The notes under the pieces are model-generated. The model saw only the letters and a list, made by a program, of their open reading frames with translations, did no database searches and had not been told where the DNA came from. Position numbers and translations under genes: made by a program. A DNA stretch of 64,000 bases from Haloferax marinisediminis (GTDB taxonomy: Archaea; Halobacteriota; Halobacteria; Halobacteriales; Haloferacaceae), in the NCBI RefSeq assembly GCF_009674585.1, contig NZ_WKJP01000004.1, positions 62,001 to 126,000 on the forward strand, given 5' to 3'. Positions 1 through 64,000 of the stretch are shown one piece after another (positions within the stretch are counted from its first letter, which is position 1; each line of letters begins with the position of its first letter).

Positions 1-326
1 TCGACAGCGAGGTGCACCACTTCACCCGTTTTTTCAGCGAGCGAATTCGCAATCGATGCCCCATAGTGGTAGAAATCGAAGTTCTCTCGAACTCGATTTC
101 CCGTCGAGAGGAACCCAAGACTCGCGTGATACTCGTCACCCTGTTGGCTTACGTAACCGAGCTGAGACAGTGTCGAAAGATGCGTGTGCACCGTCGTCTT
201 CGAACAGTCGAGTGCGTCGGATAATTCGGTCACTCCAGCACCCTGTCGGTCGATTAGTTCGTCCACGATTGCAAACGTCGTGATGACCGACTTGATAGAG
301 CGTTGTTCCGGTCCGTTGGTACCCAT
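1..326 (-). CDS. IclR family transcriptional regulator, N-terminal part (cut by window edge)
   Basis: Reading the reverse strand from the ATG at 326 gives an open frame that runs off the left edge without a stop (108 codons visible). The first 70 residues form an IclR-type winged helix-turn-helix: RSIKSVITTFAIVDEL, then GVTELSDALDCSKTTVHTHL, then LSQLGYV. This is followed by the start of the effector-binding domain (SIANSLAEKTGEVVHLAV). IclR proteins bind palindromes near their own or divergent promoters and respond to small catabolic metabolites. It is divergent from the DAO-family oxidoreductase at 452, with a palindrome between them, so it probably controls that gene and itself. The ligand cannot be read from the sequence. 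Confidence 0.85.
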   Translation of the reverse strand, partial: MGTNGPEQRSIKSVITTFAIVDELIDRQGAGVTELSDALDCSKTTVHTHLSTLSQLGYVSQQGDEYHASLGFLSTGNRVRENFDFYHYGASIANSLAEKTGEVVHLAV

Positions 327-354
327 ACACCCACCTCTTCGACCTCTTTGATAA

Positions 355-375
355 CTGTTTGGGATTACCAAACAG
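355..375. promoter_or_regulatory. Candidate IclR operator (perfect inverted repeat)
   Basis: CTGTTTGG, a 5-base spacer GATTA, then CCAAACAG: a perfect 8-base inverted repeat. It sits in the 125-base divergent gap between the IclR-type gene and the oxidoreductase. It overlaps the upstream side of the probable regulator promoter (TTATC near 350) and lies 45 bases before the oxidoreductase TATA box. The position fits autoregulation and co-regulation; binding is inferred. Confidence 0.5.
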
Positions 376-419
376 AAAATTCCTCAAAAATGTGAGCGGG
401 CAGCAAAATTCGTGAAAAA

Positions 420-429
420 CTATTTAGTA
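420..429 (+). promoter_or_regulatory. TATA box of the DAO-family oxidoreductase
   Basis: CTATTTAGTA is centred about 28 bases before the ATG at 452, the spacing expected for a leaderless haloarchaeal transcript. This argues against the in-frame GTG at 431 as start. Confidence 0.5.
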
Positions 430-451
430 GGTGAGGCTCAGGGGAGTGGTA

Positions 452-1558
452 ATGGAACCCATAGTGATTATAGGCGGAGGCATCATCGGCGCCAGCCTCG
501 CATACCACCTCCGTGACCACCCTCGTCCCGTTATCCTGTACGAACGAGACGCCCTCGGGTCTGGAACGTCCGCTGACTCTGTCGCACTCTTCGTTTGGCA
601 CCAATCCACACCAGACCGGTCGAGCCACAAACTACGCACGCGTTCGTGGGAACAGTACGAACCGCTCATCCAGAGCGGGACTATCAGTTTCGAGCAGATC
701 GGAACACTCGACGTCACCAGAGATGACGACGAAGCCGAAGCACTTCGTGACCTCACTGGAAGCCTCCAAGAATTTGGTGCTGAGGCGTCCTTCCTCGGTC
801 CGGATGCATTGGCCGAACACGGCCTCAACCCTGACGCTGTTGCAGGTGCGATGTGGACCCCAGAGGATGGATATCTCGACCCATCAGAGATCATCCAGCA
901 TTACATTCGGGAGGCAACTGACTCGGGTGCCACCGTCGAGACGCAGACCGCCGTCACAGACATCATCACCGAAGAGGGTCGTGTCACGGGCGTCGAAACC
1001 GAAATAGGCACCCAGTCGGCAGCGGTCGTAGTGAATGCGGCAGGTCCGTGGGCTCCAACCGTGAACGAGATGGTTGACGTGCCCCAGCCGTTCAGGCATA
1101 ATCGCGGCCCCGTGGTCGTCCTGCAAAAGGACGAGTCCTTTGGCCTCCCATTCATCCAGTTCGATGACGGGCTCTACTTCCGCAGTGAAGGACGGAACCA
1201 GGCGTTCGCTGGGAATTTCGGTGCGAGCTACGAGGACGCAGAGCTTCTGAATCCATCGGGTGCACGCTCGGTCGACCACGACTTCTACCTCGAAATCGAC
1301 GACCGTATTCAGGAAGCCATTCCACGGCTTGAGGGTGTCGAACTCGCAAACGAGTGGGTCGGCGTACGGACACTCACACCAGATGGCGTTCCCATTGTCG
1401 GTGAAACCAACGTCGACGACTTCTTCATCGCCGCCGGGATGAACGGACTCGGTGTCACACTGGCGCCGGCAGTAAGCGAGTATCTGGCCACCATCATCAA
1501 AGGCGGAGACGTTGATGACGATGTAGAAGCGTATCTATCCCCATCTCGGTTCGCCTAA
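452..1558 (+). CDS. FAD-dependent oxidoreductase, DAO (glycine/D-amino acid oxidase) family
   Basis: This 368-residue soluble flavoprotein opens with the FAD-binding beta-alpha-beta motif GGGIIGASLAYHL and the conserved VILYERDALGSG strand end. The DAO-fold C-terminus follows, with LTPDGVPIVGET and then GMNGLGVTLAPAVSEYLA, the second FAD contact. The family oxidises amines or amino acids (sarcosine, dimethylglycine, glycine, D-amino acids), passing electrons to oxygen or to ETF. The substrate cannot be assigned. The start is the ATG at 452 because a TATA box lies about 28 bases upstream. Divergence from an IclR regulator and nearness to a peptide/opine-type ABC transporter and etfBA suggest a role in amine or amino-acid catabolism. 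Confidence 0.88.
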   Translation: MEPIVIIGGGIIGASLAYHLRDHPRPVILYERDALGSGTSADSVALFVWHQSTPDRSSHKLRTRSWEQYEPLIQSGTISFEQIGTLDVTRDDDEAEALRDLTGSLQEFGAEASFLGPDALAEHGLNPDAVAGAMWTPEDGYLDPSEIIQHYIREATDSGATVETQTAVTDIITEEGRVTGVETEIGTQSAAVVVNAAGPWAPTVNEMVDVPQPFRHNRGPVVVLQKDESFGLPFIQFDDGLYFRSEGRNQAFAGNFGASYEDAELLNPSGARSVDHDFYLEIDDRIQEAIPRLEGVELANEWVGVRTLTPDGVPIVGETNVDDFFIAAGMNGLGVTLAPAVSEYLATIIKGGDVDDDVEAYLSPSRFA

Positions 1559-1580
1559 CTTCTCCGAATAGCTCCAGTTT

Positions 1581-1598
1581 CCCAATCGAGAGATTGGG
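1581..1598 (+). terminator. Hairpin after the oxidoreductase gene
   Basis: CCCAATC, tetraloop GAGA, GATTGGG: a perfect 7-base-pair stem 22 bases after the stop codon. No T-tract follows, so it may act as an mRNA 3' structure rather than an intrinsic terminator. Confidence 0.35.
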
Positions 1599-1646
1599 CG
1601 GTGTTAGCGGACGTGTTGTGACCTTGCAACATGACAACAAGCAAGT

Positions 1647-1766
1647 GTGAATGGCGGCACTTTCGGTCCGGTCCTGTACGCCTCGGTCGCTGCCGTCGTC
1701 GGTAAGGGGCTGTTTGGTGACCACTGTTCGCCGCTCTCCGACACCAGCATCCTGTCGTCGTTCGGT
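1647..1766 (+). pseudogene. Remnant of an NhaC-family Na+/H+ antiporter gene
   Basis: A 40-codon stretch reads LYASVAAVVGKGLFGDHCSP and then LSDTSILSS. The pattern FGDHCSP(I/L)SDT(S/T)ILSS is the signature loop of NhaC-type antiporters. No antiporter sequence is visible before or after it: the frame turns into unrelated sequence after SSFG, and the rest of the roughly 450-residue membrane protein is absent. It is a gene fossil in a 400-base gap, not an expressed protein. The identification rests on recall of the motif, without a search. Confidence 0.6.
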
Positions 1767-1770
1767 GTGT

Positions 1771-1932
1771 TCATAGCGCCACAACAGAATCGCGATATCC
1801 TCTCACGTTTTCGAGCGTGTAACCACGGAAGTTGGCCTGCTGGTCAAGAACGGTACAATCGTACCAACCCTCGCGTGGGTTGGTGAAGAACAGGTAGATG
1901 AACGTCAAACCACAACCCCACATGTTATCCAT
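1771..1932 (-). CDS. Small ORF of unknown function (53 codons), possibly a gene remnant
   Basis: On the reverse strand an ATG at 1932 opens a 53-residue frame containing WGCGLTFIYLFFTNPREGWY and DQQANFRGYTLENVRGYRD. The first part is hydrophobic and could be membrane-embedded. The order of an aromatic-rich hydrophobic segment followed by polar sequence looks protein-like, but no family is recognised. It abuts the NhaC remnant and may be another broken gene. No clear promoter or Shine-Dalgarno site was seen. Confidence 0.25.
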   Translation of the reverse strand: MDNMWGCGLTFIYLFFTNPREGWYDCTVLDQQANFRGYTLENVRGYRDSVVAL

Positions 1933-1950
1933 CATTAACGTCCCCTAAGA

Positions 1951-1958
1951 TTTATATA
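1951..1958 (+). promoter_or_regulatory. TATA box of the substrate-binding protein gene
   Basis: TTTATATA is centred about 29 bases before the ATG at 1983. A purine-containing BRE-like CCTAAGA precedes it. The spacing fits a leaderless start. Confidence 0.55.
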
Positions 1959-1982
1959 GTCTTGTGGAGGAGTGGCAATTCG

Positions 1983-3860
1983 ATGTTGGATGATAGCAAA
2001 GGCCTTGACATCGAAGGTTCAGAGCCTGATGCCAAAGGCGATACATCGACGAGTCGAAGGAGTGTCAATCGAAGAACCGTTCTCGCTAGTATTGGTGGCG
2101 CAGTCACTGCAGGGCTAGCCGGGTGTGGCGGGAGCCAGAATGACTCTGGTTCCGGAGGGTCGGGAGGCGGCAGCGACCAGAGCGGTGGGTCGAGTGGCGG
2201 TGGCAGTCAAAACTTAGGAGAACGCGTGCCACCCCTCGTCATCGAGTATTGGACGAACTGGTCGCAGGCAAAAGCCGAGGAGGACTTCCTTCCCGTCGTT
2301 GCCCAGAACTTCGAAGAACTCGGTCTCACGACGGAGATTAAACCGGTCAATGGTGGAACACAGCTCTCACAGACGTTCGCCGACCAGCGGACGAACCACA
2401 TCACGAAAGGGTACCACGAGTCTGCACCCGACCGTGCCGATCCCTTCGAGTTCACTCGTATCTTCGCTGCAGACTACGCGGGCGGCAACGGGCGGCCGAA
2501 TTATCCAAACTGGGCAAACTGTGCGTACACCGAACCGGCACTCGCGCAGGCGAACGCGGCAAGCCTCGAAGAGCGTCAGAAACTCATCAATGAAGCCCAC
2601 AAAGTGATGGGCGAAGAGGCCCCAGTGATTCCGCTCATCCGGTTCTCCTACTACTACGCTGCCCGGTCCGACTTCATCGATATCGCAGGGGTCGGCCAAT
2701 CCGGGATGGGACCGATGAACCCGCACTTCTACATCCAGTCCGAAGCGAAGACCGGCGACAGCATCGTGGCCGGGTACTCCGGGTTCAGCATCGCGGAGTC
2801 TCTCAACTTCCTCACGATGTCGTCCCACGCAGACATGTACCCATACGGGCACATGCTCCACTCGCCGTTGCTCGAATACGACGAGAATCGCGAACTGCAG
2901 AACATGCTCGCCTCAGACTACACGGAGGAGAACGAGGCCAAACGCTTCACGTTCACGCTCCGTGACGCGACGTTCCACAACGGCGACCCGATTACGCCAG
3001 AGGACGTCAAGTTCACGTTCGAGCAACTGAACAACAACATCGGTGCGTACCCGAAGATGGACCAGATGCCACTCGACTCCATCGAGACGCCCGACGAGAA
3101 GACCGTCGTGTTCAACTTCACGGACTCGTACCCGCTGTTCATCACGAAGGTCATCCCGCTATGGGGAATCCTGCACAAACAGACGTGGGTCGACGCCGGT
3201 GCACCGGAAGACCCCGCGGGTGCGACGATTACGGACCTTATCGGGTCCGGACCGTTCGCAGTCGACGACTACGAGATTGGTCAGTTCATGAAGATGGTCC
3301 CACACGACGGACACCCGGTTCACGAACCGAACTCCCCTGTCATCATCCAAAGCTTCGATGACAGCAACAGTGCGCGGCAGGCGTTCGAGGCTGGTGAGGT
3401 CGGCGTCATCTCGAACATCGTGCCGACGATTCTCGAACAGATAAAGGGTAAACTCGGCGACGACATGGAGATTGGTCGCCTCAAGGGCTTCCTCCCGCAC
3501 GTGCTGTACCCGCAGTCGAGTTTCGCGCCCGGACAGTTCAAGGAGTTCAGGAAAGCGCTCGGTGCAGCCATCGACCGCCAGAAAATCTCCCAAATCGGGT
3601 ATCTCGGCAAAGAGGAACCCGTGCTGCGTGGCTCACCCCTGCTCGGGAACCACCCTGGGTCGCCGCCAGAAGGCGTCGTCCCCAAATTCACGGACGACCC
3701 GACCGGTGACATCGAAGGTGCGAAGGCACTACTCGAGGAGAACGGTTGGGGATGGGACGACAACGGAAATCTTCACTACCCAGCAGACGCCGACACGTCA
3801 CCATTATGGCCGAAAGGTGAGGAACCAGACACCGGCGAATTCCCCTGCCTGAGTGGATAA
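1983..3860 (+). CDS. ABC transporter substrate-binding lipoprotein (SBP_bac_5 type), apparently circularly permuted
   Basis: This 625-residue extracytoplasmic binding protein has a Tat lipoprotein signal (Arg30-Arg31, RRTVLASIGG, lipobox LAGC with Cys48) and then a Gly/Ser linker to about residue 78. Residues 84-250 carry features normally found in the C-terminal half of family-5 binding proteins: IEYWTNW, a tri-partite 'QNFEELGLTTEIKPV' segment, LEERQKLINEAHKVMGEEAP and VIPLIRFSYYYAAR. Residues 255-610 carry the normal N-terminal half: LEYDENRELQNMLAS, FTLRDATFHNGDPITPEDVK, then GAKALLEENGWGWDDNGN near the end. Each half is present once, in swapped order. The transporter genes at 4759-8783 are probable partners. 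A peptide or opine-like ligand is inferred only from the family. The ATG at 1983 is chosen by TATA spacing. Confidence 0.85.
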   Translation: MLDDSKGLDIEGSEPDAKGDTSTSRRSVNRRTVLASIGGAVTAGLAGCGGSQNDSGSGGSGGGSDQSGGSSGGGSQNLGERVPPLVIEYWTNWSQAKAEEDFLPVVAQNFEELGLTTEIKPVNGGTQLSQTFADQRTNHITKGYHESAPDRADPFEFTRIFAADYAGGNGRPNYPNWANCAYTEPALAQANAASLEERQKLINEAHKVMGEEAPVIPLIRFSYYYAARSDFIDIAGVGQSGMGPMNPHFYIQSEAKTGDSIVAGYSGFSIAESLNFLTMSSHADMYPYGHMLHSPLLEYDENRELQNMLASDYTEENEAKRFTFTLRDATFHNGDPITPEDVKFTFEQLNNNIGAYPKMDQMPLDSIETPDEKTVVFNFTDSYPLFITKVIPLWGILHKQTWVDAGAPEDPAGATITDLIGSGPFAVDDYEIGQFMKMVPHDGHPVHEPNSPVIIQSFDDSNSARQAFEAGEVGVISNIVPTILEQIKGKLGDDMEIGRLKGFLPHVLYPQSSFAPGQFKEFRKALGAAIDRQKISQIGYLGKEEPVLRGSPLLGNHPGSPPEGVVPKFTDDPTGDIEGAKALLEENGWGWDDNGNLHYPADADTSPLWPKGEEPDTGEFPCLSG

Positions 3861-3903
3861 CAAAGACGCGAGATTCAACACCAAGACCGCCTGGCATTCC
3901 TTT

Positions 3904-4572
3904 TTACGACGAGAGCGTCTTTTCGAGTTCTTCAGTGATAACCTCTGGATAGTGCGCACCGTGCAGTCGAGAGTCGACCGTCCCATCCGTGACAAAGAGC
4001 GTCGTCGGTGCGCCGACCACCTCGAACTGGTCGTTGAGCGATTCTTTCCACTCAGGACCGTAGACAGAGAACAGTGCAACCCCCTCGCGATTCTCACCGA
4101 TCGTCCCAAGGTCGTCCCGCATGAGGTCACAGGGTGGGCAGTCTTCCCGCCAGACGTACACCACCGCCTTGTCGAAGGCATCGAGGGCGACGGGAAGCAA
4201 GTTGGCGTCGATTGGGAAGAAATTCGCCGGAGTTCCATCGCCCGATGGTAACCCCCGCATCAACTGGGTCAAGAAGACCGACAACTGAAGACGCGACGCT
4301 TCGTCGGAGGACGGGAGGTAGTCACTCAGCGCACGGAAAACGGCCAGCAACGAGGCCTCCTGCGTTCCGTGTGTTTCGAGGATGTTCCGTACGACCGGAG
4401 ACGAGACGTGCTCGTCGATACCCGTTCCGAGTTCACCGGCCGTACTCAGGTCTCTGTCAACCAACCATCCATCGACTGTCTCCAGAAACTCAGTGCCTAG
4501 TTCGATGTCACCGGTCGAAGCTTCCCGAATTACACCCTCGTCTAACAGACTTACTACGGTGTTTCCGTCCAT
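3904..4572 (-). CDS. Thioredoxin-fold domain protein with CPPC motif
   Basis: The product has about 222 residues from the ATG at 4572, which is preceded at 27 bases by the TATA-like ATTTGATACT. An in-frame start at 4656 would add 28 residues. The N-terminal 120 residues are acidic and unassigned. The C-terminal part is a thioredoxin fold with YVWREDCPPCDLMRDDL (redox CPPC pair) and the cis-proline loop VGAPTTLFV. No signal peptide or membrane segment is visible, so it should act in the cytoplasm as a disulfide reductase or redox sensor. It is convergent with the binding protein and interrupts what would otherwise be one transporter operon. Its link to transport is unknown. Confidence 0.75.
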   Translation of the reverse strand: MDGNTVVSLLDEGVIREASTGDIELGTEFLETVDGWLVDRDLSTAGELGTGIDEHVSSPVVRNILETHGTQEASLLAVFRALSDYLPSSDEASRLQLSVFLTQLMRGLPSGDGTPANFFPIDANLLPVALDAFDKAVVYVWREDCPPCDLMRDDLGTIGENREGVALFSVYGPEWKESLNDQFEVVGAPTTLFVTDGTVDSRLHGAHYPEVITEELEKTLSS

Positions 4573-4697
4573 GTCGAGGCTATCACTGGTCCACAGTATC
4601 AAATTTTTCCTCACGAACTGAACTGTTCCGTCTTGGTAGCGTCGGAGACGTCGCATACAGCACGTGATAGCTCGGTACTGCGCATACTGGGCGACAC

Positions 4698-4734
4698 ATT
4701 GTTGTTAAACAATCAGGGAAAACACCTTTATAAT
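4698..4734 (+). promoter_or_regulatory. Transporter operon promoter with upstream inverted repeat
   Basis: CTTTATAAT at 4726-4734 is centred about 29 bases before the permease ATG at 4759, fitting leaderless transcription. Just upstream, ATTGTT-GTTA-AACAAT (4698-4713) is a perfect 6-base inverted repeat placed where an activator or repressor could act. Confidence 0.5.
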
Positions 4735-4758
4735 GGGACTTCGTGCTAACCATGAACA

Positions 4759-5679
4759 ATGAGTTTAGAGGTGGGAGAAATCAGGTCGCTCAAAGACCGG
4801 TTTCTCATTCGAGACGTACTCTCAGGGCTGAGGAGGCTGATGGACGATCGGCCAGCAAAACTGGCTATGGGGTATCTATCGTTCATGTTGGTTATCGCCA
4901 TCGTCGGCCCCTATATCGCACCGTACCCGTACGACGAGATTCTCTTCAACGATGCTGGCCAGATTCTCCGTGCCCAGCCACCGTCACTTATGCATCCGCT
5001 CGGGACGACTTCCACGGGGCAAGACGTCCTCTCTCGGATAATCTACGGCGTTCGCCCAACGATGATAACCGGGCTCCTCGGTGGGTTGATAATCGTTTCA
5101 CTCGGGGGGTTAGTCGGCATCACTGCAGGCTACCTCGGCGGACAAACCGACAACGCACTCATGCGAATCACCGATTTCATCTACGGCATCCCACTGATTC
5201 CATTCGCCATCGTTCTCGTTGGAGTGTTCGGAATCGACTTCTTCGTCACGATATTCATCATCGGAGCGGTTCTGTGGCGGGGAAGTGCCCGTGTCCTTCG
5301 CTCGAAGGTCTTGCAGATAAAGCAACGACCGTACATTCTCATGACGAAGGCGAGTGGTGCCAGCACACCGTACATCATCTTCAAGCACATCGTTCCGAAC
5401 GTCGGGTCGATGGTTATCCTCTTCTTCGCGATGGGGATTGGATACGCGATTATCGCACAGGCTGGCTTGGCCTTCGTCGGTGTTTCGGACCCGTTCATCC
5501 CCTCCTGGGGAATCATGATTCGGAACGCGTACCGGTCGGGGTTAGTCGCTGACGCGTGGTGGTGGTCACTTCCGCCAGGAGTGTTGATTTCTACGACCGT
5601 GTTGTCGGCAATCATGCTGGGGCGACGATTCGAAGTGCTGTCTGGACAGACTGACGACGCCATGCTGGAGATGGGATAA
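4759..5679 (+). CDS. Peptide/opine-type ABC transporter permease (DppC-like)
   Basis: This 306-residue inner-membrane permease has about six hydrophobic segments, the first near residues 34-53. The DppC family hallmark HPLGTTSTGQDVLSRIIYGV lies in the N-terminal part. The EAA-loop region follows (LMTKASGASTPYIIFKHIVP), which contacts the ATPase subunit. It starts at the ATG at 4759 by TATA spacing and ends one base before the next gene. It should pair with the DppB-like permease at 7791 to form the channel fed by the lipoprotein at 1983. The substrate class is inferred from the family. Confidence 0.9.
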   Translation: MSLEVGEIRSLKDRFLIRDVLSGLRRLMDDRPAKLAMGYLSFMLVIAIVGPYIAPYPYDEILFNDAGQILRAQPPSLMHPLGTTSTGQDVLSRIIYGVRPTMITGLLGGLIIVSLGGLVGITAGYLGGQTDNALMRITDFIYGIPLIPFAIVLVGVFGIDFFVTIFIIGAVLWRGSARVLRSKVLQIKQRPYILMTKASGASTPYIIFKHIVPNVGSMVILFFAMGIGYAIIAQAGLAFVGVSDPFIPSWGIMIRNAYRSGLVADAWWWSLPPGVLISTTVLSAIMLGRRFEVLSGQTDDAMLEMG

Positions 5680-6720
5680 ATGACAGAACCATTACTCGAA
5701 TTCCGAGACGTAACGATCCAATACCAGACGAACCGGGGACCAATCACTGCAGTTTCCGGTGCCTCGTTCAGTATCGAACAAGGGGAGTTCTCCGGGCTCG
5801 TCGGTGAGTCCGGAAGTGGAAAAAGCACGCTCGTGAAGTCAGTCATCGGCGGGCTCGACTCGAATGGCAGTGTCACATCGGGCAAAATCCTGTACAAGGG
5901 TGAAGAGATTCAAGATTACACCGAAGCCGAACTGAACAAACACATCCGCTGGAAGGAAATCTCGTACATCCCACAGAGCTCGATGAACAGTCTGGACCCA
6001 CTCCAGCGTGTGAGCGAACAGGCGCTCGATATCGCCAGCGTCCACTCTGACCTCTCGAAGGCGGAGGCACTCGAGCGCTTCAGAGAACTGTTCGAAATCG
6101 TCGGCCTGTCACCCGATAGAATCGACGACTACCCACACCAGTTCTCTGGTGGGATGCAACAACGAGCGATCACTGCACTGGCGCTGTTCTTAGATCCTGC
6201 GCTCATCATCGCAGACGAACCAACAACCGCGCTGGACGTAATCATGCAGGATCAAATCTTCAAGTATCTCGACCGGGTGAAAGCCAGCACCGACACGAGC
6301 ATGTTACTCATCACCCACGACATCAGCGTCGTGTTCGAGTCGTGTGAGCAGATAGCCGTCTTGCACGGTGGCCAAGTCTGTGAGAGTGGGTCGGTCGAAG
6401 ACGTCTATCGGAATCCGACGCATCCGTACACGGTTCTCCTCCAGCGTGCGTTCCCCGACATCCGATATCCGGACAGACAACTCGAGATTATCGAAGGACA
6501 TCCGCCAGAACAACTGGGAGAAGTCACTGAGTGCTCGTTCGTCGACCGATGTCCATGGGCTGTCGATGAATGCCATGAACACCCACCATCGCTCGATGGC
6601 GTGGCTGATTCCACTCAAAGCCATCAGTCAGCGTGTTATCGGAACGACGAGATGAGGGAGTTAAAAGGCGAGTTAGTGGAACTCGCGGGACTCACAGATG
6701 GAGGCGAACGAAATGACTGA
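5680..6720 (+). CDS. ABC transporter ATP-binding protein (DppD-like)
   Basis: The product is 346 residues. It has Walker A GESGSGKST, signature FSGGMQQR, Walker B ALIIADEPTTALD and the switch histidine in LLITHDIS. The C-terminal oligopeptide/dipeptide extension carries three cysteines (ECSFVDRCPW and a later SACYRND), typical of the DppD/OppD class. It starts directly after the upstream permease stop and overlaps the next gene by 8 bases, so translation is probably coupled. It acts on the cytoplasmic face and forms a heterodimer with the next ATPase to drive import. Confidence 0.93.
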   Translation: MTEPLLEFRDVTIQYQTNRGPITAVSGASFSIEQGEFSGLVGESGSGKSTLVKSVIGGLDSNGSVTSGKILYKGEEIQDYTEAELNKHIRWKEISYIPQSSMNSLDPLQRVSEQALDIASVHSDLSKAEALERFRELFEIVGLSPDRIDDYPHQFSGGMQQRAITALALFLDPALIIADEPTTALDVIMQDQIFKYLDRVKASTDTSMLLITHDISVVFESCEQIAVLHGGQVCESGSVEDVYRNPTHPYTVLLQRAFPDIRYPDRQLEIIEGHPPEQLGEVTECSFVDRCPWAVDECHEHPPSLDGVADSTQSHQSACYRNDEMRELKGELVELAGLTDGGERND

Positions 6721-7747
6721 GACACCGGTGTTAGAGATACGGAATCTGAAGAAATACTTCAATCGGAAAGAGGGGTTCATCAGTTCACTCCTCGGGACCA
6801 CGAAGAAACCAATACGGGCGGTCGACGATGTCTCGATCGAGCTGAGAGAAAACGAGGTCCAAGGAATCATCGGTGAGAGTGGCTGTGGAAAGAGTACGCT
6901 CCTGAAGACGGTTATCGGCCTCAACGACCCCACTGGCGGAGATATCGTCTACAAGGGGAAGCGCCTCGCAGACTTCTCACAGGACGATTGGAAGGAGTTC
7001 AGGAAGAACGTCCAGATAATCTTCCAAAACCCGTTCGAATCGCTCGATCCGAAGTTCACGGTGCGCGAGTCGCTCGCCGAGCCGTTGAACATACACGGCA
7101 TCGACTACTCCGAAGAACGAATTCACGAAGCCCTCGAGCGTGTCCAACTAAACCCTCCACAGAAGTATCTCGACCGGCTTCCGAAGCAACTGAGTGGTGG
7201 TGAGAAACAGCGGGTCTCGATTGCGAGGGCGATAATCGTCGAACCAGACGTCATCCTCGCCGACGAACCAGTCTCGATGCTCGACGTGTCGACACAGGCG
7301 GCGATTCTCAGACTGTTGTCTGACCTCACCGAAGACCTGGGACTCTCGATGATGTACATCTCACACGACCTTTCGACGGTCTCTGACATTTGCGATCAGA
7401 TTCACGTGATGTACTTGGGGCGTGTCGTAGAGAGTGCACCGACGAATCAGATACTGGACAACCCGATGCACCCGTACTCACAGGCGCTCATCCAGGCGAT
7501 CCCGATTCCAGACCCCTTCCACGACCGGCCTCGAACGCGATTGGAAGGGAGTCCACCGAGCCCAGAGGAACTCGAAGAAGGGTGCCGGTTCAAAGACCGG
7601 TGTCCAGACCGAATGCCGAGATGTGATACCGCACCGAAAACAGTCGAAGCAGAACCTGAACAGTTCACCGCATGCCACCTACATTACGAAGAATCAAACG
7701 TTCAGCCGAACGCAGACGCACCAGTCCAACAGGGGAACCAACTATGA
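6713..7747 (+). CDS. ABC transporter ATP-binding protein (DppF-like)
   Basis: The product is 344 residues. It has Walker A GESGCGKST, Q-loop IFQNPFESLDP, signature LSGGEKQR, Walker B VILADEPVSMLD and switch MYISHDLS. The C-terminal cysteine-rich extension GCRFKDRCPDRMPRCD is characteristic of OppF/DppF proteins. The ATG at 6713 is preferred over the one at 6698 because a GGAGG motif (6700-6704) lies 8 bases upstream. It overlaps the end of the previous ATPase gene. It is the second half of the heterodimeric motor. Confidence 0.92.
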   Translation: MTETPVLEIRNLKKYFNRKEGFISSLLGTTKKPIRAVDDVSIELRENEVQGIIGESGCGKSTLLKTVIGLNDPTGGDIVYKGKRLADFSQDDWKEFRKNVQIIFQNPFESLDPKFTVRESLAEPLNIHGIDYSEERIHEALERVQLNPPQKYLDRLPKQLSGGEKQRVSIARAIIVEPDVILADEPVSMLDVSTQAAILRLLSDLTEDLGLSMMYISHDLSTVSDICDQIHVMYLGRVVESAPTNQILDNPMHPYSQALIQAIPIPDPFHDRPRTRLEGSPPSPEELEEGCRFKDRCPDRMPRCDTAPKTVEAEPEQFTACHLHYEESNVQPNADAPVQQGNQL

Positions 7748-7790
7748 ACACTGACTCGAACCACTACGAAATCCCACAGGAGGGAGCACG

Positions 7791-8783
7791 ATGAGCATGA
7801 AGCGCTACTTCGTCGTGAGAACCATCCAAACGGGTGTGCTTCTGCTGCTCATACTGACGTTCCTCTTCTTGCTCTTCCGGCTTATCCCCGGAAGTATCTC
7901 CGACCAACTGGTCTTCCAGGGGGCGAGTCCAGAAGCGGTCGCCGCATTCGAAGAGCAGTGGGGGCTGAACGACCCACTCCACATTCAGTACTGGCACTAC
8001 CTCGTGAACATGGCCCAGCTCGACCCGGGCACGTCGCTTCACTACCGGAAACCGGTTTTGGAGTACGTCAAATACAAGATGTTCAACACGTTCATCCTCG
8101 TGGCTCCCGGCGTAACTGCCGGGTACCTACTCGGGACCTCGCTCGGGACCATGATGGGCATCAAACGTGATTCCATCTTGGAGAAATACGGCATCTTCCC
8201 AATTGTCGGGGTTGGGACGACTCCGTCGTTCTTCCTCGCGATTATTGGGGTCATCATCTTTGCAGGGTGGTTGAACCTCGTGCCCACGTCGGGAATGATA
8301 GCACCACAGGTTGCGGTCGAACTCGGAGAAGACGCCCCGTGGTGGAAGATATACACGACGGGCAACTTCCTCTGGCACTACATCCTGCCGTTCGGTGTCA
8401 TCGCGATTAAATACATGTACGAACCGCTCCTCATCATGCGGACGAGCGTCGTGGAGGTCGCCGGACAGGACTTCCTCAAGTACCACAAGCTCACCGGCCT
8501 CCCGAGGAACCGGTGGGTTCGCCACCTGGGTAAGCACGCGATTATCCCCATCATCACGTTCTACCCAATCTCGCTTGGGCGGGCAATCAGTGGACTCGTC
8601 CTCATCGAAATCGTGTTCAACTGGCCGGGAATCGGAAATGCGCTCGTCGAGGCAGTGTTGCAACAGGATTACCCTGTCATCCAGTTCGTGTTCTTCCTCA
8701 CGGCAGCGTTCGTCATCATCGGGAACTACGTCGTTGACATCGTCTATGGCATGATAGACCCCAGAATCAGTATCGCAGACTGA
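7791..8783 (+). CDS. Peptide/opine-type ABC transporter permease (DppB-like)
   Basis: This 330-residue permease opens with the DppB-type start YFVVRTIQTGVLLLLILTF and the RLIPGS loop. About six membrane segments follow. The EAA-like loop is YHKLTGLPRNRWVRHLGKHA, and the C-terminus has IEIVFNWPGIGNALVEAVLQ, a DppB hallmark. An AGGAGGG motif ends about 6 bases before the ATG at 7791. The order C-D-F-B is unusual, since DppB normally precedes DppC. A 16-codon frame (7744-7794) overlaps the start and may couple translation, but it is not listed as a gene. Confidence 0.92.
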   Translation: MSMKRYFVVRTIQTGVLLLLILTFLFLLFRLIPGSISDQLVFQGASPEAVAAFEEQWGLNDPLHIQYWHYLVNMAQLDPGTSLHYRKPVLEYVKYKMFNTFILVAPGVTAGYLLGTSLGTMMGIKRDSILEKYGIFPIVGVGTTPSFFLAIIGVIIFAGWLNLVPTSGMIAPQVAVELGEDAPWWKIYTTGNFLWHYILPFGVIAIKYMYEPLLIMRTSVVEVAGQDFLKYHKLTGLPRNRWVRHLGKHAIIPIITFYPISLGRAISGLVLIEIVFNWPGIGNALVEAVLQQDYPVIQFVFFLTAAFVIIGNYVVDIVYGMIDPRISIAD

Positions 8784-8893
8784 AGCTACCACCCGGTTCT
8801 CTTTCTTGGGTTGCGGTCGGAAGAAGAAAATCACACAGCACGCACGGTTAGGAGTTACACTGGTCGGCGTTCGGTAGTCGTCTAAAAAGACAG

Positions 8894-8910
8894 GGCGGGG
8901 AGAATCCGCC
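8894..8910 (-). terminator. Probable terminator of etfBA
   Basis: On the reverse strand, after the etfA stop at 8917, GGCGG-7 bases-CCGCC forms a short GC stem. It is followed by TCTTTTTAGA, a T-run typical of transcription termination. Confidence 0.5.
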
Positions 8911-8916
8911 GTTGGC

Positions 8917-9873
8917 CTACTCGAACTGTGCGATGAGTTCCGGAACGACGTCGAACAGGTCGTCGACGACCCCATAATCCGCGATGTCGAAGATTGGTGC
9001 ATTGGGGTCGGTGTTGATGGCGACAATCGTTTCAGCGCCCTTCATCCCGGCGACGTGCTGGACTGCACCGGAGATACCAATAGCGAGGTAGACGTCCGGC
9101 GTGACGACTTTTCCGGACTGGCCGACCTGACGACCCTTTTCGAGCCAGCCATCGTCGACGACCGGTCGCGATGCCGAGACGGTGGCGTCGAGTGCCTCTG
9201 CGAGGTCGAATATCAAGTCGAGGTTCTCCTCTTCTTCGATACCGCGCCCGACACTCACGAGGACGTCCGCTTCAGTGATATCGACATCTCCGCCAGCGAC
9301 TGCTTCGAACCCGAGGACAGCGGTGACGATAGCGTCTGTTTCGATTACTGCGTCGAAGGGCTCCACCGGCGCGTCGCCGTCGGAATCCGTAGGAGAGTAC
9401 TCACCTGGGCGGACCGTGACCACTGCTGCATCGTCGTCGACACCGACCACTGTCTCGACTTTGCCGCCGAAACGCTCACGGACGGCTTCGAGACCATCGT
9501 CACCCCACTCGACTTCGACGACGTCGCTGACGTACGGAAGGCCGAGTCGGGTCGCAACCGCAGGCGCGTAGTCGAGTCCGTTTACCGAGTTCGGGAGGAG
9601 GAGAACCGTCGGGTCAACTGCCTCGTGCAACTGCGTCACTGCCTGTGTGTAGACGTCGTGGTTGAACTCTTCGCCATAGTCGACGGTGTGAATCTGGTGG
9701 ACACCGTCCAGAGAGAGTTCCTCGGCGAACGAGTCGATATCGCCACCGATGACCGCGACATCGAGGTGTCCGCCACTCTCGGAAGCTAGTTCTCGACCGG
9801 CGGTGACGAGTTCGAAGCTCACCTCACGAAGCGAACCTTGTCGGTGTTCCGCGACGACGAGTACGTCACTCAT
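8917..9873 (-). CDS. etfA: Electron transfer flavoprotein alpha subunit
   Basis: The product is 318 residues. Its C-terminal FAD domain carries the ETF-alpha signature region: [40 protein letters not shown], then [16 protein letters not shown]. The N-terminal part is the ETF alpha/beta fold ([19 protein letters not shown]). With EtfB it forms an FAD/AMP heterodimer that takes electrons from flavin dehydrogenases and passes them to the respiratory chain. It overlaps etfB by 4 bases (ATGA), so translation is coupled. Nearby DAO-family enzymes are plausible donors. No ETF:quinone oxidoreductase is in the window. Classical ETF cannot be told from bifurcating ETF here. Confidence 0.93.
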
Positions 9874-10667
9874 TCTGCGGTCACCCCCTCATCACGAAGC
9901 ATCTCTGCAAGTTTGGCTGCCGTCTCGTCCGGTTCTCCTTCGAAGAGCGTCGCCGTGTCAGTCGCCTCAGGAACGCGCGTCGACTTTACGGAGAGCCGTC
10001 GCTTCAATACCGCAGGGTCGACATCGAGGTCAGCAAGGTCGAGCGCCAGAATCTCTTTCGTTTGTGCCTGCCGAATTCCACGAAGGCTTGCGTACCGAGG
10101 TTCGTTGATTCCGGTCTGAATGGTCAGTACACCGGGTAACGTCACGTCGGTCACTTCCTCGATGCCACCTTCCAACTCTCGACGGACGTGTGCAGTGCAA
10201 GCGTCTTCGTCGATTTCGAGAGCGTTGGCGACGGCCGCCCAAGCGACGTCCAGCTTGGCGGCAAGTGCAACCCCAGTCGCACCGAGGCCATCGTCGCTCG
10301 CCTGAACGCCAGTGAGCACGAGGTCTGGTGACTCTCGTTCCGCGACTGCTTCGAGAAGCGTCGCTTTGGTCTCGACATCGTGGAGCGCACCTTCGTCGAG
10401 TTCGTCGTCCCAGACCCGAATTGCGCGGTCGACGCCTTTCGCGAGCACCATCCGTATCGTCTCTTCTGACTGCTCTGGGCCGATAGTGACGCTGACGACT
10501 TCGACATCGTCGTCGCACTGTTCGGCGAACGAGACACCCGCTTCTACGGCGTACTCGTCCCACTCGTTGAGGTCGTACTCGAGGAACGCTTCGTCGACAC
10601 CGTCGGCTCCGACTTCGAAGTCGTCGTCGACGGTTGCCACTTGCTTCGCTGTGACAAGGACTTTCAC
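9870..10667 (-). CDS. etfB: Electron transfer flavoprotein beta subunit
   Basis: The product is 265 residues and begins at a GTG codon (10667) with MKVLVTAKQVATVDDDFEV, the usual ETF-beta opening. The middle contains VTIGPEQSEETIRMVLAKG and DLVLTGVQASDDGLGATGV, and the region TLPGVLTIQTGINEPRYASL follows. This subunit usually holds AMP and forms the recognition loop for partner dehydrogenases. It is first in a two-gene operon with etfA. A TATA-like TCTAAATCTT lies about 30 bases upstream on the reverse strand, consistent with a leaderless transcript. Confidence 0.93.
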   Translation of the reverse strand: MKVLVTAKQVATVDDDFEVGADGVDEAFLEYDLNEWDEYAVEAGVSFAEQCDDDVEVVSVTIGPEQSEETIRMVLAKGVDRAIRVWDDELDEGALHDVETKATLLEAVAERESPDLVLTGVQASDDGLGATGVALAAKLDVAWAAVANALEIDEDACTAHVRRELEGGIEEVTDVTLPGVLTIQTGINEPRYASLRGIRQAQTKEILALDLADLDVDPAVLKRRLSVKSTRVPEATDTATLFEGEPDETAAKLAEMLRDEGVTAE

Positions 10668-10858
10668 AGCAGTATCTCTGCAGAATCTCGTGAAAAAGAT
10701 TTAGAAATGGCTCAGACCTGCCGTCAACTCGCTATCATGGTCGTATGAGAGAAACAGCCACGGAGAGACTGCGACTCGTAACCAGCAGTTCAGCCACGAC
10801 AACAACTGCTCCGCTCACACGCAATGCTCGCCTCGAGTAGCGTTTGTCATATGCCAAC

Positions 10859-10867
10859 ACTTATTGT
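10859..10867 (+). promoter_or_regulatory. TATA box of the sarcosine-oxidase-like gene
   Basis: ACTTATTGT-like sequence centred near 10863 lies about 27 bases before the ATG at 10890. This supports that start over the upstream in-frame ATG codons. Confidence 0.45.
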
Positions 10868-10889
10868 GGCCTCAAGCGACGTGAAATCG

Positions 10890-12023
10890 ATGTCTGCGAC
10901 CTCATATGACACAATTGTCGTCGGAGTCGGTGGGATGGGTAGTGCGGCGGTCTACCAGTTGGCCAAACGTGGTGTTGACGTCCTCGGGGTCGAGCGCTAC
11001 GACATCCCCCACAGTCGGGGGTCCTCGCATGGGGATACACGAATATTCCGACTAACCCAACCCGAACATCCGGAGTATGTCCCACTCGCACAACGAGCGC
11101 ACGAACTCTGGCGGACGCTGGAAACGGAGTCAGGGACAGACCTACTGACGAAGACCGGGTCAGTCCACGCTGGACCGCAGGGAGGACGCATGGTCGAAGA
11201 TGCTGTTCGGTCGTGCGAGGTCCACGATATCGACTACGAACTGTTGACCGGGGAAGCACTCAACGAGCGATTCCCGGGCTACAACCTCCCCGAAGAACAT
11301 CATGCAGTGTATCAGCCAGACGGTGGCTTTCTGGCTTGTGAACGAGCGATTACCACCCACGTGAAACAGGCATTGAAGCACGGGGCGACAGTTCGTGCAC
11401 GTGAAGCAGTCGAGAACATCGACATCGACGAATCCAGTGTCACCGTGAACACGACTCGTGGCACGTACACTGCAGACAATCTCGTCCTCGCTGCGGGTGC
11501 GTGGGCTGGGTCACACCTCGACTTCCTCGCAGACTTGTTGACGCCACAACGTCGCGTCTTGGGGTGGTTTCATCCTACGGAGCCAGCGCACTACCGTCCA
11601 GAGAACTTCCCGGTGTTCAGCATCGACGTACCAGAAGGGAGTTGCTACGGATTCCCCGTGTTCGAGAGACCGGGGTTCAAAATCGGCGTGACACCGAAGT
11701 CTCCCGAAGCAATAGACCCCGACGAGTGGAACGAAGAACCGACACTCGACGACGAGCAACGACTGCGGCGGTTCCCGGAGAGATACTTCCCGGGTGCGGT
11801 GGGCGAGACGATGAGGCTCGCGTCCTGTATCGTCACCTACTCGCACGACGGACATTTTTACCTCGACACTCACCCCGAGTACCCACACGTATCGGTCGCT
11901 GCTGGCTTCACCGGTCACGGATACAAGTTTTGTAGCGTCGTTGGTGAGGTGTTAGCTGATTTCGCGACAAAGGGAGACACCGAGAACCCGATCAGTGTCC
12001 ACCAATTCGACGGCCGACTGTAG
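10890..12023 (+). CDS. solA: Sarcosine/N-methyl amino acid oxidase family flavoenzyme (SolA-like)
   Basis: The product is 377 residues. It opens with YDTIVVGVGGMGSAAVYQLA (FAD motif GxGxxG) and then VLGVERYDIPHSRGSSHGDT, the segment that carries the covalent-FAD neighbourhood in monomeric sarcosine oxidase and N-methyltryptophan oxidase. Later motifs are RVLGWFHPT, PVFERPGFKIGV, SCIVTYSHDGHFYLDTHP, and the C-terminal AGFTGHGYKF, whose position matches the flavin-linked Cys region (here FTGHGYKFCSVVG with Cys present). The family demethylates N-methyl amino acids, releasing formaldehyde. The precise substrate is not known. The symbol is tentative. The gene sits beside etfBA, divergent from it. 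Confidence 0.85.
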   Translation: MSATSYDTIVVGVGGMGSAAVYQLAKRGVDVLGVERYDIPHSRGSSHGDTRIFRLTQPEHPEYVPLAQRAHELWRTLETESGTDLLTKTGSVHAGPQGGRMVEDAVRSCEVHDIDYELLTGEALNERFPGYNLPEEHHAVYQPDGGFLACERAITTHVKQALKHGATVRAREAVENIDIDESSVTVNTTRGTYTADNLVLAAGAWAGSHLDFLADLLTPQRRVLGWFHPTEPAHYRPENFPVFSIDVPEGSCYGFPVFERPGFKIGVTPKSPEAIDPDEWNEEPTLDDEQRLRRFPERYFPGAVGETMRLASCIVTYSHDGHFYLDTHPEYPHVSVAAGFTGHGYKFCSVVGEVLADFATKGDTENPISVHQFDGRL

Positions 12024-12866
12024 GAGAGGAGTACAGGCCTTACGTTCACAGTCGGTACAAACCAAACAGTCTCGCCATGTGTCCGTTCCGGGGCTCATTG
12101 CTCGGCGAAAAATTACGAGTTTACACAGGATAGAATACGTGACACGACCTGAGTAAAATATTTATGAGTAGTTCTGGTAGAAATCGTTGTCTCTGGAGAC
12201 AGAGAACAGAGAGAGGCTAGAGTACGCCCGAGGCAGACACGTCATACTTGTGGTGGCACACTAATGGGTTGTCTGTTGGCGGGTTGGATACTCATCGAGG
12301 GACAGTTAGCTCCCACATCGGCCCCTTTTCACGAGTGCACACCAACTCTCGAGGAGAATAGCATCAATCCACTACTAGCTCTGCGGCTGTCTCCAGTTTA
12401 GATGAACAGACACGTCGACCCAAGCGAAGAGTGTATCCGGACGACAATTCATATCACAAAATCCGACATTAGCTTCAAGTATTTGTAAAATTATAATTTC
12501 ACCAGATAGTTGGTGGGTCAGTGTAGCGAATGGGAGCGAAGCCATTACCAGTAGTTTTTCAGTGATAAACTGCATAGTTCCTTGCGTCAGTAATGAAGTC
12601 CAGTACAATACAGAGATGTTTCGAGATATTTCCTGAGAAGTAGAATCTATGTCACACAGAGAGTGTTGGCAATACTCGTACAAAACACTAGATAGAGATA
12701 GTAAGTATCAGAAAATTAGATATGACAGTATATTTTCTCTGGAGCAAACAGAGCCGACCTACGTATCTGGGCCAGACAGCAACCCCTCCACAGCGTTCGT
12801 GTATCGGACACCAGACCAGCAACAGTTGACGAAGCGTTCATGTATCGGTAAGATGAGTGTGCTGAC
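12024..12866 (+). other. AT-richer intergenic region, no convincing gene
   Basis: This stretch of about 840 bases is poorer in GC than its neighbours. Frames on both strands (for example 12375-12683 reverse) have non-haloarchaeal composition, with much Ile/Cys/Trp and few acidic residues, and match nothing recognised. A TATA-like AAATATTTA (12155-12163) is followed 26 bases later by the palindrome GTCTCTGGAGAC (12189-12200), with no gene behind it. Two direct repeats lie just before the TrmB gene. Confidence 0.5.
12792..12848. repeat. Two direct repeats upstream of the TrmB-type regulator
   Basis: AGCGTTCGTGTATCGG (12792-12807) recurs as AGCGTTCATGTATCGG (12833-12848), 15 of 16 bases identical. 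The starts are 41 bases apart, about four helical turns. The second copy ends 18 bases before the start codon. This could be an autoregulatory site or a small duplication. Confidence 0.5.
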
Positions 12867-13952
12867 ATGGACCGCGAGACGCTCGCACAGGCATTAGAGT
12901 ACGCAGACCTCACGTCGTACCAAGCCGACGCCTACCTCACGCTCTTGACGATGGGCGCTTCACCCGCCATCGAGGTGGGTCGCGAAAGTTCTGTTCCCGT
13001 CTCGCAAATCTACGACGTCCTCCGAAGTTTGGAGTCGAAGGGGTACGTCGAAACGATCGAACGGGAGAAACTCTACGTCCGACCGTGTGACCCTGACACC
13101 GCGATGGCAGACCTGGAAACACGGGGCGAACTCCTTCACGACGCCGCCGAAGAAGTTCGCGAACGGTATCAGACGCCGAAACGGATGGATGCACGAGTTG
13201 GCGTCACGAAACGTGTCGAGACAGCGGTCGAAAGCGCACAGAACCTCATCGACGAAGCCGAGACGGTCGTCGAAGTTGCTGGGACGTTCGAACAACTGGA
13301 ATCACTCTCGTCTGCGCTTCGTGCGGCCCGAGAGCGTGGTGTTGTCGTCCGTGCATCCGTGTACCTCGACGACGGTCAAGAGCCTGACGAGGAGTTCGAC
13401 CCAAACGGAGTCATCTCTGAACTGCGGGCGTGTACTATCCCGGGGCCGTTCCTCGTCGTCATCGACCGACATCGGACGTGTTTCGCACCGAACACGCGTT
13501 CAGACGAGGACTACGGTGTTCTCGTCTACGACCGTATCCTTCCGTTCGTGTTTCACTGGTACTACCTGACGTGCCTGTGGAACCACTACCCAACGGTCTA
13601 TGTGGACGAGCGCGACCGATTCACCTACGTCACCATCGAGGAACTCATTCGAGATTGTTTACCTCTCTGGGACGAGGGGTACAATCTCGGTGTCGTCGTC
13701 GAAGGAATCGACCTCTCGACCGACACCGAAGTCACCGTCGAAGGGACTGTCACCGACGTTTCGTTCCACGAAGACTACCGTCGATGGTCGCGTGTAACAC
13801 TATCAGACCTCGCGTCGTACAAGAGCATCGCACTCGACACAGACGACGGCATCGTCGTCGTCGGGGGATGGGGCGCAGTGTTCGAAGACATCGAGATGCG
13901 GACGGTCTCACTGGTCGATATCGACCTCGGAGAGACGCTGCAGACCATGTGA
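12867..13952 (+). CDS. TrmB family transcriptional regulator
   Basis: The product is 361 residues. The N-terminal winged helix is the TrmB type: LAQALEYADLTSYQADAYLT, ASPAIEVGRESSVPVSQIYD, then VLRSLESKGYVETIE. A short coiled segment (residues about 80-110) leads to a C-terminal domain with DRHRTCFAPNTRSDEDYGVL and a beta-rich end, matching the TrmB sugar/ligand-binding half. TrmB proteins in archaea are global or local regulators of sugar metabolism and transport. Flanking oxidoreductases suggest a local catabolic target here, which is an inference. The start at 12867 is supported by domain completeness only. Confidence 0.85.
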   Translation: MDRETLAQALEYADLTSYQADAYLTLLTMGASPAIEVGRESSVPVSQIYDVLRSLESKGYVETIEREKLYVRPCDPDTAMADLETRGELLHDAAEEVRERYQTPKRMDARVGVTKRVETAVESAQNLIDEAETVVEVAGTFEQLESLSSALRAARERGVVVRASVYLDDGQEPDEEFDPNGVISELRACTIPGPFLVVIDRHRTCFAPNTRSDEDYGVLVYDRILPFVFHWYYLTCLWNHYPTVYVDERDRFTYVTIEELIRDCLPLWDEGYNLGVVVEGIDLSTDTEVTVEGTVTDVSFHEDYRRWSRVTLSDLASYKSIALDTDDGIVVVGGWGAVFEDIEMRTVSLVDIDLGETLQTM

Positions 13953-13985
13953 CAAAAATCGAGTGAGTGAGTCCCCAAACGCCCC

Positions 13986-15140
13986 TCAGAGTCCGGGCAA
14001 ACCTGTTTTTGAAAATCGGTCGGTGCTGAACGGTGCAAGACGCCTCGGCCGTTCACCTTCGATCGCCCACGTTGCGAGCAGTTGGTTGACAGCGAGGGAA
14101 ATCGCAAACCCGTGGCCAGTCCATCCAGTACCGATTATCATGTTAGTCGCACCAGGGAGCGTATCGATAATCGGGATGTGATCGACAGTGGCGGTTTCTC
14201 GCCTGCTTGCATCCGCAGTTTCGAGTTGTACGTCCTCCAGCACAGGAAACACCGCACGTGCCTCAGCTGCATTCCCCTGAACACGCTCGTCGATGGTGAT
14301 TGCTTGATTGGTGTCGTCGTCCCACTCTCCTCGCCACCCACCAGAGATCATCACTCGGTTATCAGAGAGTACTTTGAGTGCCAACCGCCGATGGTCGTGC
14401 CCGATGAGATGATTCACAGGAGCCTCATCCATCGGTTCGGTCGCGCTCACTTGCGGGAACGTCTCCCAGACGGGAAGGGTGATACCCAGTTCGGATTCGA
14501 CGAGTTTGGGAACGTGTGCATTCGAAAGAAGGAGTACCGCTTTCTCGACCTCGAAGCGTTCTTCGTCAGTCACGAGTGCAGTCACTCGGTCGCCATCGCG
14601 TTCCACTCCACGGACAGGAGTGTGTTCTCGGATGGTTGCACCGAGTTCTGCGGCGGCAGCGGCCAGCCCCCGAGTGGTTGCGGTCTGGTCAGCAACGCCA
14701 TCGTTCGGGCAGTACAGTGCGCCAACGACATCGTCACTAAGTTCGGGTTCAAGTTCTCTAACAGCGTCTCCTGTCAGGACCTCTGTCTCGACTCCAAACT
14801 CGTTTTGAACGTTTGCCCGTGCCTGTGCACTGGCAAAGCCGCCTTGGAGACCGCCAGTCTCGCGTTCGAACAGGCGCAGATGTCCCGTCCGTTCGTATCC
14901 CGTTTCCGCACCAATTCTGTCCGAAAGCGTTGGCCACAGGTCGTACGCCAAGTTCATCAACGGAAGTTCCCGAAGGTCGCGGCCGTTGGCCCTCACGCCG
15001 CGTTTTCCGAGACCACCAGAGGCGCCACTCGCGATTTCTTCAGCCTCCAAAAGCAAGACATCTTCACCACGTGATGCGAGTTCCCACGCAGTCCCTGCAC
15101 CGTACACCCCACCACCGACAACTATGTAATCATATGCCAT
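13986..15140 (-). CDS. FAD-dependent oxidoreductase, DAO family
   Basis: The product is 384 residues from the ATG at 15140. It shows AYDYIVVGGGVYGAGTAWEL (FAD GxGxxG) and VLLLEAEEIASGASGGLGKR, the dehydrogenase/oxidase loop of the DAO fold. The C-terminal flavin contact is TLPGATNMIIGTGWTGHGFA. Starting at 15140 puts the TATA-like GTTTAAACG about 30-35 bases upstream. It is convergent with the TrmB-type gene, whose stop is 33 bases away. Like the other three family members in the window, it probably oxidises an amine or amino acid. The substrate is unknown. Confidence 0.85.
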   Translation of the reverse strand: MAYDYIVVGGGVYGAGTAWELASRGEDVLLLEAEEIASGASGGLGKRGVRANGRDLRELPLMNLAYDLWPTLSDRIGAETGYERTGHLRLFERETGGLQGGFASAQARANVQNEFGVETEVLTGDAVRELEPELSDDVVGALYCPNDGVADQTATTRGLAAAAAELGATIREHTPVRGVERDGDRVTALVTDEERFEVEKAVLLLSNAHVPKLVESELGITLPVWETFPQVSATEPMDEAPVNHLIGHDHRRLALKVLSDNRVMISGGWRGEWDDDTNQAITIDERVQGNAAEARAVFPVLEDVQLETADASRRETATVDHIPIIDTLPGATNMIIGTGWTGHGFAISLAVNQLLATWAIEGERPRRLAPFSTDRFSKTGLPGL

Positions 15141-15343
15141 GGTTGAAAGTAACATCCTTGGACTATCGTTTAAACATTCCCCCACCCCACAACGAGTATG
15201 TCCAACTTATCGTCGATGTTCTACATTCAGTTTCCGTACGACACGTTCGGTCGGTTCCAATCTGGATAGTACTCGCAGATAGTCCAGGGGTGGGCCAAAG
15301 AGGAGAAACGGCACTCGCCAATAGACGCTACGACTCCGAGAAA

Positions 15344-15961
15344 TCAGAGAACCCGAAACACGCGAACCGTATCGCGCTTGCCCGGTTCTTTGAGCAGTTG
15401 GGCGAGGCCGAGTTGCGAGAACACCTGCTTCCAGTTACGATGAAACAGCGGGAAGTCGTCGTTGACGTAGCTCACTTCTGCACCCTCTCGACCGCGGTGT
15501 GGGCTGTTTCCTTCGTTCTCCGCGGTGATGAGCAGGTCAGAAGAGACGCGAGCTAACTCCTCGAAGACCCACGTGTCGTCAGGGTGGACGTGCTGGAGCG
15601 TTTCGACCGAGTAGACGACGTCGAACTGGTTATCGTCGAATTCGGGGACGAGTTCTTCGATGGCACCCGTGTGGAACGTCCCCGTCTCGGCGAGTTCAGG
15701 GAAGTACTCTGCCATCACGTCGAACGACTCGTCGTTGAGGTCGATGCCAGTGAGGTTCTCGTAGCCGTGGTCGAGAAGGTGGGCGAGGTGGCGGCCAGAA
15801 CTGCACCCAACTTCGAGGATGTTGGCGTCGTCGCTCACGTAGAGGTCGAAGACCGTCGCGAGTGTCTCGCTCACCTCGTTTGGTCCAATCTCGGCGTAGT
15901 ACGCAGGAGAGAAGTCTCCCGAGCGTTCGGCCCACCCACGGTGGTTCTCATCCGGGTCCAT
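15344..15961 (-). CDS. Class I SAM-dependent methyltransferase
   Basis: The product is 205 residues. SAM-binding motif I is ANILEVGCSSGRHLAHLL, followed by the acidic ribose contact in LTGIDLNDESFDVM. Motif IV lies in FDVVYSVETLQHVHPDD. This is a Methyltransf_11/25-type fold acting on a small molecule or protein that cannot be assigned. It is a single gene on the reverse strand. A TATA-like CCTTTACTC lies about 25 bases before the ATG. The N-terminal DPDENHRGWAERSGDFSPAY segment is probably a substrate lid. Confidence 0.85.
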   Translation of the reverse strand: MDPDENHRGWAERSGDFSPAYYAEIGPNEVSETLATVFDLYVSDDANILEVGCSSGRHLAHLLDHGYENLTGIDLNDESFDVMAEYFPELAETGTFHTGAIEELVPEFDDNQFDVVYSVETLQHVHPDDTWVFEELARVSSDLLITAENEGNSPHRGREGAEVSYVNDDFPLFHRNWKQVFSQLGLAQLLKEPGKRDTVRVFRVL

Positions 15962-16033
15962 ACACGGCGGAACGTGGTCGAAGAGTAAAGGCCCCCCGGA
16001 GTCGGTGTCGAAACACGTGACGGAGCGACAGCG

Positions 16034-16867
16034 TTAGGTGTCGGCCCGCTCGCCGAGTCTCACACCGACGAGTGACCCGATTGCTGACCGCAACCCATCC
16101 CAGTCGAATCTGTTGTCGTCGAGTCGGTCGTACTCCTCACAGGCACACATCTCGAACACTCGCGCCTGAACCTCGTCCGTCGTTACGGGCTTCCCTCGCC
16201 CCTCGACAGCATCGATTGCCCGTTCGAGTCGGGTGTCGGTTACGACCGTGTTCGCGACCGATTTTGGGTCTCCACGGATGGGTTCACGAGCACTGTGCTC
16301 GGCGACAGTCGCGTTCTCTACCACTGCGCTGCCTCCGCGTCGGTTCTCGACGATGACGCCTGCTGCTGGCCCATCGTACCAGAGAGAGTCGGGAATCGCG
16401 TAACGGTCTGGATGAAAGTCTCTGACGTTCACCTCCTTCTGGAAGGTGTTCAGCGGCGGTAGACCGAGTCGCTCGAACACCTGTTCAGCTCTGTCGATTG
16501 GAAGGAATCGTTCGGTTGTCTCGTTCCAGATGCTCCGCCCCAGAAACGCGGGGGTTCGGCCCCAGTCGTAGTCGACTCCGACGTTACACGGCGCCACACC
16601 AAAGAAAACGAACGCTGCAGGGTCGTCGACGGCGTCGTGGAAGGCATCACGGTCGAACTGTTCTCGAACGCGACGGACCGCATGTTGGTACGGTGGCGGT
16701 ACGTCGTCGAAGACGCGTTCTCGGTCACCGAACACGAGGAGCCCCGACGACGTCATCTGAAACCGCATTCGAAGCCCACACACGTACTCACGAAGCCAGA
16801 GGTGGCCACTCGAGAGTACCTCGTCGGGGGCGTCGGCGAGTTGCGGAGTTAGTGGATACGGCCTCAT
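16034..16867 (-). CDS. RNA-ligase-like nucleotidyltransferase-fold protein lacking the catalytic lysine
   Basis: The product is 277 residues. The layout resembles haloarchaeal RNA-ligase-family proteins: SGLLVFGDRERVFDD, FFGVAPCNVGVDYDWGRTP, AFLGRSIWN, VFERLGLPPLN, RDFHPDRYAIPDSLWYDGPA, then AGVIVENRRGG where motif IV/V would be. In active ligases motif I reads E-K-x-D-G. Here the equivalent is LREYVCGLRMRF, with Tyr and Cys in place of Lys and Asp, so the AMP-accepting lysine appears lost. It is therefore likely a pseudoenzyme or a diverged function. The family match is from memory and moderate in certainty. It is a single reverse-strand gene. Confidence 0.55.
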   Translation of the reverse strand: MRPYPLTPQLADAPDEVLSSGHLWLREYVCGLRMRFQMTSSGLLVFGDRERVFDDVPPPYQHAVRRVREQFDRDAFHDAVDDPAAFVFFGVAPCNVGVDYDWGRTPAFLGRSIWNETTERFLPIDRAEQVFERLGLPPLNTFQKEVNVRDFHPDRYAIPDSLWYDGPAAGVIVENRRGGSAVVENATVAEHSAREPIRGDPKSVANTVVTDTRLERAIDAVEGRGKPVTTDEVQARVFEMCACEEYDRLDDNRFDWDGLRSAIGSLVGVRLGERADT

Positions 16868-17008
16868 GAGCTAGCTACGACCACATTTCTCTGCAGGGAC
16901 AAATACTGTTTCCCGTGTCCCTCTGTTCACGACGATGTCTGACTCGGCGCTTACCCAGCCACGGTGACGTAAAGACGTTCGCGCATCTACTAGTGGAGAA
17001 GTCCCCTG

Positions 17009-17713
17009 ATGAGTTCGCTCTCGACACCCACCGACCTCTCGTCCGAGTTCCTCAACGCTGTCAAACGTGGTGAGGACAGTGAACAGTATCGAGCGGAACT
17101 GGCAACCGTCGATAGCGCACAGTTACCACCGGCAGAGCAACCGAACACGGCAACTGCCTTCTGGGTCAACGTGTACAACGCGTTCGTCCAGCGAGACCTG
17201 AAATCAGACCCATCGTTGTACGAGAGTAAACGTCGGTTCTTCGGGCAAAGGCGGCACGCCATCGCGGGCACCGACCTGAGTCTCGACGATATCGAACACG
17301 GTATCCTCCGGTCGTCGAAGTGGAAGTACGGACTTGGGTACGTGCCCCGACCGTTCGCCAGCGAGTTCGAACGCGAGCATCGACTCCCAACTGTCGACCC
17401 CCGAATCCACTTCGCACTGAACTGTGGTGCTGAAAGTTGCCCCCCAATCGCCGCGTACTCCGCGAACGCGCTCGATAGTGAACTGGAAACGAGTACTGCG
17501 TCGTTCCTCCAACAGTCGTCGCGATACGACCGCGAAACAGACTCCGTCTGGGTGACGCGACTCTTCGTCTACTATCGTGGTGATTTCGGCGGCAGAAGCG
17601 GAATCTACGATATCCTCGAACGGTACGACGTCATCGACGAAGGCGAGCGCCCCCGTGTTCGGTACGACACGTACGATTGGACGCTCCACAGGGGTATGTA
17701 TCGAAACCACTGA
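17009..17713 (+). CDS. DUF547 domain protein
   Basis: The product is 234 residues. The DUF547 pattern is clear: NTATAFWVNVYNAFVQRDL, RRHAIAGTDLSLDDIEHGIL, then PRIHFALNCGAESCPPIAAY and later TRLFVYYRGDFGG. The conserved Asn-Cys-Gly-(A)-x-x-Ser-Cys-Pro stretch resembles a thiol active site, and the fold is related to transglutaminase-like folds, but no enzyme activity is established for the family. No signal peptide is seen. It stands alone on the forward strand between two reverse-strand genes. Confidence 0.85.
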   Translation: MSSLSTPTDLSSEFLNAVKRGEDSEQYRAELATVDSAQLPPAEQPNTATAFWVNVYNAFVQRDLKSDPSLYESKRRFFGQRRHAIAGTDLSLDDIEHGILRSSKWKYGLGYVPRPFASEFEREHRLPTVDPRIHFALNCGAESCPPIAAYSANALDSELETSTASFLQQSSRYDRETDSVWVTRLFVYYRGDFGGRSGIYDILERYDVIDEGERPRVRYDTYDWTLHRGMYRNH

Positions 17714-17782
17714 CGCTCGTTCGTGGCCGGTCTTCGGGGAAGTCTCGCTTCGTCCATCAAAACAACCAACTCACATTCAGAC

Positions 17783-18940
17783 TCACACCAATAGAACGAC
17801 AACCTCTGCGACGGGGACAAATGCGGAGACGGCGATGGGAATCAGATCAGAAACGAAAGACGGCCATGTACGGATACGGTCTGTCGTCCGGTTAACGTCT
17901 TCGAGGAGACTTATCTCACCAACGACGCTCGAGTCGAGAGTCGTTCCTGCGGTCCATCCGACGAGCAGTTCGTCGCGGCGCTGGTCGATTTCATCGATCA
18001 AGTGACGCTTTCCGGTGACGATGTGGAGGTGAATTACCCAGATTGGTACGGCGAAGATGAGCAGTCCCACGACGATGAGGACGGAGACCAAGAAAAGATG
18101 GAGTGCTAGACCGGGCGACGTGGGAGCGCCGCGGGTCGTGAAAGGCTCCAAGAGTGAAATCCCAGAGTCGAGCCAATAGTAGACTACGAGCACGGTCACA
18201 CCGACGAACCAACTGACTGCGACGGAGACACCGAGGCTAGCGACGGGTTCGAACTGGCTCGCGGCAGTGTGGAGGTTCGAAATTTTGAACGTACGAAGCG
18301 CGGTTAACAGCCGAAGGTGGAGGAGAAACAGGAAGATGGCAACGAATCCGAGGAAGACCAACCATACGTTGAGGTAGATGAGGACGAGGTCCCAGCCAAA
18401 TCGTGGGTCGAGTCCGTTTCCAACCACGATAAACACGGGTTCGAACACGACGAACGTGATGAGGACCAGTTTACCATCGACCACACGGTTGCCCCGAATT
18501 CGATACATTCGGTCGAGATATGTGTCGACGAGGGTTCGGTACCGCTCACGTTCGTCGACAGCAAAGCACGCTTCCACAGAATCCCAGATGTACGTGTAGG
18601 CGACAGACCACTGGCCGATGATGAGCAGTTCGATAAAGATACCAACTGTGCCCATCACCGCTGAGAGGCCAAGGAAATTCACCTCGAAGAACGACCACCC
18701 GTCGAACGGGCGGTTCAAAAACAGATACGAGGACCACTGACCGACGATAACCGAGAGCACGAGTCCGACTGCGAAATAGGCGACACTCAAGAGCGCTGCG
18801 CGTCGGACGACCGAACCGAGGTCACTTGATGGAAACAGCCGTGACACCCACGTTCTCCGATACGGGTGCGTGGAGTCGCGACCGCTGTCGTCTGCCGGCC
18901 TTCGGCCAGACAGCCGGTCGTCTCGTCTCCGGTTCATCAT
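17783..18940 (-). CDS. Polytopic membrane protein of unknown function
   Basis: The product is about 386 residues. The N-terminal 35 residues are Arg/Asp-rich and cytoplasmic in character. About seven hydrophobic helices follow: near LLSVAYFAVGLVLSVIVG, FIELLIIGQW, LVLITFVVFEPVFIVVG, WLVFLGFVAIFLFLLHL, VTVLVVYYWL, LFLVSVLIVVGLLIFAVPI, and the C-terminal IPIAVSAFVPVAEVVVLLV. A loop between helices holds a possible soluble helix-rich part (HLIDEIDQRRDELL). No family is recognised. Two adjacent ATG codons (18940 and 18937) are possible starts. A TATATT sequence lies only 15 bases upstream, so the start is uncertain. Confidence 0.7.
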   Translation of the reverse strand: MMNRRRDDRLSGRRPADDSGRDSTHPYRRTWVSRLFPSSDLGSVVRRAALLSVAYFAVGLVLSVIVGQWSSYLFLNRPFDGWSFFEVNFLGLSAVMGTVGIFIELLIIGQWSVAYTYIWDSVEACFAVDERERYRTLVDTYLDRMYRIRGNRVVDGKLVLITFVVFEPVFIVVGNGLDPRFGWDLVLIYLNVWLVFLGFVAIFLFLLHLRLLTALRTFKISNLHTAASQFEPVASLGVSVAVSWFVGVTVLVVYYWLDSGISLLEPFTTRGAPTSPGLALHLFLVSVLIVVGLLIFAVPIWVIHLHIVTGKRHLIDEIDQRRDELLVGWTAGTTLDSSVVGEISLLEDVNRTTDRIRTWPSFVSDLIPIAVSAFVPVAEVVVLLV

Positions 18941-19135
18941 GACATAATATACTACACAACAGCGGATGAACACTCCGGCACCTCACCAGCCTGCTGTGAG
19001 ACACACGTCCGAGACTGCAGCCGAGTCGTGGGTCATCTCTCGTCGTACAGGTTGTAGTGGGTTCAATCGGCAGAATTTGTCAGCCGAAAATACAGATTCC
19101 CGAACGCTCTTTAGCGAAACGGCCCGAACGGAAAT

Positions 19136-20146
19136 GTGAACGATACGAACCGTCGATGGTACCTCGCAGAGCGGCCAACTGGAGAGCCAGATGCAGAGAG
19201 CTTCGAACTCAGAGAAGACGACGTACCAGAAATTACTGCTGGAGAACTCCTCGTACGCGTCACGTATCTGTCTGTAGACCCGTACATGCGCGGTCGGATG
19301 CGAGACAGAAAATCGTACGCTGAGCCCTGGGACGTCGGAGACGTACTCAAAGGGAGAATCGTCGGTGAAGTTATCGAGAGTAACAGCGAGCAGTACGACG
19401 AGGGAGACTTCGTCACCGGTGAAGGGACGTGGGCAGAGTACAGTGTCCTCGATGCAGATGATGTTGTCCCGGCGGACCCCGAAGTTGCTGACTTACCAGC
19501 CTATCTCGGCGTGCTCGGAATGCCGGGCCGGACAGCGTACTTTGGGTTGCTCGATGTCGGCGAGCCTCAGCCCGGAGACACAGTTGTCGTTTCCGGCGCA
19601 GCAGGAGCAGTTGGGTCGGTTGTCGGGCAGATTGCGAAATTGAATGGCTGTCGCGTTATCGGCTTCGCCGGGTCAGATGAGAAGACGCGCTGGCTCACCG
19701 AGGACCTCGGATTCGACGCCGCAGTGAATTACAAAGAGACCGATGACTATCGGAGTGCACTGGATAGCGTTGCACCAGACGGAGTCGACGTCTACTTCGA
19801 CAACGTCGGTGGGCCGATTACGGACGCGGTGTTCACGAAACTGAACCTCGACGCACGTGTGGCAGTCTGCGGGCAAATCGCGTACTATAACGACGAGACA
19901 GTGCCGACAGGGCCGCGGAAGTTGCCCATGCTCATCGCACCACGAGCGAAAGTTCAAGGGCTCCTCGTGAGCGACTACGCGACTCGGTTTGGGAAGGCGA
20001 ACGAACAACTCGCAACGTGGGTTGCGAACGGAGAGATAACCCACCGTGAAACAACCGTCGAGGGGTTAGAGAACGCACCGGACGCATTCCTCGGACTGTT
20101 CTCCGGCGACAACATCGGGAAGCAGGTCGTCCGAGTGGCCGAGTGA
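19136..20146 (+). CDS. NADPH-dependent medium-chain oxidoreductase (zinc-free MDR, CurA/PTGR type)
   Basis: The product is 336 residues, starting at GTG 19136 with a TATA-like CTTTAG about 28 bases upstream. Motifs: TYLSVDPYMRGRMRDRKSY, then LGMPGRTAYFGLLDVG, and the nucleotide-binding VVVSGAAGAVGSVVGQIAKL (AAGAVGS). These mark the leukotriene B4 dehydrogenase / 2-alkenal reductase / CurA branch of the MDR superfamily. No zinc-ligand set of alcohol dehydrogenases is present. It should reduce alpha,beta-unsaturated ketones or aldehydes with NADPH. It is convergent with the GH3 gene. Confidence 0.88.
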   Translation: MNDTNRRWYLAERPTGEPDAESFELREDDVPEITAGELLVRVTYLSVDPYMRGRMRDRKSYAEPWDVGDVLKGRIVGEVIESNSEQYDEGDFVTGEGTWAEYSVLDADDVVPADPEVADLPAYLGVLGMPGRTAYFGLLDVGEPQPGDTVVVSGAAGAVGSVVGQIAKLNGCRVIGFAGSDEKTRWLTEDLGFDAAVNYKETDDYRSALDSVAPDGVDVYFDNVGGPITDAVFTKLNLDARVAVCGQIAYYNDETVPTGPRKLPMLIAPRAKVQGLLVSDYATRFGKANEQLATWVANGEITHRETTVEGLENAPDAFLGLFSGDNIGKQVVRVAE

Positions 20147-20242
20147 AACCAGTGTAATCACAGGAAACTGGTAAAGCGGAGGGGCAACGGTGCCCAGCAC
20201 GACGACTAGCTGTACGCGCCGGGCACCGAGTTCGATACCGCT

Positions 20243-22471
20243 CTACTCGACCAGTTCGAACGTCTCGACAGCAGTGACGTCGTCGGCCGCGTGGCCAATC
20301 TGCACCTCGAACTCACCGGGTTCTGCGGCGTACGCGTCGTCGGCAGTCCAGAACTCGAGGTCAGCCGTCGTCAGTTCGAACGAGACGGTCGTCGATTTAC
20401 CAGCGTCGAGGTCGACGTTCTCGAAGCGGACCAGCTCTCTGACCGGTCGTGCTCGGCTGCCAATCACGTCTCGGATGTACACCTGAACGACCTCGGTTCC
20501 AGCCCGGTCACCAGTGTTTTCGACAGTAATGTCGACGGAAAGCGTCTCTTCGGCAGTGATCGTTGCTGCATCGAGAGACAGGTCGGTGTACGCGAAGGTG
20601 GTGTAGCTCTCACCGTGACCGAACGCGTACAACGGTTCGTTCGGGATATCGATATACCGGGAGACGTACTTCTCACCGTGGTTTGCCGGCGGTTCCGTCA
20701 GGTCCACGTCGGCGTCCTCTGCTGGCCGGCCGGTTTTCAGATGGTTGTAGTAGATGGGAATCTGGCCTTCGGTGATTGGGAAGGTCATCGGGAGTCGACC
20801 CGATGGGTTGTACTCACCCAGGAGCACGTCGGCGATCGCGGGGCCAGCCTCGATACCCGGGAACCACGCTTCGAGGATTGCAGGGACGTGCTCAGCCTCC
20901 CAGTTGAGCGCCAACGGCCGGCCGTTGAACAGCACGGTGACCACGGGCGTCTCCGTCTCGACGAGGGCTTCGAGCAGTGCACGCTGGTCGCCAGGCAGGT
21001 CGATGTGGGCGCGACTCGCCGCCTCACCACTTTGGCTGTAGCGCTCGCCCACGGCGACGACAGCGACGTCTGCAGACCTGACAGACTCGACTGCCGCCTC
21101 CAGCTGCTCGTCGCTGACAGAGCCATCCAGGTCGCTTCCTTCAGTGTACGTCAGGTTCTCAATGCGGTCCGTGAGTGTCGTCCTGAGCGTTACCACGTCG
21201 TCTGGGTTGCCTTCGGCACGCCAAGCACCGAGCATGTCAGTGGCACTGTCTGCGAGTCCGCCGACGAGTGCGACTTCCTGGCCATCATCCAGTGGCAACA
21301 GACCGTCCTCGTTTTTCAACAGGACCTGAGACTCACGAGCAACTTCACGGGCGGCCTCGCGGTGCTCGTCGGTGAGGGTCCGTTGAGACTGTCGCTCCTC
21401 GTCGAAGTACCGGTAGGGGTCCTCGAACAGACCCAACACAGCTTTGACGGTTAGCAGACGTCGGACCGCCTGGTCGACGAGCGACTCGTCGACGACGCCG
21501 TCTTCGACCAGTTCGACTAGCTCGGTTACGTAGGCACCGCTGACCATGTCGACGTCAGAGCCGGCCTCGATGCACGCCTGTGCCACGTCACGCAGGTCCC
21601 CGGCGACGCCGTGGTTGACGAGTTCACCGAACGAGTTCCAGTCAGATACGACGAGGTCTTCGAAGCCGAGTTCGCTTCGTAGTAAGTCGTCGACGAGCGC
21701 TTCGTTGCTGCTCGCCGGGATGCGGTCGTAGAGGCTGAACGCGTTCATCACACTGCCGACGCCCGCTTCCAGACAGGCTTCGAACGGTGGGAGGTGAACT
21801 TCTCGGAGGTTCGTCTCGGAGATGTCGACGGTGTTGTACTCGCGGCCAGCCTCGGAGGCACCGTAGCCGACGTAGTGTTTCGCGCAGGCGAGGATTGTGT
21901 CGTCGGCAGTGAGGTCGTCGCCCTGAAATCCACGGACGCGTGCGTTCGAGATTTCACCGGAGAGATATGGGTCCTCACCTGCCGCCTCCATGACACGGCC
22001 CCAGCGAGGGTCACGACCGACGTCGACCGACGGTGCGAACGTCCACTGAACCCCGTTTGCAGCCGCCTCGGTCGCAGCGACGCGAGCCGACAACTCCGCC
22101 ATTTCCGGATTCCACGACGCCGCTTCGCCGAGTGGAATCGGGAAGATCGTTCGGTGACCGTGGATGACGTCCAGCGCCAGCACGAGCGGGATTCCGTGGT
22201 CGGACTCTTCGACTGCGAGTTTCTGGAACTTGCGGGCCTCTTCGAGGTCCGCGAAGTTGAGGACCGAACCGATGTCACCATCCAGAATTCCCTGTTCGAC
22301 GTCCATATCACCGACAGCAGTCCCCGTTGCGAAGTCGGCGTTCACCTGATTCAGTTGCCCTACTTTCTGTTCGAGAGTTAGCTCAGAGAGAAGTGTCTCG
22401 ACCTGTTCTTCGATTTCGGCCCGCCGCTCAGCCGAGAACTGATCGAGCAACGACAGCGTCTGCGTTCCCAT
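20243..22471 (-). CDS. bglX: Glycoside hydrolase family 3 beta-glucosidase
   Basis: The product is 742 residues. The N-terminal TIM-like domain has VDVGRDPRWGRVMEAAGEDP (substrate pocket Arg) and KHYVGYGASEAGRE. The nucleophile Asp lies in DLVVSDWNSFGEL, about residue 277. The second alpha/beta domain follows (VALVGGLADSATDMLGAW), then a fibronectin-III-like C-terminal domain (TVENTGDRAGTEVVQVYI). No signal peptide is present, so it acts in the cytoplasm on beta-glucosides or short oligosaccharides. A TATA box (TTTATACAG) is centred 27 bases before the ATG, so the mRNA is leaderless. The symbol is used for the family member and specificity is untested. Confidence 0.9.
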   Translation of the reverse strand: MGTQTLSLLDQFSAERRAEIEEQVETLLSELTLEQKVGQLNQVNADFATGTAVGDMDVEQGILDGDIGSVLNFADLEEARKFQKLAVEESDHGIPLVLALDVIHGHRTIFPIPLGEAASWNPEMAELSARVAATEAAANGVQWTFAPSVDVGRDPRWGRVMEAAGEDPYLSGEISNARVRGFQGDDLTADDTILACAKHYVGYGASEAGREYNTVDISETNLREVHLPPFEACLEAGVGSVMNAFSLYDRIPASSNEALVDDLLRSELGFEDLVVSDWNSFGELVNHGVAGDLRDVAQACIEAGSDVDMVSGAYVTELVELVEDGVVDESLVDQAVRRLLTVKAVLGLFEDPYRYFDEERQSQRTLTDEHREAAREVARESQVLLKNEDGLLPLDDGQEVALVGGLADSATDMLGAWRAEGNPDDVVTLRTTLTDRIENLTYTEGSDLDGSVSDEQLEAAVESVRSADVAVVAVGERYSQSGEAASRAHIDLPGDQRALLEALVETETPVVTVLFNGRPLALNWEAEHVPAILEAWFPGIEAGPAIADVLLGEYNPSGRLPMTFPITEGQIPIYYNHLKTGRPAEDADVDLTEPPANHGEKYVSRYIDIPNEPLYAFGHGESYTTFAYTDLSLDAATITAEETLSVDITVENTGDRAGTEVVQVYIRDVIGSRARPVRELVRFENVDLDAGKSTTVSFELTTADLEFWTADDAYAAEPGEFEVQIGHAADDVTAVETFELVE

Positions 22472-22728
22472 ATGCGATAGCTACTCTGCACCTGTATAAA
22501 CTACTGGCTCTGTTCAAGACCTCGACACGTGGTCAGTTTCGCCGGTCGGGCTGGACACAGAGCACAGATGTGCGGGTAGCACACAGCCTGCACGGAGTCA
22601 GGTAGTCCTCGACGACCACCGCTAACAGAGTGACTCAGCAAGGCTGTGCACTATATTTCTTCGAGGGCGATAGTCGATGTGTGTTTGGTCGAGTGAACGA
22701 TCAAAATAGGTGTTTGAAGTGAATCTAG

Positions 22729-22757
22729 TATATAAGCTATGCGGTTGGTTTATATAT
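22729..22757 (+). promoter_or_regulatory. Two TATA elements before the TFB gene
   Basis: TATATAAG (22729-22736) and TTTATATAT (22749-22757) both lie far upstream of the TFB ATG at 22834. They imply a 5' leader of about 55-75 bases, unlike the leaderless genes nearby. The surrounding gap (22472-22833) holds no other recognisable feature. Confidence 0.5.
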
Positions 22758-22833
22758 TTGTAACCCTTACCCATGGTAAGCGTAGTTGGCCCGGAAGGTA
22801 TCGAAACCACCGGGAGAACACCTTATTCGTATC

Positions 22834-23823
22834 ATGAGTTCAGCAGAAATCAACACCGAGAGAGAGCAGTTCAGACAGACCATCACCGAAAAAGAGGTCA
22901 ACCGGAAAGAACACACCGAGTGCCCAGAATGTGGCGGGCATCTCACGACAGACGCGGAGCACGCTGAAACGACCTGTGCCACCTGTGGCCTCGTCGTCGA
23001 CGAGAACCACATCGACAGAGGACCCGAATGGCGGGCCTACGATGCATCAGAGGAAGGAGACAAGAGTCGGGTAGGTGCACCGACGACCAAACTCCTCCAC
23101 GACAAAGGGCTGTCGAGCCACATTGGGTGGGAGAACCGCGATAGCTACGGGAACGCGTTGAGCAGTCGCCAGCGACAACAGATTCAGCGACTCCGCACGT
23201 GGGACGAACGGTTCCGAACACGCGACCACAAAGAGCGCAATCTCAAACAGGCACTCGGGGAGATCGACCGCATGGGAAGTGCGCTCGGACTCTCAGACGA
23301 GGTTCGAGAGACTGCGAGTGTCATCTACCGTCGTGCCCTCGAATCGAACCTCCTTCCCGGCCGGACTATCGAAGGGATTGCCACCGCATCGCTGTATGCG
23401 GCCGCACGGCAGATGAAGACTCCCCGGAGCATTCTCGAAGTGGACGCTGTGAGTCGAGTCGACGAAATCGAATTCAAGCGGGCGTACCGGTATATCGTCC
23501 GAGAACTCGGACTGGCCGTCATGCCCGCGAGTCCACAGCAATACGTGGGACGTCTCGCTTCGGAGCTCGACATCGACTCGGAGACTGAACGTCTCGCTCG
23601 CGACATGCTCAAAGTCGCCGAAGGGACTGGGGCGTTCACCGGCAAGAGCCCCATCGGTCTCGCTGCCGCCGCCATCTACGCTGCAGGAAGACTCGCCGAC
23701 AAAAACCTGACTCAAGACGAGGTCAGCGACGTCGCCGACGTCAGTACAGTCACCATCCGAAATCGGTATCAGGAACTTCTCGACGTGTACGAAGAGGACC
23801 AGGCACGCGCGGCCCGAAACTAA
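22834..23823 (+). CDS. tfb: Transcription initiation factor TFB (TFIIB homologue)
   Basis: The product is 329 residues. The N-terminal zinc ribbon has CPECGG and then TCATCGLVVDE (C-x2-C ... C-x2-C). The B-finger/linker is RGPEWRAYDASEEGDKSRVG, followed by two cyclin-fold repeats (first: LESNLLPGRTIEGIATASLY; second: LAAAAIYAAGRLADKNLTQD). The end has the DNA-reading helix VSDVADVSTVTIRNRYQEL, which reads the BRE. It recruits RNA polymerase to TBP-bound promoters. Haloarchaea usually carry several TFB paralogues; this one is not linked to core housekeeping genes. The ATG at 22834 is chosen because it begins the conserved part. An in-frame TTG at 22786 is less likely. Confidence 0.93.
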   Translation: MSSAEINTEREQFRQTITEKEVNRKEHTECPECGGHLTTDAEHAETTCATCGLVVDENHIDRGPEWRAYDASEEGDKSRVGAPTTKLLHDKGLSSHIGWENRDSYGNALSSRQRQQIQRLRTWDERFRTRDHKERNLKQALGEIDRMGSALGLSDEVRETASVIYRRALESNLLPGRTIEGIATASLYAAARQMKTPRSILEVDAVSRVDEIEFKRAYRYIVRELGLAVMPASPQQYVGRLASELDIDSETERLARDMLKVAEGTGAFTGKSPIGLAAAAIYAAGRLADKNLTQDEVSDVADVSTVTIRNRYQELLDVYEEDQARAARN

Positions 23824-23831
23824 CGCAACGA

Positions 23832-24299
23832 CTACTGGTCGAACACTGGCTCTTCACTCGATTTCTCTTCGGACCACACTTTCTCCGAACGGTCTTTGTC
23901 CTCCCAGTCTACGTATCCGTCTTCGAGCATCTCGATAACTGCCTGACCGAGGTCAGTCAACTCAGTCCTGACCTTCGAGGAGATATCTCTCCCATCTGGC
24001 CACTCGTCTGGGACTGGTGGGATTACGAACCGGAGTCTCGTCTCGACAGGGTCCCAGAAGAAATCGATCTGCTCGACCAATCCCCGTTCGAGAATCGCCT
24101 CGTACTCCGTTTGCGAGAGGTCCGTGTACTCCGCCCACTCTTCGAACGCTTCGTTCCACGCACCATCCCCTAAGAATCGCTCTAACTCTTCTCGGCGGAG
24201 GTCACTCTCGCTTCCGATTACTTCGCTTGCTGCTAATTCGCTTGGAGTCCCCTGATTCGTCAGGTCGGGGTGGTTTGGGCTCTCGACATCCAGTGCCAT
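23832..24299 (-). CDS. Acidic hypothetical protein
   Basis: The product is 155 residues, very acidic and soluble, with no membrane segment. It contains LERFLGDGAWNEAFEEWAEY, TEYEAILERGLVEQIDFFWD, LRFVIPPVPDEWPD and a C-terminal WEDKDRSEKVWSEEKSSEEP. The helical Trp-rich middle could be a small protein- or nucleic-acid-binding fold, but no family is recognised. A TATA-like CATTTAACG is centred about 29 bases before the ATG, supporting a real leaderless gene. It is convergent with the TFB gene, with 8 bases between stops. Confidence 0.7.
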   Translation of the reverse strand: MALDVESPNHPDLTNQGTPSELAASEVIGSESDLRREELERFLGDGAWNEAFEEWAEYTDLSQTEYEAILERGLVEQIDFFWDPVETRLRFVIPPVPDEWPDGRDISSKVRTELTDLGQAVIEMLEDGYVDWEDKDRSEKVWSEEKSSEEPVFDQ

Positions 24300-24508
24300 A
24301 GGAGTGAGGTTCGCCTTCTAAGACGTTAAATGACATCCTCATTTCACGATATGAGCGGTGTTTCCAATAGCACTGTGATCGCCGACGTAGATGGAGTGCT
24401 CGAAGGCTGTCGTGATGATTTTCTGGACTCCGAGAGCGCAGACGGCAATACTAAATAGTGTGTGAAAATATACGACAATCCCTAGACAGCAGGTTGGCAA
24501 GGGCACTC

Positions 24509-25678
24509 ATGACACACGTGACGATAATCGGGGCAGGTGCGATTGGTGTGAGCGCCGCGTACCACCTCACAGGGCAAGGAATCGACGTATCGGTTGTGGA
24601 CAAAGGTCACGTCGCAGGTGAAACGACTGGAAAGGCGGGCGGCCTCGTGTTCCGACAACTCCACGAACCAGCAGACGTCCGCGCGATGGGCTACAGTATC
24701 GACTTCTTCCGGGACCTTTCTGAGGAAGACAACCATTTCACGTACCACGAGGTCGGGTTTCTCCGAACAGGGACCGAAAGAGAGCGCCCAGCCTTCGAAC
24801 GAGAAGTGGCGATGCAGCGGCGCGAAGGTGCAGACGTTCGACTCGTCGAACCAGCAGAGATTCGGGACATCTATCCGACCTTGTCTCTCGACGGCGTGAC
24901 TGTGGGAACGTACGCATCCGAAGATGGGTATGCGGATCCACACACGTTCACGACGACGCTCCTGGCTGCGGCACAGGAGTGTGGTGTCGACTACAGACCG
25001 GGAACCATGGTAACCGACATCGACGTCTCTTCGACTCCGACTGTCGAAACTGAGTCGGGAACGATTCGAACCGACGTCGTCGTCATCGCTGCAGGGCCGT
25101 GGTCACACCACGTTGCGGCGTTGGCAGACGTCGAGTTACCAGTGAAACCATACCGCGCACAGGCGCTCGTCACGACTCCCGTAGATTTCGAAATCGGGAC
25201 TGTCTACGACGCACACGAGGGCGTCTACTTCCGGTCGGAACAGAGCGGTGGCCTCCTCGTTGGAGATGGGACAGAAGAAGTCGAGTCGGACCCAGATGGG
25301 TACACCCAGACTGCTGACTTCGAGTTCCTCGTGGAGACGAGCGACGTCGTCGAGCAACGATTACCCGTAGACGACGTAGGAATCCAAAACGCGTGGGCGG
25401 GACTGTGCACCGCCACTCCAGATGGCCGCCCGCTCGTGGGACAACCTACGTACGAACCCGGAGGTGACACCGGTCCAGACGGTCTCCTCGTCGCAGCAGG
25501 GTTGCAAGGCCACGGGTTCATGCGGTCACCAGCAGTCGGACGTGCAGTGGCAGACATCATCTGCGATGGTGAAAGCGAGTATCCCGAGTGGAAGCCAAGT
25601 CGCTTCGACGAACACCCCGGTGACTTCGAAATCGAAGAGATGCTGAAAATCGACGGAAAGCATCCAGAGATGGAGTGA
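24509..25678 (+). CDS. FAD-dependent oxidoreductase, DAO family
   Basis: The product is 389 residues from the ATG at 24509. It shows THVTIIGAGAIGVSAAYHL (FAD GxGxxG), then VDKGHVAGETTGKAGGLVFR. The middle has GYADPHTFTTTLLAAAQECG and VVIAAGPWSHHVAALADV, and the C-terminal flavin contact is GLLVAAGLQGHGFMRSPAVG. It closely resembles the enzyme at 452 in layout and probably belongs to the sarcosine/dimethylglycine/glycine oxidase group. An upstream in-frame start at 24458 would add 17 residues before the FAD motif and is less likely. It stands alone. Confidence 0.86.
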   Translation: MTHVTIIGAGAIGVSAAYHLTGQGIDVSVVDKGHVAGETTGKAGGLVFRQLHEPADVRAMGYSIDFFRDLSEEDNHFTYHEVGFLRTGTERERPAFEREVAMQRREGADVRLVEPAEIRDIYPTLSLDGVTVGTYASEDGYADPHTFTTTLLAAAQECGVDYRPGTMVTDIDVSSTPTVETESGTIRTDVVVIAAGPWSHHVAALADVELPVKPYRAQALVTTPVDFEIGTVYDAHEGVYFRSEQSGGLLVGDGTEEVESDPDGYTQTADFEFLVETSDVVEQRLPVDDVGIQNAWAGLCTATPDGRPLVGQPTYEPGGDTGPDGLLVAAGLQGHGFMRSPAVGRAVADIICDGESEYPEWKPSRFDEHPGDFEIEEMLKIDGKHPEME

Positions 25679-25795
25679 CAGTACAGTATCTCCGAGAGAG
25701 CCGCGTCCGAACGTGTCTCCCTCCTGAGTCGATATGAAAAATGCGCCGTCGGTGGGTGTGCCCTCCCTATTCAGACCACCATGGAGACCCAACAC

Positions 25796-26080
25796 TTAGC
25801 TGAGTTGGGTCGCAATCACTTCTCGCGACGTCACGAGGAAGTGGATTCCCCAGATATTGAATGATATCTGAAGATGAGCGTTCGTTTGGCTTTCATCGTC
25901 CTCGTTGACGAGCGTCACCAATGCCTCCACGTCGAGGACGTCGTAGAGAAGTGCTGACGTTCTGTCTGGATCGATTCCGAGTTCTATCGCTGAGCCGACG
26001 AGAGCGTCGATGATTTGCCCGTCATCACTCATCGTTCCATCGTTCGTTTTGCCTCCGACACAGCGAGTGGTTTTCTTCAT
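25796..26080 (-). CDS. HalOD1 output domain protein
   Basis: The product is 94 residues. The pattern IIDALVGSAIELGIDPDRTS, then LYDVLDVEALVTLVNEDDES, then ISFNIWGIHFLVTSREVIA matches the small HalOD1 output domain, common in haloarchaea as stand-alone proteins or fused to response regulators. It is thought to take part in signalling, with no defined biochemical role. An internal ATG (26032, MSDDGQ) is an equally good start. The C-terminus is slightly shorter than usual. Confidence 0.7.
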   Translation of the reverse strand: MKKTTRCVGGKTNDGTMSDDGQIIDALVGSAIELGIDPDRTSALLYDVLDVEALVTLVNEDDESQTNAHLQISFNIWGIHFLVTSREVIATQLS

Positions 26081-26254
26081 TAGTTACCCTATCTTTGGGA
26101 GAATACTGACGGGAGCATTCTCACAATCCATACTATCGTTGATACCATATAGATGCACTATTGCTGACTATCACGTCAAGCGTGAGAATTATTTCAGAAA
26201 CTCGCAGGCCCACCTCGAATACTGGCTCACCATACCGCGTTCACCGCTCATCAA

Positions 26255-26812
26255 TTACGAAGTCAGCACCGCCCTGAAACCCCCGATGACCAGCCGGTCG
26301 AGTGCGCGAGTCGCTGCACCAAACGAGACGAAAAAGACAATCATCACGACGAATGCGAGAAGGTCAAACCTCGTGATGTCGAGGGTGCCAACTATCTGAA
26401 TCATCATGATTCCGGCGTCTACAGCACGTTCGAACGACCACGCTGCGATGGCACCCCCGAGTACCACGGCACCGACGTACAGCAGTACCAACGTTCCAGA
26501 TGGGGTACCGCCTTCCCGAGTACTTCGCTCGACATCCCCACGAGACCCGACACCGAGCGCCGCGAGCTGTCGTCGTAGTTGGTCCAAGATAGTCACCACA
26601 AAGATGAACCACAGCAACGCTGCAATTCCGAACCCGATAGCCGACGCTGACAACCCTGGAATCGCCGTCGAAAACACCGCCACGATGGTTGGCGTCGCTC
26701 GCTCTACGAAGATGTAGAACACGACGAACCCGAGAATGGAATCGATTGGGCCGTACGCTGGAAACGACCGTCCCTTGCGGGTACCGACGCGCGAATCCAC
26801 GTAGGTGCTCAT
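26255..26812 (-). CDS. Four-helix membrane protein of unknown function
   Basis: The product is 185 residues with four hydrophobic helices: IDSILGFVVFYIFVERATP, IGFGIAALLWFIFVVTIL, GTLVLLYVGAVVLGGAIAAW and DLLAFVVMIVFFVSFGAATR. A basic/acidic loop between helices 2 and 3 (QLRRQLAALGVGSRGDVERS) faces the cytoplasm by the positive-inside rule. No family or active residues are recognised. It stands alone on the reverse strand beside an AT-rich gap. Confidence 0.65.
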   Translation of the reverse strand: MSTYVDSRVGTRKGRSFPAYGPIDSILGFVVFYIFVERATPTIVAVFSTAIPGLSASAIGFGIAALLWFIFVVTILDQLRRQLAALGVGSRGDVERSTREGGTPSGTLVLLYVGAVVLGGAIAAWSFERAVDAGIMMIQIVGTLDITRFDLLAFVVMIVFFVSFGAATRALDRLVIGGFRAVLTS

Positions 26813-27680
26813 ACTGGATATTCACCACAAAGGAGCATCAAATAGCATCCCAATTGTCATCCACCGAGAGAGGTGAGACATCGACCCCACGATTCGAGTC
26901 GCAGTGGTCATCCTTGCTCCTCTATGAGTCTCTGTTTCGTGGTGGCCGAACAGGTGGGTGTTTCTGTCGAGTGTTGGGAGATATGTCTCGCCGAGAAGAA
27001 GCAGTTAGGAACGCTAGTGACCTAACTACCGAATACATGGATATTATAATTAGCTGATAAGTATGTCAGTTCAATTCGAGAGTGTGCTGCTCCATCCAAT
27101 GGCGATTCATCGAAGTGAGAATATCCAAAGAACTACTAAAATTGTATATATCCCCCAATATAAATGCAGTTTTAGAGGAAACTGAATTGCCAGTTATTCA
27201 CTTTATTTGAACCTATAGCAACAGAAAACGACCCTCCCCGAAAATACAAAATAATTGCAAATACTTCACAATATAGTATAGAAGAGTACTGAGATAGTTT
27301 CACGATTAATCGGATACTGGTACAGTAGTTACGGGGGAGTGATTTGTGGCAATATTAGTAGTATCGATAGTAGATACTACTTCTATCTACTCAAAATAAT
27401 TATCATATCTTGGCAGCCAGTTCACAGTTATCAGAGTGCAGGATTGTCCATTACACCCATACATCAGTAATTATAGATTGTCTGACGATACGGCACTATC
27501 CGGTACGCGATGCGATCTTGCCTTCGCGAGTTGTACTGCCACCACGTGAGTTGGTTCGCTCGAACGACCTGCCAACGTACCGTATCAAATCATATGTACA
27601 GATGACTAATCTATGTAAGAACAACTCCCTTCGGTCCCGCTAGAACGCCCAGAGACGAAAAGAATACACAGCCAGTCAGT
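26813..27680 (+). other. AT-rich gap without a recognisable gene
   Basis: About 870 bases. The part from about 27050 to 27440 is strikingly AT-rich for this genome, with runs such as AAATACAAAATAATTGC. No frame has haloarchaeal protein composition. A perfect inverted repeat lies at 27357-27381. A likely promoter (AAAGAATACA, near 27660) serves the gene at 27681. Confidence 0.5.
27357..27381. repeat. Perfect 9-base inverted repeat in the AT-rich gap
   Basis: AGTAGTATC, spacer GATAGTA, then GATACTACT. It lies 300 bases upstream of the metallophosphoesterase gene. It could be a protein-binding site or a relic of inserted DNA. Confidence 0.4.
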
Positions 27681-29057
27681 ATGCCCTCACACACAACTCG
27701 ACGAGACGGAACACGGTACTATTTCATTAGCGACCTCCACATCGGTGGGGACGAGCAACTCCAACACGTCGAGTTCAAAGACGAACTCGTCTCGTTTCTT
27801 CGCAACCTCGAAAGAGGCGACGAGAACGCAGAGCTCATCGTCAATGGCGACGCGTTCGGGTTGTGGGAGTACACCGACCTCGAAGGGATGGAAAAATTCG
27901 ACGCACTCGTCGACCGGTACCCCGACATCTTCGAACAACTCAGAGCAACCGGTGAGCGGATTCCAATCACGTTCATCCCCGGAAATCACGATTACGAACT
28001 CGCGTGTTATCCAGCGTACGTCGACCGTCTGGCCGAGTACAACGTCACGCTCGAACAGGAAGTCGTTATCATGCGCAACGTCGGTGAACGCCTCATCTGG
28101 ATAGAACACGGACAACAACGGGACCCGAACAACGAGAGCCCAGAGTTTGGGAACCCATACGCGAACCCACCGGGCTACTTCGTGAATCAACACATCACGA
28201 GTCGAGCGGGAAAACTCTCGGCACGGGGGAGATTCAACTGGCTCAAAGATATCCAATCGGTGACGCCGATGACCGAGATTCCCGATTGGATGCTATCGAA
28301 GTACTTCTACCGTGAGATGAGTCCACTCCTCAGATACGCAGCACTCCCGTTCCTCTTGCTGTTCAACTTCAGTTTCTTCGTCCTCCTTTCGGTCATCCTC
28401 TTCGCGACAGGGGTCTGGACGTATCCGTTCCTCGCACTCGAACGGTTTCTTCAGAGTTTTGGAATCGTCGGGACGATTATCGATCTAATCCTATTTATCA
28501 ACATCCTCGTCATCATCCTTCTCATCCTCGTGTCAGTTCCAGCGTTCTTCCTCGTGGGAGATATCCGAAAGACCCTCAAACGGTTCGGCCTCATCGAGGG
28601 CGAGAAACCACAAGAGATAGCAGATTCGTACGTCGTTGGCGCACGAGCGGTGTTCGAAGACAACCCCAACGTTGCGGTATTCATCTACGGTCACACCCAC
28701 CGCCCCTCACTCACGGAAGTCGATGACCGAGCCGTCGTCAACACAGGAACGTGGCTGAAGCGACTGCATCAGAAAACAGTCTTATTTGGGATTCTCCCGA
28801 GAGTATTCTACTCGTCGTTCCGCCTCAACTACTTCGTGGTCGCTGCCGACGGTGACGCTGTGTCCATCGAATATCACCGTATCGAGAAGGAGAACCCAAA
28901 CGACCTGACCCTCCTCGAGAAGTTGCTCACCCGAAAACCCACCACCGAGGTCTCCATCCCAGAACGGACCGTCGTCGGTACCGAGTGGAACGGTCCACGG
29001 ACGGAAATCGGTGCACCGACCACGCAACGAAACTCGCCAGAAGAGAGGAGTCAATAA
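27681..29057 (+). CDS. Calcineurin-like metallophosphoesterase with membrane helices
   Basis: The product is 458 residues. The metallophosphoesterase motifs are present in order: YFISDLHIGGDE (residues about 14-25), LIVNGDAFGLWEY, FIPGNHDYELACY, IEHGQQRD, and the C-terminal VFIYGHTHRPSL with VVNTGTWL. Unusually, three hydrophobic helices (about residues 220-300: LPFLLLFNFSFFVLLSVILF and two more) are inserted between the metal-binding parts, anchoring the enzyme at the membrane. UDP-2,3-diacylglucosamine hydrolase-like and other phosphodiesterase roles are known for the superfamily. The substrate is unknown. Confidence 0.82.
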   Translation: MPSHTTRRDGTRYYFISDLHIGGDEQLQHVEFKDELVSFLRNLERGDENAELIVNGDAFGLWEYTDLEGMEKFDALVDRYPDIFEQLRATGERIPITFIPGNHDYELACYPAYVDRLAEYNVTLEQEVVIMRNVGERLIWIEHGQQRDPNNESPEFGNPYANPPGYFVNQHITSRAGKLSARGRFNWLKDIQSVTPMTEIPDWMLSKYFYREMSPLLRYAALPFLLLFNFSFFVLLSVILFATGVWTYPFLALERFLQSFGIVGTIIDLILFINILVIILLILVSVPAFFLVGDIRKTLKRFGLIEGEKPQEIADSYVVGARAVFEDNPNVAVFIYGHTHRPSLTEVDDRAVVNTGTWLKRLHQKTVLFGILPRVFYSSFRLNYFVVAADGDAVSIEYHRIEKENPNDLTLLEKLLTRKPTTEVSIPERTVVGTEWNGPRTEIGAPTTQRNSPEERSQ

Positions 29058-29097
29058 CAGAATCGGAGACACTCGTGTGAGTACAGTACGAGGCCGT

Positions 29098-29853
29098 TCA
29101 CGTGAGCAACGCGAGGGTTACAAACGCGAGCGTACCCAGTACGAACGAGACGAACCGACTCTCTGTGAGGTCGGGGAGTTCTTCTTTGAGTACGTTGAAC
29201 ACGATCGCACCCGCGACGAACGCGAACACGATGGAGAGCTGGTACTCGCCAATCTCCGTTACGGCCCCAATCGCTGCACCAACGAGGGTTCCCACCGCGA
29301 GCACTATCCTTCCACGAGTATCGTAGATGGCACCGTAGTGACGGTGAAAGCCATAGTCAGTGACACCAAAGTGGAGAGCCATCGCGACTGCGTAGAAGAA
29401 GAGGTTCGGCAGCGTTTCTACTTCCTGATGAAACAGCAGGTACCCGATGATACCACTGTACACCATGAACGAGACCAAGTGCACGCGGTAGACGGATTTC
29501 GACTCTTCGACGTCTTCTCCCCACCGTTGTGTGACGAAAACCTCGATACCGTAGTACAGCACGAATCCAGTGAGCGCGACGATGAACACGAGTTGTTCGG
29601 GGAACAATCCACCTCCTCGTGCTTCGCTGACCGTCGCAGCCGCTTCAGCAACTTCCGGAAGCATCAACACGAAGACGTACGCGACGGACGCCCCACCACC
29701 AGCAGATAAGAACTGACGACGACGTCCTCGATGGGCGAAGTCCAAGCGTCCCGATGCGAGATGTACCGCAGCAAGTCCGAGCGCGAATACTCCCGCAGCG
29801 ATGGGATAGCCAGCATCTACCTCACTGGCCAATACGACCGGCGGGGTCACCAT
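29098..29853 (-). CDS. ZIP-like polytopic membrane protein
   Basis: The product is 251 residues with about eight hydrophobic helices. Features resembling ZIP metal transporters are ASVAYVFVLMLPEVAEAA (helix with Glu), FYAVAMALHFGVTDYGFHRH (His-rich, in the position of the HxxxD-type metal site) and IVFAFVAGAIVFNVLKEELP, like the C-terminal ZIP helix ending in E-x-x-P. The canonical HxxxE signature is altered, so metal transport is only a suggestion. It is convergent with the metallophosphoesterase gene and 18 bases downstream of the formylglycine-generating enzyme gene. Confidence 0.6.
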   Translation of the reverse strand: MVTPPVVLASEVDAGYPIAAGVFALGLAAVHLASGRLDFAHRGRRRQFLSAGGGASVAYVFVLMLPEVAEAAATVSEARGGGLFPEQLVFIVALTGFVLYYGIEVFVTQRWGEDVEESKSVYRVHLVSFMVYSGIIGYLLFHQEVETLPNLFFYAVAMALHFGVTDYGFHRHYGAIYDTRGRIVLAVGTLVGAAIGAVTEIGEYQLSIVFAFVAGAIVFNVLKEELPDLTESRFVSFVLGTLAFVTLALLT

Positions 29854-29871
29854 CTCTGGATCATACCGGGG

Positions 29872-30849
29872 CTAGGCTGACTCGACGATGCATCGAAAGC
29901 TCACGTGGTTCGTCGAGGTGTCGATTGGCTCTGGGTAGCGTGCCGCCGGCCGGTATCGGAAGCAGTAGTTCGGCGCACAGAGATGCGACCCACCTTTGAG
30001 TACTTTCCGCGGAATCCTCGTCGGGTCTTGTGGATGGAGACTCTGTTCTTCTGTGACCCCCCGTGGGTTCGTCGGGGTACAACACGATGGAGAGTCAGAC
30101 GAACCTGCCTCAGGGTCGTCGCTGTACCAGTCACGTGTCCACTGCCACGCGTTCCCCGCCATATCGTACAGCCCGTACTCGTTCGGTGGGAACGCACCAA
30201 CTGGTGAGGTCCGCTCGTACCCATCGAGCGCCTCGTTTTGGTACGGGAACTGCCCTTGCCACGTGTTCGCCATCAGTTTGCCGTCGACGACGTGTTCGTC
30301 GCCCCAGACGAACCGCTTTCCTTCCAACCCGCCTCGTGCGGCGCGCTCCCACTGTGCCTCCGTCGGGAGCGTCTTTCCGGCCCACTCCGCGTAGGCGACA
30401 GCATCTTCGTAGGTGACGTGGACAACAGGGTGGTCGTCCTTGCCATCGATGGTGCTGTCGGGGCCGAGTGGATGCCGCCAGTCAGCACCGGGGACGTACG
30501 ACCACCAGTTACTCGGCTCTCTCGTATCGACCGGGTGGTTCGGTGACGAAAATACGGCCGAACCGGCGACGAGGTTGTCAGGGTCCACACCGGGGTAGTC
30601 GTCTGGGTTCGGTGGCCGTTCAGCGAACGTCGTGTATCCGGTGTCGTCGACGAACGCTGCAAACTCCGCGTTCGTGACGTGATGTGTATCCATCCAGAAC
30701 CCATCGACAGAGACCGTGTGCGGCGGACCCTCCTCTGGATAGAACTCGTCAGACCCCATGGTGTACGTGCCACCCGGAATCCAGACCATATCCTCGTGAG
30801 GTGGGTCAGTTGGTGCGTCCTCTCTCTGTTGTTCGGATTCGTTGGTCAT
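29872..30849 (-). CDS. Formylglycine-generating enzyme (SUMF1/EgtB/PvdO family)
   Basis: The product is 325 residues. It opens with MVWIPGGTYTMGSDEFYPEE and VDGFWMDTHHVTNAEFAAFV, the FGE-sulfatase domain start. It continues with HPVVHVTYEDAVAYAEWAGK, TEAQWERAARGGLEG, EYGLYDMAGNAWQWTRDWYS, and ends with GGSHLCAPNYCFRYRPAARY and HVSFRC. The two cysteines in SHLCAPNYC match the copper-binding active-site pair of human FGE and aerobic bacterial FGE, so it should convert a sulfatase Cys to formylglycine using oxygen. The arylsulfatase at 34219 carries the target motif. The ATG at 30849 begins the haloarchaeal acidic leader. No signal peptide is seen. Confidence 0.9.
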   Translation of the reverse strand: MTNESEQQREDAPTDPPHEDMVWIPGGTYTMGSDEFYPEEGPPHTVSVDGFWMDTHHVTNAEFAAFVDDTGYTTFAERPPNPDDYPGVDPDNLVAGSAVFSSPNHPVDTREPSNWWSYVPGADWRHPLGPDSTIDGKDDHPVVHVTYEDAVAYAEWAGKTLPTEAQWERAARGGLEGKRFVWGDEHVVDGKLMANTWQGQFPYQNEALDGYERTSPVGAFPPNEYGLYDMAGNAWQWTRDWYSDDPEAGSSDSPSCCTPTNPRGVTEEQSLHPQDPTRIPRKVLKGGSHLCAPNYCFRYRPAARYPEPIDTSTNHVSFRCIVESA

Positions 30850-30992
30850 TGTGAAGTCTTTGGTGCTGTCGTGGGCAGGAATGCCCTCACGTGTGGTCTG
30901 AGAAGACCGACTATTCGTGAGCTTCCACGTCAATTGTATAATACGTAGGACGATAAGTTTCACCCAGACCCAACCGTAAGAGTGCTATCGCA

Positions 30993-32228
30993 TCAGTCGT
31001 CTGCGAGTGATTCAGATGCGTCTGTGTCCTCGTACACGCCCCGTTCAGTTCGGACGTATGCACGGTAGACGAGTTGAGCGAGTGCGCCGGTACCGAGAAC
31101 AGCAACACCAGTATCGACGACTGGGCCGATAGCAGGAAGTGCAACGAGCAGTCCAACCACGAGTACACCAACGATGAGACTCACCCATCGGTTCTCGAGT
31201 GGCTCACGTTCGATATCTGCGTACGCGAGTACTCGGGGAACAGCTTCGAGAAGCCAGACACCAACAGCGAACCGACCGTAGATTGCACCAACCCACCAGA
31301 GCACGAGGAAGAGCGCACCACCGGCGAGCGCTAAGGGGAGGCCGAAGAGACTGAGCCCGAGGAGCACGAGGGCAATCGGTGCAACGATAACGGTCGCGAG
31401 TCCGAACCCAGCAGTTCGAACTGGGTCACGGACGACCTGGGACGCGACAGTGCTCGAGAATCGAGGAAGGAGTCCAACGAGCACGACGCCGAGGAGCAGG
31501 TTGACGAAGAAGCCGTACGCATCGAGGAACGAGATATTAAACGGCAGTATCTGAACTGGAACTGGCGCAATCGTCGACACCAGCACTGTCGGTGTTCTCA
31601 CGGGAGTGTTCCAGTCGAGGAACGACGCAACTGAGCCGGGTGATGAATCTGACGCAGCGTGCGAGAGTGGTAGCACATCAGCCGTTCTCGCGACTGATTG
31701 GTTCGTCGTCGTTCCCGCCTCGCCGAGAACAGTCCCATTGACGTTCGTTCTGACTGCTGTCGTTTTCAGTCGACCGTCGACCGTTGCACCCTCTTCGATA
31801 GTGACTAAGACGCCAATGGCATCGACCGTTCCCGCAACCTCACCTGAGACACTCAATGCCCCACCGACTGAGTCGATGCCGTCACCAACAGTCCCTTCGA
31901 TCGTCGTTACTCCGCCAAACGCTGTGACTTTCCCACCGACCTGTCCAGTCACCTCGACTCGACCCGCCACGGCAGTTACGTCACCGGTGACCTCGCCTGA
32001 GACGACCACATCGCCTGCGAGTGCGGTCACATCCCCGTCAACGGTTCCGAGAACGATGACCGTCCCAGCAGCCGTCGTCAGGTCGTCAGCGAGTGTCTCA
32101 CCACGCTCGACAACGACGGTCGGACCAACCTCCGTCTTGGCACTGGCCAGTCCGGGAATCGTCGCGAGGACGACTAGGACCATCACCATGCCGATGAGTA
32201 ATCTGCGAGAGAGTCGGCTACCGTGCAT
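30993..32228 (-). CDS. Bactofilin-like beta-helix protein with C-terminal membrane domain
   Basis: The product is 411 residues from the ATG at 32228. An N-terminal signal or anchor (LLIGMVMVLVVLATIPGLAS) precedes about 130 residues of short repeats built on V-x-G-x-V-x-G-D-V (for example TVIVLGTVDGDVTALAGDV and VVVSGEVTGDVTAVAGRV). This is the bactofilin/polymer-forming right-handed beta-helix pattern. Four or five hydrophobic helices follow (FFVNLLLGVVLVGLLPRF, APIALVLLGLSLFGLPLALA, WVSLIVGVLVVGLLVALPAI), ending in an acidic tail. The family is often annotated as polymer-forming cytoskeletal, with the beta-helix outside the membrane here. It lies 143 bases upstream of the FGE gene on the same strand. 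A functional link is unproven. Confidence 0.8.
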   Translation of the reverse strand: MHGSRLSRRLLIGMVMVLVVLATIPGLASAKTEVGPTVVVERGETLADDLTTAAGTVIVLGTVDGDVTALAGDVVVSGEVTGDVTAVAGRVEVTGQVGGKVTAFGGVTTIEGTVGDGIDSVGGALSVSGEVAGTVDAIGVLVTIEEGATVDGRLKTTAVRTNVNGTVLGEAGTTTNQSVARTADVLPLSHAASDSSPGSVASFLDWNTPVRTPTVLVSTIAPVPVQILPFNISFLDAYGFFVNLLLGVVLVGLLPRFSSTVASQVVRDPVRTAGFGLATVIVAPIALVLLGLSLFGLPLALAGGALFLVLWWVGAIYGRFAVGVWLLEAVPRVLAYADIEREPLENRWVSLIVGVLVVGLLVALPAIGPVVDTGVAVLGTGALAQLVYRAYVRTERGVYEDTDASESLADD

Positions 32229-32722
32229 GCTCTCTCCTCCATGACACGTGTTGGTCTGCAGTCGGACGCCCATCGATGGACGGAGAAACGTGCAGTCGCT
32301 TCCGACGGAGTACACCCACGGTGCCGGGTGGGAGTCTCCGACTTCTCGGTACTCGGTTTATCCGCTTTCTCTCTGCTGTCATCATCGTCGTTCACGTTGC
32401 ATACTGAGTGGTGGACGAGCAGCCCACTCCAGACTCACTTGGTCTCGGAACCTAGAGGCGAGCACACTCTCATGGAGACCAATCAGTGCGCTCGATGTGT
32501 CGGAACACACGTCCTCTCGCGCGTTCAGTTGTCAATCGATATAACAGTCTGGCAGAGAATAAATATGCGTTACTCAAAACCATACAGTCTGTGTTTTCTG
32601 AACGACTAGACACAGAGAAAGCCCAATTTATGCGCCAATCTTTATTTGAATGTAGAACGATTTCTAGCGCATTCCGGACGATGTTCGTCGGGTACACCGA
32701 TTCACATCCATGGAGGGAAATC
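32229..32722 (+). other. Divergent intergenic region
   Basis: About 490 bases between the bactofilin-like gene (reverse) and a membrane protein (forward). The right part (32540-32680) is AT-rich (CAGAGAATAAATATGCGTTA). No convincing gene was found; frames such as 32183-32395 on the reverse strand begin acidic but become Cys/Arg-rich and overlap the known start. Confidence 0.5.
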
Positions 32723-33325
32723 ATGAGTCAACAGTTACCCGAAGAGTGGTTCGTTCGTGACGAGAAGATCAATGCAGCAATCGCGTGGGTGATTACTGCT
32801 ATCCTCGCCATCATCGCAGTCATCGGCTTCCTCGCCGGCCTGCTCGTCGTCATGGCGATTGCAGCAGTCGCGGCGCTCGTCGCCATCACACCTGCAGCGG
32901 TCACCAAATCGTGGACACGAACAGTTTCGTGGCCGCTGTTGCTCCTTGCATCGCTCCCGTTAGTGCTCGGCGTCGGGCGACCAGCGTTCTTCACAGATGT
33001 CGTCATCGGCCTCAGCATCGCCACCCTCTCGATGCTCGTCGTCGTCGCACTCCAGATGACGACGACAGTTCGGATGACACCCAGGTTCGCGATCTTCTTC
33101 GTCATGTTGGCGACGTTGGCGTTCGCGGGGTTCTGGGCAGTGGGTTCTGCAATCTCTGCCCAGTATCTTGGAACGGCGTTCGTCGAGACCAACGAGCAAC
33201 TCATGATCATCTTCACCGCAGCAGCGATTGCAGGCGTACTGGGTGGACTCCTCTTCCGCTGGTACTTCAGAAGACAACTCAAGGCGAATCTCGAAGCGAT
33301 GCCTGACGCGGAGGTGGCAGCATGA
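32723..33325 (+). CDS. Small polytopic membrane protein, unknown
   Basis: The product is 200 residues from the ATG at 32723, which has GGAGGG just upstream (32711-32716). About six hydrophobic helices are visible, for example WVITAILAIIAVIGFLAGLL, WPLLLLASLPLVLGVGRPAF and IIFTAAAIAGVLGGLLFRWY. The C-terminus is short and charged (RRQLKANLEAMPDAEVAA). The stop overlaps the ATG of the next membrane gene (ATGA), so the two are translationally coupled and may form a complex. No family is recognised. Confidence 0.75.
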   Translation: MSQQLPEEWFVRDEKINAAIAWVITAILAIIAVIGFLAGLLVVMAIAAVAALVAITPAAVTKSWTRTVSWPLLLLASLPLVLGVGRPAFFTDVVIGLSIATLSMLVVVALQMTTTVRMTPRFAIFFVMLATLAFAGFWAVGSAISAQYLGTAFVETNEQLMIIFTAAAIAGVLGGLLFRWYFRRQLKANLEAMPDAEVAA

Positions 33326-33990
33326 TTGCCGAAAAGCAGGTGAAGAAGACTGGACGAGTAGAGCGAATACTCGTCCGCATCCTCCAAGTGTTGATGCTCA
33401 TCATCTTCGCGCTGGGGTTGTACTACGGAAACAGCGGTGTGTTCGTCAACGCTGGCGTCGGACTCTTCGTCACCTTCCTTCCGGGGATTCTCAAGCGCCG
33501 GTACGACTTTACCATGAACATCGGGATCGTCCTCTGGATATCCGTCGCGATGTTCCTGCACGCCTTCGGGACGCTCCCACTCCCGGGTCTCGACTTCCTG
33601 AGCCCGTACAAGGCCGTCTGGTGGTGGGACCACATGACCCACGCGCTGTCGTCGTCGCTGGTTGCAGGTGCTGCGTACGCGGTGACACGGGCGCTGATGG
33701 AGTACACAGAGTACATCAACATGCCGCCGAGGTTCATGTTCGCGTATCTCCTCATCTTCGTGATGGCCTTCGGTGTGCTGTGGGAACTCCTCGAGTTCTA
33801 CATCGGTGTCGTATCCCAGCTGGCCGGCGCAGAAGAGGTTCTCACCCAGTACGGACTCGACGACACCGTCCTCGACCTGATGTACAACACACTCGGTGGA
33901 CTGCTGGTCGCAATCTTCGGGACTGCACACCTGGCCGGTCTATCCGACGAACTCCTCGGCAGAATGGAAGGGGAGTCTGCAGAGCGCTGA
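33322..33990 (+). CDS. Membrane protein, DUF2238-like
   Basis: The product is 222 residues with about six helices. It contains YKAVWWWDHMTHALSSSLVA, AFGVLWELLEFYIGVVSQ and LDDTVLDLMYNTLGGLLVAI. The pattern W-D-x-x-x-H-x-x-S, W-E-x-x-E and D-T-x-x-D-x-x-x-N-x-x-G resembles the DUF2238 (YjdF) family of integral membrane proteins with conserved acidic and His residues inside helices. Biochemical function is unknown. It overlaps the preceding membrane gene by 4 bases and ends before a strong hairpin. Confidence 0.75.
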   Translation: MIAEKQVKKTGRVERILVRILQVLMLIIFALGLYYGNSGVFVNAGVGLFVTFLPGILKRRYDFTMNIGIVLWISVAMFLHAFGTLPLPGLDFLSPYKAVWWWDHMTHALSSSLVAGAAYAVTRALMEYTEYINMPPRFMFAYLLIFVMAFGVLWELLEFYIGVVSQLAGAEEVLTQYGLDDTVLDLMYNTLGGLLVAIFGTAHLAGLSDELLGRMEGESAER

Positions 33991-34008
33991 GAAAGAACGG
34001 ACAGACTC

Positions 34009-34036
34009 ACCTCTCGAACCGAAGTTCGGGAGAGGT
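34009..34036 (+). terminator. Probable terminator after the two-membrane-protein operon
   Basis: ACCTCTC-GAAC-CGAA-GTTC-(GG)-GAGAGGT forms an 11-base-pair stem with a two-base bulge, beginning 18 bases after the stop at 33990. No long T-tract follows. Confidence 0.5.
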
Positions 34037-34218
34037 AGAAACTATAGATTTTCTGGACAATCATCCATCGCGTAAAAAATCGTTATTGTTCCACCCGTTG
34101 ATTTCTCAGACATCCCACGGCCGAGAGAGTTGGTGGTGGAAGTCGCCTAGTCCAGTGATATGGGAGAGGAGTCACCTCGCTCGCACTGACTCTCGGCTAC
34201 CTGTGGAGAAACATATCA

Positions 34219-36537
34219 ATGTCTAACCGAGAATTCCACGGCCACATCGGCCGCACGTACGACGAATCAGAACCCTGGTGGCCCGAACAAACACGCGCTC
34301 CAGAAGATGCCCCGAACGTCATGATGGTCGTCCTCGACGACGTCGGGTTTGGTCAATTAGGATGCTATGGTGGGCTCATCGACACCCCGAACATCGACCG
34401 GATTGCAGACAACGGTCTTCGGTACAACAACTTCCACACGACTGCACTCTGTTCACCGACGCGGTCGTGTCTCATGACGGGGCGAAACCACCACTCGAAC
34501 GCCATGGCTGGAATTACCGAGATTTCGACGGGGTTCCCCGGCTACAACGGCCACATTCCCCACGAGAACGGGATGGTTTCCGAGATGCTCGTCGAACAGG
34601 GCTACAGCACGTATGCCCTCGGGAAGTGGCACCTTACACCTGCCGAGGCAGGTAGTGCGGCCGGCCCGTACGACCAGTGGCCACTTGGCCGTGGCTTCGA
34701 ACGCTTCTACGGCTTCCTCGGCGGCGACACCGACCAGTATACACCCACACTGGTACACGACAACCATCAGGCCGAGCCACCCGCGACGCCAGATGAGGGG
34801 TACCACCTCACCGAAGATCTCGCCCAGCGCACTATCGAGTTCATCAGTGACGCTAAACAGGTCGACCCCGACAAACCGTTCTTCACGTACTTCTGTCCCG
34901 GTGCGTGTCACGCGCCGCACCAGGTGCCCAAAGAGTGGGCAGACAAATACGCAGGAGAATTCGACATGGGCTGGGACGAAGCCCGCGAGATGATTCTCGA
35001 ACAACAGAAGAAAATGGGCATCGTCCCCGAGAACACGGACCTCTCACCGCACAACCCGGACGTTCCGCACTGGGATTCACTCTCAGAAGACGAACAGCGC
35101 CTGTACGCCCGTATGATGGAAGTGTTCGCGGGGTTCCTCGAACACACCGACGCCCAGATTGGAAAGGTCCTCGACTACCTCGAAGAACTCGGCGAACTCG
35201 ACAACACGATCATCATGCTCGTCTCGGACAACGGCGCGAGCGCCGAGGGTGGACCAACCGGTTCAGTCAACGAGAACCGCTTCTTCAACAACGTCCCAGA
35301 GTCGCTCGAAGAGAACCTCGAAGCGATGGACGAGCTGGGTGGCCCGAAGTATTTCAACCACTACCCGTGGGGGTGGACGTGGGCTGGTGATACGCCGTTC
35401 CAGCGCTGGAAGCGCGAGACCCACCGCGGCGGCACGAGCGACCCACTCGTCGTCTCGTGGCCCGAGGGTATCGACGCCCGCGGCGAGATTCGAAGTCAGT
35501 TCACCCACGCAATCGACCTCGTACCGACCATTCTGGAATTGGTCGGCATCGATGCACCTGACGAGATTAAGGGCGTGTCGCAGTCGCCCATCGAAGGAAT
35601 CAGTTTCGCCTACTCCTTGGAGGAACCAGACGCACCCGAACAGCACACCACGCAGTACTTCGAGATGCTCGGTACTCGCGCCATCTACCACGATGGCTGG
35701 CGCGCCGTCCACCCGTGGCCACTCGGCAAGGTCATGACCGCTGAGGACCTCTCGGCGACGACGCTCGAAGACTCTGAGTGGGAACTGTACAACCTCCGTG
35801 AGGACTTCTCCGAAGCGCACGACGTGGCAGCAGAGAACCCAGAAAAGATTCTCGAACTCGCTCAGCTGTGGTGGACAGAAGCTGGCAAGCACAACGTCCT
35901 TCCACTCGACGGCCGCGGCATCCAGCGCCTCGCTGAACCCCGGCCTCAGCCCGGCAAATCCCGTGACCGGTACGTCTACTATCCGGGAACCCAGCACATT
36001 CCAGAGAACGCCGCCGTCAGGGTCCTCAACCGCGACCACAGCATCACGGCAGATATCACAGTCCCCGAGGGTGGGGCCGAAGGTGTCCTCCTCGCCCACG
36101 GTGCGCGGTCCGGTGGCTACTCGCTGTACGTCAAGAACAATCGCCTCCGCTACGTCCACAACTACGTGGGTGTCGAGGAGTACGAAGTCATCGCCGACAA
36201 GCCAATCCCGGAAGGAGAAATTTCGGTCCGAATGGAGTTCGATGCCACTGGTGAGCCCAATATGAGTGAAGGGAAAGGCGCCCCCGCGACCATCCGGCTC
36301 TACTACGGTGACGAACAGGTCGGAGAAGGCGACATCCCGACGTCGATCCCCAACACGATGGGACTGACTGCTGGCCTGAGTTGCGGCCGCGATGCCGTCA
36401 ACGCAGTCACCGACGAGTACCGTGACCAGACCCCGTTCGAATTCACGGGTGACATCACACGAGTGACCGTCGACGTCAGTGGTGAACCATTCACCCACCA
36501 CGAAGCCGCAATGGACCAGATAATGGCGAGAGAATAG
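34219..36537 (+). CDS. Arylsulfatase (formylglycine-dependent, alkaline-phosphatase superfamily)
   Basis: The product is 772 residues with no signal peptide. Metal-binding start: MMVVLDDVGFGQLGCYG. The modification motif is ALCSPTRSCLMTGRNHH, where Cys78 in C-S-P-T-R is the residue oxidised to formylglycine. Second signature: STYALGKWHLTP. Further metal and substrate residues lie in CHAPHQVP and LVSDNGASAEGG. A beta-rich C-terminal domain (from about 600) ends in GEPFTHHEAAMDQIMARE. The length matches large bacterial-type arylsulfatases. The FGE at 29872 is the probable activator. Acting in the cytoplasm, it should hydrolyse sulfate esters taken up or released from polysaccharides. Its 5' end is copied in the small gene at 36817. 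Confidence 0.92.
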   Translation: MSNREFHGHIGRTYDESEPWWPEQTRAPEDAPNVMMVVLDDVGFGQLGCYGGLIDTPNIDRIADNGLRYNNFHTTALCSPTRSCLMTGRNHHSNAMAGITEISTGFPGYNGHIPHENGMVSEMLVEQGYSTYALGKWHLTPAEAGSAAGPYDQWPLGRGFERFYGFLGGDTDQYTPTLVHDNHQAEPPATPDEGYHLTEDLAQRTIEFISDAKQVDPDKPFFTYFCPGACHAPHQVPKEWADKYAGEFDMGWDEAREMILEQQKKMGIVPENTDLSPHNPDVPHWDSLSEDEQRLYARMMEVFAGFLEHTDAQIGKVLDYLEELGELDNTIIMLVSDNGASAEGGPTGSVNENRFFNNVPESLEENLEAMDELGGPKYFNHYPWGWTWAGDTPFQRWKRETHRGGTSDPLVVSWPEGIDARGEIRSQFTHAIDLVPTILELVGIDAPDEIKGVSQSPIEGISFAYSLEEPDAPEQHTTQYFEMLGTRAIYHDGWRAVHPWPLGKVMTAEDLSATTLEDSEWELYNLREDFSEAHDVAAENPEKILELAQLWWTEAGKHNVLPLDGRGIQRLAEPRPQPGKSRDRYVYYPGTQHIPENAAVRVLNRDHSITADITVPEGGAEGVLLAHGARSGGYSLYVKNNRLRYVHNYVGVEEYEVIADKPIPEGEISVRMEFDATGEPNMSEGKGAPATIRLYYGDEQVGEGDIPTSIPNTMGLTAGLSCGRDAVNAVTDEYRDQTPFEFTGDITRVTVDVSGEPFTHHEAAMDQIMARE

Positions 36538-36549
36538 CCCTCCAGAGAA

Positions 36550-36570
36550 GCCTCTCGCCTTCGCGGAGGC
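36550..36570 (+). terminator. Probable terminator after the sulfatase
   Basis: GCCTC(T)CGC-CTTC-GCG-GAGGC forms an 8-base-pair stem with a one-base bulge and a CTTC loop, 12 bases after the sulfatase stop. ATTTTTGG follows about 40 bases later. Confidence 0.45.
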
Positions 36571-36816
36571 ACAAACCGGGGACAGTGTGTCCAACACGTC
36601 GTCTCCGAACGGATTTTTGGGTAACTACGAATAGCGGCTTTTATGCTGAATGTTTCAAGAATCGGATTCTTATCTCGGATGTGAAAAACGGACATAGTAT
36701 CTTCCAACCACAATTCAAGCGCTGACGGTGAGAGTCGACGCCACAGGCGAAGGGGTCGACGGTGGTACATCGCACGAATCGACTCTTGTCCCCGAGGATG
36801 TGGGGAGAGACAGTGT

Positions 36817-37059
36817 ATGTCTAAGCAAGAATTCCACGGCCACATTCCCCACGAGAACGGGATGGTTTCCGAGATACTCGACGAGCTATACAATAGTCTC
36901 GACTCCGAAGGAATCGACCTTCGAATCGCCGAGGCGAGGGAGCGAGTCACGTCACTCCTGGAGGCCGCGGGTCTAGACGAAGACCTCGGAGATATTCGCG
37001 CCGGAGAGTCCATCGCGTCGGTCATCGACCACTGGAGAAGCGAGGACAACACGGACTGA
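36817..37059 (+). CDS. Small chimeric protein: sulfatase 5' end joined across an internal deletion, with a new C-terminus
   Basis: The product is 80 residues. Residues 1-10 (MSKQEFHGHI) match the sulfatase start (MSNREFHGHI). Residues 8-20 (GHIPHENGMVSEI) match the sulfatase near residue 110 (GHIPHENGMVSEM). The DNA is almost identical in both parts. The junction is ACGGCCACAT, a 10-base sequence that occurs twice in the sulfatase gene (34238 and 34547), exactly 309 bases apart and in frame. The remaining 60 residues (helical, acidic: RERVTSLLEAAGLDEDLGDI) are unrelated to the sulfatase. It is either a decayed paralogue or a new small protein. GGGGAGAG lies upstream of the ATG. Confidence 0.6.
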   Translation: MSKQEFHGHIPHENGMVSEILDELYNSLDSEGIDLRIAEARERVTSLLEAAGLDEDLGDIRAGESIASVIDHWRSEDNTD

Positions 37060-37142
37060 GCGCTACAACGAACTCTTGGGAGGCGCGAGCGAACGAAACC
37101 GACGCCTCGTTAGACGACAACTGTCCGTCCAGCCCGTTACAG

Positions 37143-37505
37143 TCACCCAACGGGCAGTTCGTCTCGATGAGTCAGTAGCAATTGAAGGAGTGGTTCAATC
37201 TCGTTCCACTCCGAACCCGTACTGATTTCGTTCGTCTCTCGATTCCAGTCGATGAACCCCAGATTGCTGAGTTTTGGGAGGTGGACGTGAACGAGCTCAA
37301 TCTGTGTAGAGTCAACACCATCACCATCGTCATCCCGGCCTTCGGTGAAGACCTCGAATGGAGCGAAAGAACCGTTACGGGTACGGTTCCTCTCTTCGAG
37401 AGCAAAAAGTAACTGGCGGCGATATGGGTTGGAGAGAGCTTCGAAGACGTCATCGATCCTCGATGTGCGCGTCGTCGTCTCGTGGTCCAATGTCTCACGC
37501 GCCAT
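37143..37505 (-). CDS. Winged-helix protein of the haloarchaeal DUF7344/ArsR-like type
   Basis: The product is 120 residues. It contains RIDDVFEALSNPYRRQLLFA, then IELVHVHLPKLSNLGFIDWN and a C-terminal helix (NEIEPLLQLLLTHRDEL). The 'SNPYRRQLL' helix and the 'HxxLPKLxxxGxIxW' recognition/wing region are typical of small haloarchaeal winged-helix regulators. The linker is acidic (EGRDDDGDGVDS). No sensor domain is present. Targets are unknown. It lies immediately upstream of the bat-type regulator on the same strand but about 70 bases away from it. Confidence 0.75.
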   Translation of the reverse strand: MARETLDHETTTRTSRIDDVFEALSNPYRRQLLFALEERNRTRNGSFAPFEVFTEGRDDDGDGVDSTQIELVHVHLPKLSNLGFIDWNRETNEISTGSEWNEIEPLLQLLLTHRDELPVG

Positions 37506-37573
37506 ACACGGAATACGTCAGCCTGTGGGTTGAGGTTACAGGTTGACTCGTAAATCCATTTAAATATTGATGA

Positions 37574-38233
37574 TCATTCTGAATCCGCCGTCGACGACAG
37601 AAGCGTGCTACGGAGGACTTTCTCGTTGCCGAGACGAATACGATGTGACAGCGCTTGTCTACTGATTTCGAGTTCGGCGGCCAAATCGTCGAGACTCACC
37701 TCGCTCGGTGTCGCGAAATAGCCACGTGTGAGGGCGAGAACGAGTGCTTCGCGTTGTTCGTGCGTGAGGTCGAATCTGTAGCCATGTCCGTCTTCGTCCG
37801 TGAGCGTGAACGTCCGTTCGACGGTGAGTGGGATGTTCTGTCCCGTGACATCGTCGTGAAACATGGAGAGTTTGTCGTGAGTCGAGAACCGAAGGCGGAA
37901 GAACCACTCGTCGTTGCCCCGCGCCTCGAGCACAGTCGCATCCGCTGCTGCGATGCTTTCGATGAGGTGTGTGGGTTCCTCGTTCCACTCGATACGATAG
38001 AGTCGACTATTCTCGATGGAATCGAGGAGGAGAAGTTCTTTGACCCGAGGACTGTTCCGAACGCTTTGTTCGAACAGGTCTTGGTCGTCACCGGTCACCC
38101 ACACGAACGGCATAACCATACCCCCAGTCGGGACGACCCGTTCGAGTTCGAGATGCATGGTGGGCGGCCCCATCAACACCTCACCGAGGCCGAAGTCCTC
38201 GGCAGCGATTGAGAACTCCAAGATAACGCTCAT
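37574..38233 (-). CDS. Bat-type helix-turn-helix regulator (HTH_10)
   Basis: The product is 219 residues from the ATG at 38233, 25 bases after a TATA box (CTATATACT). The N-terminal part (MSVILEFSIAAEDFGLGEVL, ELERVVPTGGMVMPFVWVTG) is a haloarchaeal sensor-like domain found with HTH_10 proteins. The C-terminal HTH reads TRGYFATPSEVSLDDLAAEL then EISRQALSHRIRLGNEKVL, the Bat-type DNA-binding helices. Family members regulate bacteriorhodopsin, gas vesicle or stress genes; the target here is unknown. It has no obvious operon partner. Confidence 0.85.
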   Translation of the reverse strand: MSVILEFSIAAEDFGLGEVLMGPPTMHLELERVVPTGGMVMPFVWVTGDDQDLFEQSVRNSPRVKELLLLDSIENSRLYRIEWNEEPTHLIESIAAADATVLEARGNDEWFFRLRFSTHDKLSMFHDDVTGQNIPLTVERTFTLTDEDGHGYRFDLTHEQREALVLALTRGYFATPSEVSLDDLAAELEISRQALSHRIRLGNEKVLRSTLLSSTADSE

Positions 38234-38350
38234 ACAGAGAAAGATGACAGCGAAGTATATAGAATCCACACCCACGACGCTCCGACACGGCCCTGTATCG
38301 TCCGTGTTCCGGAGACTCTTTTCCGCCGATGCGGCCGATATCGACGGGGC

Positions 38351-39553
38351 TCAGTCGGACGTTCCCGTGGGTTCGTCGATGTCCGTTCGAACGTCGTCGA
38401 GCCTCGTCTGTCCGTCGTCTACAGGCCACTGTTCACTCGGTTCTAATGGCCGAAGCGGCGCGTCCTCAGTGGAAGGGTGAAGCATTCTCGGGAACTTCAA
38501 CTGGAGGAACAAGAAGACGACCACCATGAGGAACGGCCCGAAGAAGATGCCGTACCAGCCAAACAGCGGTGGGCCGATGAGGTAGGCGAAGACGATGAGA
38601 CTCATCGGGAACAGTCGACCCGAGAGGGTCGGGCGAACGTATATTCGGATGAGATTATCGAACGGCAGTTCCATCACGACCACGAACACCAGTGGGAACC
38701 AGAGGTACGCTGGGTTCGACTGCAGTGCGAGAATGGCGAGATACGCGGTGACGACAGCGTAGACGATACTCCGACCGACGAGCGGGACGATGGTGAACAG
38801 ACCCGTGATGACGGCGAGGGGAATCGGTGCCGGTATTTCGAGGCCCGGTGGGGCGATGAGATTGAACGCGAGATAGACGATTGCGGAGAGAACGATGACG
38901 ACGAAGATCGTGACCGTGTATCCAAAGTAGACAGACTCCAGTCCTTCGTCGACCGCAGAGAGGTACTGCGAAACGTCCGAGTCCTCGTCTGCGATATTCG
39001 TGTGGAACCAATCGGCGAGTCGGGTGTCCTCCCGGAGGAGGAAGAACGCGAAGAGAAGCGAGAGGAATGCATTGAACAGACTATTGGCCACAGACCCAAC
39101 CGTCTGCGTGAGAGACCCGAACACACCCTGAATCGCACCCCCACTGAACACTTCGCCTACTTGCCGAAGGAGTTCGATTGGGTCCTGTGGCAACGCGTCG
39201 ATGGTAAACGGGAGCGCTGCGGTGATTCGCGTGACGACTTCAGCCGTGAGGAATCGACTCAGTTCGGCAATCGTGAAGAGAATCGCACCACCGAGAATGC
39301 CAACAATCGGGAGAACGATGAGCAGCAGAGTCACGACGGCAGTGATATTCTTCGACGGAAGTCGCCCTTCCAGTCGCTTTGCGATTGGGCGTGCAACGTA
39401 GTAGATGAACAACCCAAAGACGACCCACGGGAGGTACACCCACCCAACGAACGCGATAATTGCCCCAACGACGAGTGCGAATGCCCACCACCCGAGTTCT
39501 AGATGTTCGAAAATACGTCGAATCCGGTCAGCGGCACTGCTCGCTTGGCTCAT
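38351..39553 (-). CDS. AI-2E family transporter (first copy)
   Basis: The product is 400 residues with about eight hydrophobic helices. Family features are WVVFGLFIYYVARPIAKRLE near the start, an extracellular-like loop with PQDPIELLRQVGEVF, then LIAPPGLEIPAPIPLAVITG, TIVPLVGRSIVYAVVTAYLA and FAYLIGPPLFGWYGIFFGPF. This is the AI-2E/PerM (UPF0118) permease family, with members reported as autoinducer exporters or Na+/H+ or other ion carriers. The second copy at 40852 is about half identical by eye. The ATG at 39553 is the likely start; one codon set upstream (39562) is possible. The C-terminus is acidic and cytoplasmic. Confidence 0.85.
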   Translation of the reverse strand: MSQASSAADRIRRIFEHLELGWWAFALVVGAIIAFVGWVYLPWVVFGLFIYYVARPIAKRLEGRLPSKNITAVVTLLLIVLPIVGILGGAILFTIAELSRFLTAEVVTRITAALPFTIDALPQDPIELLRQVGEVFSGGAIQGVFGSLTQTVGSVANSLFNAFLSLLFAFFLLREDTRLADWFHTNIADEDSDVSQYLSAVDEGLESVYFGYTVTIFVVIVLSAIVYLAFNLIAPPGLEIPAPIPLAVITGLFTIVPLVGRSIVYAVVTAYLAILALQSNPAYLWFPLVFVVVMELPFDNLIRIYVRPTLSGRLFPMSLIVFAYLIGPPLFGWYGIFFGPFLMVVVFLFLQLKFPRMLHPSTEDAPLRPLEPSEQWPVDDGQTRLDDVRTDIDEPTGTSD

Positions 39554-39780
39554 ACCCAACACGTACGCAGTCTGAAGGGAAATCGGTATCTCGAGTGTCA
39601 GACAATCGAGAACGTTAGAGAGACAACCCAGAGGAATCGCTCGAACGCAGTTGAGCGTACGGCGGACCAGAGCCTACGAAGCGGTCATCTATTGGCCCAG
39701 TATCCGTCGACGTGTCCACGTCAGTAGGGAGATATGAAGGCCAAGCAATCAGTTTTGTGGATAGACGTCGTTTCAGTGGT

Positions 39781-40698
39781 ATGGCAGAATTGCTGTCACT
39801 CCAGCCGATGCTCCTCTTGCAAACCGACACAGTTTCCCAAGAACTAGCCAGGTGGCTGGCCGAACTAATAGAAGGTGAAGAAGCAAACCTCATACGGGAC
39901 ATCATCGCCTTCTTTCTCACACTCATTATTACCTATGCAATCGCTCGCTTCGGGATCGTCCGACACATCATGCGGGTGATGAGGCGTCGGGAGTTCGACC
40001 CTTCGATTATCAGCCTCGGTCGGCTCGTCGGGACAATCATGAGTGCGGTCCTCGCATTCGGTCTCGCGTTCGCTATAGCGGGGTTCGGCTCATTTCTGAC
40101 TGCGATGTCTGCCGTGAGTGGTGCGCTGGTCATCGCAGTCGGTCTCGCAGCGAACGACCTCATCGCTAACCTCCTCGCCGGGTTGTACATCATCAACGAG
40201 AAACTCTTCGTGGTCGGCGACTGGATCGAGTGGGAAGACAACCGCGGGCGAGTCGAGCAAATCGACCTCCGAATCACGCGAGTTCGAACGTTCGACAACG
40301 AACTCGTGGCAGTCCCCAATTCAGAATTAGCGAACACAGTGATTACCAACCCTGTGGCGTATGGCAAACTTCGAATCTCGGTCGAATTCGCCGTCGGCTT
40401 CGAGCACGTCGATCGAGCAATCAACGTAATCATGGAGGAGGCAAACTCGTTCCCAAAAATCCTCACAGAGCCGACACCAAGTGTCATCGTCTACGAACTG
40501 GGAGACACCTACGTCGGGTTGAGAGCACGAGTCTGGATGGACGAACCCTCACGGCCCCACTTCAACCGCCTCCGAGGAGAGTTTATCACGAAAGTGGTTC
40601 GACGGTTCACCAAAGAAGGAATCACGCGAGACCCAGAGGCGGTCCAGCTCTCTGGTGGAATCGGAATCGATGGACCAGGAACCGTCTCGTTGGAGTGA
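39781..40698 (+). CDS. Mechanosensitive ion channel, MscS family
   Basis: The product is 305 residues. Three helices are visible (LIRDIIAFFLTLIITYAIAR, GRLVGTIMSAVLAFGLAFAI, then the pore helix region SAVSGALVIAVGLAANDLIA). The MscS beta domain follows: NLLAGLYIINEKLFVVGDWI, EWEDNRGRVEQIDLRITRVR, LVAVPNSELANTVITNP. The C-terminal alpha/beta domain ends in a short tail. It opens on membrane tension to release osmolytes, useful when a halophile meets dilution. It sits between two AI-2E-type permease genes, divergent from one and convergent with the other. The ATG at 39781 is chosen because the upstream 23 codons carry no family sequence. Confidence 0.88.
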   Translation: MAELLSLQPMLLLQTDTVSQELARWLAELIEGEEANLIRDIIAFFLTLIITYAIARFGIVRHIMRVMRRREFDPSIISLGRLVGTIMSAVLAFGLAFAIAGFGSFLTAMSAVSGALVIAVGLAANDLIANLLAGLYIINEKLFVVGDWIEWEDNRGRVEQIDLRITRVRTFDNELVAVPNSELANTVITNPVAYGKLRISVEFAVGFEHVDRAINVIMEEANSFPKILTEPTPSVIVYELGDTYVGLRARVWMDEPSRPHFNRLRGEFITKVVRRFTKEGITRDPEAVQLSGGIGIDGPGTVSLE

Positions 40699-40851
40699 CG
40701 ACGCGAGGTCGAAACCACGTCTATCGTTCGAATGTGGAAGACGTAGTCCGTCTCCACTGCACCAACAATGTCGGTGGCGTTCGAGGGCGTCAGTTTCTGC
40801 GTCTGCTATACTCGCGGAACCGCGTGTCCCAACACGTTTCTCCGTCCATGA

Positions 40852-42039
40852 TCATCCAGGACGGACATCGTCTCTGCCAGTGTCGGGAGACTCGTCGAAC
40901 GTCACTTGGTCCACCTCTCCTGGTGCAAGTTCGGGGCCTTCTTGGGTTGTGTCGACCTCACCAGACACGGCAGGGCTGAGACGAGGGAGAACTTTGGTGA
41001 TGAACTCGACGATGAGCACCATCAGCAATGGCCCCATGAAGATACCGTACCATCCGAAAAGAAGTGGTCCGAGGAGGTACGCGAACATGACCAGCGCCAT
41101 GTGGTAGGACTTCCCCGAGAGGTACGGACGGATGTACGTCCGGACGACGTTGTCGAACACGAGCACCATCAGCACAAAGAATACGATTGGTACCCAGAGT
41201 AACGTCGGGTTGGTGTTGAGCGCCTGTGCGGACAGTATGGCGAAGATAAGCGCGTACACGACAGAGCGCCCCACGAGTGGAATGAGCGTGAAGACACCAG
41301 TGATGACTGCCAACAAGAGAGCAGATGGAATCCGTAATCCACCGGGTGCGACGAAGTTGAAAACCATGTAGATGATGGCAGCGATGATGATAATCGCGAA
41401 GATGGTGAGCGTGTACCCGAAGTACACCGACGTCAGACCCCGGTCGACAGCACGAAGGTACGACGTGGTCAACGACTCCGTGCCAAAGACGTTCGTTTCG
41501 AACCAGCGCGAAATCTTTCGGTCCTCGACGAGCAGGAAGAACGCGAAGATGAGCATGAGGAACACGTTGAACAGCGTCGCGGTGAACGCTCCAACTGCGA
41601 CACCAAACGTGTCCAGCACCGAAGAGAACGCTGGGTCTTCCAAGATGACGACGATGACATCGACAGGTTCCGTAGGCAGTCCCGACGTCTGAACAGGGAG
41701 TCTGTCGATGATAGCTTGGGCCGCATCAGAAGAGAGCAGAGATATCGCTTGCCCAAGGGCAACAGCGAGGAACGCTGCGATAAACAGGAGAATCGGGACG
41801 ATGATGAACGTGAGCGTGAGCCCGGCATCGAGCGTAGGTGACGAGATACGACGATGTAATCGGCGGGAAATCGGTCGTGCAACGTAGTAGACAAACAGCC
41901 CGAACACGACCCACCCGAGGTATTCGAATCCAACCCATGCGAGAACAGCGAACAGCGCAAGGCCGACGAGCCACCACCCGAGATCTGGCCGCCGTAACTG
42001 CACACTCACCGTATCCGGAAGCCTTCGCTCAGTGGCCAT
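40852..42039 (-). CDS. AI-2E family transporter (second copy)
   Basis: The product is 395 residues, a clear paralogue of the gene at 38351. It shares the start WVVFGLFVYYVARPISRRLH, the helix set including FIIVPILLFIAAFLAVALGQ, the loop VAPGGLRIPSALLLAVITGV, and FTLIPLVGRSVVYALIFAIL then FAYLLGPLLFGWYGIFMGPL. Both copies have the acidic C-terminal tail typical of halophiles. The pair probably arose by duplication before or with the MscS gene in between. Transported substrate is unknown. The ATG at 42039 directly precedes the first family motif. Confidence 0.85.
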   Translation of the reverse strand: MATERRLPDTVSVQLRRPDLGWWLVGLALFAVLAWVGFEYLGWVVFGLFVYYVARPISRRLHRRISSPTLDAGLTLTFIIVPILLFIAAFLAVALGQAISLLSSDAAQAIIDRLPVQTSGLPTEPVDVIVVILEDPAFSSVLDTFGVAVGAFTATLFNVFLMLIFAFFLLVEDRKISRWFETNVFGTESLTTSYLRAVDRGLTSVYFGYTLTIFAIIIIAAIIYMVFNFVAPGGLRIPSALLLAVITGVFTLIPLVGRSVVYALIFAILSAQALNTNPTLLWVPIVFFVLMVLVFDNVVRTYIRPYLSGKSYHMALVMFAYLLGPLLFGWYGIFMGPLLMVLIVEFITKVLPRLSPAVSGEVDTTQEGPELAPGEVDQVTFDESPDTGRDDVRPG

Positions 42040-42248
42040 ACACTTCTGTACGTTCGATGAAAGGATAATGGTTTTTCACGGACGTACGGCCATTCGCCCA
42101 CGTGAGAACGTATCGAGGACGTCGTGACTCCAATCTTCGCTTCTGGGAAACCCAGACGGTCGAACACAGTCACCTGCGTCGGTGAGACGAACGTTCCGAA
42201 CTCGATTCGATACTCAACTGCCTGCTCCAAACGCCACTTGCCTGAAGT

Positions 42249-43166
42249 CTACGCCGTCGAAGGAATTGCGCGCCTCGTTCGACCCCAGTAGTACGCGACG
42301 CCTCCCGAGACGACGAACATGAGGACGGTGTACGCGACGATTGCCGAATCTGCGTTCGAGTCTGGGAAGGCCCCAGTTACGGCGAACAGTGCGACACCGA
42401 TGTTTCGAGCAGCGCATGCGAGTCCGAGAATCCGACGGCCCTCTGCTGTCGGTCCACCGATGAGCCATCCAATCGCGATCGACCCAATGATGAACACCAG
42501 AAGTATGAGCAACGTCCCCGTTCCGACGAGGGATAGCAGGATTCGGATGATTCCACCGGGGTCCAGAATGACGATGACGGCGAGTGCAGCGACGAGCGAG
42601 AGATTCGAAATTCGGGCGAGAGGTTTGGTTGCCCGAGTTGCGAGGGCTGGCCTCAAGTCACGCACGAGTGCGCCGACTACTATCGGAACGACGAGTACGA
42701 GCAGGAGCGGACCGAGAAAGCGGAAGAGTGAGACGCCCTCATGGAGTTCGATGAGCACGAGTACTCCGGTGGCAAATACTGGGACGAGAACTGCCGCGAC
42801 AACAGTTAGCGATGCCGTCAACTCCAACGCCTGCTTGGAGTCCTCGCCTGCCAACAGGACGAGACGGGGAATAAACGGTGCACCTGGCGCAAGCGAAATC
42901 AACACGAGTCCGGTCAACAGCGGGTCTGAGAGGTCGAACACGAACCACAGCACGACAGCAAACAGTGGGACTGCAACCACGTTTGCTAGAAGCCACCTGG
43001 CGAGGAGATTGTACGAGCGGACAGTCTCAAAGAGGTCTCCGCGTGTGAGTTGCATCCCGACGACAGCCATCGTCCCAGCCATGAACACCGATATAAAAAC
43101 TCCTTGCAGTGTGCCAAGAACCTGCGTCAACGTGTCGACCGTTCCAGTAGCCACAGCGAGTATCAC
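42249..43166 (-). CDS. BASS-family (bile acid:sodium symporter-like) transporter (first copy)
   Basis: The product is 305 residues with about nine or ten helices. BASS features are FMAGTMAVVGMQLTRGDLFE, then TGLVLISLAPGAPFIPRLVL (the first crossing motif with the GAP element), IVVGALVRDLRPALATRAT, and GLACAARNIGVALFAVTGAF (the second crossing motif, A-A-R-N-I-G). The family imports organic anions or is used for arsenite and pyruvate transport, often with Na+. Substrate is unknown. Start is GTG at 43166. The second copy lies at 46786. Confidence 0.82.
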   Translation of the reverse strand: MILAVATGTVDTLTQVLGTLQGVFISVFMAGTMAVVGMQLTRGDLFETVRSYNLLARWLLANVVAVPLFAVVLWFVFDLSDPLLTGLVLISLAPGAPFIPRLVLLAGEDSKQALELTASLTVVAAVLVPVFATGVLVLIELHEGVSLFRFLGPLLLVLVVPIVVGALVRDLRPALATRATKPLARISNLSLVAALAVIVILDPGGIIRILLSLVGTGTLLILLVFIIGSIAIGWLIGGPTAEGRRILGLACAARNIGVALFAVTGAFPDSNADSAIVAYTVLMFVVSGGVAYYWGRTRRAIPSTA

Positions 43167-43354
43167 ACTGCATCACCTCGGTACTGCACGCTCGGAAGCA
43201 CGGCCATCGTCGAGTGATGTATCAGTTGTTGCATAGTGGTCCAGCAGGTCGTTGTTGGAACGCGTCGTGAGAGACGTCGTGGCTGTGACGCTCATCCAGA
43301 AGCAGGTCCTCTCTGGATGAACGTCACCGAGCCAGATGCACCGTGGCCGGGGGA

Positions 43355-43453
43355 TTACTCCCTGGCCATGATGCGGTCCACCTCGGCTTCGTGGTGGACG
43401 AAGGGTTCACCACTGGTCTCACAGTACCAGCCACCAACGTGAATCACATCCAC
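43355..43453 (-). pseudogene. Remnant of a sulfatase 3' end
   Basis: The reverse strand reads ETSGEPFVHHEAEVDRIMAR followed by Glu and a stop. The sulfatase at 34219 ends VSGEPFTHHEAAMDQIMAR, then Glu and a stop: about 14 of the last 18 residues are identical and the DNA is nearly so. Only about 24 codons are recognisable; the rest of the gene is missing. It must come from a sulfatase paralogue, not from a shift of the present gene, because several codons differ. Confidence 0.65.
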
Positions 43454-43548
43454 CACAGCAACATCACGTTGATGACGTGTTGGGGAGAACACCAGTTTAC
43501 ATAACATATCTACAGTATTGACAATAAATATCTTTTAAAGAATCTCTG

Positions 43549-43568
43549 AATTTATTAGTTGAGAGACT
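43549..43568. repeat. Shared 20-base intergenic motif, copy A
   Basis: AATTTATTAGTTGAGAGACT, 118 bases before the antiporter start. The same sequence with one change (GAGAGACT to GACAGACT) lies at 49170-49189 upstream of the DUF1254-BASS pair. Both lie in AT-rich promoter regions. Confidence 0.45.
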
Positions 43569-43685
43569 CTCCCTTGACGATGAAATTCTACGGATGTGTG
43601 GCCGATGACCCAGAGATAGTACAGTTGCATCAGACTCACCGGCGTCCGTACGACCATTTAAGATAATGTGAGTTAAGTAACACGT

Positions 43686-45374
43686 ATGGCGGGGGTCGAA
43701 GAGCAGCTGATAGTCCTTCTGTATCTCTTCGCCATCGCCGGTGCTGTCGGTCTCGTAACTGCACGGTTGGCCCAGGTGCAGTACACGACCGGGCTCCTCA
43801 TCGCGGGGTTACTCATCTCGATTATCGGGTCCCCGGTCGAAGTCGAACTCACCTCCGATTTCATCTTGCTGGCTCTACTTCCGGCCTTGATTTTCAACGA
43901 TGCAATCAGAATCAACGTAGAGGCGCTCCGCGAGAACATCGTTCCGATTCTGGCACTCGCAGTCGTTGGCCTCCTCGCATCTATCGGTATCATCGCCATC
44001 GTGGGGCCAGTCGTGTTCGGGTTCTCACTCATCGTCGCTGTACTCTTTGGGGCGATTATCATGCCGACCGACCCCGTCTCGGTGCTCGCCGTCTTCGAAG
44101 ACCTGGGAGTTCCCGAACGACTCAACATTCTCGTCGAAGGGGAGAGCCTCCTGAACGACGGTGTCTCCATCGTGGTCTACTCATCGATTCTCGCAGTCCT
44201 CGTCGAGGCAGAGACCCGAGGTGTCGAAGTCGCTGACTTCGTCACGGTCAGTGCGTTCTTCGCTGAGGTCGGAATCGGAATCCTGGTCGCACTGATTGGT
44301 GGCGCACTCGTCGGCGGTGCAGTCGGATACGTCGCGTACAAAGTCGTCTCGAGAGTGGACGACGAACTGACCGCCGTGGTCATCTCGGTCCTCGCTGCAT
44401 ACGGTGTCTACCTCTTCCTCGACATGCTCGGAAGCAGCGGCGTCATCGGGACACTCACAGCCGGTGTCTTCCTCGCGTCTCGTGTCGGTCAGACGGAGAT
44501 TTCTCCCGAGACAAACTTCACAGTGGAAGCTATCTGGGGGTATGCGGCCTTCATCGCGAACACCATCATCTTCGTCGCCCTCGGAATCATCACCCCCTTC
44601 GACCTTCTCGTAGAATATGCCCCACAAATCGTCGCAGCCATCGTCGTCGTCTTCCTCGCACGAGCCGTCGTCATCTACCCCCTGGTCGGACTCCTCAATC
44701 GGTGGACGGACACTCCCATCTCCCGTGCATACCAGCACATTCTGTCGTGGAGCGGTATCCACGCGTCAGTCTCTATCGCACTCGTCCTCGGTGTGTCCGA
44801 ACAGTTCACCGGACCACTTGCAGAGCAACTCTCAGCGCTCGTCTTCGGCGTCGCTGCCTTCACACTCCTCGTGAATGGTCCCACGATGGGGCGACTCATC
44901 GACAGAGTCGGTATCAGCAAGTCGCGACCGTCCCAGCGACTCTACGAGGCACTCGTCGGCCGACTCCACGGAGTCGACGCCGCACTCGAGACAGCAGAAA
45001 ACCTCCTCGAACGCGACGAGATTCCGACGAGTGTCTTCGAAGACGTCACCGCAGTTTACAAACGCGAGCGTACCGCCCTCACTGCTGGTATCGAGTCGCT
45101 CTTGGACGACCACCCAGACATTCGGGACCACGAAGAACGACTCGGAAAACACCGCATCCTAGTCGCAGAGCATCAGGCGATTTACGAAGCGATAGTTCGA
45201 GGAGAGATAAGCAAGGACATCGGGGAACGCTTACTGGCAGATGTCGAAGTCGAACTCAACCGAATCCTGACAGAAGAGACGGGTGTGGAACGACCAACGC
45301 CAACAGGATTCAAACCCTACTGGCGTGAGCAGCTCGAAAAGGTCGGGCTAGAGGGGTCCGACGACACGAAATAG
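43686..45374 (+). CDS. CPA1-family Na+/H+ antiporter (NhaP-like)
   Basis: The product is 562 residues. About 12 helices run from VLLYLFAIAGAVGLVTARLA to FGVAAFTLLVNGPTMGRLID (residue about 405). The ion-binding region reads VEGESLLNDGVSIVVYSSIL; the Asn-Asp pair in L-N-D-G marks electroneutral CPA1 antiporters. IIMPTDPVSVLAVFEDLGVP, with the T-D-P motif, lies before it. A cytoplasmic C-terminal region of about 155 residues (coiled-coil-rich, HGVDAALETAENLLERDEIP) may regulate it. It exports Na+ in exchange for protons, essential in salt. A TATA box lies 27 bases before the ATG, so the mRNA is leaderless. Confidence 0.92.
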   Translation: MAGVEEQLIVLLYLFAIAGAVGLVTARLAQVQYTTGLLIAGLLISIIGSPVEVELTSDFILLALLPALIFNDAIRINVEALRENIVPILALAVVGLLASIGIIAIVGPVVFGFSLIVAVLFGAIIMPTDPVSVLAVFEDLGVPERLNILVEGESLLNDGVSIVVYSSILAVLVEAETRGVEVADFVTVSAFFAEVGIGILVALIGGALVGGAVGYVAYKVVSRVDDELTAVVISVLAAYGVYLFLDMLGSSGVIGTLTAGVFLASRVGQTEISPETNFTVEAIWGYAAFIANTIIFVALGIITPFDLLVEYAPQIVAAIVVVFLARAVVIYPLVGLLNRWTDTPISRAYQHILSWSGIHASVSIALVLGVSEQFTGPLAEQLSALVFGVAAFTLLVNGPTMGRLIDRVGISKSRPSQRLYEALVGRLHGVDAALETAENLLERDEIPTSVFEDVTAVYKRERTALTAGIESLLDDHPDIRDHEERLGKHRILVAEHQAIYEAIVRGEISKDIGERLLADVEVELNRILTEETGVERPTPTGFKPYWREQLEKVGLEGSDDTK

Positions 45375-45378
45375 ACCG

Positions 45379-45403
45379 CTCGCTGTCGGATAACCGGAGC
45401 GAG
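45379..45403 (+). terminator. Hairpin after the antiporter gene
   Basis: CTCGCT-13 bases-AGCGAG, a 6-base-pair stem starting 5 bases after the stop codon. No T-run follows. Confidence 0.35.
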
Positions 45404-45557
45404 TCAAAGGTCCCCTCAGCACGCTGAATTGCGGAGTCGTTCAGAACCACGAACTGATTCGCATCGATTTGAAAACTAGAACTGTTCAGGGTGTAAGAAC
45501 ACTCACGATGCGTTGAAATCAGATTTAATTAGAATCGGTTAGTATTACTATTTCAAC

Positions 45558-45629
45558 ATGAGTGCGAAATACGCTACGAGACAACCCGAGAGCGGCCGCA
45601 CAGACGAGTGTGAGGAGACCGCCGTATGA
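45558..45629 (+). CDS. Short leader ORF (23 codons) before the frameshifted deiminase-like gene
   Basis: An ATG at 45558, 20 bases after a TATA-like TAGTATTAC, opens a 23-codon frame (starting MSAKYATRQPESGR). Its stop overlaps the ATG of the next gene (ATGA at 45626). The position suggests that the mRNA begins near this ATG and that translation of the main gene is coupled to the leader. Its sequence is not recognised. Confidence 0.4.
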   Translation: MSAKYATRQPESGRTDECEETAV

Positions 45630-46670
45630 GCGACACCAGCCACCCAGAAATCAGCGTGGACTACGAGTACGGCGACCTGAAAGAAGTCATCGTGGGGTAC
45701 CCCGTGATGCGATACCCCGACGCTGAGCACGCGAAGTGGGTCTCGGAGGCGCTCAAAATTCTCCCCCGAGTCCGAGGGTGACAAAGCTCTCGAACGTTCC
45801 GGGAAGCACTCAAAATACGACTTGGACAAGTTCGAACAGATGGAAGCCGAGTGCCAAGCGCTCATCGAAATATTCGACCGATTCGACGTGACTGTCTATC
45901 GAACTGAGGAACTCACAGACGAGATGGTTGCGGCGAACTTCGGCGAGAAGTGGCTCGTGAACGGATATATGACGTCGTACAGCCGTGACCCAATCTTCGT
46001 GGTAGGAGACAACGTTATCGAACTGGCACCAGGTGCGCCGAACCGTCGCGCCGAACTCCTCGCCTATCGAAAACTGCTCTACGACCGTGTGGAGCCGACG
46101 AGTGCGAAGTGGGTGCAAATGCCCATGGCCGACGCCAGAAATTTGACCGACCCCGAGTACACGAAAGAGACGCACGCTGCCCTGGAGGGTGGCGATTTGC
46201 TCGTCCTCGGCAAGACGGTTCTGGTCGGAACGTCACTCAATCCGAAAGTCGGGTCGAGCGCGCTCGGGTTCGAGTGGTTGCGCGACCTGCTCGAACCGCA
46301 GGGCTACACCGTCGAGCGAGTCCGAATCGGCGAGGAGTTCCTGCACTTGGACGTGGTACTGTCGGTTCCACGTGACGGAGTAGCCATCCTGTGTCCTGAC
46401 GCATTCGTCGACGGTATCCCGTCGTACTTCGACGGGTGGGACCTCATCGAAGTCACGAAAGACCAAGCGCAGTTCCTCGCGTGCAACGGGATGCCACTCG
46501 ACCCCGACAATTACATCCTCGGCTACAACGACGTCGAAGACGGCTCGACCGTCCAAGAAGGACTCGAAGAACACGGCATCACAGTCCACCGCATCGCCTA
46601 CGAGAACCACACCGAAGACGGTGGCTCGATTCGGTGTACGTGTCACCCGTTAGTCCGTGAACTCAGCTAG
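45626..46670 (+). pseudogene. Arginine deiminase/amidinotransferase-superfamily gene with a frameshift
   Basis: The first frame reads MSDTSHPEISVDYEYGDLKE to KILP, then RVRG and a stop near 45780. Reading on in another frame restores a long protein (PESEGDKALERSGKHSKYD onward) to the stop at 46670. Skipping one C in the five-C run CTCCCCCGAG (about 45763-45767) joins the two into a protein of about 347 residues. Family motifs lie in the second part: DPIFVVGDNVIELAPGAPNR, HLDVVLSVPRDG, and the catalytic Cys region GGSIRCTCHPLVRE. Intact relatives hydrolyse or transfer amidino groups (arginine deiminase, dimethylarginine hydrolase, glycine amidinotransferase). The break may be real or a sequencing slip in a homopolymer. 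Confidence 0.75.
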
Positions 46671-46785
46671 AGTGAAGCGCGATGCCTTTGCTGGCCGAGC
46701 CCGCTTCAGTGTAGACAGAAGGTGAGTGGCTCAACAACCGATCTCGGTCTCTATGTGAAATATCCCGAGTCCATACGGGATGTTC

Positions 46786-47685
46786 TCACTCGGGCACCAC
46801 CTTCTGGTCTCCACGGTCTCCAAGTACCTCACCAGTATCTTCGGGAGCTTTACTGCGTTTCCCGAGTTCCCCACCTGCGACCATCAGGACCACCAGCATG
46901 ACCAAGGCACCGACGAGTAAGATGGTCACCACGTCCGGGTCCTGAAAGTTCTGTGCTGCGACGACGAGCGCTGCGGAGATGTTCCGCTGACCGGTTCCCA
47001 ACCCCATCACTGACTTCGTATCAGCGGCTGGTCCACCGAGGACGTATCCGAGTCCGAACGAGATGGCGACGAACACTAACAACGCGAGTATCACGCCCGT
47101 TCCGATGACACTGACGAGGTTGTCGAAGTTCAGCACCAACATGAGCACCGTCAGGAAGACTAACGCGACCGTCGACGTTTGCGACATCACGGGTTGTACC
47201 GAGGCGGCGATACCGTCGTATCTAGCCTTCACGACGAGCCCAATTGCCAGCGGAACCAACATGAGTACGATGAGCGAACTGGCGATGTCGAGTGGGTTCA
47301 CTTGGACACCCGGCAGTAACAGCGGGAGGACGAGTGGCACGTAGGCGACCGTCACGACCATCAAGAGTACCATCAATCCAACCCCGAATGCGATGTTGCC
47401 TTTGGCTACTTCCACGAGTTTCGGAAGGAACGGCGCTCCAGCAGCAGTCGCGAGGAGGATAATTCCGACCGATTGTCCTTCAGAGAGTGGGAACACGAAG
47501 ACGAGAACGTAGGCGACGATCGGCACTAACACGAAGTTGGCTGCCAATGCTTTGGCAACCAAACTCGCGTTTCTCAAGGGCTCGAGAATCTGTGAGATGG
47601 TTAGACTCAGTCCCATCGCGAGCATACTCGTCACGACGAAGACGAGAACCGACAGGGTTGCCAGTGATTCGAGGACGACTGCCAT
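46786..47685 (-). CDS. BASS-family transporter (second copy)
   Basis: The product is 299 residues with nine or ten helices. It opens VVLESLATLSVLVFVVTSML, with crossing-motif elements GIILLATAAGAPFLPKLVEV and MGLGTGQRNISAALVVAAQN (Q-R-N-I) matching the family pattern of the copy at 42249 (LAPGAPFIPRLV and AARNIG). The acidic C-terminal tail is cytoplasmic. An AGGAGTGA site at the end of the upstream DUF1254 gene lies 7 bases before the ATG, so the two are translated as a coupled pair. The transported organic anion is unknown. Confidence 0.8.
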   Translation of the reverse strand: MAVVLESLATLSVLVFVVTSMLAMGLSLTISQILEPLRNASLVAKALAANFVLVPIVAYVLVFVFPLSEGQSVGIILLATAAGAPFLPKLVEVAKGNIAFGVGLMVLLMVVTVAYVPLVLPLLLPGVQVNPLDIASSLIVLMLVPLAIGLVVKARYDGIAASVQPVMSQTSTVALVFLTVLMLVLNFDNLVSVIGTGVILALLVFVAISFGLGYVLGGPAADTKSVMGLGTGQRNISAALVVAAQNFQDPDVVTILLVGALVMLVVLMVAGGELGKRSKAPEDTGEVLGDRGDQKVVPE

Positions 47686-47691
47686 CGGTCT

Positions 47692-49095
47692 TCACTCCTT
47701 TTGGATAGTGGGCATCTCGTACGAGCCATCGATGAGCGACCAGTGCGGGCCATAGAACCGCGCGGTAAACCGGAATCCCTCAGCGGGAGCGGGGAGCCAG
47801 TTCTTTGCTTTGTCGGGGTCGGTCGGCTTGTCGTGCTGGACGTAGATGACGAGTTCGTTGTTTTCGACGTGCAGCAGCCCAGCGTCTAGCATGAAGCTGT
47901 TGATACTGTAGCGGTCGAGTTCGTTGTGGACGAAGTACCCTTCAGCGTCGTATATCGGAATCGACCAGAACTGCGTGACTGGCGGCAGGTTATCGAGGTC
48001 GAACGTGATCGTGTATCTGTTCGACCCGTGTAACTGCTTCCCATCTGAACCAGTAAACGCGAACGCGGCAGTGTGTGAGCCAACCCAGTCGGGTCCCGCC
48101 CAGCCAAAGTCGGCCAATACGGCCCGGCTCATCCAGTCTGTCTGGAAGTCACCAGAGACCTGAATGACTCCCCACCCGTTCATATCGGCCAACTGTTCAC
48201 GGCCGGTGTTTTTGACGTTCTCGAACCCCTTTTTGAACCCGCTAGTGAGTCCGTTCCGCGTGTCACTATCGAGGCTATCCCAGTCGAACTGTGTTCCGGA
48301 GGCAACTCCGACGCGTTCTAACCGCTCGAGCATCGCACTCTCTCTCAGTGAATCTCCGAGTAGTGGCATGCTCGGGTCGTTCAAGACGAGGGAGAGGAAC
48401 GTGAAAAAGTCCTCAGCGGTCTGTTTTTCTACCTGTCGAGCAGTGAGTTCACTCATTCGTGGGAAGGTCTCGTAGTCGCCGGGGACGACTGATTGTTCTT
48501 CACGTGGCACCCCTGAGTGACCGTTTGCAAGCCACTCGCTGAGTGGCGTGATGGTCGTCTCGGCCTGTAGTTCGTTGATGTGGGCGATTTCGTCCTCGTC
48601 GGTCGGGTCGTGCAGGGCATACCGGACGTTCGCGAACGCAGTCTTCGTGGGTGCCCAGACGACGTCGGTCGTGACGAAGTCACTCGGAACCTCACCGTCG
48701 TAATCCCCCGGTAGTATCAGGTACGACCGAGCGTCGGTCCCGTTGAACTGGTTGCCGGCGTAGAGAAAATACGTCCCATACTGGCTCATCAACTGCAACG
48801 AAAAGTATCGGTCCGTCACTTCAGGCATCTCGATGACGAGGGGTTCGTCCTGTAAGTCGAGGAACGCTGTCGCATAGAGAGTGGTCGCGTTCGGCGTGAC
48901 GACTGCATCGAAGTCGGCCGTTATTGGTTGGCCATCGTTGATGATACACCAGCGATTGACACCAGTGTAGACGTTACTCCCCTCGTTTTGGGTGTAATTG
49001 AAACGTGTCTCGTAGAAGATGACCTGCTGGAGGCCGTAGAGGTATGCGTCTTCAGCAATCGATTCTACATCAGGGGCGACATTGGTCATAGCCAT
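47692..49095 (-). CDS. DUF1254/DUF1214 domain protein
   Basis: The product is 467 residues. It opens with the DUF1254 N-terminal domain: AEDAYLYGLQQVIFYETRFN, DAVVTPNATTLYATAFLDLQ, VIEMPEVTDRYFSLQLMSQY. It continues to the DUF1214 C-terminal domain: NRYTITFDLDNLPPVTQFWS, IPIYDAEGYFVHNELDRYSI, VENNELVIYVQHDKPTDPDK. The family is widespread in bacteria and found in some archaea, with no established activity. No signal peptide is visible here, although many bacterial relatives are secreted. GGAGTGA (reverse of 49102-49108) lies 6 bases before the ATG at 49095. It leads the pair with the BASS-family transporter. Confidence 0.87.
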   Translation of the reverse strand: MAMTNVAPDVESIAEDAYLYGLQQVIFYETRFNYTQNEGSNVYTGVNRWCIINDGQPITADFDAVVTPNATTLYATAFLDLQDEPLVIEMPEVTDRYFSLQLMSQYGTYFLYAGNQFNGTDARSYLILPGDYDGEVPSDFVTTDVVWAPTKTAFANVRYALHDPTDEDEIAHINELQAETTITPLSEWLANGHSGVPREEQSVVPGDYETFPRMSELTARQVEKQTAEDFFTFLSLVLNDPSMPLLGDSLRESAMLERLERVGVASGTQFDWDSLDSDTRNGLTSGFKKGFENVKNTGREQLADMNGWGVIQVSGDFQTDWMSRAVLADFGWAGPDWVGSHTAAFAFTGSDGKQLHGSNRYTITFDLDNLPPVTQFWSIPIYDAEGYFVHNELDRYSINSFMLDAGLLHVENNELVIYVQHDKPTDPDKAKNWLPAPAEGFRFTARFYGPHWSLIDGSYEMPTIQKE

Positions 49096-49562
49096 ACGTG
49101 ATCACTCCACCAGAGTACGCGAGGCGTACGTCAGGAGAATATACAGACGATGGGAACACTATTAATTTCAATTTATTAGTTGACAGACTGACAGAGAATC
49201 CAACGTGTCGGCGTTCGTCGTTTTGCCTTCGTGTGGTGAACCGCTCGTGTCGTGGATTAGCTCTGTCATACAGAACGCTAATTTTCACACGATGTTGTCC
49301 ATCACCCGCCTCGTTATGTCGTGAATAACCGATATTCTACAACTGTTAACTGTGTCCTGTCGAGGGACACCCAGACCACATCGACTGGGAACCAGCATTC
49401 TGTCTGCCCATAACCAAACTCCTCCAAACGTAACATTCACCAAGACCTGTCTATGACCCCCTCCAGTGATTCAGATACTGTATTTCGTCCTTCGGCGACT
49501 CCGATCGACCCAGCCGGTTCGCACCGGAACGCGGCAGCGACTACTCGGCCAAGGGTCAGACG
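49096..49562 (+). other. Divergent gap between the DUF1254 gene and the stalk protein gene
   Basis: About 470 bases. It holds the 20-base motif at 49170 and a TATA-like TCTGTATATTC (reverse of 49137-49147) that could serve the DUF1254 gene. No reading frame with haloarchaeal composition was found. Confidence 0.45.
49170..49189. repeat. Shared 20-base intergenic motif, copy B
   Basis: AATTTATTAGTTGACAGACT, 19 of 20 bases identical to the copy at 43549. It lies 75 bases upstream of the DUF1254 start, in the opposite orientation relative to that gene. Confidence 0.45.
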
Positions 49563-52055
49563 ATGAGGTCGTTGCGACGACTCCTCGTAGTCGTGATCGC
49601 CTTGATGCTGGTCATCCCGACAGGGATGAATGGCGCCCTTGCGCAACACGATGGCACGTCTGTCTACGCTGTCGAGCAGGGCGGGATGTGCTACACCGCC
49701 GAAGCGCTCGGTGACGGAAGCGAATCCGTCGAATCGTTCTACGACTACCGTAGCAACGAGACATCACCGTCTGGGATTTTCTCGTCGTACGGAACAGGCT
49801 ATCTCCAAGAGAACCAAGTGAGTAGTATCTTCTTCTACCACGGTTCAGAGGGCGTCAGTCTCGTCATCCTCCACGACGAACTCGGTGACGCCCCGTACGC
49901 AGGGACAGTGACATTCACCATCGACGGTCTTCCGTCGGGGGACGGCTGGGTCGTCCAAGACGACTACTACGCAGGCGGGAACCAAGACGACGACTGGATC
50001 ATAAGTGGTTCGACAGCGAAAATCGACTGGAAGTGGGCAGGCAACCGAAGTGACGGTGGTGCCTACCGCGGATTCGAGAACCTCCAAGCCGGCGACGTCG
50101 TCTCGATTACCCCAGAGTTCAACGAGGAAGCAGACCACTGGAACGACTGGCCATGGACCGGAGGAAACAACCGCACCAGCGAGTTCCGACTCATCCACGC
50201 AAACCAGAGCACAGTCACCCTCGACATGAGTCAGGACGTCAGCATAAGCGCGGGTCCATGTGAAGAACCAACTCCAACGCCGACGCCAACCCCGACACCG
50301 ACCCCAACGCCGACGCCGACACCAACTCCAACCCCAACCCCAACTCCAACTCCAACCCCAACGCCAACCCCAACTCCAACCCCAACGCCAACCCCAACTC
50401 CAACCCCAACACCGACACCGACACCGACCCCAACCCCAACCCCAACTCCAACTCCAACCCCAACCCCAACTCCAACCCCAACTCCAACTCCAACTCCAAC
50501 TCCAACTCCAACCCCAACCCCGACTCCAACTCCAACGCCAACCCCAACTCCAACGCCAACCCCAACTCCAACCCCAACACCGACACCGACACCGACCCCA
50601 ACACCAACACCAACGCCGACCGCGACGCCAACCCCAACTCCAACCCCAACTCCGACACCGACCCCAACACCAACACCAACGCCGACCGCGACGCCAACCC
50701 CAACTCCAACCCCAACTCCGACACCGACTCCGACGCCGACGCCGACCCCCACCCCAACGCCAGAACCGACTCCGACCTCGACCCCGCGTAGCAGCGGTGG
50801 AGGCGGTGGCGGAGGCGGTGGAGGCGGCAGCAGTAGCTCCAGTAGTGGAGGGTCGTCGTCGCCGTCGGCGAAGACGCAGACGACAGAAGTGACCGAGACA
50901 CACGTGCAATACGACGTGACTGGCGCCAGAGGCGGAGACCCAATCAAGTTCAGACCCCCGTCATCGATGGCTGGAGAGTCTGGTACAGAGATCCGTGAGA
51001 TCACGGTTACGCTGTCACGGTCCACGCGCTCGTTCAGCATGGACGTGAGAGGGTTCACAGAGAAACCCAGAGACGTCGAAGAAGTCGACTCCGTCGACGA
51101 CACAGTGCTCTACCTAGAAATAGAGGGAGACGAGACGATGGACGAGTATCTGGAAGAGGCCACCGTGGTCTTCACGCTCTCGAAGAGCGACCTGGATGCC
51201 CGGGGGACGTCTCCCGAGAACGTCGCACTCTATCGGTACCACAACGGAACGTGGGAACAACTCGAGACGAGCCTGCTGCGAGAGAACGATGGTCGGTACG
51301 TGATGGAAGCCACCACGCCCGGGACGTCCTACTTCGCGGTTGGGATTCGTCAACCGGTACTGTCCGTCTCGGACATCTCCACAGACACGAACGTGGTAGT
51401 TGACGAGACAACGTCTCTCTCCGCCGACGTCACCAACACAGGACGTGCAGATGGGAACGTCACAGTCGACCTCACAGTCGATGGCGACGTGGTATCGAAC
51501 CAAACAGTGGCAGTGGCGTCTGGCGAATCGCAGACCGTCACCTTCGACTACCGGTTCGACACCGCCGGGACGTACGTCGTCACAATCGGGGAGTCGAGTA
51601 CAGAAGTCGTCGTGGGTGAACCGAACCCGACCCTCAGTCTCGCAGACTTGAAGGCGGATGCAACGACCATCGGACCGGGCGAGAGTGTCACCCTCATCGC
51701 GACGGTCACCAACACCGGTGACCAAGAGGGTACGTACACCCTCACGTTCGAAGCGTTCGATAGCGTCGTCGAGACGAGAACCGTCTCCGTCTCCGGCGGA
51801 CAGACGGAAGTCGTCACGTTCGAACAGACCATCGACTCGCCTGGCGAGTATACTCTCACAGTCAACGGCGAGGCCATCACCGTGAACGTGGAAGAAGGGA
51901 AATCTAAGTTCGGTACAACAGTGCCCGAACGGACTGGTCAGGACGACCCTACTGAATCGAGTGGGTTAAACTACGGCCTGTTGGCCATTATGTGGGTCCT
52001 CGTGGTCATCGTCATCGCCGCCGTCGGCATCCGTCACCGCTCGCGGGACCGCTGA
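49563..52055 (+). CDS. Surface-anchored protein with Thr-Pro stalk, PGF-pre-PGF and two CARDB domains
   Basis: The product is 830 residues. The Sec signal is [20 protein letters not shown], ending near ALAQ (residue about 28). The N-terminal domain to about residue 234 is Trp/Tyr-rich and unassigned. A (Thr-Pro)n stalk of about 170 residues follows, then a run of eleven Gly and Ser. The PGF-pre-PGF domain ([19 protein letters not shown] to GTSYFAVGI) follows, then two CARDB-type beta domains ([40 protein letters not shown]). The C-terminus has a membrane helix ([20 protein letters not shown]) and basic tail but no Pro-Gly-Phe sorting signal. The stalk threonines are likely glycosylated. It holds the N-terminal domain away from the cell surface. 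Confidence 0.85.
50268..50787 (+). repeat. Thr-Pro codon repeat with a perfect 66-base tandem duplication
   Basis: About 86 copies of the six-base unit ACN-CCN, with varied third bases. Within it a 66-base unit (50591-50656) is followed immediately by an identical copy (50657-50722), preserving the frame (22 codons). It contains the only Thr-Ala-Thr breaks (ACC-GCG-ACG). Recent slippage or unequal crossing-over is the likely cause. Confidence 0.85.
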
Positions 52056-52257
52056 CCGAGACAGCCAACCCACCCATCTCCCAGTTCTCACTGTTCTCGG
52101 CGTTCACTGGTTCTTTCATGGCGTCGATTCGTACTTCCCTGAGCGAGAGCACACGACAATTGTTAACACACGTCGTCGCGTATTTCTAGGGTTGTACTCG
52201 CTTCGGTGAGAAGAGAGACACAGAGCACCGAGTCGGGTTCGACGAGGGAGGGAGACG

Positions 52258-53232
52258 ATGTCAACATCGGCAGATAGCCGGACACCAGAGCACAGCTCGC
52301 CAGCCGAGGAGACGTGGAGAGGGGGATTCGAAGCAGCACAACGCACACTGTTCGACGCAGTTGGACTCGATGCGAAGTCGACGTTCATTGACCTCGGCCA
52401 CCCATACGGACGAACCCACGTGTTCGAAGCGGGGTCATCGACCGACGACGTTCCGCTGCTGTTCGTTCACGGAACAGCCGCTTTCGGAGCGTTTCTTTCT
52501 CCGCTCATGGCCCAGTTCGGTGACGCACGCGTCGTTGGATTCGATAGGCCCGGGTATGGTCTCAGTGAGGCCTTCGTGTGCACCGAGCAAAACCTTCGAC
52601 AGACTGTCGTGGACGTCATCGGAGGCGTCGTAGACGAACTGAATATCGAACAGGTCGACCTCGTCGGGCATTCGATGGGTGGACATGCGGGTATCCTGTT
52701 TGCGAACGCCCATCCCGAGCGAGTCCGGAATCTACTTCTCGTCGGGGGGATTCCGGCGTTCCCGGGAACACGGCCACCACTCCCACTTCGAGCACTCACC
52801 GTTCCACTCCTCAATCGAGTGATACGGCGACTGCAAAAACCGGACGAAGCAGGTGTCCTCGACATCGCAGAAGTCTTCGGGGAACGAGATGCGATTCAGG
52901 ACTACCCGGCGTTCATCCAAGCGATTGCCGCTCACGAACGAGACCCCAACTCAGCGGCAGCAGGACTCAGCGAATTCAACGCGTTGCTTTCGATTCGGGG
53001 GTGGCACAGGTCAGTTCGAATCAGTGACGAAGAGTTGCGTGGACTCGAACACCCGACAACCATGGTCTGGGGAGAACACGACCCGCTCGGGAGACCGGAC
53101 GACGTCCGAGCGAGCGTCCAGTTGATTCCGAATGCTCGGTTCGAGTCAGTTGCCTCCGGTCACATTCCGTACTTGCGTCACCCAGAACAGTGCGCCCAGT
53201 TCATCAGAGAGGCACGAAAATCGCCTCAGTGA
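52258..53232 (+). CDS. Alpha/beta hydrolase fold protein
   Basis: The product is 324 residues. The oxyanion-hole loop is VHGTAAFGAFL. The nucleophile elbow VDLVGHSMGGHAGILFANAH has Ser in G-H-S-M-G. The acid lies in MVWGEHDPLGRPDD and the His in VASGHIPYLRHPEQC. These complete a Ser-Asp-His triad. A cap domain (residues about 185-260, including RRLQKPDEAGVLDIAEVFGE) covers the active site. No signal peptide is seen. The substrate (ester, lactone or haloalkane) cannot be read. GGAGGGAG lies just before the ATG. It is convergent with the EamA gene, 20 bases apart. Confidence 0.85.
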   Translation: MSTSADSRTPEHSSPAEETWRGGFEAAQRTLFDAVGLDAKSTFIDLGHPYGRTHVFEAGSSTDDVPLLFVHGTAAFGAFLSPLMAQFGDARVVGFDRPGYGLSEAFVCTEQNLRQTVVDVIGGVVDELNIEQVDLVGHSMGGHAGILFANAHPERVRNLLLVGGIPAFPGTRPPLPLRALTVPLLNRVIRRLQKPDEAGVLDIAEVFGERDAIQDYPAFIQAIAAHERDPNSAAAGLSEFNALLSIRGWHRSVRISDEELRGLEHPTTMVWGEHDPLGRPDDVRASVQLIPNARFESVASGHIPYLRHPEQCAQFIREARKSPQ

Positions 53233-53252
53233 GTTAATTCACCCTGTAAGGG

Positions 53253-54197
53253 TTAGTTCACCCTCGCAACGGTCTTGACACGAGTCTCGTAGAGGTGTTC
53301 CAACTCTGCGACGATCGACTCGCTTGCGAGGACCGCGAATCCGACGAAGATGGTCACGAACCCAGCGATGGTGAGCGGCGATATCGACTCACCAAGAAGG
53401 GCTGAACCGCCGAGTGTTGCGACGATGGGAACCGCATAGAAGACGAGGTTCCCGTGAATCGGACCCACGTCGTCGAGAAGGCCGAAGTAGGCGATGTACG
53501 CCAGCGCACCGGCGAAGAGACCGACATACGCGAGCGCTATGAGTGCCGTTGGCGTCCACGAAATCATCGCGAACGATTCACCAGAGACATCGCTGAGACT
53601 GTGCGTGAGAAGCGAACTGATAGGGAGTGCCCACGCAGTGCGGACGGTGCTCGAAAGCGACGTGTCTGCCCAACGAATGAGAACCGTGCCAAGTGCACCG
53701 CTGACGGCACCCATGAACACGACACCTTTCCACAATGCGGCCCCGTCGAGGAGGTTCGTGGGGTCAACCTGTACGACGAGGGCCACACCAATCAGCCCGA
53801 TGAGCATCCCGACTGCACCACGCGTGGATAGCCGTTCGTTCGCGAGAAACACCATCGCGAACACCGGTGTCAAGATAGGGTTGAGACTGAAGATAATCGA
53901 CCCAACACCACTCGAAACGTACTGCTGTCCGACGAAGAGGAGAGCGTTCGAGAGACCGATGACGAACACGCCAGTCGCGAGGATGCCTATGATGTCGCCG
54001 ACAGAGCGTGGGAGTAGTTCGTCACGTGCGGTGCTCACACCGACGTACGCGAGTAAGGCCACGGCAGCGATGTCGAACCGAAGTGCGACGAACAGGAGCG
54101 GTGGAAAGTAGTCGAGACCGGCTTTTGCGGCGACGAACGTCCCACCGAAGAAGAAACTCGCCAACGCGAACAACGCGAGTCGACGACGAGTGCCCAT
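53253..54197 (-). CDS. EamA/DMT family membrane exporter
   Basis: The product is 314 residues from the ATG at 54197. It shows two EamA repeats of five helices each: first FALASFFFGGTFVAAKAGLD with PPLLFVALRFDIAAVALLAY, then GSIIFSLNPILTPVFAMVFL with ANERLSTRGAVGMLIGLIGV. The second repeat has VGLFAGALAYIAYFGLLDDV, GNLVFYAVPIVATLGGSALL and LTIAGFVTIFVGFAVLASES. The family exports metabolites such as amino acids or drugs. The Pro-rich motif before the last repeat is typical. Substrate unknown. The upstream in-frame ATG (54215) is less likely because family sequence begins after 54197. Confidence 0.85.
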   Translation of the reverse strand: MGTRRRLALFALASFFFGGTFVAAKAGLDYFPPLLFVALRFDIAAVALLAYVGVSTARDELLPRSVGDIIGILATGVFVIGLSNALLFVGQQYVSSGVGSIIFSLNPILTPVFAMVFLANERLSTRGAVGMLIGLIGVALVVQVDPTNLLDGAALWKGVVFMGAVSGALGTVLIRWADTSLSSTVRTAWALPISSLLTHSLSDVSGESFAMISWTPTALIALAYVGLFAGALAYIAYFGLLDDVGPIHGNLVFYAVPIVATLGGSALLGESISPLTIAGFVTIFVGFAVLASESIVAELEHLYETRVKTVARVN

Positions 54198-54403
54198 TAC
54201 CACGACCAACCCCAACTTGCCGAAGCGAATCGAAATTGCGACAGTGAACTCATTCTACTTCTGTATACGAGTGTCTCGTACTTACATTGTTTCAGAAAAT
54301 ATTTCGGAGTAAGAAAATCTCGTGGTGGGGCAACGTGGTTTCAATATGTGAAATTATTTCGAGGGTCGAAAATCGTATACCTTCGGCCCCCGCAGAGACA
54401 CGT

Positions 54404-55192
54404 ATGGAATCGGCGTTAGAAGAAATCGAGTTTCTTGCCCTCTCACCAAATCGGGTAGCAGCACTTCAGTATCTCACCGAAGAACCGCGTACACGCCGCG
54501 AACTCGTAGAGCTAACCAGTGCGTCACAACCGACACTCGGTCGAATACTCCACGACTTCGAAGACCGAGCGTGGGTCAGACAGGAAGATAGCACATACAC
54601 TGCAACGGTGACTGGGAAACTCGTCTCACGGGGGTTCGAAGAGTTAGTGGGGATTCTCGAGACTGACGTCGAACTTCGGCCAATCGTTCGGTGGTTACCA
54701 GCTGACGAAATTACATTCGACCTCGACCATCTGCGGGCGGCGACGGTGACGACACCTAGCCGAGTCCGGCCGAACGCACCCGTCAAACGAGTGCTCGACT
54801 TGCTCAACGATGCGAACGAGGTCAAGGTCGTCTCGTACGCGTTCAACGAACAGAGTCTCGAACGCATCGCAGAGCGGACAGCGGCGGGAGAACAACGATT
54901 CGACGGCGTCTTTTCATCGAGCGCGATCGATGCGCTGGCCGACGACTCGAAACTGCGTGAACAACTTCGGAATCTCCTCACAGCAGACGGTGCAACGATT
55001 CGAATCGCCGACGACCCGATTCCAGTCGCCGCCACGATTGCTGACTCAGTCGTGCACCTCTTCTTGCGCGACGACAACGGAATTCTCCAAGCTTCAGTCG
55101 ATATCGACGAACCGGAGGTTCACTCGTGGGCAGAAACCCTCTTCGAGCAGTACTGGAACACTGCCGAACCGCTCACTATCGGCCACCTATGA
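54404..55192 (+). CDS. FilR1-type winged-helix transcriptional regulator
   Basis: The product is 262 residues from the ATG at 54404, 27 bases after the TATA-like AATCGTATAC. The N-terminal winged helix reads EEIEFLALSPNRVAALQYLT, then EEPRTRRELVELTSASQPTL, and the wing DFEDRAWVRQEDSTYTATVT. The C-terminal two thirds (TTPSRVRPNAPVKRVLDLLN, VVHLFLRDDNGILQASVDI) match the FilR1 middle-domain type (formerly DUF1724) found in archaeal regulators. Regulated genes are unknown. It is convergent with the large DNA methyltransferase gene, about 40 bases away. Confidence 0.8.
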   Translation: MESALEEIEFLALSPNRVAALQYLTEEPRTRRELVELTSASQPTLGRILHDFEDRAWVRQEDSTYTATVTGKLVSRGFEELVGILETDVELRPIVRWLPADEITFDLDHLRAATVTTPSRVRPNAPVKRVLDLLNDANEVKVVSYAFNEQSLERIAERTAAGEQRFDGVFSSSAIDALADDSKLREQLRNLLTADGATIRIADDPIPVAATIADSVVHLFLRDDNGILQASVDIDEPEVHSWAETLFEQYWNTAEPLTIGHL

Positions 55193-55231
55193 GGGCCACG
55201 TGAATATTCGGGGACGTGGCTTCCAGGCGCG

Positions 55232-58200
55232 TTACAGACTCCGTGACTTGTCGATTCGGTCGTTGACCGTTTGGATAATCGCACTGTAGATGGCCAGTTG
55301 TTCCCGTGAATCGAGACCGAGGTACTCTTCGAACAACTCGCGGTCCAACTGCCGTCGGTCAGCGGCGACAGCGTCGAGGGCGACGTCGTCGGCCGCTCTC
55401 GCTCCAAGTTCATCGTGAATCGACCCCATCGGCCGAGCAGACATCGTACGGAAGGCATCACAGATGGTCGTCCGACTCGCATCCGAGAGGTGTGCTGGGT
55501 CGACGATTGGAACTCGCTGTAAGGTGGTTCCAGTGACGTCGAGGACACCGAGACCCAATCCAGTCGTCGCTAGCACCTCGGTGAAGAGCGACGTCGGTGA
55601 GAAGTTCAGCAGTGCCGCCAACTCTTCTGCGGTCAGGTCTACGTAGTCGTGTGGTTCTAATCGGTAGAAACGGTGTGTGACAGTCCGGTCAGGGTTGTAG
55701 GCGACGAAGTGACGGTCGTTCTGTCGGTTCGGCCAAACCACCTTCGTGTTCGTTTCACTACGGCTTCCGAGAACCCACCACTCCACCCTCCCGCGTCGGC
55801 CTGAGGCGGTATGGTACCCTCGTTTCTCACCCCAGGTGATGTAGTCGCCTACGTGCGACCGTGAGAGGTCTGTCCCCTTCGGAATCGAGAGGATGTGGCT
55901 CTCCTGTTCGCTCTTCGAGAGGTCGACGTGAGAGACGTGACGAGGGGTTTCGACGAACGGAACGACGAAGTCAGATTCGGCAGTGAACAGTTCGCCAGTC
56001 TCTCGATTTCGTATCGTCACGGACGGGTCAGTCGTGGGGTCACCCTCGACGACATCGACGAAGAAGAAGTCATCTGCACCGCCGGTGTTCAAGTAGGAAC
56101 TGACCGCCGCAACGTCAGAGAGAGACGTGAAGACACCTGAACCCGCTTCGAGGAGGTCGAAATACGCCGAGGGAGCACGGAGGAATCGACCCCACTTGTT
56201 CCCAGTGTACGTCCCAGTGGGAACATCGACGCGTGAGCGTCGAACCGAACCACGAGTCTCTCGTCGCTCAGTCGTCGTCCCTCCACCGAGTCGCCAGAGT
56301 GCACTTTCTTCGAGACGGACGACCCGACTATTCCCGAATCGGTGAATGCGTCCTCGTTCGTTGCCGAGTGTGAACTGGTCCGTCGGCTGTTCGCTCGAGG
56401 AGTCGACGAGGACAGCATCCATGGTCGTCGCCGAAACGAGTCGGTGGGACGGTTCACCGAGTGCGACGAACCCGACGTCACCGGACAGCGTTCGGTCGTC
56501 GGCCCTATTCGCCAGTGTGAGAACGGTGTTGATGCTCGCGCCAACGAAGCTTCGCTTCGTACGATTGTCGACGATGTATTCGAGGTTGGTGAGTTCGAGC
56601 AACCCCTGTTGCAATCGCTTCCCGTAGGCAGTATCGAGCCACGTATTCGACGTGATGAACATCAACGTCCCGTGGTCTCTGAGCGCACCGATTGCCACGA
56701 AAAAGAAGTAGAGGTACAAATCGCTGGTCCGATACGGCTTGATTCCGAACTGCTCCTGAACAGACGTCACCAGTTCCGTCTTGTACGATGATTTACGCGA
56801 TCGAATCTCATCGTGGGCCATCTGGTCGAGAGCCCTGTTCGTGAGGTCCTGCTGGATGATGTGCTGGTGGTCGACGTACGGAGGGTTCGTTATCACGATG
56901 TCGAATCCACCATCTCGCACAGGGGCCACGGAATCGAGTGGATCATCGTCTCGATGGACGATGCTATCTCCGGTGTAGAGGTTGAACGAAGACGCAGGCA
57001 GGGGAGCCGTCCGAAGTTGGAGTTCGTCTTCACTGTCGACGAGTGAAAGCCAGAGCCTGAGTTCGGCGACTCGGACGGCCCACTCTTTGATATCGATACC
57101 GTAGAGGTTCGTCCCGAGAATCTGCTGTGCCCGGTCGAAGTCGACTACAACTCCAAGTTTTTCGTAGAGTTCTGTCAACACCTGTTTCATCCCGACGAGG
57201 AAGGCCCCGCTTCCACACGCAGGGTCGAGGACACGTACGTCACGGAGGACTGCTTCGAGCGTGTCTTCGTCGACGGTGTTCGTCGACTTCCACTCCCGTG
57301 GAGTGCTGAAGATGAACGCCACGAGCCGCCGTTTGCTCTCGGTGTCGGTAGCGTCTGTCTGGTCACAGAGTTGCTCGAAGAGTGCCATCCGGCACATCAA
57401 GTCCACTTCGAGACGGGGAGTGTAGAAGATACCAGCCTCGTTGCGCTCCTGTTCAGCGATGAGCGATTCGTAAATCTTCCCGAGCATCGCTGGGTCGACC
57501 GCGATATCGACGTCGTAGGGACTCTCCTCGCTGATGGTGAAGTTGTACTGTTCGAGGAATTCACGGATGACCACGGAGAGGGTAGAATCTGAGAGGAACA
57601 CGTCGCTCTCGTCAGCGTCTATTGGTTGGAAGAGGCCGCCGTCCATCGACGGGAGGTCTGAGAGAACTGCTTCGACTTCGTCCGGAAGGGCTGTTCTTGG
57701 GTCCGTTCCTGTGGAGTGAGTCCTTCTGTCGAAAAAGAGCGCTGAGAGCCAAGTTTCGTGGAACTGCTGCTCGTCGCCTGACGTTCGGTACTGGTCGTGG
57801 AACCACCGAACGAAGTCCGTTCGGTCAGCAGTCCACCGAGTAGTTTGGAGATAGTAGAAGAACAGCAGTCGTGTGAGTGTGACGTGGGCATACTGGTGTG
57901 CGCGCTCGACTTCCAACCCCTGCTCACGAAGGTCGTCGTAGAGCAACTCGAACGTGCGCTTGTAGTCCTCGTAGAACGCTTCGGTTACAGTTTCGACCCT
58001 GAAGACGTGGTCGATTCGTGTCGCGAGACGGTCATCGGCTTGACGAAGTTCGGCGAGTGCGCTCGCAACGACGCTGTGTGTCTGCCCTTCACCGAGGAGG
58101 TATCGACGGAGAACGAGGCGGCTAGTCGTGATATCGTCCACACCCGCTCGGAAGGCCGTTGCGAGGTGCCAGACACCGCTGTCCGGCGCGTGGAAAACGG

Positions 58201-58570
58201 CCAGAAATCTCCCACCAGTTGCCCATTCGCTCGTCGAATCGGACTGCGTGAGCGTATAGACGACATCTCGTTCCGCAGCACGGCTTAGCCTCCCCAGTTC
58301 GACGTAGATAACTCGGAAACCATCCGCGATTGCGAAGAGACGGACACCCAACACCTCGGTTGTACCCGGCCACTCGTCGACCTGGAGGTCTTGCCACGGA
58401 GCGTCGTCTTCGCGTGTCAGCGGCGTCTCGTAGCCGAGAACATCGACGAAGAGGTCTTGGAAGAACGTGGTCGCGGCAGCCTCAGTAGACAGATTGCCAC
58501 CCTCGAATTCCTCGAGAGAGAGCTGTTCGTCGAGACGGCGACGAATCCCTTCGGTTTGCTCGTCGGTCAT
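55232..58570 (-). CDS. Eco57I/type IIG-like DNA adenine methyltransferase, possibly without a nuclease domain
   Basis: The product is 1112 residues. An N-terminal domain of about 200 residues contains FRVIYVELGRLSRAAERDVV, where a type IIG nuclease would be, but no clear PD...E-x-K is seen. A helical middle follows, then the N6-adenine methyltransferase core: EAGIFYTPRLEVDLMCRMAL (motif X), VLDPACGSGAFLVGMKQVL (motif I, about residue 448), GIDIKEWAVRVAELRLWL, then FDIVITNPPYVDHQH (motif IV NPPY, about 560). The TaqI-like specificity half ends with LDVTGTTLQRVPIVDPAHLS. It stands alone with no separate restriction gene. It may be a solo defence or epigenetic methylase or a self-contained restriction enzyme. 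Confidence 0.85.
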   Translation of the reverse strand: MTDEQTEGIRRRLDEQLSLEEFEGGNLSTEAAATTFFQDLFVDVLGYETPLTREDDAPWQDLQVDEWPGTTEVLGVRLFAIADGFRVIYVELGRLSRAAERDVVYTLTQSDSTSEWATGGRFLAVFHAPDSGVWHLATAFRAGVDDITTSRLVLRRYLLGEGQTHSVVASALAELRQADDRLATRIDHVFRVETVTEAFYEDYKRTFELLYDDLREQGLEVERAHQYAHVTLTRLLFFYYLQTTRWTADRTDFVRWFHDQYRTSGDEQQFHETWLSALFFDRRTHSTGTDPRTALPDEVEAVLSDLPSMDGGLFQPIDADESDVFLSDSTLSVVIREFLEQYNFTISEESPYDVDIAVDPAMLGKIYESLIAEQERNEAGIFYTPRLEVDLMCRMALFEQLCDQTDATDTESKRRLVAFIFSTPREWKSTNTVDEDTLEAVLRDVRVLDPACGSGAFLVGMKQVLTELYEKLGVVVDFDRAQQILGTNLYGIDIKEWAVRVAELRLWLSLVDSEDELQLRTAPLPASSFNLYTGDSIVHRDDDPLDSVAPVRDGGFDIVITNPPYVDHQHIIQQDLTNRALDQMAHDEIRSRKSSYKTELVTSVQEQFGIKPYRTSDLYLYFFFVAIGALRDHGTLMFITSNTWLDTAYGKRLQQGLLELTNLEYIVDNRTKRSFVGASINTVLTLANRADDRTLSGDVGFVALGEPSHRLVSATTMDAVLVDSSSEQPTDQFTLGNERGRIHRFGNSRVVRLEESALWRLGGGTTTERRETRGSVRRSRVDVPTGTYTGNKWGRFLRAPSAYFDLLEAGSGVFTSLSDVAAVSSYLNTGGADDFFFVDVVEGDPTTDPSVTIRNRETGELFTAESDFVVPFVETPRHVSHVDLSKSEQESHILSIPKGTDLSRSHVGDYITWGEKRGYHTASGRRGRVEWWVLGSRSETNTKVVWPNRQNDRHFVAYNPDRTVTHRFYRLEPHDYVDLTAEELAALLNFSPTSLFTEVLATTGLGLGVLDVTGTTLQRVPIVDPAHLSDASRTTICDAFRTMSARPMGSIHDELGARAADDVALDAVAADRRQLDRELFEEYLGLDSREQLAIYSAIIQTVNDRIDKSRSL

Positions 58571-58815
58571 CAGTGGCGGGAGTGTGAATCAACCGCGATG
58601 CAACTCTGCATGTGGTTACTTGTGCCCAGAGAGTGTTAAGTTTAGCTCGGCTGACGTTATTGGCAGCGGGAAACGTGTCATCGATACAGAAGTGAGGAGG
58701 GACCACCACCGAATGACGGTCGAGAGTGTGAGGAAAACCAACGGCGTTCGTGTCAGTGATTGCTAGTTTTGAAGTCACCAGGTGTGAAACTATCACCGTG
58801 TCGCCTATCGAGAAC

Positions 58816-61536
58816 ATGAGTTCCGCACCCCAAGACCAGCACCAACGGGCCAAAACCGCGTGGCACGCGCGTTCAATCGACCAGACGCTCGCGGAACTCG
58901 AGACCGACGAAGCGGGACTCTCGCAGACAGCGGCCGCGAATCGGTTGGAGGAGTACGGACCGAACGAGATTCACAAGGGTGACGACATCTCTCCCCTCGA
59001 GATCTTCATTTCGCAGTTCAAGGACTTCCTCATCTACCTCCTGGTTTTTGCGGCAGTCCTCTCGCTGGCGGTCGGTCTTCTCCCCGGGGAAGCGCCAAAT
59101 TACGTCGATGCCGGCCTGATTCTCTTGATTCTTTTCGGGAATGGAATATTTGGGTTCGTGCAGGACTACCGCGCCGAGAAGGCGATGGAAGAGTTACGGG
59201 AACTCTCATCACCAGATGCGACAGTGCTGCGTGACGGCGTGAAGCGGACCATCGCCGCCAAAGACGTCGTTCCAGGAGACGTGGTCGTCATCGAACAGGG
59301 TGGCGCGGTTCCGGCAGATTGCAGACTCATCGAGGCCACGAACCTCGAAACGTTAGAGGCGCCGTTGACCGGCGAGAGTGCCAGTGTCGGGAAGACGACG
59401 GACACACTCGACCCAGAGACGCCGCTCGCCGAGCGCTCGAACATGCTCTACATGAACACGGACGCAGTCATGGGGCGGGGGAAGGCAGTCGTCGTCGAGA
59501 CCGGAATGCGTACCGAAGTGGGAGGAATCGCGACGCAGATTCACGAGGCAGACGAAGGCCAGACACCGTTCCAAGAAGAAGTCGACGAACTCGGGCGTCG
59601 AATCGGGTACGGTATCGTGGGGCTCATCGCCCTCGTCATCGTGGTTCAGCTACTCTTCACGCAAGCCAGCACCATCGCCGTGCTGTTGACTGCAATCACA
59701 CTCGCCGTTGCTGCGGTTCCAGAGGGGTTACCTGCCGTCGTGACGCTGACGTTGGCGATTGGTGCACGGAAGATGGTCGACAAGAACGCACTCGTTCGGC
59801 GACTCCCAGTCGTCGAAAGCCTCGGGTCGGTAGACGTGATTCTGACAGACAAGACGGGGACGCTCACCGAGAACCAGATGACCGTCACGCGGATCGCGTA
59901 TGGTTCAGATATCTACGAAGTGACCGGCACTGGACTCGACACCGACGGTGAGTTCCACCACGACGACGTGCGTGTCGACCCCGACAGCATCGACCCGGTG
60001 TTACGATGTGGGCTCCTCTGTAACAACGCCGAGAAGGCACCCGAATCAGAGGACCAGGCGTACTACGGCGACCCGACAGAAGTCGCGCTCCTCGTCTCGG
60101 CCAAAAAGGCGGGTGTAGAGCAGACCGGTGTGCGTGTCCGTGAGATTCCATTCTCGTCGGAACGAAAACGGATGACGGTCGTCGTCGAAGAAGACGGTGC
60201 CCACACCTCGTATACGAAGGGTGCTCCAGAAACAGTGCTGGAACGGTGCAACCGTGTTGCAGTGAACGGTGAGATTCAGGAGTTGACCGACGAGAAACGT
60301 GCCGAAATTATCGACACGACTGAATCGTTTGCGGGGGACGCACTCCGCGTCCTCGGATTTGCTCGAAAAGCCGTCGACGACCCCGACGCCGACGAATCAG
60401 TTCTCGAAGAGGAACTCGTGTTCCTCGGATTGCAGGGCATGATCGACGTCCCACGCGAGGAAGTCGACCAGGCGGTTTCCGACTGCCGCGACGCAGGTAT
60501 TCGGGTCGTCATGGTGACCGGAGACAACCTTCAGACTGCGAAAGCCATCGGTGCACAAATCGGGTTCGACCCGACCGGGGCGATGACGGGTACCGAAGTC
60601 GAGAAGTTGAGCGACCAAGAACTGCGAGACGTCGTCGAAGACGTCGAGGTGTTCGCCCGGGCCGCGCCGGACCACAAAGTTCGGATTCTCAAGGCACTCC
60701 AGGCAAACGATCACCGTGTGGCGATGACTGGTGACGGTGTCAACGATGCACCCGGTGTGCGAAACGCTGACGTCGGCATCGCGATGGGCATCCGAGGGAC
60801 GGACGTCACCAAATCGGCCTCGGATATGGTGCTACAGGACGACAACTTCGTGACAATCAGAGATGCAATCGCCGAAGGCCGGGGAATCTTCGACAACATC
60901 AGAAAGTTCGTCAATTTGCTGTTGTCTGCAAACGCTGGCGAGGTTCTGACTGTATTTGTAGGCGTGCTCATCGGGAGTGCACTGTTCCCCGAACTCTTTG
61001 CGGCCCAGTCAGAAGCACTCATTCTGACACCGGTCATGTTGCTGTGGATCAACCTCGTCACCGACGGCCTTCCGGCACTCGCACTCGGCGTCGACCCGAA
61101 AGCACCGAACGTCCTCGAACGAAGTCCGCGAAGCACGGACGACCCAGTCATCGATACGCGAGTGATGGTTTCTATCCTCACTATCGGTGTGACCGTGACC
61201 ATCGCCGGTCTACTGGTGTTTTTCCAGACACTGGGCACCACCGAATCGTTAGTGAGCGCACAGACACTGCTGTTTACGTTCTTCGTGGTCGCAGAGATGG
61301 GAATCATTCAGGTCATCCGACGGCGGTTCGGTCAACCGCTGTTCTCGAACCGATGGCTCATCGGTGCAGTCGTACTCTCGCTGGTACTCCAGTTACTCGT
61401 GCTGTACACCCCAGTCGCCGACCTCTTCGGTGTGTACGCGCTCGGATTGGCAGAGTGGGGGTATCTCATCGCTGCAGTCCTCGCCGTCCTTATCGCAAAC
61501 TACGTGCTGTCACTCGTCTACGACCGATTCCTATAG
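58816..61536 (+). CDS. SERCA-like Ca2+-transporting P-type ATPase
   Basis: The product is 906 residues from the ATG at 58816. It has an N-terminal cation-ATPase domain (SIDQTLAELETDEAGLSQTA), the actuator loop LTGESASVGK, the Ca-binding M4 motif AAVPEGLPAVVTLTLAIG (P-E-G-L), the phosphorylation site DKTGTLTEN, and the hinge MTGDGVNDAPGVRNADVGIA. M5 has NLLLSANAGEVLTVF (Asn and Glu) and M6 has NLVTDGLPALALGVDP (Asn, Thr, Asp). These match the SERCA calcium ligands. It exports Ca2+ from the cytoplasm at the expense of ATP. It is divergent from the methyltransferase gene. Confidence 0.92.
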   Translation: MSSAPQDQHQRAKTAWHARSIDQTLAELETDEAGLSQTAAANRLEEYGPNEIHKGDDISPLEIFISQFKDFLIYLLVFAAVLSLAVGLLPGEAPNYVDAGLILLILFGNGIFGFVQDYRAEKAMEELRELSSPDATVLRDGVKRTIAAKDVVPGDVVVIEQGGAVPADCRLIEATNLETLEAPLTGESASVGKTTDTLDPETPLAERSNMLYMNTDAVMGRGKAVVVETGMRTEVGGIATQIHEADEGQTPFQEEVDELGRRIGYGIVGLIALVIVVQLLFTQASTIAVLLTAITLAVAAVPEGLPAVVTLTLAIGARKMVDKNALVRRLPVVESLGSVDVILTDKTGTLTENQMTVTRIAYGSDIYEVTGTGLDTDGEFHHDDVRVDPDSIDPVLRCGLLCNNAEKAPESEDQAYYGDPTEVALLVSAKKAGVEQTGVRVREIPFSSERKRMTVVVEEDGAHTSYTKGAPETVLERCNRVAVNGEIQELTDEKRAEIIDTTESFAGDALRVLGFARKAVDDPDADESVLEEELVFLGLQGMIDVPREEVDQAVSDCRDAGIRVVMVTGDNLQTAKAIGAQIGFDPTGAMTGTEVEKLSDQELRDVVEDVEVFARAAPDHKVRILKALQANDHRVAMTGDGVNDAPGVRNADVGIAMGIRGTDVTKSASDMVLQDDNFVTIRDAIAEGRGIFDNIRKFVNLLLSANAGEVLTVFVGVLIGSALFPELFAAQSEALILTPVMLLWINLVTDGLPALALGVDPKAPNVLERSPRSTDDPVIDTRVMVSILTIGVTVTIAGLLVFFQTLGTTESLVSAQTLLFTFFVVAEMGIIQVIRRRFGQPLFSNRWLIGAVVLSLVLQLLVLYTPVADLFGVYALGLAEWGYLIAAVLAVLIANYVLSLVYDRFL

Positions 61537-63991
<2,455 letters not shown>

Positions 63992-64000
63992 ATTCCGCTG

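Follow-up and report, generated by a model that had tools for sequence, protein, structure and literature searches.

A probable remnant of sulfatase and SulP permease genes in the sulfatase cluster of Haloferax marinisediminis

Among haloarchaeal SulP sulfate permeases, the two full-length relatives that were checked carry both the Sulfate_transp membrane domain (PF00916) and a STAS domain, and one of them passes the cut-off of the NCBIfam sulfate permease model TIGR00815. Three haloarchaeal genera other than Haloferax (genomes G101, G038 and G263) have a SulP gene no more than about 5 kb away from a sulfatase gene approximately 79% identical to the one described below, on the opposite strand to that gene; a gene for a formylglycine-generating enzyme (FGE) is also close by in G101 and G263. 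Two haloarchaeal families have sulfatase clusters in which SulP is immediately followed by a membrane gene of the SfLAP family (L182 9328-9957 and L058 8155-8799, the latter matching PF11139). Four other haloarchaea (G165, G243, G345 and G317) retain orphan SulP 3' ends, as C-terminal fragments (L061 8125-8691, L183 9495-9923, L185 9922-10224 and L187 9893-10156), some of which adjoin mobile-element or unrelated genes. Thus, the loss of a SulP gene sparing its end appears to be a repeated event in haloarchaea.

The window analyzed here is a stretch of 64,000 nucleotides of Haloferax marinisediminis (contig NZ_WKJP01000004.1). It contains an intact arylsulfatase-type gene (772 amino acids, PF00884; 34219..36537, forward strand) and, on the reverse strand, an FGE-like gene (29872..30963, PF03781) that is likely the maturation partner of the sulfatase. 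Positions 29872-38275 form a conserved Haloferax cluster in which DUF7344 and HTH_10/BAT regulators follow the sulfatase. The gene order is the same in genome G006 and in H. marinum, running from the FGE-like gene through a bactofilin-like gene (named by eye), genes 32486 and 33322, the sulfatase and the DUF7344 gene to the next genes, except that H. marinum has no match to gene 37574. The H. massiliensis FGE-like gene (L108 5544-6550) is read in two overlapping frames and may be frameshifted.

The gap between the sulfatase and DUF7344 genes measures 605 bp in the window (36538..37142) versus 138 bp in G006 and 66 bp in H. marinum, both syntenic; H. marinisediminis thus has approximately 470-540 bp of extra DNA at this site. 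Of the species compared, H. marinisediminis is thus the only one with this additional 0.5 kb or so. Searches of positions 36538-36816 with tblastx and blastn found no sulfatase or SulP remains, and the region has no match in PLSDB. At the edges of the extra segment, intergenic DNA aligns with that of G006, H. marinum and H. profundi no better than expected by chance.

Within the gap lies an open reading frame (ORF) of 80 codons (36817..37059, forward strand, ATG start), whose beginning is made of sulfatase sequence. Positions 36817-36845, corresponding to sulfatase codons 1-10, are identical to the sulfatase start (34219-34247) at 27 of 29 nucleotides (93%), and positions 36836-36884, corresponding to codons from about 110 to 124 or 126, are identical to 34547-34595 at 47 of 49 (96%), with blastn E-values within the genome of 7.9e-5 and 1.1e-15, respectively. 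An initial annotation, made from the DNA sequence alone, had proposed that ten codons of the sulfatase start are followed by ten codons from near codon 110. The first match holds, the aligned ORF start agreeing with the sulfatase well beyond chance; the second is real in position but longer than claimed, at some 13-16 codons.

The two pieces overlap within a 10-bp repeat, ACGGCCACAT (36836..36845, forward strand), that is also present in the sulfatase gene at 34238 and 34547. These two copies are 309 bp apart and in frame, and the join keeps the reading frame. Overlaps of at least 10 bp arose in about 2e-5 of 2 million random joins simulated inside the sulfatase gene, confirming that the block pattern with its repeat overlap is far above chance. 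The blastn matches and the random-join simulation therefore support well the proposal that the ORF contains an in-frame join at this repeat in a copy of the sulfatase gene.

The second piece is identical to the resident sulfatase at all 40 nucleotides up to 36875 and then has two mismatches; 15 sulfatase genes from related haloarchaea match the same 40 nucleotides at only 30-35 positions. This points to the middle piece being a recent copy of the resident gene. The start piece, which differs at 2 of 29 nucleotides, could come from a diverged second sulfatase copy, and tandem sulfatase copies are present in two relatives (L063 and L107). DNA upstream of the ORF was also considered as a copy of the sulfatase upstream region, a reading that was dropped. 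The similarity is weak at best, which counts against the explanation favored below: relative to a base-shuffle control only, the global score at 80 bp was reached by 0 of 500 shuffles and the local score at 200 bp by 40 of 500. The product of the ORF has no Pfam match to PF00884 and contains neither the CxPxR motif nor the sulfatase core.

The remainder of the ORF (36871..37059, forward strand) comes, as Pfam and protein alignments show, from the 3' end of a gene for a SulP sulfate permease. Residues 16-57 match STAS positions 56-97 of 106 with an E-value of 2.6e-4 and a score of 21.2 bits, just under the curated 22.6-bit cut-off; the domain is incomplete and its N-terminal half is absent. Residues 17-78 or so align with the C-terminal 60 or so residues of full-length haloarchaeal SulP proteins (best E-value about 1e-14), with identities ranging from 39% up to 56-57%, including 57% to L058, 51% to L059 and 49% to L182. 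Family-wide and order-wide searches with the tail returned mostly full-length open frames of approximately 570-660 codons that match over their last 60 or so residues. Pfam finds no PF00916 match in the ORF. The tail had been described in the initial annotation as unrelated and as a new helical end; it is indeed unrelated to sulfatases, but it is neither new nor without kin, since it corresponds to the C-terminal end of the SulP STAS domain. That annotation had also named membership of the tail in a known domain unrelated to sulfatases as an outcome that would speak against it, and this is what was found for the tail, leaving the repeat-mediated join untouched.

Because the tail derives from a SulP gene, the ORF contains two joins rather than one. 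The second lies at 36869..36884 (forward strand), in a zone over which the sulfatase and SulP genes have similar DNA (GAGATxCTCGxCGA); the codons of the ORF in this zone, GAG ATA CTC GAC GAG, resemble both. To the left of the zone, the ORF has the exact sulfatase sequence and does not resemble SulP; to the right, it resembles SulP and no longer the sulfatase. The 80-residue product is therefore a chimera of three pieces with two junctions, both in frame.

The 15 Haloferax genomes searched contain no full-length SulP and no complete SulP STAS domain. Their PF00916 matches are all weak and partial, and no STAS match besides that in the ORF covers this end of the domain. One explanation for the site is that an already rearranged segment arrived whole, by horizontal transfer or ectopic insertion, instead of forming on site by deletion in a sulfatase-copy/SulP cluster. 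The whole segment is indeed missing from the syntenic G006 and H. marinum, and the best relatives of the tail belong to other genera and another family. However, the 40 middle nucleotides identical to the resident sulfatase probably arose in this genome, and no donor record with the fusion turned up in the genome contigs collection or in PLSDB. Arrival as one segment is thus unlikely.

A second alternative is that the ORF encodes a functional small fusion, in which the sulfatase start would drive expression and the STAS end would be a small domain that regulates or binds a partner. Several features are in its favor and count against a remnant: no stop interrupts the frame between the ATG and roughly the usual end of SulP, neither join shifts it, the residues conserved in SulP are mostly retained, and third-position GC is 0.717, normal for the region, which speaks against visible decay of the tail. 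Yet an open frame is explained by recent origin alone, and an open frame with normal third-position GC would fit a young remnant and a young gene equally. The STAS domain, however, is limited to positions 56-97 of 106, and the genome lacks a SulP partner. None of the 14 congeners, of the other family genomes (170 in all) or of the 392 order-sample genomes carries the fusion; a direct search with the small protein across the genome contigs collection found no relative, and a literature search yielded nothing relevant. Half a STAS domain behind a sulfatase leader, with no transporter and nothing similar conserved, is not expected to work on these sequence grounds, and a functional fusion is accordingly very improbable. 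Slightly more doubtful still is a newborn functional gene, that is, an expressed 80-residue fusion of sulfatase leader and half STAS created by two in-frame short-homology joins.

The "new small gene" of the initial annotation is therefore not upheld: only the C-terminal half of STAS is there, no relative carries the fusion, and the pattern fits a remnant, in which pieces of at least two known genes, each truncated, are joined. We favor, with a probability of about 0.8, the reading of the ORF as a rearrangement scar left by a sulfatase copy and a SulP gene and not a working gene; it is probably a lineage-specific, non-functional remnant and a pseudogene. The lack of function is what we infer, unlike the pieces, their sources, the in-frame joins, the sequence likeness at each join, the missing SulP in the Haloferax genomes searched and the extra DNA relative to syntenic species, which are observed directly.

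Under the remnant reading, a sulfatase copy and a SulP gene would once have been adjacent at this site. The SulP genes near related sulfatases in G101, G038 and G263, the tandem sulfatase copies in L063 and L107 and the orphan SulP ends of other haloarchaea favor this reading. The 5' region of a second sulfatase copy may have collapsed at ACGGCCACAT, losing 103 codons, and been joined to the SulP 3' end at the short stretch of common sequence, with the SulP gene almost wholly lost and its last 60 or so codons left. Slippage or short-homology recombination would be the mechanism, and the order of these events is likewise putative. The frame of the tail may have been kept by chance, or its phase set by the shared codons. 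Because SulP is on the opposite strand in G101, G038 and G263, these genomes do not fix the exact ancestral layout, and a plain deletion cannot yield a same-strand fusion from theirs; an inversion or an extra copy would be required.

The remnant is ordinary in kind and recent, and its junctions are unusually legible. It would provide a readable trace of how short repeats rearranged haloarchaeal DNA and of how a sulfatase cluster lost a sulfate transporter, as well as a caution for annotation that such scraps are not to be called genes; the fusion would gain in importance only if proved to be expressed and retained.

Compared with the intact sulfatase (34219-36537, PF00884), the ORF holds codons 1-10 and about 110-124 in the same frame but has no catalytic core, as codons 11-109, including the CSPTR motif, and everything after about codon 126 are gone. 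Compared with SulP permeases (TIGR00815; PF00916 plus STAS, PF01740; L058, L059 and L182), its last 60 or so residues align and the ends nearly coincide, whereas it lacks any transmembrane segment and the first half of STAS and has a sulfatase-derived N-terminus. The ORF also has parallels in the orphan SulP fragments (L061, L183, L185 and L187), in which the SulP 3' end alone survives behind other DNA; their 5' neighbors, however, are not sulfatase fragments but, as judged by eye, include a TnpB-like transposon-type frame in L061 and a PEBP-like frame in L183.
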